Under the pieces are notes generated by a model, which saw only the letters and a list, made by a program, of their open reading frames with translations, was not told the origin of the DNA and ran no database searches. A stretch of 41,973 bases of DNA from an archaeon BMS3Bbin15 (GTDB lineage: Archaea > Hydrothermarchaeota > Hydrothermarchaeia > Hydrothermarchaeales > BMS3B): positions 1 through 41,973 of the forward strand of contig BDTY01000114.1 of the NCBI GenBank assembly GCA_002897955.1. Reading direction: 5' to 3'. Below, in pieces: positions 1 to 41,973 of the stretch. The position numbers were made by a program, and so were the translations under genes. The number at the start of each line of letters is the position of its first letter. Position 1 is the first letter of the stretch.

Positions 1-2
1 TG

Positions 3-248
3 GATTACAATTATGCCTTGACAATGATGCCACATAAAGGTAAAATATGGGCATACATTTTTATCGGGATGGGGGAGATTTTGCACCAACTTAATGCACT
101 GACTGCATACAAGATTGGAGAACTTAGCCTGATAAGGTCAAGTAGTGCTTTTAGAAGAATTTACAGCAACTTTGATTCAGGAAAAAAACAATGGAATGAA
201 AAAGATGCTTTTCTGAGAATTTCAAGAGGAAATATTATTTATGCCTAA
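3..248 (+). CDS. hypothetical protein, C-terminal fragment
   Basis: The frame is open from the first bases of the window to a TAA at 246-248, so this is the C-terminal 81 residues or so of a gene that begins before the window. The ATG at 18 is internal as far as can be seen, with no ribosome binding site ahead of it. The fragment is rich in aromatic and basic residues, with an alternating hydrophobic stretch around WAYIFIGMGEILHQL and a charged tail, and no cysteine cluster or catalytic motif. I do not recognise the family. It converges on trpS, whose stop lies about 60 bases further on. The call as a real gene rests only on the open frame and could be wrong. Confidence 0.4.
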   Translation, partial: DYNYALTMMPHKGKIWAYIFIGMGEILHQLNALTAYKIGELSLIRSSSAFRRIYSNFDSGKKQWNEKDAFLRISRGNIIYA

Positions 249-309
249 AGCTCATTATAGTATTTGGAGATTATAAAGTTGTTCTAAAATTAAGTTGCTG
301 AGACACTAG

Positions 310-1425
310 CTAATCTCTCACTATAAATTCTTCGAGTAACTCCTTTGCTTTCTCCCTCTCCTTCTGATGTTCGACAAGAAACTTTTCAACTCTATCAGCA
401 AGATATTTCTTGCATTCACCACAGAGAAGCTCACCTGAAGTACAGGCTGAATAGCGTTCTTTAATTTTCTCATCATTTTCTTCAAAGAAGTAATACAAAT
501 ACTGATATATGCTGCACACATCAGGGTTGCCTCCCACTTTTCTCTGAAGCTCAACACTTTCCTGACCGCCTGTAAAAGCCTGCATTATTTTCTTTCTTGC
601 TTCCCGGGGATTATCCACCGTATATATACTGGTCTCTGGCTTTGAGGCAGACATCTTATCTCCACCAGCAAGACTTGGGAAGAATTTACAGTGAATCAGA
701 GCAGGTTTCGGATAGCCAAGAGAAGGTGCAACATCTCTTGTAATTCTAAAGTGAGGGTCCTGGTCTATGGCACATGGTATAAGCACGGGCACTGCCCTGT
801 TCTCCCTCTCAGATTCCAGAAAGCAGGGTGCGGATTGCATACTTGTAAAAAATATCATACCTATATTTGTTTCATTTTTAAATCCGAAAACAGCTTTTGC
901 AGTAGAAAGGGTTATTTTCTTTGCCACATTCAAAGCTATCTTATACTGAATTTTTATGTATTCTGTGTTGAGGAAAATCTCTGTCTTTTCAGGGTCAAAT
1001 CCCAGGGCAATTATATCAAGGGCATTTTCATAGGAAAATTTTCTTGTATCTTCAAGGCTGAGGTCTGGATTAAAGAGAAACTTCTCATCATCTGTAAGCT
1101 GAAAAATAAGTTTTACATCAAATTTCTCCTGAAGCCATCTGGTGAAAATCCATGGCATGAGATGCCCTAAATGAGTATGACCGCTTGGCCCTCTGCCTGT
1201 GTAGAGCACAAAGCTATTGCCCTTCTCATACTCGTTGACAATCCAGTTTAAACTCCTGTGGGAATAAAAAATCTTTCTCCTCAGCAGTGCATGAAGTTTC
1301 CCTGTATGCTTCTCTATTCTCTTCAAAAGAGCCTCATCTATGGGTGAAGTCCCAAATTTATCTATAAGCTTCTCATAGTCTATCTCTCCTGTGACTTCCC
1401 AGGGAGTAACCACAAATTCTGCCAT
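310..1425 (-). CDS. trpS: tryptophanyl-tRNA synthetase (archaeal/eukaryotic type)
   Basis: This class I aminoacyl-tRNA synthetase attaches tryptophan to tRNA-Trp in the cytoplasm. The HIGH-class signature is seen as GHTHLGHL at residues 82-89, and the second ATP-binding loop as KMSAS at 257-261. DQDPHFR (221-227) is typical of the archaeal and eukaryotic TrpRS subgroup rather than the shorter bacterial enzyme. The length of 371 residues fits this subgroup. The start ATG is followed by MAEFVVTPWEV, a usual N-terminus for the family. It is monocistronic on the minus strand, divergent from L40e, with about 170 bases between their start codons. Nothing odd is seen in the protein. Confidence 0.97.
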   Translation of the reverse strand: MAEFVVTPWEVTGEIDYEKLIDKFGTSPIDEALLKRIEKHTGKLHALLRRKIFYSHRSLNWIVNEYEKGNSFVLYTGRGPSGHTHLGHLMPWIFTRWLQEKFDVKLIFQLTDDEKFLFNPDLSLEDTRKFSYENALDIIALGFDPEKTEIFLNTEYIKIQYKIALNVAKKITLSTAKAVFGFKNETNIGMIFFTSMQSAPCFLESERENRAVPVLIPCAIDQDPHFRITRDVAPSLGYPKPALIHCKFFPSLAGGDKMSASKPETSIYTVDNPREARKKIMQAFTGGQESVELQRKVGGNPDVCSIYQYLYYFFEENDEKIKERYSACTSGELLCGECKKYLADRVEKFLVEHQKEREKAKELLEEFIVRD

Positions 1426-1540
1426 GACTAAACCTCAGGAGTTTCTTGTTGTGTGCCCTATTTAACTTTACTGCCGGGAAGTCCCTTCTGGAAGAGAGAA
1501 GTAGTTCACTGTTTCTGTTGCAGCTAAAATTGCAGGAGTT

Positions 1541-1550
1541 AAATTTATAA
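1541..1550 (+). promoter_or_regulatory. TATA-like box of the L40e gene
   Basis: The sequence AAATTTATAA lies about 50 bases before the L40e start codon and matches the archaeal TATA consensus. The L40e start also has a GGAGG Shine-Dalgarno at 1587-1591. This is a sequence-only call. Confidence 0.5.
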
Positions 1551-1598
1551 GGGTTACTATCTAAATTTGAAAAAGTCATACTTTTTGGAGGATTTATT

Positions 1599-1742
1599 AT
1601 GGCAAGATTTCCAGAAGCAGAAAACAGGCTTTTCCACGTCAAAATTTGCAGGAAATGCAAGGCAAGAAACCCATGGCTGGCCGATAAGTGCAGAAAGTGC
1701 GGTTCCAAGTCACTCAGGACAAAGAAGAAAGAAAAGCGATGA
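1599..1742 (+). CDS. rpl40e: 50S ribosomal protein L40e
   Basis: This 47-residue protein is a structural component of the large ribosomal subunit. In archaea it is a free short protein; in eukaryotes it is fused to ubiquitin. The sequence starts [20 protein letters not shown] and carries a C4 zinc ribbon with CxxC pairs at residues 17/20 and 31/34, followed by a basic tail, all as expected for L40e. A GGAGG sits about 7 bases before the ATG. The stop (1740-1742) is only 8 bases before repeat element copy 1, which separates L40e from the lipid and tRNA synthetase genes that follow on the same strand. The overlapping open frame that begins at 1567 is a shadow of this gene. Confidence 0.96.
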
Positions 1743-1750
1743 AGAGTAAA

Positions 1751-2187
1751 GTCAATCACCACCCGTTAAAACGGGTGGCTTGTCTCGTGAGAGACAAGGG
1801 TAACAGGTTGATTAGGAGGCATTGAAGAATGCAGCAGTTATTGGTAGAGTTCAAGAACACATCAGAGGATGCTCCTCAAGTCCCCTGCTCTGTAAGTGAG
1901 GTATTAAACAGAGAGGAAACTCTCAGTGTGCCTCGCATAGTACTGGCCAATAACAGCTCCGAAGAGGACCAACTCTCTGGCAAGAGTGAACAGGACTTGA
2001 GAGTTCCTGCGTTAAACATGCATAAGAAACCAATACCTGATAGTAGTGCGAGGAACAATGAGCAGGTTAAAATACCTGCTGGTTTGGATTGGATTAGAAA
2101 TTATTACTCTTATACAAATTTTAAACTATGTGAGGTAGGGCAATTCATCCACCCAGTGAAATGGGTGGTCTCCTTGCCCAGATTATT
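1751..2187 (+). mobile_element. IS200/IS605-derived, palindrome-bracketed element, copy 1
   Basis: A 437-bp element matches a second copy at 35802-36223. The left end has two adjacent perfect hairpins: an 8-bp stem with a TAAA loop (1759-1778) and an 8-bp stem with a GTGA loop (1779-1798). AATCA (1754-1758) can pair with TGATT (1809-1813) to close a three-way junction. The right end has a nested hairpin: GGGCAA/TTGCCC (2138-2143, 2174-2179) around CCACCCA/TGGGTGG (2149-2155, 2162-2168). Subterminal hairpins with a CCACCC...GGGTGG theme at both ends and no terminal inverted repeat fit IS200/IS605-type non-autonomous elements (PATEs). No transposase is present. The element ends directly at the GGGP synthase start codon and carries an ORF (1829-2191). 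Family assignment is inference. Confidence 0.75.
1754..1819 (+). other. three-way-junction leader with Shine-Dalgarno, copy 1
   Basis: Two back-to-back hairpins are enclosed by a 5-bp closing helix (1754-1758 with 1809-1813). The AGGAGG ribosome binding site (1814-1819) follows the closing helix immediately and sits 9 bases before the ATG of the element ORF. The single-stranded segment between the second hairpin and the closing helix is about 10 bases long. The arrangement could be just the transposase-recognised left end, or a folded mRNA leader. It is identical in the second copy, so there is no covariation to support an RNA role. Confidence 0.45.
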
Positions 2188-2191
2188 ATGA
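1829..2191 (+). CDS. element-encoded ORF, translationally coupled to GGGP synthase
   Basis: This 120-residue ORF starts [20 protein letters not shown] and is preceded by AGGAGG with 9-base spacing. Its TGA stop overlaps the GGGP synthase ATG as ATGA (2188-2191). The paralogue at 35880-36227 has the same start and the same ATGA overlap with glyA. Residues 1-35 are identical; the rest is diverged, but indels keep the frame and blocks such as NMHKKP and ARNNEQV are shared. No domain is recognised. The protein is polar, with no membrane segment. It may be a decayed C-terminus of a TnpB-type protein or simply a translated leader. The conserved ribosome binding site and coupling argue for translation, but function is unknown. 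Confidence 0.45.
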   Translation: MQQLLVEFKNTSEDAPQVPCSVSEVLNREETLSVPRIVLANNSSEEDQLSGKSEQDLRVPALNMHKKPIPDSSARNNEQVKIPAGLDWIRNYYSYTNFKLCEVGQFIHPVKWVVSLPRLL

Positions 2192-2928
2192 AGGTTCTAA
2201 GCTATATAGAGGAAAGGCTTGAGAAAGGGTCTATGCACTTCACTCTTATTGACCCTGATAAACAGAGTCCCGATAGAGCCGGGATTATTGCAGAGGAGGC
2301 TGAAAGAGCTGGCACAGCTGCAATAATGGTAGGAGGAAGTGCAGGAATAGACCTGTACACCCTTGATACCACTGTGAAAGAAATCAGGAAAAAGGTTAAT
2401 TGCCCTGTGATACTATTTCCCGGAGATGTTTCCGGCGTTTCAAAGTTTGCAGATGCGATATTCTTCATGAGCCTTCTCAATTCACAGAACACCTACTATA
2501 TAACAGGGGCTCAGGCAGTGGGTGCAAAGGCTGTCAAGCTTGCCGGAGTTGAACCTGTTCCCATGGCGTATCTTATTGTCGAACCTGGCGGTGCAGTTGG
2601 CTGGGTGGGAGAAGCAAAGCCACTTCCCAGAAATAAGCCTTCTCTGACAGCAGCATACGCCCTTGCGGCCCAGTACCTGGGATTCAGACTGATTTACCTT
2701 GAGGCAGGCTCCGGTGCACCTTCACCTGTACCTGTGGAATTGATAGAGGCTGTAAAGGCTACTGTTGATATACCTGTTATAGTCGGAGGAGGAATAAAAA
2801 ATAGAGAAGATGCTGAAAAGGTTATAAAGGCTGGAGCCGATATAATAGTTACAGGTACTGCCGTGGAAGAGGCTGAAAATGCTTATTCCAAGGTAAAAGA
2901 AATAGTACAGGCACTGGGTGGTGAATAA
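2188..2928 (+). CDS. geranylgeranylglyceryl phosphate synthase
   Basis: This prenyltransferase joins geranylgeranyl diphosphate to sn-glycerol 1-phosphate, the first committed step of archaeal ether lipid synthesis. The 246-residue TIM-barrel protein shows the family N-terminus MHFTLIDPDK (residues 16-25), YLEAGSGAPSPV for phosphate and glycerol binding, VIVGGGIKN and the C-terminal phosphate loop VTGTAVEE. The start was set at 2188 because the family begins MKVLSYIEERL. The longer frame from 2161 reads through the right-end hairpin of the repeat element. No Shine-Dalgarno lies between that hairpin and the ATG, so initiation probably depends on coupling to the element ORF or on a leaderless transcript. 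The stop is one base before the next gene. Confidence 0.95.
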   Translation: MKVLSYIEERLEKGSMHFTLIDPDKQSPDRAGIIAEEAERAGTAAIMVGGSAGIDLYTLDTTVKEIRKKVNCPVILFPGDVSGVSKFADAIFFMSLLNSQNTYYITGAQAVGAKAVKLAGVEPVPMAYLIVEPGGAVGWVGEAKPLPRNKPSLTAAYALAAQYLGFRLIYLEAGSGAPSPVPVELIEAVKATVDIPVIVGGGIKNREDAEKVIKAGADIIVTGTAVEEAENAYSKVKEIVQALGGE

Positions 2929-2929
2929 A

Positions 2930-3190
2930 ATGGATTTAAAGTTTGCGCTTATTGCTGGTCTTGTTGTTGTTGTTTTTACATTTTACTATCTTGAGAAGGA
3001 AATATCGAAAACTGAAATTTTCTGGCTGTACTCTGGTCTGGCAATTCTGATGGGCTTTATCTCACTCTACAATGTAACCTATAGCAGACAGGGTTTTGAA
3101 TATTATATACTTATGGGTGTCTTTTTTGTTTTCATGGCTTCTCTATACTTAGAAGAAGGAGAGACTAATGCAGCAGGAAGAGCTACATAG
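2930..3190 (+). CDS. small three-helix membrane protein
   Basis: This 86-residue protein starts MDLKFALIAGLVVVVFTF and has three predicted membrane helices: residues about 4-21, 31-53 and 62-79. A short acidic tail rich in glutamate follows. It starts one base after the GGGP synthase stop and overlaps pheS by 23 bases, so it is embedded in a tight operon. An in-frame ATG 12 bases upstream (2918) is possible but would overlap the preceding gene. I do not recognise the family. Its place after a lipid synthesis gene is suggestive of a membrane role, but that is inference. Confidence 0.7.
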   Translation: MDLKFALIAGLVVVVFTFYYLEKEISKTEIFWLYSGLAILMGFISLYNVTYSRQGFEYYILMGVFFVFMASLYLEEGETNAAGRAT

Positions 3191-4670
3191 GCATGAAAAG
3201 CTTGTTCTGAAGGCTCTCGACAGGCTTGAAATAGCCTCTCCAGAAGAAATAGTTGAAGAGGCTGGAATAGAGCTTAGCAGTGTTAACAGGGCAGTTTCAT
3301 GGCTTTCTCTTAAAGGACTTGTGGAAGTCGAGGATTTTGAGGATAAAACTCTTGAAATTGGAGAAGAAGGTAAGGTTTATGTAGAAAAGGGCCTGCCTGA
3401 AAGGCGCGCACTTGAACTGCTTAAGGAAAAGGGTGAAATAGAGCTTAAGGAACTCAATTCCGTTCTCAGCAGGGATGAGGTAACTATTGCTCTCGGCTGG
3501 CTGAGAAGAAAGAATCTTGCTGTAATCGACTCAGGAGTACTCAAACCAACCGATAAAGGTATTAAAGAAAGGGAAACGCCTGATGAGAACCTTCTTCTAA
3601 GGGTTATGAAGGAAGGCAGGTTACTGGAGAGTACTCTCAGCCCGGAGCTCAAGCAGGCTGCAGAACTTCTTAAGGGAAGAAAGAATGTAATTAAAATTCA
3701 TGAAGTAAGCCACAGGAAGATAAAACTAACAGAAAAAGGTAAAAAAACAATCAAACAGGGAATCAAGATTGAGGATGAAATTTCTCAACTTACCCCTGAG
3801 ATTATCAAGAATGGAACCTGGAAGAATATGAAATTCAGGCGCTATAGTATAAACACCCCTGCACCCGAACTTCTACCTGCAAAGCTTCACCCTCTGCGGG
3901 AGATTGTAGAGGAAATCAGATGGATTTTTCTTAAGATGGGCTTCAATGAAATATCCGGTCCGATGGCAGAATCAGCCTTCTGGAATTTTGATGCCCTCTT
4001 TGTGCCTCAGGACCATCCTGCAAGGGAGATGCAGGACACTTTCTATCTCTCAAACCCTGAAAAGGCAGAACTACCTTCCGATGATATTATAGAGGCTGTC
4101 ATGAGTGCCCATGAAAGTGGATGGAAGACTGAAAGCAGGGGCTGGCGCTACAGGTGGAGCAGAGAAAAAGCAATGGCAAGTGTTCTCAGGACACATACAA
4201 CCTCCACAACCATAAGATACCTTGCTGAAGGTCATGAGTTACCTTTTAAAGTCTTCTCACTTGGCAGAGTTTTCAGAAATGAAAGGATATCCTTCAAGCA
4301 TCTGCCAGAATTTCATCAATGTGAGGGTATTGTAGCCGGTGATGTGAGTTTTTCTCATCTTCTGGGCATACTTAAAAAATTCTACAGCACAATGGGTTTT
4401 TCTCATGTGAGATTCAGGCCTGCCTACTTTCCCTACACAGAACCCTCTCTCGAGGTGGAAGTCTTCCTTGAGGATAAAGGTAAATGGATGGAGCTGGGAG
4501 GAGCAGGAATATTCAGACCTGAGGTTACCGAACCTCTGGGTATACATAAACCTGTTCTTGCCTGGGGCCTTGGGCTCGAGCGCCTTGCCATGCTCCGCCT
4601 TGGGCTAAAAGATATAAGACAGCTTTATATGAGTGATTTTAACTGGCTCAGAAGAGCAAAGGTGATTTAG
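3168..4670 (+). CDS. pheS: phenylalanyl-tRNA synthetase alpha subunit
   Basis: This is the catalytic alpha chain of the alpha2beta2 class II PheRS. The N-terminal 200 residues hold winged-helix repeats typical of archaeal and eukaryotic PheS, for example HEKLVLKALDRLEIASPEEI. The catalytic core shows motif 2 as RVFRNERISFKHLPEFHQ and motif 3 as GLGLERLAMLRLGL near the C-terminus, with GGAGIFRPEV between them. Length (500 residues) is usual for archaea. The ATG follows AAGGAGAG by a few bases. The start lies inside the preceding membrane-protein gene and the stop is one base before pheT, so the two PheRS subunits are co-transcribed and probably translationally coupled. Confidence 0.98.
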   Translation: MQQEELHRHEKLVLKALDRLEIASPEEIVEEAGIELSSVNRAVSWLSLKGLVEVEDFEDKTLEIGEEGKVYVEKGLPERRALELLKEKGEIELKELNSVLSRDEVTIALGWLRRKNLAVIDSGVLKPTDKGIKERETPDENLLLRVMKEGRLLESTLSPELKQAAELLKGRKNVIKIHEVSHRKIKLTEKGKKTIKQGIKIEDEISQLTPEIIKNGTWKNMKFRRYSINTPAPELLPAKLHPLREIVEEIRWIFLKMGFNEISGPMAESAFWNFDALFVPQDHPAREMQDTFYLSNPEKAELPSDDIIEAVMSAHESGWKTESRGWRYRWSREKAMASVLRTHTTSTTIRYLAEGHELPFKVFSLGRVFRNERISFKHLPEFHQCEGIVAGDVSFSHLLGILKKFYSTMGFSHVRFRPAYFPYTEPSLEVEVFLEDKGKWMELGGAGIFRPEVTEPLGIHKPVLAWGLGLERLAMLRLGLKDIRQLYMSDFNWLRRAKVI

Positions 4671-4671
4671 A

Positions 4672-6315
4672 ATGGCAGTTATAAAGCTCAACCTGAGAGA
4701 CCTGAATAAACTTTCAGGCTTTGAAATTGAAAAAGAGGAGCTTATGCAGCGTTTGCCCCTTTTAGGATGCGATATTGAAGGTATTGATGAGGATTATATA
4801 TATGTAGAATTCTTTCCAAACCGTCCAGATTTATACAGTGTGGAAGGTGTGGCAAGGGCATTAAGAAATTTCTTTGGTTTCGAGAAGGGGCTCAGGGAGT
4901 ATAAACTTCTTCCTCCAAGAACTTATATTGAGGTGGATGAAAGTGTTGAAAAAATAAGGCCTTATGTTGTCTCCTGTGAAGTTGAAAATGTCAGACTGAA
5001 TCATGAACTTATTCAGGAGCTGATGGACCTGCAGGAAGACCTTCACTGGGTTCTCGGCAGGGATAGAAAAAAAGTTTCAATAGGTGTACATGACTCCTCA
5101 GGAGTTAAGCCGCCTTTCAGATATACCGCTCTCGGAGACAGAGACATCAAGTTTGTCCCTCTGGGCATGGAAGAGGAGATGAGTCCAGTGCAAATTCTCG
5201 AAAAACATCCCAAAGGTAAGGCTTATGCCCATATTATCTCTGGACACAGCAAATATCCCTTTATTCTTGATTCAGAAGGGAATGTTCTTTCCCTGCCTCC
5301 CGTAATAAACGGTGAACTAACAAAGGTGAGCGAAAAAACCGAGAAACTCTTTGTGGATATAACAGGTACTGACTTTGACTTAATATCTAAGGCTCTGAAT
5401 ATTTTAAGTACAGCCTTCCTTGAAAGAGGCTTCAGGGTATATCAGGTTGAGGTGAGATATAAAAATAAAACAGTTATAACCCCGGATTACACTCCCGAGG
5501 AGAAGGACATCTCCCCCGATTATGTGAATAATATTCTTGGACTTTCCATATCAGGCGAAGAAGCTGCTGAAGCTCTTGAAAGAATGGGTTACGGAGTTTT
5601 CTCAGCAGGAAACAGCCTGAAGGTAAAAATACCTGCATACAGGAGCGATATATTTCATCCTGTGGATATTGTTGAGGACATTGCCATAGGGTATGGTTAT
5701 GAGAATTTTGATGCAAAGCTTCCTGATATAGCCACAACAGGTGAAGAGAACTCTCTTGAAGAGAAATGCAGGAAGCTGAGAAAGCTTCTTGTAGGTTATA
5801 GTCTCAGTGAAATTATGAGTCTCATGCTTTCCAACGAAAAAGAGAATTTTGAAAGCATGCTTGTTGAAGGAGAGGCAGTCACAATCAAAAATCCTATAAG
5901 TGAAGACCATACGATAGTGAGAACATCTCTTTTACCAAGTCTTCTGAATGTTCTGAGAATTAACAGGCACCACGAGCTTCCTCAGAAGATTTTTGAGATT
6001 GGAGACATACTCATACCCTGTAAAGAACTGCCAGAAGGTGCAAAAGCTGAGAGACACCTTGCTATCGTACTTATTCATTCAAAAGCTGGCTTCACTGAAA
6101 TTAAATCTATGGCAGAAGCTTTGATGAGAGACCTCGGGCTGGAATATAAGATTGAAGCAGAGGAGCACGGCAGCTTTATTCCCGGAAGATGTGCCAGAAT
6201 AGTTGCAGGAGGAAAGCCAGCAGGATACTTTGGGGAACTCAGGCCAGAAGTTATTACAGCCTTTGACCTCGAGTATCCTGTTGTTGCCATGGAGATTAAT
6301 CTTGAGCAGATATAA
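4672..6315 (+). CDS. pheT: phenylalanyl-tRNA synthetase beta subunit
   Basis: This is the beta chain of PheRS, needed for assembly, tRNA binding and editing. The 547-residue protein has the archaeal layout: an N-terminal B1-like region (VEFFPNRPDLYSVEGVARAL), the B3/B4 editing fold, a B5 domain around HPVDIVEDIAIGYGYENF and a catalytic-like domain at the C-terminus. The bacterial N-terminal EMAP-like domain and the C-terminal anticodon-binding domain are absent, as expected for archaeal PheT. It starts one base after pheS. The gap to metG is 35 bases and contains that gene's ribosome binding site, so pheS, pheT and metG probably form one transcript. Confidence 0.97.
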   Translation: MAVIKLNLRDLNKLSGFEIEKEELMQRLPLLGCDIEGIDEDYIYVEFFPNRPDLYSVEGVARALRNFFGFEKGLREYKLLPPRTYIEVDESVEKIRPYVVSCEVENVRLNHELIQELMDLQEDLHWVLGRDRKKVSIGVHDSSGVKPPFRYTALGDRDIKFVPLGMEEEMSPVQILEKHPKGKAYAHIISGHSKYPFILDSEGNVLSLPPVINGELTKVSEKTEKLFVDITGTDFDLISKALNILSTAFLERGFRVYQVEVRYKNKTVITPDYTPEEKDISPDYVNNILGLSISGEEAAEALERMGYGVFSAGNSLKVKIPAYRSDIFHPVDIVEDIAIGYGYENFDAKLPDIATTGEENSLEEKCRKLRKLLVGYSLSEIMSLMLSNEKENFESMLVEGEAVTIKNPISEDHTIVRTSLLPSLLNVLRINRHHELPQKIFEIGDILIPCKELPEGAKAERHLAIVLIHSKAGFTEIKSMAEALMRDLGLEYKIEAEEHGSFIPGRCARIVAGGKPAGYFGELRPEVITAFDLEYPVVAMEINLEQI

Positions 6316-6350
6316 TTATACCTGAATAAAAACTTAAAGGAGGTATTTAG

Positions 6351-8366
6351 ATAGCCGATAGAATACTTGTCACCTGCGCCTTACCCTATGTGAATAATGT
6401 GCCCCATATTGGAAATATAGCAGGCTCTCACCTGCCTGCCGATATCTTTGCAAGATTCTGCAGAATGGCTGGCTACGAAACTGTTTTTATTGGAGGGAGT
6501 GATGAGCATGGCACCCCCATAGAAGTAGCTGCCCAGAAGCTGCAGGTAAGCCCGGAGGAGCTAACCGGTAAATATTATCGGGTGCATAAAGAAATCTACA
6601 ACTGGTTCGATATAAGCTATGACAACTTCTCAAGAACATCACTTCCTGTGCATCATGAGACAACAAAAGAGTTCTTTCTTAAAATATATGAGAATGGCCA
6701 TATAACAGAGGGCAAACTGGTGCTGCCTTATTGCAGGCACGATAAACGTTTCCTACCTGACCGTTATGTCACAGGCATATGCCCAAAATGCGGCTATGAA
6801 AGGGCAAGGGGGGACCAGTGCGAGAACTGCTCCACACTGCTCAATCCTGATGAACTCAAAGAGCCAGAATGTGTAATATGCGGGAATACCCCTGAATTCA
6901 GGAAATCAACACATCTCTTTCTTAATCTGGACAGACTTCAACCACAGCTTGAAGAGTGGATAGAGTCAAAAAAAGGTGTTTTTTCCCCCCAGGTTTATAA
7001 ACTTGCCAGAGGCTGGATAAAAGAAGGCTTGAAACCGAGATGCATAACAAGAGATTTAAAATGGGGAATTAAAGTTCCACTCAGAGGTTATGAAGACAAA
7101 GTCTTCTATGTGTGGTTCGACGCACCCATAGGTTATATCTCCTCAACCAAAGAATGGGCGGAAAAGACAGGAAAAAAAGAAAAGTGGAATGAATTCTGGA
7201 AGGGGAAGACAAAGATTTTTCACTTTATTGGCAAAGACAATATACCATTTCATACAATCTTCTGGCCATGTATGCTCATAGCCAATGGAGAATATAATCT
7301 GCCTTACAATGTTGCAGGATTACAGTATCTTAACTATGAAGGCGGTAAGATTTCAAAATCAAGAGGCTTTGGTATATTCTGTGAAAATCTACCCCAGACA
7401 GAACTCAGCAGTGACCTGTGGCGTTTTTATCTTACTTATCTTATTCCCGAGACTGATGACACTGAATGGAAATGGAAAGAGTTCAGAGAGAGAGTGAACA
7501 ACGAGCTTGTTGCAAACCTCGGAAACTTTATACACAGAACAATGAGCTTCATCCAGCGTTACTTTGATGGCAGGGTGCCTTGTGCTAAACTTGAAGAAGA
7601 GGATAAGAAGGTTATAGAAGAGGCAAATCGTATAAAAGAGGAGTATAAGGGGCTTATCTGGAATATTCATCTAAGAGATGGTATGAGAAAACTCCTTGAA
7701 CTCTCTGATATATGCAATAAATATTTCCAGAAGCAGGAACCCTGGAAAAGTATAAAGGAAAATCCTGAGAGAGCGAGAGCTTCCCTATATACCTGTGCAA
7801 ATCTCTGTTATTATCTTGCTGTGCTCATGCACCCTTATTTACCAAAAGCTTCGAGAGAAGTTTTTAAAATTCTTGGCACAGAACAGGGAAAGCTCGAAGA
7901 TGTGGGAGAACTAAAAGTAGAGGGAGAGCAGAAGATAGGCAGAGTAAAGATTCTCTTTCAGAAGATTGATAATAAAACCATAGAAAAGGTAAAAAAGATT
8001 ACATCAAAGGTTACGAGGTTTGACGAGATGTTTGCTGAAGAAAAGCTAATAAACTATGAGGATTTTTCAAAGCTTGATATAAGAGTGGCCAAGGTGCTTA
8101 AAGCTGAAAAGGTAAAGGATGCCGATAAACTTCTCAAGCTCAGGGTGAGTCTTGGCAGCGAGGAAAGGCAGATAATCGCAGGTTTGGCTGAGCACTACAC
8201 CATAGAAGAGCTTGAAGGAAAAAAGGTAATTCTGCTGGTAAATCTCAAGCCAAGAAAAATCAGAGGAGAGGTGAGTCAGGGAATGCTTCTGGCTGGTATT
8301 TCAGAAGATAAAGTTTCACTCTTAATTCCTGACAGAGATATAAAGCTGGGGAGTAATATAAGCTGA
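6351..8366 (+). CDS. metG: methionyl-tRNA synthetase with C-terminal tRNA-binding domain, probable AUA start
   Basis: This class I synthetase charges tRNA-Met. HIGN is at residues 19-22, KISKS at 333-337, and the zinc cysteines fall in CPKC, CENC and CVIC at about 144-177. The last 105 residues form an EMAP-II-like tRNA-binding domain (FSKLDIRVAKVLKAEKVKDA). The family N-terminus xADRILVTCALPYVNN is fully encoded, but the codon in first position is ATA (6351-6353). The codon before it is TAG, and AAAGGAGGT (6336-6344) is spaced 6 bases ahead. The next in-frame GTG at 6390 would remove part of the nucleotide-binding fold, so AUA initiation or a single-base error is the likely explanation. It converges with the permease, 6 bases between stops. 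Confidence 0.95.
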   Translation: MADRILVTCALPYVNNVPHIGNIAGSHLPADIFARFCRMAGYETVFIGGSDEHGTPIEVAAQKLQVSPEELTGKYYRVHKEIYNWFDISYDNFSRTSLPVHHETTKEFFLKIYENGHITEGKLVLPYCRHDKRFLPDRYVTGICPKCGYERARGDQCENCSTLLNPDELKEPECVICGNTPEFRKSTHLFLNLDRLQPQLEEWIESKKGVFSPQVYKLARGWIKEGLKPRCITRDLKWGIKVPLRGYEDKVFYVWFDAPIGYISSTKEWAEKTGKKEKWNEFWKGKTKIFHFIGKDNIPFHTIFWPCMLIANGEYNLPYNVAGLQYLNYEGGKISKSRGFGIFCENLPQTELSSDLWRFYLTYLIPETDDTEWKWKEFRERVNNELVANLGNFIHRTMSFIQRYFDGRVPCAKLEEEDKKVIEEANRIKEEYKGLIWNIHLRDGMRKLLELSDICNKYFQKQEPWKSIKENPERARASLYTCANLCYYLAVLMHPYLPKASREVFKILGTEQGKLEDVGELKVEGEQKIGRVKILFQKIDNKTIEKVKKITSKVTRFDEMFAEEKLINYEDFSKLDIRVAKVLKAEKVKDADKLLKLRVSLGSEERQIIAGLAEHYTIEELEGKKVILLVNLKPRKIRGEVSQGMLLAGISEDKVSLLIPDRDIKLGSNIS

Positions 8367-8372
8367 AATTTT

Positions 8373-9677
8373 TTAGTTTTTATGTAGTCGTATCTCTCTA
8401 TCATTATATTTCCTGTATATCTTCTCAATAGTAAAAGCTGACCCTATCATCACCGCAAGTATCCATATTTCTCCTGGCGATGTTGCTGCCACCTGCCATA
8501 TCAATGCTACCAGAGCACCAAGGCATAGCACAATACCGAAGGCAGAAATCACCCTGTGACTTGCAGTTTTTTTATATAAACGCAGGTTAGCGGTGTTAAC
8601 CGCAGCAAAAATAAGCAAAAAACCTGCACTGCCCATAATAGAAATGCTGGAAAGGTTGAATAGATTTGCTATGAGTAAAGTTAGAATTGAGGTGATAAGC
8701 AGACCCTCAATTGGGCGATTCCATATCTTGTCCTCCAGCCTCTCTGGCAATTCTCCTTCTTTGGCAACTATATAACTTACACGAGATGTTCCATAGAGAG
8801 TAGCATTTATTGCAGAACCTGTGGATAAAAGTGCTGCAATAGCAATTAGTATAAAGCCGAAACTTCCCATAAAAGGTTTTGCACTGGCAGCAAGTGCATA
8901 ATCTTTTGCCGCCACTATCTGGTCTATGGGCAGATTCCCGACTGTCACAAGAGATACAAGAACATAGAGTGCAATAACAAAACCTACTGTCGAATAGTAT
9001 GCACGGGGAAGTGTCTTCCGTGGATTTCTGACATCTCCAGCTGTATTGGCAATGAGCTCGAAACCTTCATAGGCAAGAAATATAATCATACCTCCTGCAA
9101 TTAACTGCAGGGGTTTTGTCCAGGTCGATGGCTGTAATCGATGAGGGTCGACGCTCCATAATCCGGCCCCGATGAATATAAACAGAATGGTAATTTTTAA
9201 AGCTACAATCCATTCTTCTGATTTCCCTACAATCTTAGCACCCAGAATGTTCAGCCCTGTCAATAAAATAATAATACCAGTTATAAAAACATGCTTCCAG
9301 AATGGCTGCATGGCTATTGGAAAGAAACTTGCCCCATAACTTCCAAATGCAAATGCATACAATGACAGCATTACAATATAACTCAACAGGAGGAGGATAT
9401 TAAGACCTCCGGTAATCAATCCTGTACCAAAGGCCTGATTCAAAAACTCAACAGTTCCTCCCTGACTCGGGAATGTAACTGAGAGCTTGCTGTACGAGTA
9501 GGATGTGACCAGAGCTACAATACCTGCCACCGCAAAGGCAACAGGAGTTCCTCCATGAGAAAGCTGCACCGCAAGACCCAATACCGCAAAGATACCTCCT
9601 CCAACCATGCCACCTATACCAATAGAAACCACAGACCAGTACCCGAGGGGTTTTCTTTTTGACAGGGAATTGCTCAT
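8373..9677 (-). CDS. APC-family amino acid permease
   Basis: This 434-residue integral membrane protein has about 12 hydrophobic helices and is likely to import an amino acid or related solute. Helix 1 carries the APC-superfamily signature GIGGMVGGGIFAVLG with the unwound glycine-rich segment that binds the substrate amino and carboxyl groups. IIFLAYEGFELIANTAGDV matches the conserved helix 6 region (FxAYxGFE). The N-terminus is a short basic cytoplasmic tail. Substrate cannot be told from sequence. The gene is probably transcribed alone: the next minus-strand gene upstream, the CBS protein, ends about 55 bases before this start. No binding protein or regulator is next to it. Confidence 0.92.
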   Translation of the reverse strand: MSNSLSKRKPLGYWSVVSIGIGGMVGGGIFAVLGLAVQLSHGGTPVAFAVAGIVALVTSYSYSKLSVTFPSQGGTVEFLNQAFGTGLITGGLNILLLLSYIVMLSLYAFAFGSYGASFFPIAMQPFWKHVFITGIIILLTGLNILGAKIVGKSEEWIVALKITILFIFIGAGLWSVDPHRLQPSTWTKPLQLIAGGMIIFLAYEGFELIANTAGDVRNPRKTLPRAYYSTVGFVIALYVLVSLVTVGNLPIDQIVAAKDYALAASAKPFMGSFGFILIAIAALLSTGSAINATLYGTSRVSYIVAKEGELPERLEDKIWNRPIEGLLITSILTLLIANLFNLSSISIMGSAGFLLIFAAVNTANLRLYKKTASHRVISAFGIVLCLGALVALIWQVAATSPGEIWILAVMIGSAFTIEKIYRKYNDREIRLHKN

Positions 9678-9732
9678 TGATTTGACCTCATCTCAGCTAA
9701 CTCCGTCCATTTAATCCTGAACTGTATTACAA

Positions 9733-10143
9733 CTACCACAGCTCAAGTTTTGTAAGCTCTTTAAGTATACTTTTTTCCAGCTTTGGTTGTCTTATAATAT
9801 CCCTGATAGAAACTATACCAGCAAGCTTTCCCTTTTCAAGAACAGGCAAACGCCTAAAATTATGCTTCACCATAGTTTCAATAATTCTCTCAACTGGCGT
9901 GGTAGTATCAACAGTAATAAGCTCTGTTGTCATGACATACTCAACATATGTAGAAGGATTCAAATCTCTTGCCACAACTCTGTAGGTAATATCCCTTTCA
10001 GTTATTATTCCAACTGGATAATCTCCCTCCACCACCACAAGAGTTCCAATTCCAAAGGTACGCATTTTCTGAGAAGCTTCCTTTACTGTAGCCTTTGGTT
10101 CTACTGTTATAACATCCCCAGACATAATATCTTCAGTTATCAT
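9733..10143 (-). CDS. tandem CBS-domain protein
   Basis: The 136-residue protein is made up of two CBS domains, about residues 7-57 and 70-125, with the characteristic GIGTLVVVEGDYPVGIITERD and FRRLPVLEKGKLAGIVSIRD segments. Such stand-alone Bateman modules bind adenine nucleotides or S-adenosylmethionine and regulate partner proteins. The ligand here is unknown. The start ATG is preceded by GAGGAG about 8 bases upstream. About 80 bases separate it from the MTH1187-family gene. No effector domain is fused. Confidence 0.93.
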   Translation of the reverse strand: MITEDIMSGDVITVEPKATVKEASQKMRTFGIGTLVVVEGDYPVGIITERDITYRVVARDLNPSTYVEYVMTTELITVDTTTPVERIIETMVKHNFRRLPVLEKGKLAGIVSIRDIIRQPKLEKSILKELTKLELW

Positions 10144-10225
10144 ATACCCATCTCCTCATGTAACTATAGAGGTTCCTCAGCGCTCCAGACGTATATCATT
10201 GTCTCCTCATAATTGGATTCATTCA

Positions 10226-10522
10226 TCACAGGAACCCTATACTATCGATTTTTTTTTCTAAAGAAGCATCTTTATCAATCCTTATATCAATTTTCAGGCT
10301 GACTACAACTCTTTTCACTCCCATATTCATAATAGCTTCCTGTCCTTTTTTAATAGCAGAAAATAACGTCTCTAAATCATCAGCTTCAAGTTCAGTCGCC
10401 ATAGCTCTGGGATAAACTCTTACTTCACTGTCATTCATCGCTTCAATAGCAGCCTTTATATATCTGCTAAGGGTTGTACTCTGAGTACCGATAGGTATGA
10501 ATATAACCTCGGCAGTTATCAA
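10226..10522 (-). CDS. MTH1187/YkoF-family (thiamine-binding-like) protein
   Basis: This 98-residue ferredoxin-like-fold protein matches the MTH1187 family (formerly DUF77): an N-terminal beta strand AEVIFIPIGT, a central helix pair containing RVYPRAMATELEADD, and a C-terminal strand VKRVVVSLKIDIRIDK. Some members bind thiamine or related pyrimidines; most archaeal ones are uncharacterised. It lies one base downstream of the CooT-like gene on the same strand (10523 is the only base between them), so the two are co-transcribed. The start ATG is inferred from the family N-terminus. Role in this operon is unknown. Confidence 0.85.
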   Translation of the reverse strand: MITAEVIFIPIGTQSTTLSRYIKAAIEAMNDSEVRVYPRAMATELEADDLETLFSAIKKGQEAIMNMGVKRVVVSLKIDIRIDKDASLEKKIDSIGFL

Positions 10523-10523
10523 A

Positions 10524-10715
10524 CTAATCCCTCTTAATAATAATCATATGCCTGTCGGAATCAACCTCCACAATATTCGCACCTTCTATATCCTCCCTCT
10601 GCCCAAGAAGCCCGACAGCTATAATCTTTGAGTCCTTCTTCTTAACAAGAACTGCCTCTTCCATTATAAGCTTTCTATCATCTCCTTCAATCAGATAAAG
10701 CTTTGATTCGCACAT
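10524..10715 (-). CDS. CooT-like nickel-binding protein
   Basis: This 63-residue protein begins MCESKLYLIEGD, with the invariant cysteine at position 2 that defines CooT-type small nickel-binding proteins linked to CO dehydrogenase maturation. The family strands EEAVLVKKKDSKIIAVGLLGQ and VEVDSDRHMIIIKR are present. The ATG is preceded by AGGAGGT at good spacing. The gene heads a minus-strand pair with the MTH1187-family gene and is divergent from the MetE-like gene. No CO dehydrogenase gene lies in the window, so the nickel role is known for the family but only inferred here. Confidence 0.8.
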   Translation of the reverse strand: MCESKLYLIEGDDRKLIMEEAVLVKKKDSKIIAVGLLGQREDIEGANIVEVDSDRHMIIIKRD

Positions 10716-10764
10716 TTCATAACCTCCTAAAACTTTATATTAACCTGAAATGTATATAAATCTC
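10716..10764. promoter_or_regulatory. compact divergent promoter, cooT-like / metE-like
   Basis: Only 49 bases separate the cooT-like start from the favoured start of the MetE-like gene. Two TATA-like boxes overlap in opposite directions. ACTTTATATT (10732-10741) lies about 28 bases before the plus-strand ATG at 10765. ATTTATATAC, read on minus from about 10760, lies about 35-45 bases before the cooT-like ATG. Factor binding at one box would occlude the other. Confidence 0.5.
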
Positions 10765-11802
10765 ATGGTTATAATTGATGATATTGGAAGCTTTCCCTTG
10801 CCTTATGGAACAGTAAGGGAGGAGTTTAATAGAATATATCCTGAGGTTATGGAAGCCTGTGCAGAAGGGGAAAAACTTGAGAATAAGCCAGAGTTTGGCA
10901 CATTTACTAATGCGGTAAAAGAAAGCCTGTGGAGGAAAATAAACTCTGATTTAGATGTTGTGAATTACCCCCAGCACTTTGATATGCACCGCCAGTTCCT
11001 CGAGCCTCTGATGAAACACCAGACAGAGCCCTTTATAGTTGATAGGAAGTATGCTGTTATCCCTGAACTTTATGTGGCAGAGCAGGAAGCTAAAAGGTAT
11101 TATGAGGAGAAGGGAGAAGCATTAAAACTTAAAGTATGTGTCACAGGGGCTATAGAGCTCTACCTCAAAACTGATTTCGGTTATAATATATATGAAGAAG
11201 TCCTGTTGAATATTGCAGAGAGTGTAAACAGATTCGTCAAAAACTCTCTTCTCAATACAAAATATATAAAAACTGAAGTTGTGAGTATAGACGAGCCCAG
11301 CCTTGGATTTGTAGACCTCCTGAATATTGATAAGGAGGGTATTATAAAAGCTCTGGATAAAAGTGTGGAAGGCACAAACATAAAGAAACAGATTCACCTC
11401 CATACTCTTAAAGCTTCTGAATATCCTCTAAACTCAGATAATATCGATGTTATAACTGGTGAATTTGCATCTACACCAAAGAATATGGAATTAATCTCAA
11501 AGAGAGAGCTTGAGCGCAATGATAAGTTTATAAGAGCTGGCGTTGTCTCAACAAATATAGACTACAAACTTGGAAAACTTGCTGAGAAGGGCATAAAGAA
11601 ACCCAATGTGGAGATGCTTGTGGACACCTATGATTATATTGAGAATATATACAGAAAACTTAAAGGAAGATTTGGTGATAGAATAGCTTTTGCAGGTCCA
11701 GACTGTGGCCTCGGGTCCTGGCCTTCACAGGAAGCTGCTCAGGAAGTGCTGAGAAGAGCAGTAGAGGTTGTAAGAAAAGTTGATGACTCCACTGGAACAT
11801 AA
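10765..11802 (+). CDS. core MetE-type (cobalamin-independent-fold) methyltransferase
   Basis: This 345-residue protein corresponds to the C-terminal catalytic half of MetE. Archaeal proteins of this size are thought to move a methyl group from a corrinoid protein or methylcobalamin to homocysteine. Seen are IDDIGSFPLP at the N-terminus, VSIDEPSLGF (about 174-183) and the C-terminal zinc ligand in FAGPDCGLGSWP (Cys 314). The first zinc motif, usually HxC, reads IHLH (His 211, His 213), and Glu 233 lies in TGEFAS. The ATG at 10765 was preferred to 10750 because a TATA-like box at 10732-10741 sits about 28 bases ahead, fitting a leaderless transcript. HxH replacing HxC makes a divergent function possible. 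Confidence 0.85.
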   Translation: MVIIDDIGSFPLPYGTVREEFNRIYPEVMEACAEGEKLENKPEFGTFTNAVKESLWRKINSDLDVVNYPQHFDMHRQFLEPLMKHQTEPFIVDRKYAVIPELYVAEQEAKRYYEEKGEALKLKVCVTGAIELYLKTDFGYNIYEEVLLNIAESVNRFVKNSLLNTKYIKTEVVSIDEPSLGFVDLLNIDKEGIIKALDKSVEGTNIKKQIHLHTLKASEYPLNSDNIDVITGEFASTPKNMELISKRELERNDKFIRAGVVSTNIDYKLGKLAEKGIKKPNVEMLVDTYDYIENIYRKLKGRFGDRIAFAGPDCGLGSWPSQEAAQEVLRRAVEVVRKVDDSTGT

Positions 11803-11848
11803 CCTTCAGTAATAGAAAAACTTATTATTAATAAATCATATAGTATAT

Positions 11849-11968
11849 TTGCAGGCTTACAGGAAGATAATGTTCTCAGGAACTTATCTTGGGTGTTCCG
11901 ACAGGATAGCTCTGGCAGAGGATGGGGCCCTCCTTTCGAGGAAAGGTTTCCTGACTCTCCACCTGCAA
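11849..11968 (+). ncRNA. candidate structured RNA (unclassified)
   Basis: A 120-base segment is closed by TTGCAGG (11849-11855) and CCTGCAA (11962-11968). Inside are a long hairpin, AAGATAA-GTTC/GAAC-TTATCTT (11864-11890, one bulge), and a 6-bp hairpin CCTTTC/GAAAGG (11932-11946). An AT-rich TATA-like stretch lies just upstream (about 11822-11835). It is more GC-rich than the flanking intergenic DNA. The spanning 73-codon frame shows no protein-like features. It does not match tRNA, 5S, SRP or RNase P RNA as far as I can tell. Transcription is unproven. Confidence 0.35.
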
Positions 11969-12129
11969 GTCTGCACTTATATTTAATTCAAGTTGTAAAA
12001 AATAGGTTCCTAATTTTAGTCCATTTTTATATTAATGTCGGCTCTGCTAACCTACTGATAATTAACGACAGTGCGGAGATAAGTCGCAAGTATCGTATTA
12101 TAACAGGACATTAAGTCCTCTAATGGTAG

Positions 12130-12598
12130 TTATCTGTAAAAATAAAAGGAGAATATGATGAAATCAGAAAGGTACAAAAAAGGATGGGACAAACTAAAAG
12201 AAATAGACAGAGTAGCAGGGGAAAATGTAATTAATGCATTAAAAGATATCTCACCAGATTTTGCGGATTTATTGATTGAATTTCCATTCGGCGATGTATA
12301 CAGCAGAGATGGCTTAGACTTGAAGTCCAGAGAAATTGCTACAGTAGCCGCTTTGACAGCTATGGGAACCGCAAGTCCTCAATTAAAAGTTCATTTACAT
12401 GGTGCATTGAATGTAGGATGTACACAACAAGAAATAATAGAGATTATGATACAAATGGCTGTTTATGCAGGTTTTCCTGCTGCTTTAAATGGTCTTTTTG
12501 CAGCAAAAGAAGTGTTTGATGAGCGAGAAGCGGAAACTAAATAATATAGATAACAAATAAATTTAGCGGACGCAAAAAGCCGCGCCGCGATTTAAACG
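12130..12598 (+). mobile_element. integron-type gene cassette (single, no integrase in window)
   Basis: The segment is one gene followed at once by an attC-like site. The left boundary reads G|TTATCT (12129/12130) and the right boundary G|TTAGAT (12598/12599). Integron recombination cuts between the G and TT of GTTRRRY, so the circular cassette would have an R' box of GTTATCT. Its exact reverse complement, AGATAAC, is found as the R'' box at 12548-12554. Removing the cassette restores an uninterrupted GTTAGAT in the chromosome. All four glutamine codons of the gene are CAA, whereas the neighbouring MetE-like gene uses CAG throughout. The boundaries are read from sequence; cassette origin is inferred. 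Confidence 0.8.
12158..12544 (+). CDS. carboxymuconolactone decarboxylase/AhpD-like protein (cassette gene)
   Basis: This 128-residue all-helical protein belongs to the CMD/AhpD superfamily. The family core is seen as LKSREIATVAALTAMGT (56-71), a histidine-containing segment VHLHGALNVGCT (78-89; His 79, His 81, Cys 88), and the C-terminal AVYAGFPAALNGLFAAKEVF (101-120). The CxxC of true AhpD peroxidase partners is absent, so it is closer to the decarboxylase-like branch. Actual substrate is unknown. AAAGGAG (12145-12151) is 6 bases before this ATG; an ATG 3 bases upstream is the alternative. The stop is 3 bases before the attC R'' box, as is usual in integron cassettes. Codon choice differs from neighbours, suggesting transfer, perhaps from bacteria. 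Confidence 0.93.
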   Translation: MKSERYKKGWDKLKEIDRVAGENVINALKDISPDFADLLIEFPFGDVYSRDGLDLKSREIATVAALTAMGTASPQLKVHLHGALNVGCTQQEIIEIMIQMAVYAGFPAALNGLFAAKEVFDEREAETK

Positions 12599-12604
12599 TT
12601 AGAT
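12548..12604 (+). other. attC-like recombination site
   Basis: R'' is AGATAAC (12548-12554). L'' is GCGGACGC (12566-12573) and pairs with L' GCGCCGC (12582-12588). One adenine (12570) is left unpaired in the helix, the extrahelical base that orients attC recombination. The apical loop is 12574-12581. The spacer pairs weakly (AAAT 12559-12562 with ATTT 12590-12593). R' at the chromosomal junction is GTTAGAT (12598-12604), a perfect GTTRRRY. Within the circle, R' would be GTTATCT and fully complementary to R''. All four boxes are in the right order and spacing. Confidence 0.82.
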
Positions 12605-12687
12605 GTATAAAAATAGATAGTTGTATGCTAAAGAAATATCAAAAACGATATGATGCATTCTATGAGTCCACCCATCATATTGTAGAG

Positions 12688-13455
12688 TCATGCCCCAGTT
12701 AACTTGTAAATTTTTTCTTTACTTCTGAGTACATCTTCTTCCTTATGAACCTCTATGACAAAATTACCTCTGTACATATTAAGATTTGAGAAAATACTCC
12801 TGAAATTTATTTTACCATCACCAACTGCAAGATGTTCATCCATTTCTCCGCAATTGTCATGAATATGTATATTTTTTATATTTTTTCCCATGGTTTTTAT
12901 CATTTTAATAGCTCCTTCCCCGGTGCAGGCATGGCCTATGTCAAAAGTGAAACTGATATCTCCAAGCGAGTCGATAAGTCTCTCCACATCTTCAGGCGAA
13001 CTCAGCATAGCCCCATAACCTTCAGGCATGTTTTCTATACATATATTCAAATCCATATTCATAGCTTCTGAATAGAGATACTTTATGCTCTCAACATTCA
13101 TATCCCATGCTTTATCTTCATACAGAACGCTGTAGGGTGATAATCTACCAGGGTGAAATGTAAATGTATCCGCCTCGAAATCCACTGCCACCTCCATTGC
13201 ACTTTTAATCTGTTCAAGACTATCACTTCTTATTCTTGTATTAAGGCTTGCAATATTCAGGTCAGAGAAAGGTGCATGTATACTCATATCGAGAGAGTAG
13301 CTATCAATAACCTCTCCCAGTTTTCCGAAGTTTTCTTTTATATGATGGCCATCAAGTATAAGTTCAACTGATTCAAAATCCATCTTTTCTGCAAGGATTA
13401 TAAACTCTGTATAAGGCCTCTTCATATAAGCCAGGGAAGAAACAGCCAGTTTCAT
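12688..13455 (-). CDS. sugar phosphate isomerase/epimerase-like TIM barrel
   Basis: This 255-residue protein belongs to the xylose-isomerase-like/AP endonuclease 2 TIM-barrel superfamily. Visible are SIHAPFSDLNIAS, TFHPGRLSP, ICIENMPEGYGA, FTFDIGHAC, NIHIHDNCGEMDEHLAVGDG and the C-terminal FVIEVHKEED. These supply the His, Glu and Asp residues that bind divalent metal. Family members are endonuclease IV or sugar or hydroxypyruvate isomerases; the substrate cannot be told here. The start ATG overlaps the stop of the UPF0201 gene as ATGA (13452-13455), so it is the second gene of a two-gene minus operon. It ends about 90 bases from the integron cassette. Confidence 0.88.
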   Translation of the reverse strand: MKLAVSSLAYMKRPYTEFIILAEKMDFESVELILDGHHIKENFGKLGEVIDSYSLDMSIHAPFSDLNIASLNTRIRSDSLEQIKSAMEVAVDFEADTFTFHPGRLSPYSVLYEDKAWDMNVESIKYLYSEAMNMDLNICIENMPEGYGAMLSSPEDVERLIDSLGDISFTFDIGHACTGEGAIKMIKTMGKNIKNIHIHDNCGEMDEHLAVGDGKINFRSIFSNLNMYRGNFVIEVHKEEDVLRSKEKIYKLTGA

Positions 13456-13850
13456 TTTTCTCTACCTTCGAAGGTTTCTGGAGCAAGCCAGTCAATAAAT
13501 GCATCGATATTTCCATCTTCAATTTCAACTTCGATTGCTCCCAGGGGAGACTCAGCCGAAAGATTCAGCCTGCCAACATAGGCAGCCTGCTTGTTTATTA
13601 GGAAAAAAACTTTGTCTTCCTGCTTTACTTTCATAAGCGTATTTCTTGCGGTATCAAGTATTTTTTCCTTTCTAAGCATTTTATAAAGCTTTTCAAGAGC
13701 CTTTCTTTCTTCAGCTTTCCCCTTTATAATGCTGTATCCTTCCCTTTTCTCCACTTCAAGCCTGAGGTCAGGAAAAATATTTTTTACAGCCTCACTCACC
13801 TTTTCAGAGTTTTCAGTTGGATATATTACAGCCTTTAATGAGACTTTCAT
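13452..13850 (-). CDS. UPF0201 family protein
   Basis: This 132-residue protein matches the archaeal UPF0201 family: N-terminal VSLKAVIYPTENSEKVSEAV, a middle RARNTL-like segment (DTARNTLMKV), NKQAAYVGRLNLS, and the typical end DAFIDWLAPETF. The family has a fold related to RNA-binding ribosomal protein L5-like domains and has been linked to exosome-related RNA metabolism, but no activity is proven. It is the first gene of the minus pair with the TIM-barrel protein. It is divergent from DUF1512, with 38 bases between the starts. Confidence 0.88.
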   Translation of the reverse strand: MKVSLKAVIYPTENSEKVSEAVKNIFPDLRLEVEKREGYSIIKGKAEERKALEKLYKMLRKEKILDTARNTLMKVKQEDKVFFLINKQAAYVGRLNLSAESPLGAIEVEIEDGNIDAFIDWLAPETFEGREK

Positions 13851-13854
13851 AGTA

Positions 13855-13866
13855 ATATTTAATAAA
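13855..13866 (+). promoter_or_regulatory. TATA-like box for DUF1512 gene
   Basis: ATATTTAATAAA lies centred about 28 bases before the ATG at 13889. No Shine-Dalgarno lies between them, consistent with a leaderless transcript. Confidence 0.45.
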
Positions 13867-13888
13867 GAGTAACTTCTAATAGAAATTC

Positions 13889-15136
13889 ATGTTTGGTCAA
13901 TTTGGAACTGCCGCGCAGATTATTATGTCAATTCTCTTCTTCGGACTTATTATTGTATACTTCAGATATAGCTTCTTCAAAATGGTGGGTGAGATGGAGA
14001 GTGTTGCTGAAACTATAGAGGGGTATACAAAAGATGCCGAGAATATTATTGTTAATACCTACGGTAAAGGTGGAACAGTAAATGAGATAAAAAATATAAT
14101 CAGAAAGAGCTTTGACTTTTTTCTTATTCCTCCCGTTAACCTTGACCCTTATGGTATTCTAAAAAAACTTGAGCATTTTCTGGACCTTTCTGAAGATAAG
14201 TTCAAAGCAACAGCCATGAAAATCGCTCCCGGATGCGATGAAAATACTCTTGCCACTGTAACATCTCTCATAAAGGGAGGCGTCGGATTAAATTCTATGG
14301 CAAAGCTTGTAAGACATTATGTCGAATTTATTAAAAAGACAAACAATTTCCAGCTTGCTATGGTATTGCAGATGAATATACCGATTATCAAAAAAATTGC
14401 CACGGCTCAGGCTGATGGGATTAAAGGTATAGCTGAAGGAAAACCCATTGGAGACGGTATTGGTTCTCTTGTTGCAGCAAGTATGATGGAAAGCCCTGTT
14501 CAGGAGGTTGCCAGAGATGTTGTTGCAAGCTTTGAGAATATTAAAGGACATGATGTCATAGTTGTTAAGGCAAAAGGTCCTGGAGCCAATCTTGGAAAAA
14601 TTGGTCTCGGTGTCGAGAAGCTTGCAGAGAAGAACAATATTGGCAAGATTATTACTGTAGATGCAGCCTTGAAAATGGAAGGTGAGCCCACAGGGAAGGT
14701 AAGTGAGGGTATAGGTGCTGCTATAGGTGACCCGGGGCCAGAGAAGGCGAGAATTGAGGAAACTTCTGTTAAGCTGGGGATACCTCTTGAAGCAATTGGA
14801 ATAAGGGTGAGTATCGAGGAGGCTATAATGCCCATGATTAAAGAGGTTTACAGTGCTCTCCCCGAAGCTACGAGGCTAATCGAGGAGGCTATAGCCGAGA
14901 CACCTGAGGATAAAGCGGTTATAATTGTAGGTGTTGGTAATACTTCTGGAATAGGAAACAGCAGCGCCGAGGTTAAAGATATACCTCTGGAAGAAAAAGA
15001 AAAGGAAGAAATGAAGCTCTCCAGAATAGATAAAATTGCAAAATGGATGGCTGACAGATCAATTAAAGCTGAGAAGGAAAGGGAGAAGAGAGAAAAGGAG
15101 GAGAAACAGAAGAAGAAAGAGTCTAATAAAAAATAG
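13889..15136 (+). CDS. DUF1512 membrane-anchored protein
   Basis: This 415-residue protein matches the archaeal DUF1512 family. One N-terminal membrane helix (about residues 8-28, AAQIIMSILFFGLIIVYF) is followed by a long cytoplasmic domain. That domain contains DPYGILKKLEHFLDLSEDKF, the glycine-rich VVKAKGPGANLGKIGLGV and IIVGVGNTSGIGNS. The tail (about 375-415) is extremely basic and glutamate-lysine rich (KEREKREKEEKQKKKE), probably a helical or disordered region. The function of the family is unknown. It lies alone between two divergent or convergent units and is followed by T-rich DNA. Confidence is high in the family, nil in the function. Confidence 0.88.
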   Translation: MFGQFGTAAQIIMSILFFGLIIVYFRYSFFKMVGEMESVAETIEGYTKDAENIIVNTYGKGGTVNEIKNIIRKSFDFFLIPPVNLDPYGILKKLEHFLDLSEDKFKATAMKIAPGCDENTLATVTSLIKGGVGLNSMAKLVRHYVEFIKKTNNFQLAMVLQMNIPIIKKIATAQADGIKGIAEGKPIGDGIGSLVAASMMESPVQEVARDVVASFENIKGHDVIVVKAKGPGANLGKIGLGVEKLAEKNNIGKIITVDAALKMEGEPTGKVSEGIGAAIGDPGPEKARIEETSVKLGIPLEAIGIRVSIEEAIMPMIKEVYSALPEATRLIEEAIAETPEDKAVIIVGVGNTSGIGNSSAEVKDIPLEEKEKEEMKLSRIDKIAKWMADRSIKAEKEREKREKEEKQKKKESNKK

Positions 15137-15160
15137 ATTTTTATGTTTTTATTAAACGTG
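15137..15160 (+). terminator. T-rich terminator candidate after DUF1512
   Basis: Two T-runs (TTTTTATGTTTTTATT) directly follow the DUF1512 stop, as in oligo-T archaeal terminators. The next gene is convergent. No stem precedes the runs. Confidence 0.35.
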
Positions 15161-15257
15161 GAGCCTGCCAAATAGAGCAGAGGGAGTTCTGCAGGGCATG
15201 TTGTGATTCAGAAGACAAGAGGTCAAATATGTGTAATAACATGTACGTGAGGTAAGA

Positions 15258-16790
15258 TTAATACCTTGAAAATAGCTTTTTCAGCAGCCCCTCAAGGCCT
15301 CCCTTTGCCTTATCTTTCTTTTTCGTCTTCCTCACAAGGTCTATACTCCCTCCGCCATGCTTTGTACGTTTGACCCTGACCTCAACAAAAATTGGCTGTT
15401 CGACAGCCTCGCCCACAATTAAAGCCTTTCCAGGTTCAAGCTGCTTTATTTCATCCTCCAGCTCTGGAGTAAAGCTCTCTATACTCTGAGATATGGCACG
15501 CATATCGTTGGGGTTTGTAACCTTTAAAATAATCTGGGTATTGCACTGGCTCAGAACAGACTTATCTATTCTTGCTGGACGCTGGGTAACAACACATAAA
15601 CCCAGGCCGAATTTCCTTCCCTCACTTGCTATTGTCCTGAATACTTTTGTCGATGACATGCTGCCAAAGCCGCGTTCTGGAGCAAAATTATGAGCTTCTT
15701 CAACCAGAAAGAAAAGAGGAGGGATTTTTCCCAGCTTTCTGTCCTCGAATACTTCAGTAGATACCCTTGATACAATAATATCCTGAATTTCAGGGGCAAC
15801 ACCTCTGAGATTTATAATAGACACTATACCCTTCCTTACAAGCTCTGAAGTTTTTACAGGCTTACCTTCAAATATCTTGCTGTCCCTGAGTATTTCGAGA
15901 TTTGTTATAAGCCTGTACTTTGACTTGCTGTCATCCTCATCAAGAACTCTGATTATATCCTCCAGAGTATACCTGCCATAACTCTTAACAACATTCAGAG
16001 CCTGATAGAGAAGCCCTTCCTGGACGTTACTGAGCTTTATGGGAAGAATATCAAGAAAATTGCCGTAGTTCATTCTTGTTATGTCAAGGGTGAGCTTCTT
16101 ATCGCACTGAGGGTTGATATTCATCTGAGTTGAATATTCCACAATATTTTTATATGCTTTTGGTTTAATACCAAAGCGCTCCATTAAATTGAGTTCCTTT
16201 GGAATATCGTTTGGGTTCTTCAGAGAAGAATATTCTCCATGCGGGTCTATAATCACAACAGGCACATTATTCTCAATCAACTCCTCTATAAGCACACCCA
16301 CAGTGTAGCTCTTACCAGCACCTGTTTTTGCAAGTACAGACACATGCTTCTGAACAAGCTTGTTTGGGTTCAGATATACTGGTATATTTGTTTCGTGGCC
16401 ATCGAGTATACCAAGATAAATTCCAGATGTATTGCCAAGCTTAAGAGTTCTCTTTATAATTCCAGCATCAGCTTCATAAACTTTTTCTCCAGGTTTGAAG
16501 GGCATTTTAGGAGTTTTTAATATTTCTCTCTCATCAATATAACCTATTACTCTTGCACTCGCAATTATACGCTCCTCCACCCCAGCCTTCGGAATACTTA
16601 CGCCTGTAATAGCATTTAAAGAGTATGTTTCATTGTACCTTTTAATTTCTCTCACCTTGGCAAGGACCCAGCCATAGAGCTCATGCTTCACCTTTACATA
16701 CTCACCCCTCTGAAGTCTGGCATCCCTGGCTACAATAAAGTTAAAGTCTCCAGAACCCACTTCGCCAAAAATCATACCCACAATTTTCAT
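15258..16790 (-). CDS. herA: HerA-type DNA translocase/helicase ATPase
   Basis: This hexameric bipolar helicase acts with NurA in DNA end resection. The 510-residue protein has the HAS-barrel N-terminus (KIVGMIFGEVGSGDFNFIV), Walker A AKTGAGKS (154-161), the DPHGEYSSL segment after it, Walker B PLFFLVEEAHNFAPERG, and the arginine-finger and Q-like region VVTQRPARIDKSVLSQCN. The start at 16790 was chosen over the longer frame because HerA proteins begin MKIVG and a TATA-like stretch lies upstream. No nurA, mre11 or rad50 gene lies next to it in the window, so it may belong to a related DUF87 HerA-like clade. Confidence 0.9.
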   Translation of the reverse strand: MKIVGMIFGEVGSGDFNFIVARDARLQRGEYVKVKHELYGWVLAKVREIKRYNETYSLNAITGVSIPKAGVEERIIASARVIGYIDEREILKTPKMPFKPGEKVYEADAGIIKRTLKLGNTSGIYLGILDGHETNIPVYLNPNKLVQKHVSVLAKTGAGKSYTVGVLIEELIENNVPVVIIDPHGEYSSLKNPNDIPKELNLMERFGIKPKAYKNIVEYSTQMNINPQCDKKLTLDITRMNYGNFLDILPIKLSNVQEGLLYQALNVVKSYGRYTLEDIIRVLDEDDSKSKYRLITNLEILRDSKIFEGKPVKTSELVRKGIVSIINLRGVAPEIQDIIVSRVSTEVFEDRKLGKIPPLFFLVEEAHNFAPERGFGSMSSTKVFRTIASEGRKFGLGLCVVTQRPARIDKSVLSQCNTQIILKVTNPNDMRAISQSIESFTPELEDEIKQLEPGKALIVGEAVEQPIFVEVRVKRTKHGGGSIDLVRKTKKKDKAKGGLEGLLKKLFSRY

Positions 16791-16866
16791 TGTTGTTATA
16801 TTTACATATGGCATAAATAAAGCTTTACCTAAAATTTTTCTCTTGCTAAAAACCTTGAGTACTAAT
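16791..16866. promoter_or_regulatory. divergent promoter region herA / thioredoxin
   Basis: The 76 bases between the two starts are AT-rich. Read on minus, TTTATTTATG is about 27 bases before the herA ATG, matching a leaderless layout. On plus, AAAATTTTTC is a weak TATA candidate about 35 bases before the thioredoxin ATG. Confidence 0.35.
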
Positions 16867-17256
16867 ATGGAAATTATCAACTTTCTTATAGCCTTTGCGG
16901 TTGCATTCCTTGTTGTATCAAAAATATTACCCAGGCTCTATGGTGTAAGAAAGGGGGAAGAGATTCCTCCAGCCAATAAAGAAATTGAAGAAGCAAAAAA
17001 TAAGGGAGACTTCTTCATGATATACTTCTCCACACCAAGTTGCGGTGCCTGTAAAAGAATGGAACCCACAATAAATAAGCTGAAAAAGAGGTATAAAGTT
17101 GTCAAAGTTGACGCATCAAAGGAAAAAGACGTTGCAAAAGCTTACAGGGTGCTTGGAGTGCCAATGCTTGTCCTTGTGAAGGGTGACAAAGTTGCTTCCA
17201 GCTTTATGGGAATAAAGAGCGAAAAGGAGATTCTCAATAAAATTTCCTCTCTATAA
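16867..17256 (+). CDS. membrane-anchored thioredoxin-like protein
   Basis: This 129-residue protein has an N-terminal membrane helix (about residues 2-18, EIINFLIAFAVAFLVV) followed by a thioredoxin fold. The redox motif is CGAC within FSTPSCGACKRMEP, and the cis-proline loop is GVPMLVL. Basic residues directly follow the helix (SKILPRLYGVRKG), so the positive-inside rule puts the thioredoxin domain in the cytoplasm. A role as CcmG-like haem-pathway reductant is therefore doubtful, even though ccm genes lie 4 kb away. The start at 16867 was chosen because the upstream extension would add only a charged stub. It overlaps the 3' end of the epimerase gene by 23 bases (convergent). Confidence 0.85.
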   Translation: MEIINFLIAFAVAFLVVSKILPRLYGVRKGEEIPPANKEIEEAKNKGDFFMIYFSTPSCGACKRMEPTINKLKKRYKVVKVDASKEKDVAKAYRVLGVPMLVLVKGDKVASSFMGIKSEKEILNKISSL

Positions 17257-18508
17257 TTTCAATCAGCATATCCTGTTCTAAAATAAGATTTTCACTGGGA
17301 AATAACTCTCTCCCACTTTGAATAACTCTCTGAATCTCCAGTTTGGATTTAGAAATCTTTTTTCCCTTAAGCTCACTACCTACTCTCATAAATCTTCTCC
17401 TCTCTTCACCAATCTTTCTCTCAGGCTTTTTTATATCCAGTCTGCCCTCTGCCTCGAGCTTGAGGAGGGTCTCCACAATTCTTTTTCCAGCCTGTCCGTC
17501 ACCCAGAGGATTTTTTGAATTGAAGCTGATTCCTGACAGTGCCTTATCAGCAGCCTTCAGTATTCCTTCTCTATCAACTCCAGCAAGAAAATTAACACCA
17601 GCCTCCAGAGTTTCAGGCCTTTCTGTGGAGGTTCTTAATGTTATACAGGGCACACCCAGAGTTAGAGCTTCTTCCTGTACACCTCCCGAATCAGTAAAAA
17701 CCGCTCTGGCATTTTTAAGAACAAAAAGGAAATCAAGATAGCCAAGAGGTTTTATCTGTTTAATATTATGAAGATTTTCAGCAAGATTAAAGCTTTCAAT
17801 CCTCTGCACAGTTCTGGGATGTACCGGGAAAATAATCTCTTCATCCAGCTCCTCAAGAGCTTCAAGAATATTTCTGATTCTTCTCTCCGAGTCGACATTT
17901 TCAGCTCTATGAAGTGTTAAAAGAAAATATCTTGGAGGAATATCAACCTCTGCCTTATTCTCAGCAAGCTCGATATTCTGGAGAGTAGCATCAACAACAG
18001 TATTACCTGTGATAAAAATTTTTTCTCTTGAAATTCCTTCATGAAGAAGGTTGAGACCAGAACGTTCAGTAGGGACAAATAGAATATCAGCCAGATGGTC
18101 CGCCACAACTCTATTCACCTCTTCAGGCATTGTCGTATCAAAACTTCTCAACCCTGCTTCAATATGGGCAAAGGGTATATTCAGCTTTGAAGAGGCAAGT
18201 GCCACGCTGAGTACAGCATTTGTATCTCCCTGGGCAACAATAACATCCGGGCCTGCCTGAGATATAATTTTTTCAAGTCCTTCAATAGCTCGAGCAGTCT
18301 GATATGCCTGAGAACCAGAGCCAATATCAAGATTGTAATCAGGTTCTGGAAACTTCAGCTCTTCTATAAATTTCTGGAAGAGCCTGAAACTATAATGCTG
18401 TCCCGTGGCCACAAATATATAATTTATTTCAGAGTCTTCAAAGGCCCTCATCACAGGAGATAGCTTGATAACCTCTGGTCTGGTGCCCGCAACTACAAGA
18501 GCTAGCAT
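17234..18508 (-). CDS. wecB: UDP-N-acetylglucosamine 2-epimerase (WecB/MnaA family)
   Basis: The enzyme interconverts UDP-GlcNAc and UDP-ManNAc for surface glycans. Seen are VVAGTRPEVIKLSPVM at the N-terminus, HIEAGLRSFDTTMPEEVNR, FPVHPRTV and FTDSGGVQEEALTLGVP, which include the substrate and catalytic residues of the GT-B fold. At 424 residues it is about 55-60 longer than usual. The extra C-terminal tail (from about residue 365) is basic then acidic (GKKISKSKLEIQRVIQSGRE), with no known domain. The start overlaps the SUMT gene end by 7 bases, so this is the third gene of the mch operon. Confidence 0.95.
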   Translation of the reverse strand: MLALVVAGTRPEVIKLSPVMRAFEDSEINYIFVATGQHYSFRLFQKFIEELKFPEPDYNLDIGSGSQAYQTARAIEGLEKIISQAGPDVIVAQGDTNAVLSVALASSKLNIPFAHIEAGLRSFDTTMPEEVNRVVADHLADILFVPTERSGLNLLHEGISREKIFITGNTVVDATLQNIELAENKAEVDIPPRYFLLTLHRAENVDSERRIRNILEALEELDEEIIFPVHPRTVQRIESFNLAENLHNIKQIKPLGYLDFLFVLKNARAVFTDSGGVQEEALTLGVPCITLRTSTERPETLEAGVNFLAGVDREGILKAADKALSGISFNSKNPLGDGQAGKRIVETLLKLEAEGRLDIKKPERKIGEERRRFMRVGSELKGKKISKSKLEIQRVIQSGRELFPSENLILEQDMLIEIIERKFY

Positions 18509-19239
18509 TTTTTACTTCCTCTTCTGAAAATCTCTCTGAGATTCACAACCTCGCCAACGACAGTCACGGCAGGAGGTTTTACTTCAGAATCCTTTGCTTT
18601 CTCAACTATATTGCCAAGATTACCGAGAATTATGCGCTGCTCCTCAGTCGTACCTTTCTCTATTATTGCAACCGGTGTATTTTCATTCCTTGTCTTTAAA
18701 AGTTGAGGAACAATCTCTGGAAGATTGTTCACCCCCATTAAAATCACCAGAGTATCAGCCATGAGAGCCGAGAAGTCAACTCTGTTCTCATTTCCCGGAG
18801 CAAAGTGCCCTGTAACAAGAGTTATACTGGAGGATAGCTCCCTGTGAGTTAGAGGTATACAGGAAAGCTCAGGTACTGAAATAGCAGAGGTAACACCTGG
18901 CACAACCTCAAACTCTATTCCCGCTTCAACCAGAGCAGAAATTTCCTCTGCACCTCTGCCGAATATAAAGGGGTCTCCACCCTTGAGGCGTACAACAACC
19001 CTGTTCTCTCCAGCCTTCTCCACAAGAAGCTGATTTATCTCTTCCTGTGTCATGGCATGTCTGCCAGAACTCTTTCCAACATATATTAACTCTGCCCCAG
19101 GCTCTGTATATTTTAGAAGCTTTCTGCTTATCAGCCTGTCATATATAACCACATCAGCCTGACTCAAAAGCTTCATTCCCCTTATGGTTATAAGTTCCGG
19201 GTCGCCTGGGCCTCCGCCCACAAGATAAACCTTCTTCAT
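18502..19239 (-). CDS. cobA: uroporphyrinogen-III C-methyltransferase
   Basis: This SAM-dependent enzyme methylates uroporphyrinogen III at C2 and C7 to give precorrin-2. That is the branch point to corrinoids, sirohaem, F430 and the alternative haem pathway. The 245-residue protein shows VGGGPGDPELITIRG at the N-terminus, VIYDRLIS, RLKGGDPFIFGRGAEE and GVTSAISVPELSCIPLTHR, all SUMT signatures. No fused CysG or HemD domain is present. Its ATG overlaps the mch stop as ATGA (19236-19239), so the two are translationally coupled. Pairing of H4MPT metabolism with tetrapyrrole synthesis fits a C1-metabolising archaeon. Confidence 0.97.
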   Translation of the reverse strand: MKKVYLVGGGPGDPELITIRGMKLLSQADVVIYDRLISRKLLKYTEPGAELIYVGKSSGRHAMTQEEINQLLVEKAGENRVVVRLKGGDPFIFGRGAEEISALVEAGIEFEVVPGVTSAISVPELSCIPLTHRELSSSITLVTGHFAPGNENRVDFSALMADTLVILMGVNNLPEIVPQLLKTRNENTPVAIIEKGTTEEQRIILGNLGNIVEKAKDSEVKPPAVTVVGEVVNLREIFRRGSKKC

Positions 19240-20165
19240 TTCTCAACCTTCAAACTCTTTCTTATTACATTGAAAGCAACTTCTCCAGCAGTTTCAAGCT
19301 TTTTTGAATTCATAAAGTTAACCGCAACTCTGGCAGGCGCAAAAATTGCTTGATTTATTTTATAGAAATCATAATCAGCTTCCCTGAAAATATCCGCAAA
19401 TGGTTTTCCAAAGGATGGAGAAGCACTGCTCGGAACTTCATTAATATCAAAATCAACTTCACTGGCAAGAAACACCTCGCCGCCATAGATTATCATATCA
19501 TTGGTTATTCCCATCATTTCACCCTCACCGCTAACCACAGCGGCAACAGGCGCCCTGCCAATAGCAAATTTTATCTTTCTTGTATCTACTCCCATATGGT
19601 CAAGCTTGTAAAGAGCAGTTTCAACAACTCTTGCAGATATCTGAACAGTTCCAGCTATTGAAGAAGTTTTTGCAACAATAATATAAACATTCTCAGGAGT
19701 CACGCTGCAGCTCTCTGCAATTAGCCTTACAATCTCTCGGGGTGGATATTGAGATGTTTCAAGCACGATAACTGCTCTGTCATAACTCTCTCTGTAGTCC
19801 AGCTTTTCATAGAGCTTTTTTGGTTTTCTTGCAAGAGCTCTTGCAGGACCCGAACCCAGAGAAAAGAAGTTTCCAGCTTTTAAATTCCAGCCAGCCTTCT
19901 GAGAGGCAAGGGTTGCAAGAGCGGGTTTATCTGTGCTCACAACAACTTCAGGGAGGAGTATGCCTGAGTAATCCTTCAGAGATATTTCAACACTGCCCAG
20001 ACCACCCATACATATCTCGGCAAGAAGCCTTCCTGCTTCAAGGCTACCTTCAGCCTTAATACCAGCATCTATTATATTGGCTTCATCCTTTCTGTAAATA
20101 ATTTCAAGCTCTTCACTCCTGGAAATCATTTTCTCAACTATTTTAAAGGCATTTTCGTTCAGCAT
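19236..20165 (-). CDS. mch: methenyltetrahydromethanopterin cyclohydrolase
   Basis: The enzyme reversibly converts methenyl-H4MPT and N5-formyl-H4MPT in methanogenesis, reverse methanogenesis or C1 oxidation. The 309-residue protein matches Mch across its length, for example VEISLKDYSGILLPEVVVST, NFFSLGSGPARALARKPKKL, AIGRAPVAAVVSGEGEMMG and the Mch-specific PSFGKPFADIFREADYDFYKI. The ATG at 20165 was chosen; a GTG 9 bases upstream would add three residues. TATA-like TTTTATATC lies about 40 bases upstream on minus. This is the first gene of a three-gene operon with SUMT and the epimerase. It is divergent from L10e. Confidence 0.98.
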   Translation of the reverse strand: MLNENAFKIVEKMISRSEELEIIYRKDEANIIDAGIKAEGSLEAGRLLAEICMGGLGSVEISLKDYSGILLPEVVVSTDKPALATLASQKAGWNLKAGNFFSLGSGPARALARKPKKLYEKLDYRESYDRAVIVLETSQYPPREIVRLIAESCSVTPENVYIIVAKTSSIAGTVQISARVVETALYKLDHMGVDTRKIKFAIGRAPVAAVVSGEGEMMGITNDMIIYGGEVFLASEVDFDINEVPSSASPSFGKPFADIFREADYDFYKINQAIFAPARVAVNFMNSKKLETAGEVAFNVIRKSLKVEK

Positions 20166-20300
20166 AATAAACACCCGAGCTTTTAGATTATTGAAATACT
20201 TTAGATATAAAATTTATGACAGATTAATATCAGCAGATGAGATTTTCAATATCTTTTAATACGGTATATAGAGGGAAATCTATTACTTACTGTTTTCTCA

Positions 20301-20306
20301 GGAGGT
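20301..20306 (+). promoter_or_regulatory. strong ribosome binding site of L10e
   Basis: AGGAGGT ends about 7 bases before the L10e ATG. TATA-like stretches (TTTTAATAC, GGTATATAG) lie at about 20254-20270. L10e is therefore translated from a leadered mRNA, unlike several neighbours. Confidence 0.5.
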
Positions 20307-20313
20307 TCAGATA

Positions 20314-20844
20314 ATGGCAAAAACTAAACCAGGTAAAGTTTACAGAGTAGCTAAGAAGAGGCTTTTCACAAGGAAGGAATATATGAAAGGTGTTCCCAAT
20401 CCAAAGATTACAATTTTTGATATGGGCGATATAATTAATCCTGACAAATTTGAAATCTCATTATCTCTTCATACAAAGGAGGAGGTCCAGATAACACATA
20501 ACGCTCTGGAAGCTGCCAGAATAGCTGCTAACAAGTATATGACCAAGATAGCTGGAAGAAGTGGCTTCTATCTCAAGTTCAGAGTATTTCCCCATGTGGT
20601 TCTGAGAGAGAATAAACAGGCAACGGGAGCAGGTGCAGACAGAGTCAGTGATGGAATGAGAGGGTCCTTTGGCAAGAATGTGGGTCTCGCAGCCCATGTA
20701 AAGAGAAATCAAAAAGTAGTAACAATAAATGTAAACCGAAATAATTATTGGGCTGCTGTAAAAGCGCTCAGAAAGGCAGGAATGAAAATTCCGGGGCCTT
20801 TCAGCATATCAATAGATAGAGGGAGAGAGCTTCTCAACCTTTAA
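20314..20844 (+). CDS. rpl10e: 50S ribosomal protein L10e (L16 homologue)
   Basis: This structural protein of the large subunit sits near the A-site tRNA and is equivalent to bacterial L16. The 176-residue sequence starts MAKTKPGKVYRVAKKR and contains the family core AARIAANKYMTKIAGRSGFY, RVFPHVVLRENKQATGAGAD, RVSDGMRGSFGK and the C-terminal WAAVKALRKAGMKIPGPFS. Length is normal for archaea. It is monocistronic, divergent from mch and convergent with ccmF. The 182-base gap to ccmF holds the stem structures described separately. Confidence 0.98.
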   Translation: MAKTKPGKVYRVAKKRLFTRKEYMKGVPNPKITIFDMGDIINPDKFEISLSLHTKEEVQITHNALEAARIAANKYMTKIAGRSGFYLKFRVFPHVVLRENKQATGAGADRVSDGMRGSFGKNVGLAAHVKRNQKVVTINVNRNNYWAAVKALRKAGMKIPGPFSISIDRGRELLNL

Positions 20845-20878
20845 TCTCTTTTTAAAAACTCTTGGCTGGAATATTCCT

Positions 20879-20988
20879 GGATGGGATGGTTCGCTTCACC
20901 CCAGAGCAGAGTTAAGAGGGTAAGGGTCTTAAAACCCATCCTCCAAATATTTAATGTTTCCTGTCGAATTCCTGCGTTTTTAAGACCC
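20879..20988 (+). ncRNA. pseudoknot-compatible inverted repeats between rpl10e and ccmF
   Basis: Stem A is GGATGGG (20879-20885) with CCCATCC (20935-20941). Stem B is an 11-bp perfect match, GGGTCTTAAAA (20924-20934) with TTTTAAGACCC (20978-20988). The 5' arm of B lies inside the loop of A and directly abuts the 3' arm of A, the order of an H-type pseudoknot with coaxial stems. The region could be a 3' UTR element, a bidirectional terminator or a small RNA. Strand is uncertain because both directions can form it. Confidence 0.3.
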
Positions 20989-21026
20989 TGTATTTGCCCA
21001 TGAATGAATATTTTCAGTAGACTGTA

Positions 21027-23207
21027 TCACTCTATCTTTTTTATCTTTCTTCTTTTAAGTTCTTCAACACTGAATCCACCAGATATCATAGCCGGAATTA
21101 TACCTGCACTTAACATTACTATACCCGCCCATAAAATATTTATAAGAGGTTTAAGTTTGACTGTAACTGGAATAACTATCTCCCCAGGTTCATACTGTAT
21201 CCCTTGGAATATGATATACACATCATTGTCAAGGTTTTTGTTGATATACACCCTTGTTACCCTGCCATACTGAAGGTTATCTATACTTTTTGCTGCTCCC
21301 ATACCAATAAATTTCCCGTTTTTGTATACACTTACATCAATCTCGGTTACAATATATCCCTTTAAATTTCTATATACCTCTAAATTAGTCACACTTACAC
21401 CATAACCTCCTCCAACATCTTTAATTTCCTTCACAACTCCATGTCCAGGTATAAATTTAAAAGCAATATTTTCCTGTGTCCCCATGGTGGTACTCACCAC
21501 AGCCCCCAGAATAATAAGAGCCACGCCGGCATGTATCATATATGTACTTGCTCTCACTATCTTTGCCTTTCTATTTCCCCTGCCAAGCAGTGTTACTGTA
21601 ATTCTATAGAGAGAAACTAAAAAGGAAAGAGCTATAAAAGGTAGAATGAAATTAACAAATGGATTCGGGGTGATATGCACAAAGTAGGCAATAACTCCAA
21701 GTACTCCAGAACCACCCACTGCAACAAGAAGGTCATTCTTCTTCATAAAACCGTAGCCCATGCAGAGAACTATTGCACTCAGAAGGAGTACAGCAAAGGG
21801 GAAACTCCAGTCATTGAAGAAATCCATTCCAACCTTCATCTTCTGCCCTGTAAGATATTGAGTGATAAAGGGACGGGTAATGCCCCAGAAAGAAATGAAA
21901 GCCAGTATAAGAAGGAGAATTATAGCACTGTAAAATAGATTCGATACTGTAAATAGCCTGTCATCACTATCTTCCACCACATCTATTACCTTCTTTTCGC
22001 TACTATGGAATTTGCTCCTGAGTATTATAAATAAAGCAACTGTAATTATAATAATAGCGGCAATGTCATCAAGCTTCGGAAGAGAAAAGCTGCTGAAAAC
22101 AATAGCCATTGCCAGTGCAACTACTATCTGAGAGGATATGAAAGCTATAACAAGAGCCTTTGCACTTCTTGAAGCCTCAACCCCTTTATTTTTTATATAA
22201 TCTATACCCAGTATCAGAGATACGATAGGTGCATTGAGAAGAAGCATGGCAAGATATGGCCCAGTTGTGGTTTTTCCAAAGGCATGCACTGATTCCCATA
22301 GGCCACTTCTTGTTATAAAGGTGGCATAAACAACAAAGCAGAAGGATATAGCTGCCAGAGCAATGGTAAGAACATGAAACTCACCCTTTCTTACATTCCT
22401 CACAGATGCGTGAATAAAGGCAGTTACAATAAGCCATGGCATCAGAGAAGCGGTTTCAACAGGGCCCCATTGCCAGAAACCTCCCCAGCCAAGAACCTTG
22501 TAGCTCCAGTAACCACCAATAGCTATACCAAGAGTCAGAAATAACCATGCAAATCTGTTCCATGGTATTGCAAGTTTTATCCAGTTATTGTCACGCTTCC
22601 ACAGGTAGGCAATAGCCAGCGCAAAGGGAATAGTAGCAGCAGCATAACCTATAAATATTATAGGGGGGTGAATGGCCATCAAGGGCTCACGGAGCAATGG
22701 ATTCAAACCATTCCCATCTGGTGGGATATAAGTTTTTGGAAGGTTAGGGTAAATGTCATATATACTTCTGAAAGGAGAAACAAGAATTGTCATTATAAGG
22801 AAAAATATTCCAACAAAATTCGAAACTATAAGAGTACGGTTTACAAGACCGTTCGTTATATCGAACTTTTCATTAAGCCAGAAAATTGCAATAAATATCA
22901 GAAGTGCCCATAATAAAAATGTACCACTCTGACCGGCCCACACACCTGCAATTTTATAATAGAGTGGAAGGGTCCTGCTGCTGTATTCGTATACATACAT
23001 ATTTGTAAAGTCTGACTTTACAAAAAGATATGTCAAATATACCGTGATACCAAGAATCAGTACTGTAATAACTCTTATGGAAAGCGAGATATATTTAATA
23101 AAAAGGTAGTTTCCCCTCTCTCTCATCATACTGGCAAATAACAGAAAAATAGCAATAGCAAGGGTAACAAGAAGCAGAATATCTCCCAAATTCACACTAA
23201 ATATCAT
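21027..23207 (-). CDS. ccmF: cytochrome c haem lyase subunit CcmF
   Basis: CcmF receives haem from CcmE and joins it to CxxCH cysteines of apocytochrome c outside the membrane. The 726-residue protein has about 15 hydrophobic helices. The haem-handling domain reads LGWGGFWQWGPVETASLMPW (about 247-266). In most CcmF and CcmC proteins this motif is WGxxWxWDxxE, so the usual aspartate is glycine here. Other landmarks are AGVWAGQSGTFLLW, HPPIIFIGYAA and FITRSGLWESVHAFG, with HAGVALIILGAVVST near the C-terminus before a periplasmic-type beta domain. It is last of the ccmABCDEF set, about 37 bases after ccmE. No CcmH or CcmI is seen, which is usual in archaea. Confidence 0.95.
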   Translation of the reverse strand: MIFSVNLGDILLLVTLAIAIFLLFASMMRERGNYLFIKYISLSIRVITVLILGITVYLTYLFVKSDFTNMYVYEYSSRTLPLYYKIAGVWAGQSGTFLLWALLIFIAIFWLNEKFDITNGLVNRTLIVSNFVGIFFLIMTILVSPFRSIYDIYPNLPKTYIPPDGNGLNPLLREPLMAIHPPIIFIGYAAATIPFALAIAYLWKRDNNWIKLAIPWNRFAWLFLTLGIAIGGYWSYKVLGWGGFWQWGPVETASLMPWLIVTAFIHASVRNVRKGEFHVLTIALAAISFCFVVYATFITRSGLWESVHAFGKTTTGPYLAMLLLNAPIVSLILGIDYIKNKGVEASRSAKALVIAFISSQIVVALAMAIVFSSFSLPKLDDIAAIIIITVALFIILRSKFHSSEKKVIDVVEDSDDRLFTVSNLFYSAIILLLILAFISFWGITRPFITQYLTGQKMKVGMDFFNDWSFPFAVLLLSAIVLCMGYGFMKKNDLLVAVGGSGVLGVIAYFVHITPNPFVNFILPFIALSFLVSLYRITVTLLGRGNRKAKIVRASTYMIHAGVALIILGAVVSTTMGTQENIAFKFIPGHGVVKEIKDVGGGYGVSVTNLEVYRNLKGYIVTEIDVSVYKNGKFIGMGAAKSIDNLQYGRVTRVYINKNLDNDVYIIFQGIQYEPGEIVIPVTVKLKPLINILWAGIVMLSAGIIPAMISGGFSVEELKRRKIKKIE

Positions 23208-23244
23208 ATTATATCCACATCCATTAATAAATTCAGATTCTTCT

Positions 23245-23673
23245 TCAGAAACTAACTTTTAAATTAGCCTTGTACTTTGACGGACATTTTACAAGGAGTT
23301 TATCTGCTATCACCTTTTTGCCATCAAAAGTTCCTATAGCTATAACATTAATCTTTGCTTTATTGTCTTGCTTGCCAAGAGGAAAAGTAGATGGAATCAC
23401 ACCGTAGTAAACCACGTCAATAGAACTGTTACCACCAGCCATAGTAAAATTGAGATTATTTGGGGCCCAGGTAACCGTACCATCTACAACATTACCATAA
23501 ACCTGAACAGGTTTGTTGGTATACATAGCAGGACTTTTTGCAATATCGCTTACACTTTTATATGGATTTATAAAATTCGAGTCGCTTCCAGAAGTTGTGC
23601 TGAAGATTATCAATAAAAAAACAATTATCAGAATAATCCCAGCAATATATTTTGCCTTCTTTTTGCTATTCAT
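23245..23673 (-). CDS. ccmE: haem chaperone CcmE, cysteine-type
   Basis: CcmE carries haem from CcmC to CcmF outside the membrane. The 142-residue protein has one N-terminal anchor helix (about 7-25, YIAGIILIIVFLLIIF), then an OB-fold domain with NKPVQVYGNVVDGT and IDVVYYGVIPSTF. The haem-binding motif at the C-terminus is KCPSKY, i.e. CxxxY. Classical bacterial CcmE has HxxxY, and the cysteine form is known from archaea and some sulfate reducers. The Shine-Dalgarno (GGAG) lies in the last codons of ccmD, so translation is coupled. Confidence 0.93.
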   Translation of the reverse strand: MNSKKKAKYIAGIILIIVFLLIIFSTTSGSDSNFINPYKSVSDIAKSPAMYTNKPVQVYGNVVDGTVTWAPNNLNFTMAGGNSSIDVVYYGVIPSTFPLGKQDNKAKINVIAIGTFDGKKVIADKLLVKCPSKYKANLKVSF

Positions 23674-23676
23674 ATT

Positions 23677-23811
23677 TCATTTCTCCTGAGTTAACCTCTT
23701 CATATTTTTCTCCAAATCTGCTATTTTTTTATGTAGATAGGCTATATACACCACAAGAGCAATCCATACTGCAGTTGCCACAAAAAATATACTCTGATAA
23801 TAAATTTGCAT
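23677..23811 (-). CDS. ccmD: CcmD-like small membrane protein
   Basis: This 44-residue protein starts MQIYYQSIFFVATAVWIALV. It has one membrane helix (about residues 8-26) and a charged C-terminal tail HKKIADLEKNMKRLTQEK, the CcmD layout. AAGGAGGT is well spaced before its ATG. The start is one base from the ccmC stop, and the stop is 3 bases before ccmE. In bacteria CcmD holds CcmABC together and helps release haem-loaded CcmE. The sequence family is too weakly conserved to prove identity, but position, size and topology all agree. Confidence 0.85.
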   Translation of the reverse strand: MQIYYQSIFFVATAVWIALVVYIAYLHKKIADLEKNMKRLTQEK

Positions 23812-23812
23812 A

Positions 23813-24484
23813 TTAAACCTCCTTGGCTTTAATCCTTTCAAACCTCTTTTTCATACTGGCAAATTTAACTTCAATATATAGAAGGTTGATAAAAACAATA
23901 ACTGAAGCTGTTATCATCAGCCCCATAACCATCTGCATGGGAGCTGGAAGACTCAGAGTGAAGCTTGCAGGATGAAGGGAAACAAATATCCTTGTTGAAA
24001 GTACAGTGAAAATTGCTGAAGCGTAACCAAATATACCATATACCGCGCTGAGCCGTGCTCTTGCTGAATCCTCATCAATAGACCCTCTGAAAGCAAAATA
24101 AACAGCATAAACAAACCACATAATTAAAGCAGATGTTTCCCTCGGGTCCCAGTTCCAGTAGGAATTCCAGGCAGCCTTTGCCCACACAGAGCCTGTTAAC
24201 AGTGTGAAGGTGATATATAACATCCCGAGTTTAGTTGCTTTTTCAGCTATAATGTCATATTTTAAATTTCTTGTTTTGAGGTATAGGATACTCATGCCAA
24301 GGGTTATTGTGAATGCAAGATAGGCAGCCACGTTTATAGGGACGTGAAAAAAGACATTACGATAAACTTCCTGCATAGCAACATTGCCTGGTGAAGAAAT
24401 TTTACCAAAGACAATCAGAGCATTATAGGCACCATAGACAAACAAAACCAGAGCCACCCCCAGGCTTGCTATAAACTTTTTCAT
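23813..24484 (-). CDS. ccmC: haem transporter/ligase CcmC
   Basis: CcmC loads haem onto CcmE. The 223-residue protein has six predicted membrane helices and the tryptophan-rich haem-handling motif WNSYWNWDPRETSALIMW in full, with the aspartate that CcmF lacks here. Flanking histidines are in NVFFHVPINVAAYLAF and FVSLHPASF. The start at 24484 was chosen because it is the in-frame ATG just after the ccmB stop (24489-24491), with GAGGA about 9 bases ahead; the upstream extension would run into ccmB. It is the third gene of the ccm operon. Confidence 0.95.
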   Translation of the reverse strand: MKKFIASLGVALVLFVYGAYNALIVFGKISSPGNVAMQEVYRNVFFHVPINVAAYLAFTITLGMSILYLKTRNLKYDIIAEKATKLGMLYITFTLLTGSVWAKAAWNSYWNWDPRETSALIMWFVYAVYFAFRGSIDEDSARARLSAVYGIFGYASAIFTVLSTRIFVSLHPASFTLSLPAPMQMVMGLMITASVIVFINLLYIEVKFASMKKRFERIKAKEV

Positions 24485-24488
24485 TTCA

Positions 24489-25172
24489 TCAATCCTCAAG
24501 AGCAAATTCAAATGTTAAGAGAGCAATAATACTCATAATTACAACATAGCCAACAAGAATTTTAATCTCTCCAAATATATTTATAATTCCTGCTCCATAG
24601 AGCATCACCTTGCTCAGAGCAGATATTGAAATTATAACAAGAGGGAAGACCACAGGTAGAATTAATATGGGGAGAAGCAGTTCCTTGGCTTTTGCATTTA
24701 ACACAAGACTGGAAAGAGAGGAACCAACCACCACAAAGCTAAGATTTCCCAGTGTAAGAACACCATAGGCAAGAGCAAAACTCCCTTTCATGGGATAGTC
24801 AAAGAAAACTATAAAAAGAGGGAAGATTAGTGTCTGAATTATCAGAATAATAACAAAATTGTACAGAGCCTTTCCCACAAGAATATCTGTACTGGTGAGA
24901 GGTGTCAGCCTCAATCCATCCAGTGTGCCAAGTTCCTTCTCTTTTATAAAAGCTCTACCTATACCCAGAAGCCCCGTGTATATAAAAACAAGCCAGAGAA
25001 GACCTGGCGCCACTGCCAGTCCGGCATTGGTATACTTATAGTCCTGCATAACCCTTGAGAATATTATTATAGACAGGAAAGAAAAGAGGAACATAAAGTT
25101 TAGAGTATGCTTTGTTCTAAATTCAGCTTTCAGGTCTTTCTTTGCAATAGTAAATACTGAATTAATTCTCAT
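24489..25172 (-). CDS. ccmB: ABC-type export permease CcmB
   Basis: CcmB is the membrane partner of CcmA in the complex that drives release of holo-CcmE. The 227-residue protein has six hydrophobic helices, with VFTIAKKDLKAEFRTKHTLN at the N-terminus and FIKEKELGTLDGLRLTPL, the conserved cytoplasmic coupling region of CcmB (usually EREDGTLEGLLLSP). The start at 25172 gives the family N-terminus MRINSVFTIAKKDL and overlaps ccmA by 11 bases. The longer frame from 25217 is unlikely. Confidence 0.95.
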   Translation of the reverse strand: MRINSVFTIAKKDLKAEFRTKHTLNFMFLFSFLSIIIFSRVMQDYKYTNAGLAVAPGLLWLVFIYTGLLGIGRAFIKEKELGTLDGLRLTPLTSTDILVGKALYNFVIILIIQTLIFPLFIVFFDYPMKGSFALAYGVLTLGNLSFVVVGSSLSSLVLNAKAKELLLPILILPVVFPLVIISISALSKVMLYGAGIINIFGEIKILVGYVVIMSIIALLTFEFALED

Positions 25173-25860
25173 CTTCTTCACCTGTAATTCTGAAGTACTC
25201 CTCCTCCATACCCTCATCCATATTCTTTATGCTTATTAACCTACCCTGCATAATGATTCCTGCCCTTGAGCATAGAAGAGCAGCTTCTTCAATACTGTGA
25301 GTTGTGAGAATTATGGTTTTTCCCTCATTATTTTTCTGTTTTATCATTCTGAAGAACCATCTTTTAGAATTCATATCTAAACCTGTTGTGGGTTCATCGA
25401 GAATAAGAATCTCAGGGTCATGGAGCAAGGCTCTTGCAATACTCAATCTCTGGCTCATACCTCTTGAAAAGGTTGACACAAGGCTGTCATCCCTGTTTAT
25501 AAGATTAACCTCCCTGAGGAGAGAATCTATTCTTTCTTTTCCTGTATCATAAATATCTGCATAAAATTCAAGATTTTCTCTGGCGGTGAGCTCTTCATAT
25601 AAATAGCTGTGGTGAGAAACAAGACCAAACATATGCTTAACCTTTGAAGGTTCCTCCGTAGCATCCACTCCATTAATAAAAACATTGCCGTCATCTGGCC
25701 TTATGAGAGTTGAAATTACTTTAATAAGTGTTGTCTTTCCTGCACCATTTGGACCAAGAAGAGCAAAACATTCTTTCTGGTCAATCTGCAGGCTGATATT
25801 CTTCAGGACTTCAAGCCAGCCATAACTTTTTGTGATATCTCTAAGCTCAACCGCTAACAT
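25162..25860 (-). CDS. ccmA: cytochrome c biogenesis ATPase CcmA
   Basis: This is the ABC ATPase of the CcmABCD complex. The 232-residue protein starts MLAVELRDITKSYGWLEVLK. Walker A is LLGPNGAGKTTLIK, the signature TFSRGMSQRLSIARALLHDP, Walker B EILILDEPTTGLD and the switch histidine lies in ILTTHSIEEA. The start at 25860 was chosen because the family begins at the strand before LRDITKSYG and TATA-like ATAAATATAAAAATT lies about 27 bases upstream on minus, suggesting a leaderless operon promoter. The upstream part of the open frame overlaps the divergent apgM promoter and is not coding. Confidence 0.96.
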   Translation of the reverse strand: MLAVELRDITKSYGWLEVLKNISLQIDQKECFALLGPNGAGKTTLIKVISTLIRPDDGNVFINGVDATEEPSKVKHMFGLVSHHSYLYEELTARENLEFYADIYDTGKERIDSLLREVNLINRDDSLVSTFSRGMSQRLSIARALLHDPEILILDEPTTGLDMNSKRWFFRMIKQKNNEGKTIILTTHSIEEAALLCSRAGIIMQGRLISIKNMDEGMEEEYFRITGEEDEN

Positions 25861-25927
25861 GCAAGCATAGCTTTGGGACTCATAATTTTTATATTTATCC
25901 CAACATACATAAGGATGAGGCATGAAT
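25861..25927. promoter_or_regulatory. overlapping divergent promoters ccmA / apgM
   Basis: A single AT-rich block (about 25880-25900) reads as TATA-like in both directions. On minus it gives ATAAATATAAAAATT, about 27 bases before the ccmA ATG. On plus it gives ATTTTTATATTTATCC, about 30 bases before the apgM start. GATGAGG (25914-25920) can serve as ribosome binding site for apgM at 25928. Confidence 0.45.
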
Positions 25928-27106
25928 ATGAAGGCTATTATACTTGTAATAGATGGTCTGGCTGATAGGCCTGTTAAAGCTCTCAACTATAAAACACCAC
26001 TGGAAGCTTCTGACAGGAATAATCTGAATGCTCTGGCAGAAAAGGGAATAACAGGGATTTTAGACCCCATTTCTCCTGGAATAAGAGCAGGAAGTGATAC
26101 ATCTCATCTTGCTATTCTTGGTTATGACCCTTTCAAGGTTTACACTGGTAGAGGTCCTTTCGAAGCTTCTGGCATGGGTATTGAACTAACTGGAGGAGAT
26201 GTTGCCTTCAGATGTAACTTTGCAACTGTTGATAACAATCTCATAGTAAAGGACAGAAGAGCAGGAAGAATTGAGAATACAGAGGAGCTGGAAAAGGCAA
26301 TAACAGAAAAGGTTAAACTTGAAGTTGACTATGAATTTAAATCCATCAAATACAGGGCTGCACTTGTTCTTAAAGGAAAGGGTCTTAGCAGTGAGGTCAG
26401 TGATACAGACCCCCACGAATCTGGAGTCGAAGTTAAAAAGCCCGAAGCTTTAAAAAAGGAAGCAGAGAAAACTGCAGAGCTTCTATGGGACTTCTCCATA
26501 AAGGCACATAAAGTGCTCAAAGAACATCCTATCAATAAAAATAGAGAACTACCTGCTAATTTTCTTCTGGTAAGAGGGGGAGGTATTACCCCCGAACTCA
26601 GAAGCTTTAAGGAAAAATACAATCTCAATGCTGCCTGTATAGCAACCACAGCGATAATAAAGGGTATAACAAAGCTGGCAGGTTTTGATATGATTGAGGC
26701 AGAAGCTGACTACTCAGCAAGAATATCTCAGGCAATTGATGCTCTGAATACCAGAGACCTTGTGCTTATAAATATCAAAGAAGCAGATGAGGCTGGGCAT
26801 GATAATAAACCTGAGGAAAAGATTAGAGTTATTGAAAAGCTTGACAGGTCTATGGATAGACTTCTGGAATTTGTCAGGGAGAACTATCTTGTTGTTCTCC
26901 CAGACCATTCAACACCCTGCAGTGTTGGAGAACATACGGGCGATACTGTACCTGTGCTCATAGCTGGGCCAGAGGTTAGAAGTGACAGCGTTGAGAAATT
27001 TGACGAGAGGAGCACCACACTGGGTGGACTAGGTAGAATAAGGGCAAAGGATATAATGCCCATCATTCTGGATTTAATAAACAAAAGCCATAAGTTCGGG
27101 GCATAG
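25928..27106 (+). CDS. apgM: 2,3-bisphosphoglycerate-independent phosphoglycerate mutase, archaeal type
   Basis: The enzyme interconverts 3- and 2-phosphoglycerate in glycolysis and gluconeogenesis. The 392-residue protein belongs to the alkaline-phosphatase superfamily, with metal ligands in IILVIDGLADRP (N-terminus), the nucleophile region GSDTSHLAILGYDP, GPFEASGMGIEL, DEAGHDNKPEEK and LPDHSTPCSVGEHTGDTVPV. All match ApgM. ATG 25928 is favoured by the GATGAGG spacing; an ATG two codons earlier is possible. It is followed 2 bases later by the GlmU-like gene, so the two are co-transcribed. Confidence 0.96.
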   Translation: MKAIILVIDGLADRPVKALNYKTPLEASDRNNLNALAEKGITGILDPISPGIRAGSDTSHLAILGYDPFKVYTGRGPFEASGMGIELTGGDVAFRCNFATVDNNLIVKDRRAGRIENTEELEKAITEKVKLEVDYEFKSIKYRAALVLKGKGLSSEVSDTDPHESGVEVKKPEALKKEAEKTAELLWDFSIKAHKVLKEHPINKNRELPANFLLVRGGGITPELRSFKEKYNLNAACIATTAIIKGITKLAGFDMIEAEADYSARISQAIDALNTRDLVLINIKEADEAGHDNKPEEKIRVIEKLDRSMDRLLEFVRENYLVVLPDHSTPCSVGEHTGDTVPVLIAGPEVRSDSVEKFDERSTTLGGLGRIRAKDIMPIILDLINKSHKFGA

Positions 27107-27108
27107 AC

Positions 27109-28344
27109 ATGAAGGCTTTAATTCTTGCAGCCGGACAGGGGAAAAGACTTGAACCTCTTACTGAAACTCAACCAAAGGTGATGCTCCCTCTTGTCGGTAA
27201 ACCTTTACTAGAGCACCTTCTCATAGAAGTTAAAAGGGCCGGCATCAGAGAAGTTTCTATTCTTGTTGGTTACTGTGGAGATGATATAAAAAGTTATTTT
27301 GGTAACGGCTCTGCAATTGGACTTGAAATAACCTATCTTGAACAGAAAGAACTTCTTGGTACTGCACATGCAATTGTAAAAAGCAACTTCACTGAAGACT
27401 TTCTTGTTCTCAATGGCGATACTCTTGTTCTTAGCAGTGATATTAAAAAAATAATGAAAGCTCACTCAGGCAATGCCACAATAGCAGTGAAATTATCAAA
27501 AAACCCTGAACTTTATGGTGTAGTCGAAGTTGATAAAAATATTGTGAAGAACCTGCAGGAAAAACCTGAAAAGCCAGAAAGCAACCTGATAAGCACTGGT
27601 ATTTATGCCTTCTCAACCGAAATTTACAGTGCCATAGAGAAAACAGGACTTTCACAGAGAGGCGAATATGAAATAACCGACAGTATAAAAATTTTGATGG
27701 AGAGTGGTGATGTTACAGCAGTTGAGATTGAAAACTTTTTTGATATAGGTTCACCATGGAGTTATCTTGAGGCCAATGCAGAGCTTCTTGATAAGGCTGA
27801 GGGGAAAATTACAGGCAGAGTGGAGGAAAATGTTACAATTAATGGAAAGCTTATCCTCGAAGAAGGGGCTGTAATAAAATCAGGTAGCTACATTGAAGGG
27901 CCAGTTTATATTGGCGAGGAAAGTTCTGTCGGTCCAAATACATACCTGAGGAGTTTTGCAACAGTAGGGAAAAGGTGCAGAATAGGTATGAGTACAGAAA
28001 TAAAAAATACAATTATCATGGATAAAACTAATGTGCCACACTTGAGTTATCTTGGCGACAGTATTGTCGGAAGGGATTGCAACTTCGGGGCAGGTGCCAA
28101 AATAGGAAATCTAAGGCTTGATAATTCAAATGTCAAAGTAGATATTAAGGGAAAACTCGTAGATACTGGCAGAAGAAAATTCGGAGCTATAATTGGAGAT
28201 AATGTTAAACTTGGTCTGAATGTTATGATAAACTCTGGAAGAAAGATAGGCTCAGGCTCAAAAATAGGGCCCGGGGTGATAGTTTACAGAGATATACCCA
28301 GAGGAAGTACGGTTATTGCAGAACAGAAAATAAAATTCAGATAA
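27109..28344 (+). CDS. bifunctional sugar-1-phosphate nucleotidylyltransferase/acetyltransferase (GlmU-like)
   Basis: The N-terminal domain (1-225) is a nucleotidyltransferase with LILAAGQGKRLEPLTETQPK, the product-binding LNGDTLV and EKPEKPESNLISTGIYAF. The C-terminal domain (about 245-411) is a left-handed beta helix with hexapeptide repeats (VYIGEESSVGPNTYL, CNFGAGAKIGNLRL). This matches archaeal GlcN-1-P acetyltransferase/GlcNAc-1-P uridyltransferase enzymes that make UDP-GlcNAc. The epimerase 9 kb away uses that product. Sugar specificity cannot be proven from sequence; a glucose-1-phosphate thymidylyl or uridylyl activity is the alternative. It lies 2 bases after apgM. Confidence 0.9.
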   Translation: MKALILAAGQGKRLEPLTETQPKVMLPLVGKPLLEHLLIEVKRAGIREVSILVGYCGDDIKSYFGNGSAIGLEITYLEQKELLGTAHAIVKSNFTEDFLVLNGDTLVLSSDIKKIMKAHSGNATIAVKLSKNPELYGVVEVDKNIVKNLQEKPEKPESNLISTGIYAFSTEIYSAIEKTGLSQRGEYEITDSIKILMESGDVTAVEIENFFDIGSPWSYLEANAELLDKAEGKITGRVEENVTINGKLILEEGAVIKSGSYIEGPVYIGEESSVGPNTYLRSFATVGKRCRIGMSTEIKNTIIMDKTNVPHLSYLGDSIVGRDCNFGAGAKIGNLRLDNSNVKVDIKGKLVDTGRRKFGAIIGDNVKLGLNVMINSGRKIGSGSKIGPGVIVYRDIPRGSTVIAEQKIKFR

Positions 28345-28376
28345 TACTCAAATTAATTTACGGATACAAAGGAAAA

Positions 28377-28388
28377 TTTAATATATAT
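28377..28388 (+). promoter_or_regulatory. TATA-like box of minD-like gene
   Basis: TTTAATATATAT is centred about 26 bases before ATG 28409. This fixes the probable start of the MinD-like gene as leaderless at that ATG rather than at 28391. Confidence 0.45.
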
Positions 28389-28408
28389 TCATGAAGAAGA
28401 TGTTTGAT

Positions 28409-29122
28409 ATGGGAACGAGTTTGACTATAATCTCAAGAAAGGGAGGTGTAGGAAGAACCTTTATTTCTGTAAATCTCGCCTTTGCTATAGCAACTCTGGG
28501 AAAAAAAGTCCTTTTAATTGATGGAAATATTGAGCAGCCCAATGTGGGACTGGCTATGAATATTGATTCTTCTGAAGCCACAATTCATCATTATCTGGCC
28601 GGAAAGAAGGAATTGGACGAGGTTATATCAAAATATGAAGGTATTGATGTAATTTATGGAAATATTGAATTTCAATCTTTGAGTGAGAGTGATATAGATA
28701 CAGAAAAATTCAATGATATTATTAAAAAGCTTGTTGACGAATATGATGTGATAGTGATTGATTCTCCTTCAGGCTGCGACACGATTCTTGCACCCTTCCA
28801 GTCCCAGGAAAATGCTCTTGTTGTTGTAACACCCAATATTCTAAGTGTTGTGGATGGTATGCGTGCCAAAAATATATCAAAGAAGCTTGGTAGTAAAATT
28901 CTTGGTGTTGTTGTAAACAATACAGCACAGAAGAAGTATCTCACAAATGAAAATATAGAGTTTGCTCTCAATTCAAAAGTTCTTGAGGAGATACCCTATG
29001 AAGAAAAGGTTGAAACTTCTCTGGCTATGGGAGAGCCTCTGATTTTGAAGTATCCCACTACCACAGCTGCTAAAAAGATAATAGACCTTGCACACATTCT
29101 GATAGGTGTGGCTGACAAATAA
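28409..29122 (+). CDS. MinD/ParA-family ATPase
   Basis: This 237-residue P-loop ATPase has the deviant Walker A RKGGVGRTFISV (usual form KGGVGKT), VLLIDGNIEQPNVGLAM with the switch I aspartate, and VIVIDSPSGCD with switch II. The canonical signature lysine at the start of the P-loop is kept; the second lysine is replaced by arginine in GVGRT, seen in some MinD-like archaeal proteins. No obvious amphipathic membrane-targeting helix is seen at the C-terminus. Function is probably positioning or partner regulation; no min or arl genes are adjacent. Start 28409 follows the TATA spacing, and ATG 28391 is the alternative. Confidence 0.88.
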   Translation: MGTSLTIISRKGGVGRTFISVNLAFAIATLGKKVLLIDGNIEQPNVGLAMNIDSSEATIHHYLAGKKELDEVISKYEGIDVIYGNIEFQSLSESDIDTEKFNDIIKKLVDEYDVIVIDSPSGCDTILAPFQSQENALVVVTPNILSVVDGMRAKNISKKLGSKILGVVVNNTAQKKYLTNENIEFALNSKVLEEIPYEEKVETSLAMGEPLILKYPTTTAAKKIIDLAHILIGVADK

Positions 29123-29179
29123 AAGCCAGAAGCTGGATATATATTTAAATTTTATAACGATAGAGCTTTAAGAACATCT

Positions 29180-30112
29180 ATGGAATTCTCTCTTGGAGTT
29201 ACAACAAGCATGCCCCTGAAACATTCGATAAAGCTGCTAAGAATAGCTGAAGAAAAGGATTTTTCAAGGGTTTTTGTGGGTGAAGACATACTATCAAGGG
29301 AGATATTCACATACCTTTCTATTTTTGCAAATGAGTCCAGGCTTCCAGTAGCTTCTGGCATACTCAGCCCATATGTGAGAAGCCTTGTTTTGATAGCCAG
29401 TGGCTCGGCAGGGCTTCAGCTCATAACTAACAATAAATTTACTCTGGGTATAGGTGCAGGGGGTATAACAGAAGTTGAGACGCTCACAGGAGAGGCTCCG
29501 GACAAAGCCAGCGAAGTGCTCAGAGAAACTGCCGAGGTTATAAGAGCTATTTTCAGAGGTGAGAGAGTAAGTTATGAAGGAAGAAAAGCCTGCCTCAGAG
29601 GCTATAGTTTAAGAATAAAAAGTGTGAAAGTTCCTGAAATTTACTTTGGGGTGAGAGGAAGAGAACTCCTTGCCCTTGCCGGCGAGGTTGCAGATGGAGT
29701 TATATTTTCTGCACCGAGAAGTTATCTTAAAGAGGCTCTTAAAATTGTGAGAAAATCAGCAGAAACGCATGGTAAACGTTTTGATGAGATAAAAAAAGTA
29801 CTGTGGAATCCTGTGGCTTTTGAGAACAGTAAAAGGGCAAGAGTAATTGTTGCCACAATGCTGGTTAGCACTCCAGAATACATACTGAAAAGCACAGGTC
29901 TGGCTGAAGAGGCTATAAAAATAAGAAAGGCTCTGGAGAGGAGCAGCTATGATAAGGCTTCAAAACTGGTTAGCAGAAAGGCTTTAGACGAATACTGTAT
30001 TACCGGGAATATTGCTGATATTAAAGACGATTTCGAATATCTCGCAAAAGAGGGGTTTCAGGAGTTTGTAATCTCCCCTATAACCGGAGATATGAATCTT
30101 TCAGGGTGGTAA
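29180..30112 (+). CDS. Mer-like F420-dependent oxidoreductase, paralogue 1
   Basis: This 310-residue luciferase-like (LLM) TIM barrel is related to F420-dependent methylene-H4MPT reductase (Mer). Family features are the N-terminal FSLGVTTSMPLKHSIKLLRI, FTLGIGAGGITEVETLTGEA, AEVIRAIFRGERVSYEGR and LALAGEVADGVIFSAPRSYL. The C-terminal KEGFQEFVISPITGDM mirrors the Mer end GxTQVVVGSPIGPD. Active-site identity with true Mer is not clear, so it may reduce methylene-H4MPT or act on another F420 substrate. TTTTATAAC about 26 bases before the ATG suggests a leaderless start. The next paralogue begins one base after its stop. Confidence 0.85.
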   Translation: MEFSLGVTTSMPLKHSIKLLRIAEEKDFSRVFVGEDILSREIFTYLSIFANESRLPVASGILSPYVRSLVLIASGSAGLQLITNNKFTLGIGAGGITEVETLTGEAPDKASEVLRETAEVIRAIFRGERVSYEGRKACLRGYSLRIKSVKVPEIYFGVRGRELLALAGEVADGVIFSAPRSYLKEALKIVRKSAETHGKRFDEIKKVLWNPVAFENSKRARVIVATMLVSTPEYILKSTGLAEEAIKIRKALERSSYDKASKLVSRKALDEYCITGNIADIKDDFEYLAKEGFQEFVISPITGDMNLSGW

Positions 30113-30113
30113 A

Positions 30114-30974
30114 ATGGACTTCAGCATTAATTTCAATGGCGACCTTGAAATAGAGAAAGCAGGGAGAAGAGCAGCCGAAGCCGAAAAGCTGGGTTTCAGC
30201 CATATCTGGGTGGGTGAGAGCAGAGCACTAATCCATCCTTTTCCTATTCTTACCGCTCTTACATCGGCCACATATAAGGTAACCATGGGCACAGGAATAA
30301 TATCAGCCCTTGGAAACAGGTGCTTTCATATAACCAAAGCCTTTCTTACACTGAAGGAAATATATGGAGAGCGCTTCATAGCAGGAATTGCACCCGGAGA
30401 TGTTCATGGTCTCAGAGTTGAGTGTATAGCGACAAAGCCTGTAATGAAAAGGCTGGAGTACTGTATTTCAAAAATAAAGGGAACCGTACCTGTATACATA
30501 GGAGCTTCTGGTCCGAAATTGATAGAGCTTGCAAGTGTCAGGGCAGAAGGCATAATACTCAACTATATCAATCCAGAATATTTAAAGTGGGCTTTAAAAC
30601 ACAGAAAGAAGAGAGTTTATACTGTTGCCATAGCACCTGCACTAATTTTACCTGACAGTAAAAATGAGAGTGAACTGCTCTATGCAGCAGGTGTTGTGGC
30701 AGCCGGTGCCAATCAGACCTTTCTGGAAGAACATGGAATCTATGAGGAGGCCTTTGAAGTAAGAAAAAAAGTTATAAGAAATAATTTCAAAGCTCTTAAA
30801 GAGCATAAGGATTTTCTTCTTGAAAACTTTACCCTTTCAGGAACCTATGAAGAAGTTTTTAAAAAGATTAAAGAGATTGAGAAGCTTGGCATTGACCAGA
30901 TAATTCTCGGCTCTCCTTTCAACAAATCAGAAAAATTTAGAGAAGTAGAAAATATTATAAGAGCCTTAAAGTAA
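30114..30974 (+). CDS. Mer-like F420-dependent oxidoreductase, paralogue 2
   Basis: This 286-residue LLM-fold protein follows paralogue 1 by one base. It shows AEKLGFSHIWVGESRALIHP, RFIAGIAPGDVHGLRVE, VPVYIGASGPKLIELASVRA and IDQIILGSPFNKSEKF, the last matching the Mer C-terminal VGSPIGP motif. IYIGASGPK resembles the Mer FYMGAQGP segment more closely than paralogue 1 does. It is shorter than usual Mer (about 320-330) because the middle insertion is reduced. Either both subunits form a heteromeric reductase or only one is the real Mer; sequence alone does not decide. It is co-transcribed with mqnD, 19 bases downstream. Confidence 0.85.
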   Translation: MDFSINFNGDLEIEKAGRRAAEAEKLGFSHIWVGESRALIHPFPILTALTSATYKVTMGTGIISALGNRCFHITKAFLTLKEIYGERFIAGIAPGDVHGLRVECIATKPVMKRLEYCISKIKGTVPVYIGASGPKLIELASVRAEGIILNYINPEYLKWALKHRKKRVYTVAIAPALILPDSKNESELLYAAGVVAAGANQTFLEEHGIYEEAFEVRKKVIRNNFKALKEHKDFLLENFTLSGTYEEVFKKIKEIEKLGIDQIILGSPFNKSEKFREVENIIRALK

Positions 30975-30993
30975 AACATAAGAAGGTGAAAAC

Positions 30994-31815
30994 ATGCTTA
31001 TTAAAGTTGCGCATTCCCCGGACCCAGATGATGCATTCATGTTCTATGCTCTCAAGATGAAGAAGTTTCCCACGCCTAACTATGAGTTTGAGGATATCCT
31101 TGGAGATATTGAAACTCTCAATAGAGAAGCTATGAAAGAAAGCTATGAGGTTACTGCAATATCAATACATGCCTATCCATATATTTCTGATAAATATGCC
31201 CTCCTGAATACAGGAGCAAGCATGGGCTTAAAATATGGCCCCATTATTATTGCAAATAAGAAACTTGACAGCCTCAAGGGTAAGAGAATAGCTGTACCAG
31301 GGAAGCTTACATCTGCCTATTTAGCTTTAAAGCTCTACGAGAATAATTTTGAAGAGGTAATAATGAGATTTGATGAGATTATAGAAGCTGTTTCTTCGGG
31401 GAAGGTGGATTGTGGCTTGATAATCCACGAAGGACAGGTAACATTTGAAGATATGGGGCTGAAAAAGATTGTGGACCTTGGCGAGTGGTGGTATGAAGAA
31501 ACTTCATTGCCTCTACCTCTTGGTGGAAATGTTATAAAACGCAGTCTGGGAGAAAAAGTAATAAGTGAAGTCTCAGGTTATCTGAAGAAGAGTATTGAGT
31601 ATGCTATGGAGAATGAGGAAGAAGCCCTGAAATATGCCTTTCAATTTGGACGAGGGCTTGATTCAGAGAAGAATAAAAAGTTTGTAAGGATGTATGTCAA
31701 CAGCTACACTATAGACTACGGAGAAGATGGAAGGACTGCTGTGAAGCTTCTGCTGAAGAAAGGCTATGAGGCAGGGATTATTGATAGATATTCTGAGCCC
31801 GAATTTATTGAATGA
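30994..31815 (+). CDS. mqnD: 1,4-dihydroxy-6-naphthoate synthase (MqnD, futalosine menaquinone pathway)
   Basis: MqnD converts cyclic de-hypoxanthine futalosine to 1,4-dihydroxy-6-naphthoate in menaquinone synthesis. The 273-residue periplasmic-binding-like protein shows VAHSPDPDDAFMFYAL at the N-terminus, AISIHAYPYISDKYALL, ASMGLKYGPII, GLIIHEGQVTFEDMGL and LPLPLGGNVIKRSLG, all MqnD signatures. It is preceded by AGAAGGTG and a short gap after the Mer-like pair. The other mqn genes are not in the window. It implies a menaquinone-type quinone rather than methanophenazine alone. Confidence 0.95.
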   Translation: MLIKVAHSPDPDDAFMFYALKMKKFPTPNYEFEDILGDIETLNREAMKESYEVTAISIHAYPYISDKYALLNTGASMGLKYGPIIIANKKLDSLKGKRIAVPGKLTSAYLALKLYENNFEEVIMRFDEIIEAVSSGKVDCGLIIHEGQVTFEDMGLKKIVDLGEWWYEETSLPLPLGGNVIKRSLGEKVISEVSGYLKKSIEYAMENEEEALKYAFQFGRGLDSEKNKKFVRMYVNSYTIDYGEDGRTAVKLLLKKGYEAGIIDRYSEPEFIE

Positions 31816-31826
31816 AAGGGTAATAG

Positions 31827-33236
31827 TTATTTTTTGATATATACTGGAAGCTTTACCTGTTCATACTTGGAAATATCAATCGGATATTTACCTGTCAGGC
31901 ACCCTGTACAGAGATTGCTATCCTCCATGCCAATAGCTTCAATAAGATTTTCAATAGAAAGATAACTGAGAGAATCTGCACCGATCTCTTCTCTTATCTC
32001 CTCAACTGTCTTATTGTTGGCTATTAACTCCTCATTGGTGGGCATGTTTATACCAAGGTTGCATCTTGATTTTATGGGCGGGCAGCCAACACGCATATGA
32101 ACTTCCTTTGCCCCGGCTCCCTTCAAAAGTTTTATAATCCTGCTTGAAGTTGTCCCTCTGACTATACTATCGTCAAAGAGAACAATTTTTTTCCCCTTTA
32201 CCTCCCCTGCAATAGGATTCAGCTTGAGCTTGACAGCAAGCTCCCTTGCCTTCTGCTCAGGCAGAATAAAAGTTCTTCCGACATAACGGTTTCTTATAAG
32301 CGTTTCTCTGTAAGGTATTTTTGAAGCTCTGGAATAGCCCAGAGCAGATGGTATGGCAGAGTCAGGAATAGGTGATACAACATCTGCCTCAATATCATCA
32401 TTCAAACCAATAAACTCGCCTATCTTCTCTCTGACTTTGTAAACAGGAATATCATTGAGAACCGAATCGGGCCTTGCAAAATAAACATACTCAAACATGC
32501 AATAAGCCTTTTTCGGAAGTTTTATAACCCTGTGAGAATTCAAACTGCAATGACTATTTATTTCAAGAATTTCACCTGGCTTGATATTCTTCACATACCT
32601 GGCCCCAACCACATCCAGAGCGACAGTCTCAGAAGCAACAATATAGCCCTTCCCATCAAGATTGCCAAGTACAAGAGGTCTTATTCCGAGAGGGTCCCTC
32701 ACAGCATAGATTGCATCGTCAGTAAGAATAACAAGAGAGTAAGAACCCACAAGTTTCTTCATAACCTCCGCAATACTCTCAACAAAATCCTTCCCCTTTA
32801 GATGCTCTCTGATTATAAGATGGGCAATAATCTCTGTATCGCTTGTTGAGACAAAAATCGAGCCACTGGCTTTAAGGGCATGCCTGAGTTCTTCAGCATT
32901 CACAATATTGCCATTATGGCCTATAGCAAGAGTACCGCTGGAATGACGGACAACAAAAGGCTGAGCATTCTCTATTTGTGATGCTCCCATGGTTGAGTAC
33001 CGTACATGCCCTATACCTGCATTCCCATCAAGAGAATCAAGAGAATCAAAAGTGAATATTTCATTCACAAGGCCCATGCCTTTCTCATAAAAAAAATCAC
33101 TCTTTTTTCGTGTTACTATGCCAGTTGACTCCTGACCACGGTGTTGAAGAGATAATAAGGAATAGTATATTGAATAAGAAGCTTTCTTAAGGTTATCCTT
33201 AAAGCATACCCCTACTACACCACATTTATCTTTCAA
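31827..33236 (-). CDS. purF: amidophosphoribosyltransferase (PurF)
   Basis: PurF makes 5-phosphoribosylamine from PRPP and glutamine, the first step of purine synthesis. The favoured start is TTG at 33236, six bases after GAGGT, giving MKDKCGVVGV. Removal of the short propeptide would expose Cys 5 as N-terminal nucleophile. The Ntn glutaminase domain has HRGQESTGIV and GHNGNIVNAEEL. The phosphoribosyltransferase domain has the PRPP loop VLFDDSIVRGTTS. NLCTGCLTGKYP near the C-terminus suggests the Fe-S cluster type. The longer frame from 33293 would run into the L37e gene. It follows L37e by 13 bases on the same strand. Confidence 0.96.
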   Translation of the reverse strand: MKDKCGVVGVCFKDNLKKASYSIYYSLLSLQHRGQESTGIVTRKKSDFFYEKGMGLVNEIFTFDSLDSLDGNAGIGHVRYSTMGASQIENAQPFVVRHSSGTLAIGHNGNIVNAEELRHALKASGSIFVSTSDTEIIAHLIIREHLKGKDFVESIAEVMKKLVGSYSLVILTDDAIYAVRDPLGIRPLVLGNLDGKGYIVASETVALDVVGARYVKNIKPGEILEINSHCSLNSHRVIKLPKKAYCMFEYVYFARPDSVLNDIPVYKVREKIGEFIGLNDDIEADVVSPIPDSAIPSALGYSRASKIPYRETLIRNRYVGRTFILPEQKARELAVKLKLNPIAGEVKGKKIVLFDDSIVRGTTSSRIIKLLKGAGAKEVHMRVGCPPIKSRCNLGINMPTNEELIANNKTVEEIREEIGADSLSYLSIENLIEAIGMEDSNLCTGCLTGKYPIDISKYEQVKLPVYIKK

Positions 33237-33249
33237 AAATATACCTCGA

Positions 33250-33435
33250 CTATACAAGCCTCTGTTTATTAACTTTTTTATTCTGCCAGGCAAATCTCCT
33301 TATTCTCTTGCTGTTTCCAAAACCACAGGCTGCACATACTTTCTTTTTCGCGTGGAAGGAATTCCTACCGCATCTCCTGCAGCGGATATGAAGTCTCTTG
33401 TTTCTCTTGCCCATCGATGGCGTACCTTTACTCAT
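33250..33435 (-). CDS. rpl37e: 50S ribosomal protein L37e
   Basis: This 61-residue zinc-ribbon protein of the large subunit starts [19 protein letters not shown], with CxxC pairs at residues 19/22 and 34/37, and [17 protein letters not shown] as the basic RNA-binding tail. Length and motif match L37e. GAGGTG lies 6 bases before the ATG. It is the first gene of a unit with purF, and divergent from hisI with about 90 bases between starts. Confidence 0.97.
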
Positions 33436-33526
33436 AATCGCACCTCAGTTTTTAAATAAACTTTCGACCTCAGCCCGAAGCTTACCGTTACCAAAGGTTT
33501 TTATTCTCCAGAGCCAAAATTTAGTT

Positions 33527-33943
33527 ATGAATGAATTTATAGACAGAGTTAAATTCAGAGTTAATATGGCGGGTGAAGCTCTGGCTATTGCAGTCGTTCA
33601 GGATTACAGAACTCTGGAAGTTCTCATGGTGGCCTTCATGAACAGAAATGCCCTTGAAAAAACACTTGAAACAGAAAAAATGACTTATTTCTCAACATCA
33701 AGAAAAAAAATATGGATTAAAGGAGAAACCTCTGGCAACTTTCAGAAGGTTAAAGAGGTTAAAATAGACTGTGACGGTGATGCTCTTCTCTTTAAAGTGG
33801 AACAGAAGAGAGCAGCCTGCCATAAGGGATATTACTCCTGTTTCTTCAGAACCTATGACAATGAAAAGGTTAAACTGACAGGTGAAAGAATTTTCGATGC
33901 TAAAAAAGTTTATGGAGATAAAAATGACAGTAATTGTACCTGA
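33527..33943 (+). CDS. hisI: phosphoribosyl-AMP cyclohydrolase (HisI)
   Basis: HisI opens the adenine ring of phosphoribosyl-AMP, step 3 of histidine synthesis. The 138-residue protein shows VVQDYRTLEVLMVAFMNRNA, FSTSRKKIWIKGETSGN and the metal-binding core DCDGDALLF plus ACHKGYYSCFFRT. It is monofunctional, without the HisE domain, as is usual in archaea. ATG 33527 was chosen because the family begins about here and TATA-like TTTTTATT lies about 27 bases upstream. The frame continues upstream into the L37e gene without meaning. It overlaps the PIN ATPase gene by 20 bases. No other his gene is in the window. Confidence 0.96.
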   Translation: MNEFIDRVKFRVNMAGEALAIAVVQDYRTLEVLMVAFMNRNALEKTLETEKMTYFSTSRKKIWIKGETSGNFQKVKEVKIDCDGDALLFKVEQKRAACHKGYYSCFFRTYDNEKVKLTGERIFDAKKVYGDKNDSNCT

Positions 33944-35744
33944 TACTTCTATAATTGTAGATGGCAGGCTATCATGGCTTGTTGAAAGTGGCGAGTATGA
34001 AAGTCCCAGATTGTTAATACCTGAGGCTGCTGTAGCTGAGATAGAGCACATGGCAAATCAGGGCAGAGCCTCCGGCTTCACGGGCCTGGAAGAGCTGAAG
34101 AAGCTCAGAAAGATGTGTTCGGAGGGGCTTGTTGATATCGAATTTTTTGGCAGGAGACCAGAAACGGATGAAATCCATGATATCGATGCTATTATAAGGG
34201 AGTCTGCTCCGGAAGTCAATGGCATTCTTGTAACCGGTGATAAAGTTCAGGCTTCCATAGCAAAGGCTAAAGGTATTGATGTTATTCTACTCAGACCCAT
34301 TCTGGAAGAAAATAGAATACCGAGAATTTATGACTACTTTGACGAGAACACAATGAGTGTTCATCTCAAGGAAAAAGTTGTTCCTCTTGCCAAGAGAGGT
34401 AAGCCAGGGGATTTCAAGCTTGTGAAAATAAGCGAAACTCCCCTGACATATAGAGATATCTCAACCATGGCAAGGGAGATAATAGAGTTTGCAAAGCAGG
34501 ATAGTGATAGTTTTATTGAGATTGAAAGACAGGGTGCCACTGTCGTTCAGTTGAGGCAGATTAGAATAGCAATTGCAAGGCCTCCATTCAGCGACGGATA
34601 TGAAATAACTGCAGTAACAGCAGTTGCAGAGGTGACTCTGGAAGACTACAGTCTGAGTCAGGAACTTATAGAGAGGCTTCGCTCCAGAGCCGAAGGTGTT
34701 CTTGTGGCTGGACCTCCAGGTGCAGGAAAGAGTACCTTCTCTCAGGCTCTTGCCGAGTTCTACAGAGAACAGGGAAAAATAGTCAAGACAATGGAATCAC
34801 CACGAGATTTAATTGTAAGTGATGAAATAACCCAGTATGCTCCTCTTGAAGGAGACATGGAGAAGACAGCAGATATACTCCTTCTTGTAAGACCTGATTA
34901 TACAATATATGATGAAGTTCGTAAAACCCGTGACTTCAGAATTTTTGCTGATATGCGCCTTGCTGGTGTGGGAATGGTGGGAGTTACACATGCCACAAAA
35001 GCTATAGACGCTGTGCAGAGGATGATAGGCAGGGTAGAACTTGGAATGATTCCCCAGATTGCAGATACAATAATATTCATAAAAGATGGTCAGGTGGACA
35101 CAGTTTATAAGGTAAAGCTCAGTGTTAAGGTACCCTCCGGAATGATTGAGGCTGATTTAGCCAGACCTATGATTGAAGTTAAAAACTTTGAGAGCGATAC
35201 CACCGAATATGAGATATATACCTTCGGGGAGGAAACTGTTGTTATGCCTGTAACCGAACTGGAACTGGAACAGAAAACAACAACACCTGTTGAGAAGCTT
35301 GCCAGAGAAAAGGTAATTCAGGAGATAAAGAAAAGTCTGCCAAAAGCAGAATTTGATGCTGAGTTTAAAGGAAACACATGTATTCTCTGGGTGGAAGAGC
35401 GCTACCTTCCCAAGATAATAGGTAGAAAAGGAAAAAATATAGATTTGCTGGAGAAAAAGCTTGGAATAAGAATAGATGTCAGAAATCTTAACAAGATTTC
35501 CAGGAAAGACGAAACAAAAGACAGACTGGATGTCGAGATAGTAGAAACTAAGAATTATTTGACTCTTGTCTTCAACAAGGCCCATGCTGGAAAGATGGTC
35601 AAAGTATATGGGAATGATAAATATTTCTTCACAGCCACAATCTCAAGAAAAGGAGAGATAAAAATAGGCAAGAAAACCGAACTGGGTGAAGCTGTTAAAA
35701 AGACTATTGAATCAGAAGGAGAGATTTATGCACAGGAAGTTTGA
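33924..35744 (+). CDS. PIN domain-PilT-type ATPase-KH domain protein
   Basis: This 606-residue archaeal protein combines an N-terminal PIN nuclease fold (VIVPDTSIIVDGRLS, with acidic residues around Asp 6), a secretion-type ATPase with Walker A AGPPGAGKSTFSQAL (about 269-283) and GHxxR-like VTHATKAIDAVQRMIGR, and a C-terminal KH-like RNA-binding region YLPKIIGRKGKNIDLLEKKL. The family is widespread in archaea and uncharacterised, but the domain set suggests ATP-driven RNA handling. ATG 33924 is preceded by GGAG and overlaps the hisI end. Three other in-frame ATGs lie within 42 bases upstream. The stop lies about 55 bases before repeat element copy 2. Confidence 0.9.
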   Translation: MTVIVPDTSIIVDGRLSWLVESGEYESPRLLIPEAAVAEIEHMANQGRASGFTGLEELKKLRKMCSEGLVDIEFFGRRPETDEIHDIDAIIRESAPEVNGILVTGDKVQASIAKAKGIDVILLRPILEENRIPRIYDYFDENTMSVHLKEKVVPLAKRGKPGDFKLVKISETPLTYRDISTMAREIIEFAKQDSDSFIEIERQGATVVQLRQIRIAIARPPFSDGYEITAVTAVAEVTLEDYSLSQELIERLRSRAEGVLVAGPPGAGKSTFSQALAEFYREQGKIVKTMESPRDLIVSDEITQYAPLEGDMEKTADILLLVRPDYTIYDEVRKTRDFRIFADMRLAGVGMVGVTHATKAIDAVQRMIGRVELGMIPQIADTIIFIKDGQVDTVYKVKLSVKVPSGMIEADLARPMIEVKNFESDTTEYEIYTFGEETVVMPVTELELEQKTTTPVEKLAREKVIQEIKKSLPKAEFDAEFKGNTCILWVEERYLPKIIGRKGKNIDLLEKKLGIRIDVRNLNKISRKDETKDRLDVEIVETKNYLTLVFNKAHAGKMVKVYGNDKYFFTATISRKGEIKIGKKTELGEAVKKTIESEGEIYAQEV

Positions 35745-35801
35745 GAACTTTTCTCTCGTTAGCCAGCTATTAAAAGTCAACATCCAAATTAAGGTGAGAG
35801 T

Positions 35802-36223
35802 GTCAATCACCACCCGTTAAAACGGGTGGCTTGTCTCGTGAGAGACAAGGGTAACAGGTTGATTAGGAGGCATTGAAGAATGCAGCAGTTATTGGTAGAG
35901 TTCAAGAACACATCAGAGGATGCTCCTCAAGTCCCCTGCTCTGTAAGTGAGGTATTAAACAGAGAGGAAACTCTCAGTGTGCCCTACAAAGTACTGACTG
36001 ATAACAGCTCCGATGAGGACTTACACTCTGGCAAGAGTGGACAGGACTTGCGAGTCCCTGTCATAAACATGCATAAGAAACCGTGTTTACCTGATAGTGC
36101 GAGAAACAATGAGCAGGTTGAGATACTTACTGGTTTGGATTGGATTAAAATTATAATTTTTAAAGAGGTGAAAAGGGCAATTCCTCAACCCATTGAAATA
36201 GGTGGTCTCATTGCCCGAATATT
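35802..36223 (+). mobile_element. IS200/IS605-derived, palindrome-bracketed element, copy 2
   Basis: This 422-bp element matches copy 1. Bases 35802-35983 are identical to 1751-1932 without a mismatch (182 bp), including both left-end hairpins (35810-35829, 35830-35849) and the AGGAGG (35865-35870). The remainder is diverged, with in-frame indels. The right-end hairpin keeps an outer stem GGGCAAT/ATTGCCC (36175-36181, 36210-36216), but its inner stem has lost two pairs relative to copy 1 (CAACCCA against TAGGTGG). It ends at the glyA start codon. The left flank shares only GAG with copy 1, so the left boundary at GTCAATC is well defined. Confidence 0.75.
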
Positions 36224-36227
36224 ATGA
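35880..36227 (+). CDS. element-encoded ORF, translationally coupled to glyA
   Basis: This 115-residue ORF is the paralogue of the one at 1829-2191. It starts [20 protein letters not shown] after AGGAGG and ends in TGA overlapping the glyA ATG as ATGA (36224-36227). Both indels against copy 1 keep the frame. Shared blocks after the identical N-terminus include NSS-EDL, SGKS-QDLRVP, NMHKKP and ARNNEQV. No domain or membrane helix is recognised. The C-terminal residues are encoded by the right-end hairpin and so differ between copies. It may be a TnpB remnant or a leader ORF. Confidence 0.45.
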
Positions 36228-37501
36228 ACAGAGACAGTGCTTTCAGAGTAAGAGAGATTTTGGAAGAACATCACAGATGGTTTTCAGAGAGTTTGCCAAT
36301 GATTGCCAGTGAGAATATTACCTCTCTTCTGGTAAGAGAAGTGTGTGCCAGCGACTTTTCTCATAGATATGCAGAGGGACCGCCTGGCAGACGCTTCTAT
36401 CAGGGATGTAAATATATAGATGAAATTGAATTTCTCACAATTGACCTTGCAAAGAAGCTTTTTGAGGCAGAATATGCCAATGTTCAGCCAATTTCTGGCA
36501 CTATAGCTAATCTGGCCTGTTTTGATTCTATTGCAAAACCAGGAGATACCATGATATCCCTTAATGTACCTCATGGTGGTCATATATCACATTCTGAAAT
36601 AAGTGCCGCTGGTGTTAGAGGCTTAAAAGTGAAAACTTTTCCATTTGATGTAGATGAGATGAATATAGATATTGACAGGGCTGAAAAGAAGATAAGAGAG
36701 ATTAAACCGAAAATAGTTCTTTTCGGTGCAAGTATATTTTTATTCCCTCACCCTGTTAAGGAACTATATGATGCCTGCAGGGAGAGCGGAGCAACAATAA
36801 TGTATGATGCTGCCCATGTTCTGGGTCTGATTGCAGGTAAGAAATTCCAGCAGCCCTTTAAAGAGGGTGTGGATGTTATGTCAGCTTCGAGACACAAGAC
36901 CTTCCCGGGACCTCAGGGTGGCGTAATTCTGGCAAAGGAAAAGTTTGGGAAGAAGATTTCAAAGGCAGTTTTCCCCGGTCTTGTGAGTAACCACCATCTT
37001 CACCACATGGCAGGCTTTGCCGTGGCTTTATCGGAAATGCTTGAATATGGAGAAGCCTATGCCAGTCAGATAGTCAGAAATTCCAAAGCTCTTGCCCAGG
37101 CTCTTTACGACTCTGGTTTCAAAGTCCTCTGTGAACATAAAGGTTTTACTGAGAGTCATCAGGTGGTTGTGGACATTTCTGATAATGGTGGAGGCACATG
37201 GGTTGCTGAAAATCTTGAAAAAGCAAATATAATACTCAACAAAAACCTTTTACCCTGGGATGATATAAACAACAGTGCGAATCCAAGTGGTATAAGACTC
37301 GGTACACAGGAATTGACAAGACTTGGAATGAAAGAGGGTGACATGCAGGACATCGCAAAATTAATAAAGAAGGTTGTCATAGATAGGCAGACACCCGAAA
37401 GAGTTAAAAAGGAAGTTGGAGAACTAAGGAAAGAGTTTAATAAAGTTCACTACAGCTTTGATGGAAAAGCTGATGCTTACAGTTATATAAGATTCTTTTA
37501 G
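36224..37501 (+). CDS. glyA: serine hydroxymethyltransferase
   Basis: This PLP enzyme interconverts serine and glycine with transfer of a C1 unit to tetrahydromethanopterin or folate. The 425-residue protein has the archaeal form: [20 protein letters not shown] at the N-terminus, [49 protein letters not shown] and the PLP lysine in [14 protein letters not shown]. The C-terminus is shorter than the bacterial one. No ribosome binding site lies between the element hairpin and this ATG, so expression may depend on the coupled ORF ahead of it or on promoter-like AT-rich DNA inside the element (36147-36163). Confidence 0.97.
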
Positions 37502-37584
37502 CTTGCTCACAAAACATATTAAGAAGTTCATAAAAATTACTTGAGCAGGCTCATCTTTTAGAATGCGACTCTGGAGAGTTTGAT

Positions 37585-38424
37585 ATGGAAGACAAGTTGG
37601 AAGAGCTGATCAGAGAAAGAGATAAGCTGGATATAAAAACAAGACAGCTTAAGAAGGAACTGACAAAGAACAGAAGGAAAATGAGGGAGTTCAATAAGAA
37701 AAGAAGAGATTTAATTGACGCCATAAGACAGAAAAACTCCCTGGCGAACAAGGCAAGAGCTCAGAGAGAGAAATACAAAGAAGAAATAAAAAAGCTGAAA
37801 GCTCAAAGAGAAGAGATAATTAACAGAATAAAGGAGATTCAGGCAAATTACGATAAAATTAGGGAGAAATCTCCAAAGGGTAACTTCAAGAGACTCCTCA
37901 AAGATAAAGAACGCCTTGAATGGAAGCTTCAGACCTCTGTTCTTAAGATAAAGAAGGAAGATGAGATTGTCAAGAAAATCGAGAGTCTTGAGAAGGAACT
38001 CTCCAGATTCAAGGACCTTATAAATATCTCAAAGAGACTTGACAAGGAAAGGCAGGCATCAAGAAAACTCAGAGAGGAAATAATAAAACTCTCCAATGAA
38101 TCCCAGAAACATCACGAAGAGTTCATATCTCATGTTGAGAAGATTAAAGAACTTGAAAAGAAAATTGATGAGATAAATGAGGAAAAGAAGGAGACAGGAT
38201 TATATCTCGATACCCTCAATGAAGAGATTGATAACCTTGTGGCACAGCTTAAACAGATGGACAGGAAGATTGTTGAGATAGAAACCGAAGCTGAGGTCAT
38301 ATATGAAGAAAAAACTGAGAAAGAACTTAGAGAAGAGGCAAAAGAAATATATGAAAAGTTCAGACATGGTGAAAAGCTTAACCTCGAAGATATCTATCTG
38401 CTCAGAAGGTTCAACTTTGTTTAA
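37585..38424 (+). CDS. archaeal coiled-coil protein (COG1340-like)
   Basis: This 279-residue protein is almost wholly charged coiled coil, from about residue 5 to 245, with heptad-like repeats (LEELIRERDKLDIKTRQLKK). The C-terminal part is a short globular segment ending GEKLNLEDIYLLRRFNFV. The family is common in archaea, sometimes compared with SMC-like or spindle proteins by low complexity only; function is unknown. It is 84 bases after glyA and preceded by a GGAG. A DUF373 gene follows 23 bases later on the same strand, as in many archaea. Confidence 0.85.
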   Translation: MEDKLEELIRERDKLDIKTRQLKKELTKNRRKMREFNKKRRDLIDAIRQKNSLANKARAQREKYKEEIKKLKAQREEIINRIKEIQANYDKIREKSPKGNFKRLLKDKERLEWKLQTSVLKIKKEDEIVKKIESLEKELSRFKDLINISKRLDKERQASRKLREEIIKLSNESQKHHEEFISHVEKIKELEKKIDEINEEKKETGLYLDTLNEEIDNLVAQLKQMDRKIVEIETEAEVIYEEKTEKELREEAKEIYEKFRHGEKLNLEDIYLLRRFNFV

Positions 38425-38447
38425 CCTTCTGGTATTATGGTGCGAAG

Positions 38448-39500
38448 ATGGAAGAGAGAATACTGGTAATATCAATTGATAGGGATGCAGATATTGCCGT
38501 AAAAATCGGATTGGACGGTCCCATAATCGGGAGGGAAGAAAATCTAAATGCAGCTGTTTCTCTGGGTCTGGCTGACCCGACTGAAACAGATACAAATACA
38601 ATCTTTGAAGCCATAAGGCTATATGACAACTACAAGGCTCTGAGAAAAAATGTTGAGGTTGTCACAGTTGTAGGCGACGAGATAGTCGGAGTTATTTCTG
38701 ATGAAAAGATTGCAAAGCAACTGGACTCGATAATTGAAAAATTCAAGCCCACAGGTGTGATTATAGTTACTGACGGTGCTGAAGACGAGTATATTCTGCC
38801 TATAATCCAGTCCAGAGTTCCTGTTATCTCTCTCAGCAGGGTGATAATGAAGCAGAGTGAAAATCTTGAAAGCACTTACTACCTGATTCTTGATTTTATG
38901 CGGGAAATTGTGAGTGACACAAAGCTTTCAAGACTGGTTCTGGGAATACCTGGGCTTGCTCTCATATTATACATGCTACTTGGCCCTCATAGCTGGAGAG
39001 TCATATTTGGAATTGCTGGATTTTTTCTGTTGATTAAAGGGTTTCAACTTGAAAGCTACTTTGAAAAAGGATATGAGGAGTTCAAAACTTCTTTTATTGC
39101 CGGAAAAATATCTTTCTTCACATACGCAGTCGCCATGATACTCACCGCCCTGGGATTGATAATGGGCAGGGCAGAAGCTCTCAATCAGGGGACCATGAGT
39201 AACATTGATTATCTCCCTTATTTTCTTACAGGAAGTATAGACTTTTTCATGTTTGCAGCTATAGTGGCAATAATAGGAAAGAGTATAGACGCTCTGGTTG
39301 AGGGTCTGCCGCTATATAAATATGGCGTACTGATTATTTTTGTAATTGCATTAAGACTTATCTTCTCTTCTGTAGCTCTATTCCTTGAAGACAAGCTGGC
39401 CAAAGATATATTTGCTCTGACCATAACCGTGGGGCTGGTATTAACAATAGTTGCTTTCATAGGAATAAAAGGAACAGGCAAGAAGGCTGAAATAACATGA
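38448..39500 (+). CDS. DUF373 membrane protein
   Basis: This 350-residue protein has an N-terminal soluble domain (1-145) starting MEERILVISIDRDADIAVKI, with VVGDEIVGVISDEKIAKQLD and VTDGAEDEYILPIIQSRVPV, followed by about five to six membrane helices (from about 165 to the end). The layout matches the archaeal DUF373 family. Function unknown; the N-terminal domain resembles a nucleotide- or ligand-binding Rossmann-like fold. Its stop overlaps the next gene as ATGA (39497-39500), which suggests co-translation with MTA phosphorylase. Confidence 0.88.
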   Translation: MEERILVISIDRDADIAVKIGLDGPIIGREENLNAAVSLGLADPTETDTNTIFEAIRLYDNYKALRKNVEVVTVVGDEIVGVISDEKIAKQLDSIIEKFKPTGVIIVTDGAEDEYILPIIQSRVPVISLSRVIMKQSENLESTYYLILDFMREIVSDTKLSRLVLGIPGLALILYMLLGPHSWRVIFGIAGFFLLIKGFQLESYFEKGYEEFKTSFIAGKISFFTYAVAMILTALGLIMGRAEALNQGTMSNIDYLPYFLTGSIDFFMFAAIVAIIGKSIDALVEGLPLYKYGVLIIFVIALRLIFSSVALFLEDKLAKDIFALTITVGLVLTIVAFIGIKGTGKKAEIT

Positions 39501-40267
39501 AGGTTGCAATTATCGGAGGTTCAGGTGTTTATGACCCCAAGTTCTTTACAGAAGAGAGGGTTCTTAATGTCTCCACACCCTTCGGCATAGTAAATAATAT
39601 TATAAAGGGACGTTTTTCAGGGAATGAAATTTATTTTCTGGCAAGACACGGAAAAAAGCATGAAATACCTCCGCATAAAGTCAACTACAGGGCAAATATA
39701 CATGCATTGAAACATCTTGGCGTTGATAGAATAATTGCAATTAATTCGGTGGGTGCTGTAAATCCTGAGTTCAAACCCGGAAGCTTTATTGTGCCCCATG
39801 ATATTCTGGACTTCACAAAGAGAAGAGCCTCAACCTTCTATGACAGAAAAGCTGTCCATATTGATATGACTGAACCTTACTGCCCTGAAATAAGAGAGGC
39901 TATTATTGAGGCTGACAGCAGAAAGGACATTTTTAAGAAGGGTGTGTATGCTATCATGGAAGGGCCGAGATTTGAGACTCCTGCCGAGATAAAAATGCTA
40001 TCAACCCTGGGTGCAGACCTTGTTGGTATGACTGGAATGCCCGAAGCATCTCTTGCCAGAGAGCTTGAGATATGCTACTCAGCAATATGCATATCAACAA
40101 ATCTCGGTGCAGGGATTAAAGGCGAGAAGCTCACTGCCACTGAGGTGGTTGATATTGTAAAGAAGGCTGAAATAAAATTGAGGGAGATTATAATAGGAGC
40201 AATTAAGTTGATTCCTGAAAAGAGAAACTGCCCATGTTCCAGAGCTCTTGAAGGTGCAGAGATTTAA
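39497..40267 (+). CDS. S-methyl-5'-thioadenosine/thioinosine phosphorylase
   Basis: The enzyme splits methylthioadenosine, or methylthioinosine, into base and methylthioribose 1-phosphate for sulfur salvage. The 256-residue protein has the N-terminal phosphate-binding IIGGSGVYDP, ARHGKKHEIPPHKVNYRAN, AIMEGPRFETPAEIKML and VGMTGMPEASLARELEICY, then the CxC-type tail NCPCSRALEG seen in archaeal MTAP, which can form a disulfide in thermophiles. Adenosine or inosine preference cannot be settled by eye. Its ATG is coupled to the DUF373 gene. The stop lies 6 bases from that of the convergent GTPase gene. Confidence 0.93.
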   Translation: MKVAIIGGSGVYDPKFFTEERVLNVSTPFGIVNNIIKGRFSGNEIYFLARHGKKHEIPPHKVNYRANIHALKHLGVDRIIAINSVGAVNPEFKPGSFIVPHDILDFTKRRASTFYDRKAVHIDMTEPYCPEIREAIIEADSRKDIFKKGVYAIMEGPRFETPAEIKMLSTLGADLVGMTGMPEASLARELEICYSAICISTNLGAGIKGEKLTATEVVDIVKKAEIKLREIIIGAIKLIPEKRNCPCSRALEGAEI

Positions 40268-40273
40268 ATTATT

Positions 40274-41374
40274 TTATCTTTTAACCACAATACTGACAAT
40301 ATCTCCATCTTTAACCTCATGGTCCAGACCAACCCTCTGCCCGGGAAAGCTCACACTCTTTCCCCATACTCTTGCATGTCTGAACTTTTCACGAAAATCT
40401 CGGTGGATTTTCATTGAGACACCCTCTATTTTCATACCTCTCATAACAATTAAGGGTTCCACCATGTCTGCCTTTTTTCCCTGCGGTTTCATATATATTC
40501 TTATAAAATTCAGTTTTTCATAAATTTTGTCCTTTAGTTTTTCTATATTTATATTTTTCTCAGCAGATATGGCTATATACTCTGTATCTATTAAACTTTC
40601 AACTTCCCTAAGGTACCCCTCATTCACCAGGTCTATCTTGTTCAGTACATTAAACGCAGGAATATAAACCCTGTTTTTTGCCAGGGCATCTATAAACCTC
40701 TCCTCATCCAAATCCTCTCTTATAATCACATTACAGTTATGGATTCTGTACTCACTGAGTATAGCCTTTATTGTTCTAGTGTCAATTTTCGTAAGATTTA
40801 CAGTGGTGTTGATATCTATTCCACCTCTGTCTCTCACTGTTATTTTTACCAGTGGAGGCCGTGAATTTACCCTTATTCCTGCCTGTCTCAGCTCATTTGT
40901 GAGAAACTTAAGTTGTTCTATATTGAAAACATCAACAATAAACAGGATTAAATCTGCTGATCTAACAGCAGCCAGAACCTCTCTTCCCCTTCCTTTTCCA
41001 TGGGAGGCACCCCTTACAATCCCTGGAACATCAAGAATCTGGATTTTGGCTCCCCTGTGTTCCATCATACCTGGCACAACATCTAAAGTTGTAAATTCAT
41101 AACTACCCACTTCACTCTCAGCCGGTGTAATTTTATTCAGAATGGTTGACTTGCCAACACTGGGAAAACCCACAAGCACAACTGTAGCATCTCCTGATTT
41201 ACTTACATTGAAACCTGAGCCGCTGCCTGAGCTTCCAATTCTACTCTCGGATTGTTCTCTCAGCATGGCAAGTTTAGCTTTAAGTCTACCTATATGATGC
41301 TGTGTTGCCTTGTTGTAAGGTGTCTTTCTTATTTCCTCTTCAACCTCTTTAATCTTACTTTCAATAACTGACAT
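40274..41374 (-). CDS. DRG-family Obg-like GTPase
   Basis: This 366-residue GTPase belongs to the developmentally regulated GTP-binding (DRG/Rbg) family that works with ribosomes. An N-terminal helical region (KIKEVEEEIRKTPYNKAT) precedes the G domain: G1 GFPSVGKST, G3 DVPGIVRGASHGKGRGRE, G4 NKID. The C-terminal TGS domain includes VWGKSVSFPGQRVGLDHEV. The start at 41374 (MSVIESKIKEV) was chosen from the family N-terminus; the longer frame would overlap alba. It is divergent from alba with 73 bases between. Confidence 0.95.
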   Translation of the reverse strand: MSVIESKIKEVEEEIRKTPYNKATQHHIGRLKAKLAMLREQSESRIGSSGSGSGFNVSKSGDATVVLVGFPSVGKSTILNKITPAESEVGSYEFTTLDVVPGMMEHRGAKIQILDVPGIVRGASHGKGRGREVLAAVRSADLILFIVDVFNIEQLKFLTNELRQAGIRVNSRPPLVKITVRDRGGIDINTTVNLTKIDTRTIKAILSEYRIHNCNVIIREDLDEERFIDALAKNRVYIPAFNVLNKIDLVNEGYLREVESLIDTEYIAISAEKNINIEKLKDKIYEKLNFIRIYMKPQGKKADMVEPLIVMRGMKIEGVSMKIHRDFREKFRHARVWGKSVSFPGQRVGLDHEVKDGDIVSIVVKR

Positions 41375-41447
41375 ACCTTTACATATATAAAAAAGAACAA
41401 TAATATTAAATACTAAAGTTGATAAAAGAACCTGTGGAGGCAGAAGG

Positions 41448-41720
41448 ATGACAGATGACAATGTAGTTTTCATTGGAAACAAACCCATAATGAACTATGT
41501 TCTTGCTGTAAATACGCAGTTCAGTGGTGGAGTTAAAGAAGTTGTTGTCAAGGCAAGGGGAAAAGCAATATCCAGAGCTGTTGATGTGGTTGAAATAGTG
41601 AGGAACCGTTTTATAACAGAAGCAAAGCTTAAGGATATAACTATTGGAACTGAAGAAATAACAACAAAAGAAGGAACTCTTCTGAAGTTATCCTCAATTG
41701 AAATTATCCTTGAAAAATAA
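41448..41720 (+). CDS. albA: DNA/RNA-binding protein Alba
   Basis: Alba coats DNA and RNA as a dimer in archaeal chromatin. The 90-residue protein starts [20 protein letters not shown] and has [20 protein letters not shown], the family's DNA-binding loop and helix, with a lysine-containing N-terminal FIGNKP as the acetylated-lysine region. The C-terminal beta hairpin is [20 protein letters not shown]. Length is normal. GAGG lies about 9 bases before the ATG. No other gene follows in the window. Confidence 0.96.
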
Positions 41721-41768
41721 ATTTCACTTGTTACATTTTAATTTTTTAAAAAAGGCGAATGGGAAAAC

Positions 41769-41899
41769 CAACGGCTTTAGAGGCTGTCCGACAATTACTC
41801 CCAGTAATATAAAGACTGCTTATTTTAGGCAATAAAGGCTAAATTTAGCTTATTTCTTGTAGTATTTTTGATTACAGGACAGCCTCTTTAGTCGTCGGA
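41769..41899. repeat. MITE-like imperfect inverted repeat after alba
   Basis: An 11-bp perfect inverted repeat AGAGGCTGTCC / GGACAGCCTCT (41779-41789 and 41877-41887) sits within an imperfect repeat of about 22 bases with 3-4 mismatches (41768-41789 and 41877-41898). About 87 bases of AT-rich DNA lie between the arms, with an internal small hairpin ATTACT/AGTAAT (about 41794-41808). The GAGGCTGTCC end resembles tips of some IS families, so it may be a MITE. A short TTTA flanks the inner 10-bp core on both sides (41776-41779, 41887-41890), but the longer arms make that ambiguous. A long-stem RNA is the alternative. Confidence 0.45.
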
Positions 41900-41973
41900 T
41901 GAATGCGTTACTGTATAATGAATATTAAATTTTAATTTAATGCTAAAAATAAGCATAAAGTTTATATAGTGAT

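Follow-up and report, generated by a model that had tools for sequence, protein, structure and literature searches.

IscB/HEARO transposons seated on archaeal start codons, and a proposed translation relay into the host gene

How could a gene tolerate a transposon placed directly before its start codon? The question is raised by two loci of the window (the whole stretch of DNA analysed, 41,973 nt of contig BDTY01000114.1 from the archaeon BMS3Bbin15), where related elements adjoin the genes for GGGP synthase and serine hydroxymethyltransferase (glyA). An earlier note, made from the letters alone, had placed them at 1751-2187 and 35802-36223, directly before these two genes. Both placements are correct, the ATGA that follows lying at 2188-2191 (the start of GGGP synthase) and at 36224-36227 (the start of glyA), and the AGGAGG motifs and ORFs of 120 and 115 codons with their TGA inside the ATGA are present in the sequence of both copies. 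The features are as follows:

1599-1743, plus strand: ribosomal protein L40e-like ORF (named by sequence inspection), stopping 7 nt 5′ of copy 1
1751-2187, plus strand: copy 1, an internally deleted ISC (IscB/HEARO) element adjoining the GGGP synthase start codon on its 5′ side, with ends common to full-length copies
1751-1973, plus strand: HEARO RNA, that is, the IscB omega-RNA, of copy 1 (Rfam RF02033, 110.5 bits, gathering score 83)
1814-1819, plus strand: AGGAGG 5′ of the element ORF, within the HEARO RNA of copy 1 (from the sequence)
1829-2191, plus strand: element ORF of copy 1, 120 codons, sharing its TGA with the GGGP synthase ATG as ATGA
2132-2136, plus strand: GAGGT, Shine-Dalgarno-like, directly 5′ of the right-end hairpin of copy 1 (from the sequence)
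2138-2179, plus strand: right-end hairpin of copy 1, GGGCAA...TTGCCC with inner CCACCC/GGGTGG (-24.6 kcal/mol)
2188-2191, plus strand: ATGA target, the GGGP synthase start codon plus A, belonging to the target and not to the element (empty sites at 11 other loci)
2188-2928, plus strand: GGGP synthase (PcrB family; Pfam PF01884, E 9.1e-68)
16697-16840, minus strand: empty site with an unoccupied ATGAAA start, ortholog of the G001 locus where copy L147 precedes a HerA-like ATPase gene
35793-35797, plus strand: GGTGA, probable native Shine-Dalgarno of glyA, with the 422-nt element now between GGTGA and ATG
35802-36223, plus strand: copy 2, an internally deleted ISC element adjoining the glyA start codon on its 5′ side, with the other right-end frame solution and a 1-nt shorter end
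35802-36024, plus strand: HEARO RNA of copy 2 (Rfam RF02033, 108.7 bits)
35865-35870, plus strand: AGGAGG 5′ of the element ORF of copy 2 (from the sequence)
35880-36227, plus strand: element ORF of copy 2, 115 codons, its TGA overlapping the glyA ATG
36165-36171, plus strand: GAGGTGA, Shine-Dalgarno-like, directly 5′ of the right-end hairpin of copy 2 (from the sequence)
36175-36216, plus strand: right-end hairpin of copy 2 (-12.5 kcal/mol, no stronger than shuffles)
36224-37501, plus strand: glyA, serine hydroxymethyltransferase (Pfam PF00464, E 1.3e-83)

The two copies match at 87%, their first ~180 bases being identical, and in both the HEARO RNA covers the complete Rfam RF02033 model (1-211), with the first base of the element at model position 1. 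Both are internally deleted ISC (IscB/HEARO) transposons, since longer copies run the same ORF into IscB (‘...NMRGKPLMPTRPRKARILLKQ...’). In these longer copies IscB shows the PLMP, RuvC/RRXRR and HNH regions, and in one of them (L131) the protein has 450 aa, carries PF14239 and HNH domains in Pfam and matches solved IscB proteins of the PDB at 9e-48. HEARO and IscB are known to form one system (PMC9755519). Internal deletion has left both window copies without IscB, and the ORF of copy 1 is a remnant of the IscB N-terminal extension fused to a right-end mini-ORF; 13 of the 16 copies that keep the iscB 3′ end have such a mini-ORF, 29 codons long and overlapping the end of iscB, which runs to the same TGA. 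The family named in the earlier note needs refining to ISC/IscB (HEARO), and the AGGAGG and ATG of the ORF both lie within the omega-RNA gene in each window copy. ISC elements are mobilized in the manner of IS200/IS605, and the copies show imperfect hairpins at both ends, without terminal inverted repeats and without target site duplication, as that family does. A plain TnpB-type IS605 element is ruled out, the internal gene being iscB and the RNA being HEARO.

The genome of BMS3Bbin15 (1.74 Mb, 123 contigs) contains 43 matches to the element and 28 to HEARO, and one congener contains 43 HEARO matches, whereas HEARO was found in none of 39 further archaeal genomes, sampled from family up to domain, and a DNA-level search of plasmids for the element gave no match. 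The search for Y1 TnpA (PF01797) found none in the own genome and 13 matches in the congener, so the copies in the own genome may no longer be mobile. One Y1 transposase gene (L200, G001:C6:2766-3128) ends in a hairpin like the ISC right end (CCACCCATTGAAATGGGTGG), and its product is a candidate mobilizer of the family.

The origin of the start codon is settled by empty sites, for which the joined flanks of each copy were compared with both genomes. At 11 orthologous empty sites, one of which (KaiC-like, L005) is a second locus of the own genome and not a congener ortholog, the left flank runs straight into the start codon with no target duplication, as in ggcaggtaatact directly followed by ATGAAG for L21e and caggagatagat directly followed by ATGAAG for phosphoglycerate mutase; one of these sites has a GTGA start instead of ATGA. 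The DNA ligase pair, beyond these eleven, shows a 14-nt difference at the junction. The alternative once offered, that the right end itself encodes the ATGA, is ruled out by the empty sites, which already bear it. Weinberg et al. are said to have described, in 2009, HEARO insertion before ATGA or GTGA. Many of the empty-site loci have a native Shine-Dalgarno in the left flank and the start codon lies in the target; therefore, the element splits one from the other, placing about 240 to 1500 nt between them (the native context at glyA reads aaggtgagagt at 35791-35801). The second KaiC-like locus (G000:C92:26804-26948) matches both L005 flanks at 92% without the element, and the gene seems, from this match, to have been duplicated together with its upstream region. 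For the empty site of the window, the insertion in the congener implies that the ORF at 15258-16880 (minus strand) starts at ATGAAAATTGTG within 16697-16840, and the TTG start listed for it is probably wrong.

The preference for start codons holds beyond the two window copies. The own genome and the congener together yielded 47 intact right ends that finish in ATGA, and in 37 of these the ATG is exactly the first codon of an ORF measuring 60 aa or more. Counted over independent sites, 34 of 44 are at starts (p = 2e-8), as compared to a null of 16/45 (36%) that assumes the loss of every intragenic insertion. This null was drawn from the single 42-kb window, in which gene calls are approximate and ATGA is found at 16 start codons, at 29 intergenic positions other than starts and at 365 positions inside genes. 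The downstream genes, most though not all of which received Pfam names, encode GGGP synthase, SHMT, ATP-dependent DNA ligase, B-family DNA polymerase, ribosomal protein L21e, phosphoglycerate mutase, tRNA endonuclease, a HerA-like ATPase, a ribosome biogenesis protein, a member of the amino-acid kinase family, MutL, CobS, a menaquinone biosynthesis protein and a KaiC-like ATPase, among others, and many of them are probably essential. Right ends found beyond the first search precede the genes for OMP decarboxylase, chorismate mutase/prephenate dehydratase and a UPF0113 protein, and two full-length IscB copies lie before a ferredoxin-type protein and, as judged by eye, an fdhD-like ORF. The docking on start codons proposed in the earlier note is thus borne out by the census, the precise empty sites and the named downstream genes; right ends at random places without ATGA overlap are not the pattern in the genome and its relative. 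A brief look at 12 bacterial plasmid IscB copies revealed the ATGA start of the next gene directly past the right end in L212 and L214, the others having no such start there or being ambiguous.

This bias, we infer, comes from ATGA targeting, the loss of intragenic insertions and the retention of omega-RNA copies under a host promoter. Six minimal copies of ~50 nt have the same ends and target, lack the ORF and the Shine-Dalgarno, and none of them lies at a recognized gene start, which points to insertion at ATGA wherever it occurs, with retention producing the bias; one of the six precedes an unassigned 70-aa ORF, and Fisher p is 0.004 or 2e-4 depending on that copy, the non-start and minimal groups both being small. 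The six minimal copies (among them L040, L041, L222, L223 and L224) consist only of fused parts of the left- and right-end hairpins. Intragenic copies would be purged, and those bearing a means of passing translation on to the gene would survive at starts. Moreover, re-homing driven by IscB, of the kind described for TnpB (PMC11870625), would favour sense insertions just before genes, because the guide lies upstream of the HEARO 5′ end and only copies transcribed from a host promoter would make a matching guide; for copy 1, judging from its position, the guide would be the host sequence upstream of the element. It could also be that the transposase picks start regions directly, for example as single-stranded DNA at highly transcribed starts, which would be compatible with translational coupling. 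The very strong bias and the Y1 TnpA genes of the congener would fit such a choice, but we hold it to be rather doubtful, as the minimal copies share the ends and the ATGA target without being at recognized starts, and the known targets of IS200/IS605 elements are of only 4-5 nt.

Retention at starts brings the element ORF into focus. In 14 of the 19 short start-codon copies no stop interrupts it between the vicinity of the AGGAGG and the TGA within the ATGA, with twelve ORFs ending exactly there (102, 111, 114, 115, 115, 117, 118, 120, 120, 120, 120 and 122 codons) and two further copies open to that TGA; the frame-keeping indels first noticed in the window pair are accordingly found beyond it. 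Of the ORF-type copies away from start codons, none of 4 keeps the frame (p = 0.014, a small sample). When each copy's own substitutions are reshuffled, 35.6 in-frame stops are expected overall and 14.1 in the linker (neither HEARO nor right end), against 5 and 2 seen, and indels are multiples of three in 8 of 9 cases within the ORF of intact copies versus 2 of 18 in the preceding 78 nt (Fisher p = 1.7e-4, a test conditioned on intactness), or in 15 of 30 versus 3 of 20 before the ORF for all copies (p = 0.016), stop and indel counts alike overstating independence because the copies share ancestry. The right-end hairpin itself is passed in two frames, as HPLKWVVSLPRLL before the stop in one subfamily and as PPIEMGGLLAQLL before the stop in the other, a 1-nt shorter right end bringing back the TGA, so that two frames reach one TGA. 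The ratio pN/pS is 0.93 in the HEARO part, 0.57 in the linker and 0.65 in the right end, with flat codon-position rates: it is the frame, rather than the protein, that is kept, and the amino acids are weakly conserved. The upstream frame is, by these comparisons, under selection to stay open. Chance overlap of right ends with starts is ruled out by the start-codon bias and the depletion of in-frame stops.

The best explanation, and in our opinion a likely one, is that ATGA-targeted insertion is tolerated through termination-reinitiation coupling. ISC elements and their internally deleted derivatives insert precisely 5′ of ATGA (or GTGA) without duplicating the tetranucleotide, and the persisting copies are overwhelmingly those in which it is a start codon, the element then lying between the Shine-Dalgarno and the AUG. 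Such an insertion alone should silence the host gene, and translation borne by the element would make it tolerable: ribosomes would initiate at the AGGAGG-ATG embedded in the omega-RNA, or else translate iscB followed by the right-end mini-ORF, continue in the open frame as far as the element reaches and terminate at the TGA of the target ATGA (TTA TGA), where the terminating ribosome would reuse the overlapping AUG. In operons, ribosomes terminating at ATGA stop-start overlaps reinitiate, and both window copies show the stop and start overlapping as ATGA, as in coupled gene pairs. Termination-reinitiation accounts for the frame, for the weak amino-acid constraint and for tolerated insertions before probably essential genes. 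Selection on the frame supports, indirectly, a coupling of the element ORF to the host gene; the element ORFs would be translated and the coupling would maintain host gene expression. Counted against this explanation is a further constraint on the right end, whose hairpin also serves for transposase binding. Furthermore, 5 of the 19 short start-codon copies have a broken frame before apparently intact genes, so the ORF cannot be a strict requirement; in these copies a hairpin-bridged Shine-Dalgarno or another start may suffice. The earlier notion of a regulatory domestication finds no support. The feature travels with the transposon family, is present at many genes that have nothing in common, and resembles a means of making insertions harmless more than a recruitment by the host.

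A bridged Shine-Dalgarno could, in principle, do all the work. The earlier note had seen no other ribosome binding site before the downstream genes, which is right for the usual distance; however, almost every long right end has GAGGT or GAGGTGA directly 5′ of its hairpin, at a distance of 9-11 nt to the AUG once the hairpin is excluded. The downstream gene would then initiate alone, the hairpin looping out ~42 nt to leave a Shine-Dalgarno-AUG distance of ~9-11 nt, and the ORF would be incidental. The hairpin does fold (its inner stem reads CCAACC/GGTTGG in other copies), and broken-ORF copies such as L005, with AGGAGGTGA there, would be explained. We consider this unlikely as the whole account, since it leaves the open frame upstream of the motif and the two compensating frames unexplained, the glyA hairpin is weak as RNA, and motif and hairpin could be kept as a transposon end. 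Under termination-reinitiation coupling, the bridged motif may assist as a second, compatible route.

It is very unlikely that the product of 102-122 aa has a function as a protein, be it as a partner of IscB in truncated form or in transposition, with the ATGA overlap as a by-product of target choice: its ORF stays open and its N-terminal part is common to full-length IscB copies, but the weak amino-acid constraint (pN/pS 0.57-0.93, flat codon-position rates) and the two unrelated C-terminal sequences led us to reject a functional small protein, the product has no Pfam match and the ORF is broken in 4/4 non-start copies. An absence of any function, with young and related copies in neutral decay, the overlap given by the ATGA target (its TGA lies one base off the ATG, so 1 frame in 3 ends there) and the frame open by common descent, is just as improbable in view of so few stops at ~10-20% divergence, the frame-keeping indels, the compensating frames, and the separation of host genes, very probably essential ones, from their own Shine-Dalgarno.

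As in other ISC/IscB-omegaRNA (OMEGA) elements, the HEARO RNA lies upstream of iscB, IscB has its PLMP, RuvC and HNH parts, the ends are hairpins, there is no target duplication and the target motif is on the right (3′) side. Tested IscBs recognize target-adjacent motifs such as NTAAA or NWRGNA (PMC13180657), and ATGA(A) is predicted to be the TAM of these archaeal IscBs. In the archaeal elements the ORF reads through the omega-RNA into IscB, whereas stops lie there in the bacterial plasmid IscBs checked, and, unlike in known ISC elements, the ORFs end on the TGA of the target and the copies sit systematically on start codons. IS200/IS605 (TnpB) elements and their MITE-like derivatives likewise have subterminal hairpins, seamless insertion beside a short motif and internally deleted copies mobilized in trans, but they carry TnpB instead of IscB and the motif is on the opposite side; besides, no Y1 transposase was detected in the own genome. 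The ATGA overlap and the proposed reinitiation resemble operon coupling, except that a mobile element supplies the upstream cistron and the target site completes the stop codon. IStrons are also transposons with a device rendering insertions harmless to host genes (PMC4227781); theirs is self-splicing inside genes, and the one proposed here is translational coupling at the start codon, which would be, if true, the translational counterpart of theirs.

The literature search returned no report of start-codon insertion of IscB, HEARO or IS605, nor of coupling; unreported in the literature searched are a systematic occupation of start codons that empty sites prove, the reading of an ORF through the omega-RNA in this lineage and the selection for a frame ending on the target TGA. 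A transposon with a relative of the Cas9 ancestor would have colonized dozens of genes, essential ones probably among them, at the point where each is most vulnerable, and a general answer is suggested for how insertion there is tolerated: the host start codon completes the transposon stop codon, which would also explain in a simple way why HEARO elements target ATGA/GTGA. The joint reading is that of an RNA-guided-nuclease transposon with a built-in translation relay (an omega-RNA-embedded start, IscB or the truncated ORF, and the right-end mini-ORF) and a stop supplied by the target, which could come to separate Shine-Dalgarno and AUG in any gene that starts with ATGA, essential ones included, without silencing it, while host transcription would yield the guide RNA protecting the insertion; on this proposition as a whole our judgement is evenly divided. 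For annotation, short ORFs before such genes should be taken as transposon remnants, not as genes.

Some further traces of copies acting on each other were observed. The GGGP synthase site is also occupied in SZUA-158 (L097), an orthologous insertion whose HEARO half comes from a different subfamily within flanks that are ~95% identical (window 1751-2187 compared with L097 and L121), a pattern which suggests gene conversion between copies. Copies L148 and L136, in opposite orientations, bracket a segment in L233 (G001:C46:7000-14500) whose outer flanks are joined in G000:C77, suggesting, from this arrangement, an inversion via recombination between transposon copies. Finally, L147 (G001:C9) differs from every other copy in that its right-end hairpin has an inverted interior, and its ORF stays open all the way across the hairpin.

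Follow-up and report, generated by a model that had tools for sequence, protein, structure and literature searches.

The gene for methionyl-tRNA synthetase (MetRS) in the archaeon BMS3Bbin15 appears to start with AUA, and non-AUG start codons recur on this same gene in other archaea. On the sequence evidence described below, the assignment of AUA at position 6351 as the true start codon is well supported. Because the AUA codon is conserved, and because non-AUG starts recur on this one gene, it is likely that selection has maintained a regulatory weak start on MetRS. The window (the entire stretch of 41,973 nucleotides that was analysed) lies in contig C114 of genome G000, a draft assembly of 1.74 Mb in 123 contigs that is 98.6% complete.

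The start region reads AAAGGAGGT (6336-6344), the spacer ATTTAG (6345-6350), ATA (6351-6353) and then GCC GAT AGA ATA CTT GTC, and translation from ATA would give the N-terminus IADRILVTCALPYVNN. A perfect GGAGGT Shine-Dalgarno (SD) sequence thus lies 6 bases ahead of ATA, and spacings of 6-7 bases are the commonest among canonical genes of the same genome (22/31). The TAG at the end of the spacer is in frame, which excludes a start farther upstream in the MetRS frame. The original prediction had described an AUA start directly behind a stop codon and 6 bases behind a strong SD, with GTG at 6390 as the next usable start. All of these bases are present as described, and the GTG, at codon 14, is the first ATG, GTG or TTG in frame. 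Features of the region are collected in Table 1.

Table 1. Positions of the MetRS start region and the neighbouring genes within the window.
Feature	Position	Strand	Remarks
pheS (PheRS alpha)	3168..4670	+	normal ATG start
pheT (PheRS beta)	4672..6315	+	5' neighbour of MetRS; normal ATG start
Spacer between pheT and MetRS, 35 nt	6316..6350	+	no unusual fold around the start
Shine-Dalgarno sequence of MetRS, GGAGGT	6339..6344	+	within AAAGGAGGT 6336-6344; 6-7 bases is the commonest SD spacing in canonical genes of this genome
In-frame stop TAG just 5' of the start	6348..6350	+	read from the sequence; also present in G001
ATA, putative start codon of MetRS	6351..6353	+	ATA at the same place in 10/10 f1 genomes
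MetRS (671 aa), including a Trbp111-like domain at its C-terminus	6351..8366	+	profile and homology matches
GTG, earliest canonical in-frame codon	6390..6392	+	not accepted as the start; replaced by GTA in sister genome G001/SZUA-158

The encoded protein was identified as MetRS by full-length model matches above curated cut-offs. It matches NCBIfam PRK00133 from residue 3 (7.3e-242; 804.7 bits, cut-off 587), as well as metG (596.6, cut-off 336.35) and metG_C_term (128, cut-off 116.65), and the alignment with the MetRS of P. abyssi (1rqg) begins at residue 4. No canonical in-frame codon is available 5' of the conserved N-terminus, and the SD lies at a normal distance from the ATA.

Conservation was evaluated in ten genomes of f1, the GTDB family of the window genome, among which G001 (SZUA-158) belongs to the same genus as G000; the metagenome-assembled genome SZUA-158 is assigned to Hydrothermarchaeota in a published study (PMC6946796), a placement that extends to the window. 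ATA occupies the SD-fixed place in all ten, at a spacing of 6 bases in nine of them and of 7 in G005, and the SD itself is GGAGGT in nine and GGAGGC in G007. Between f1 genera, third-position identity at identical residues is 0.37-0.43, which indicates that these positions are saturated, and homologous isoleucine codons agree in about half of the cases (from 6/14 to 17/26). Since third positions differ and isoleucine codons agree only about half the time between genera, the uniform ATA does not merely reflect recent divergence. The genome is a draft of 123 contigs, and ATA could in principle be an ATG that was misread in sequencing or in building the consensus. However, the identical codon in 10/10 f1 genomes, and again in record QIGD01000142.1, refutes this explanation, whose probability we regard as negligible. 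The comparison of sister genomes proposed in the original prediction, for which ATG in all close relatives would have signalled such an error, thus favours AUA, as none of the ten carries ATG.

The same genomes bear on whether translation instead begins at GTG 6390 to yield a shorter MetRS, for which the argument is that this is the first canonical in-frame codon in the window. A start there would remove the conserved strand RILVTCALPY, and G001 has GTA at the corresponding position. In 8/10 f1 genomes no ATG, GTG or TTG occurs before codon 11, whereas codon 5 is a GTG in G005 and G009, off the SD distance and missing from the other family members. The earliest canonical codon shifts among codons 5, 11, 14 and 17 across f1, and in no case does a normally spaced SD precede it. 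Given a position that is not conserved, incorrect SD spacing and the loss of a conserved strand, we rejected this start as very improbable.

Across the phylum, 23 genomes were searched and the MetRS start region was present in 20 (it is missing in G014, G017 and G022). Start codons at this location are ATA in the ten f1 genomes and ATG in G011, G012, G013, G015 and G020. The remaining five carry a GTG within the SD together with an odd codon at the SD distance, which is ATA in G018 and G019, ACG in G016, and ATT in G010 and G021; in the latter two genomes, canonical codons are also present farther upstream. Separately, the MetRS leader of genus g2 (L011, L012, L016, L036) is longer and contains inverted repeats of the GGAACC..GGTTCC type, as well as CCTCC stretches with the potential to base-pair with the SD, although this leader is shorter in G006 and absent in the window. 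Genus g2 (L045, L046, L048-L050) also encodes a separate Trbp111-like tRNA-binding protein divergently from MetRS, in addition to the fused C-terminal domain.

A within-genome control used sampled stretches of five genomes (G000 with the window added, G002, G139, G080 and G049), in which codon-usage gene calling produced 652 gene models (128, 224, 128, 117 and 55, respectively). Genes were flagged if a six-base SD is placed before an in-frame codon other than ATG, GTG or TTG that itself lies 5' of the earliest canonical codon, a definition that places SD-less genes outside the control. This procedure flagged 22/652 models, including MetRS once in each genome. Sixteen of the 17 other flagged genes have a Pfam match, which in every case starts no earlier than the first canonical codon (L214 has none), whereas the MetRS domain begins ahead of that codon (G000, G139, G049). 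MetRS is therefore the only gene found among these models to have a domain-supported, SD-placed start other than ATG, GTG or TTG. In G000 and G080, MetRS does not stand out by coding score alone; as judged by these matches, domain and homology evidence sets it apart where the score fails.

To assess recurrence, we searched 257 archaeal genomes and found the N-terminal MetRS stretch in 238. The survey covered part of the listed matches (80 regions) plus loci from the phyla of G139, G049, G071 and G132, and thus is not a random sample. A script classified 192 genomes (G324, G325 and G339 were left out), of which 138 have a canonical codon near the MetRS start, 32 have none within 12 codons, and 22 have a GTG only inside the SD. 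Six of the 32 (G154, G167, G262, G263, G293, G328) were set aside because a canonical codon lies farther upstream or a usable SD was not seen. The 26 strict cases that remain among the 192, each lacking ATG, GTG or TTG near the start and having an odd codon placed by an SD, represent seven families in at least five phyla: eight are from f1, 13 from f27, and one each from f35, f46, f69, f95 and f113 (G049, G071, G132, G205 and G299 make up the cases outside f1 and f27). Their SD-placed codons are ATA (9), ATT (6), ATC (6), TTC (3), TTT (1) and GTA (1). A single-base error could be hidden in G205, and the SD spans only 5 bases in G132 and G071.

Family f27 exhibits the same tendency with different codons. 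Non-canonical starts were found in 16 of its 18 members with the region (ATT 7, ATC 8, TTC 1), the exceptions being G266 (ATG) and G271 (probably GTG), and these codons mostly reside at an equivalent spacing of 8-9 bases, the value most often found in canonical genes of G139 and G080. The single-contig genome G139 (L197, L232) has the frame AGGTGA ATC ACC TTC GAA, with TTC, the apparent MetRS start, at the usual spacing of that genome, and its relatives have ATT or ATC in place of this TTC. Another example is G049, where MetRS apparently starts with GTA (L249:8440-8442), or with the codon that precedes L249:8440, immediately behind an in-frame TAG and with GGAGGT six bases ahead. In the same survey, one MetRS match (G073, L350) includes one in-frame TGA, and two MetRS-like genes adjoin each other in G329, G335 and G341.

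The 22 genes with a GTG inside the SD allow another interpretation. In these lineages, which do not include the window, the GTG might start a leaderless mRNA, such that only the cases lacking GTG would be unusual. TATA-like boxes were seen by eye approximately 32-33 bases before the GTG in G183, G051, G059 and G145, as this interpretation would predict. However, 20/22 of the genes have ATA, ATC, TTC, TTT or ACG exactly at the SD-placed codon, compared with a background of 11.6% of codons; the nominal binomial value of 3e-17 applies to a set that was chosen after seeing the data and to genomes that are related. Moreover, the odd codon keeps a fixed distance from the SD even as it varies from 1 to 8 codons before the conserved motif, and the GTG is wholly missing in some relatives, for example G071 and the members of f27. 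Leaderless initiation in these lineages is accordingly an appreciable possibility, although we regard it as the less probable one.

Other parts of the survey concern the role of the SD. Among the 138 ordinary genes, 23 show some match to an SD but lack a canonical codon at the corresponding distance; these include G005, G009, G027, G145, G131, G314 and G156, along with likely chance SDs. The leader GGAGGTGATAAAA is common to G341 (L330) and its relative G329 (L328), where the same SD is followed by ACG in the former and ATG in the latter. MetRS genes that lack an SD begin with ATG in 64/82 instances, a predominance consistent with the idea that weak codons need an SD to be tolerated.

Rfam searches gave 41 tRNA matches in G000 and 30 in G139, and in both genomes the initiator-type tRNA (L389, L365) has a CAU anticodon and a GGG/CCC anticodon stem. 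An initiator tRNA whose anticodon is complementary to the odd codon was not found among the tRNA genes of these two genomes; their initiators look ordinary, and an altered initiator anticodon was rejected. The protein aIF1 destabilizes complexes on non-AUG codons and thereby contributes to archaeal start-codon discrimination, according to a published study (PMC6237735). A circuit between MetRS and an aIF1 gene with an odd start was also rejected, because the aIF1 genes that were read in this phylum begin with ATG; the draft genome G013 has two aIF1 (SUI1) genes (L085 and L104). Six leaders were folded without revealing a conserved regulatory structure at the MetRS start (z-scores +1.14 to -1.69), and a GGAACC..GGTTCC hairpin in the leaders of G002 and G008 is missing from G006.

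Considered together, these observations suggest, with somewhat better than even confidence, that an AUA start is kept weak by selection on a strong SD so that MetRS output depends on start-codon stringency. The SD would park a 30S subunit on the MetRS message at AUA, which the ordinary initiator Met-tRNA (CAU) could read through weak pairing. The weak codon would then lower and modulate initiation, and MetRS synthesis might follow stringency as set by aIF1 activity and the supply of aIF2-GTP-Met-tRNAi. If selection maintains the weakness of the start rather than one particular codon, this would account for the drift of codons between families. Reading by a near-cognate initiator is less natural for UUC and UUU, which have two mismatches to CAU. 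A weak start is also not essential, since MetRS begins with ATG in many archaea, including 5/20 members of this phylum with the start region.

The weak AUA start might instead merely fix a constant low level of MetRS, without any sensing of the initiation state. A weak codon alone reduces yield, the similarly weak UUG is common as well (5/13 canonical SD-placed MetRS starts), and the exact codon drifts between lineages, all of which this simpler explanation accommodates. Yet a weaker SD or promoter would be a simpler means to this end, whereas a strong SD is retained beside the weak codon, and recurrence on one gene in many lineages suggests a specific reason. We therefore view a constant low level as unlikely, although it deserves consideration.

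The original prediction, borne out as regards the AUA start, also suggested feedback control comparable to that through AUU on bacterial IF3, but the sign of such a loop is doubtful. Low MetRS would be expected to reduce Met-tRNAi and to penalize weak starts more than others, whereas simple homeostasis would require the opposite sign, and so a loop of this kind is doubtful unless elongator tRNAs start at the odd codons. The latter arrangement, a fail-safe in which the elongator tRNA that normally reads the codon (Ile AUH, Phe UUY, Val GUA) permits MetRS to be made when Met-tRNAi is scarce, would give the feedback the right sign. To our knowledge, elongator-tRNA initiation of this kind is not known in archaea. 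The codons of all 26 strict cases avoid NUG, as such a fail-safe would favour, and the loss of initiator tRNA genes in E. coli permits initiation by elongator tRNAs, as described in a review (PMC7949028). The middle U, however, is kept in every strict-case codon, which is expected if CAU reads them, and we judge the fail-safe to be improbable. A broader proposal is that the initiator has little or no ability to read the codon from which MetRS is made, with UUC as the extreme, such that synthesis of the enzyme senses initiator supply or stringency, perhaps by elongator-tRNA initiation when Met-tRNAi is scarce. This would be an undescribed circuit, and we offer it only tentatively.

If non-AUG MetRS starts are confirmed, AUA, AUU, AUC and apparently UUC would widen the range of start codons that archaeal ribosomes accept, and MetRS would provide a natural readout of how faithfully initiation proceeds. 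Gene-finding programs restricted to ATG, GTG and TTG will truncate MetRS in such genomes. The findings also raise the testable question of whether the amount of MetRS, as the source of initiator Met-tRNA, is set by start-codon stringency in archaea.

A non-AUG MetRS start was not found in the literature searched, which mostly comprised sources other than subscription journals. The common prokaryotic GUG and UUG starts are likewise weak yet accepted after an SD, including in some of the MetRS genes examined here, but they are standard, unlike AUA, AUU, AUC, UUC, UUU and GUA, which in the sampled stretches were found only on MetRS. Eukaryotic eIF1, the counterpart of aIF1, is autoregulated through a weak start that is coupled to stringency. 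In that system an AUG in poor context resides on the fidelity factor itself, whereas here aIF1 starts with ATG and MetRS carries the weak start. The infC gene for IF3 similarly is an essential translation gene retained on a non-AUG start, and changing its AUU to AUG abolishes autocontrol. However, IF3 is a bacterial factor that directly examines the start codon, while MetRS only charges tRNA and thus is not a product that controls start-codon discrimination; its codon also drifts to UUC, UUU and GUA. The recurrence of odd starts on MetRS nevertheless points to conserved weak-start control of a basic enzyme. The closest precedent known is infC with its AUU start, which involves another gene, another domain of life and a different set of codons.
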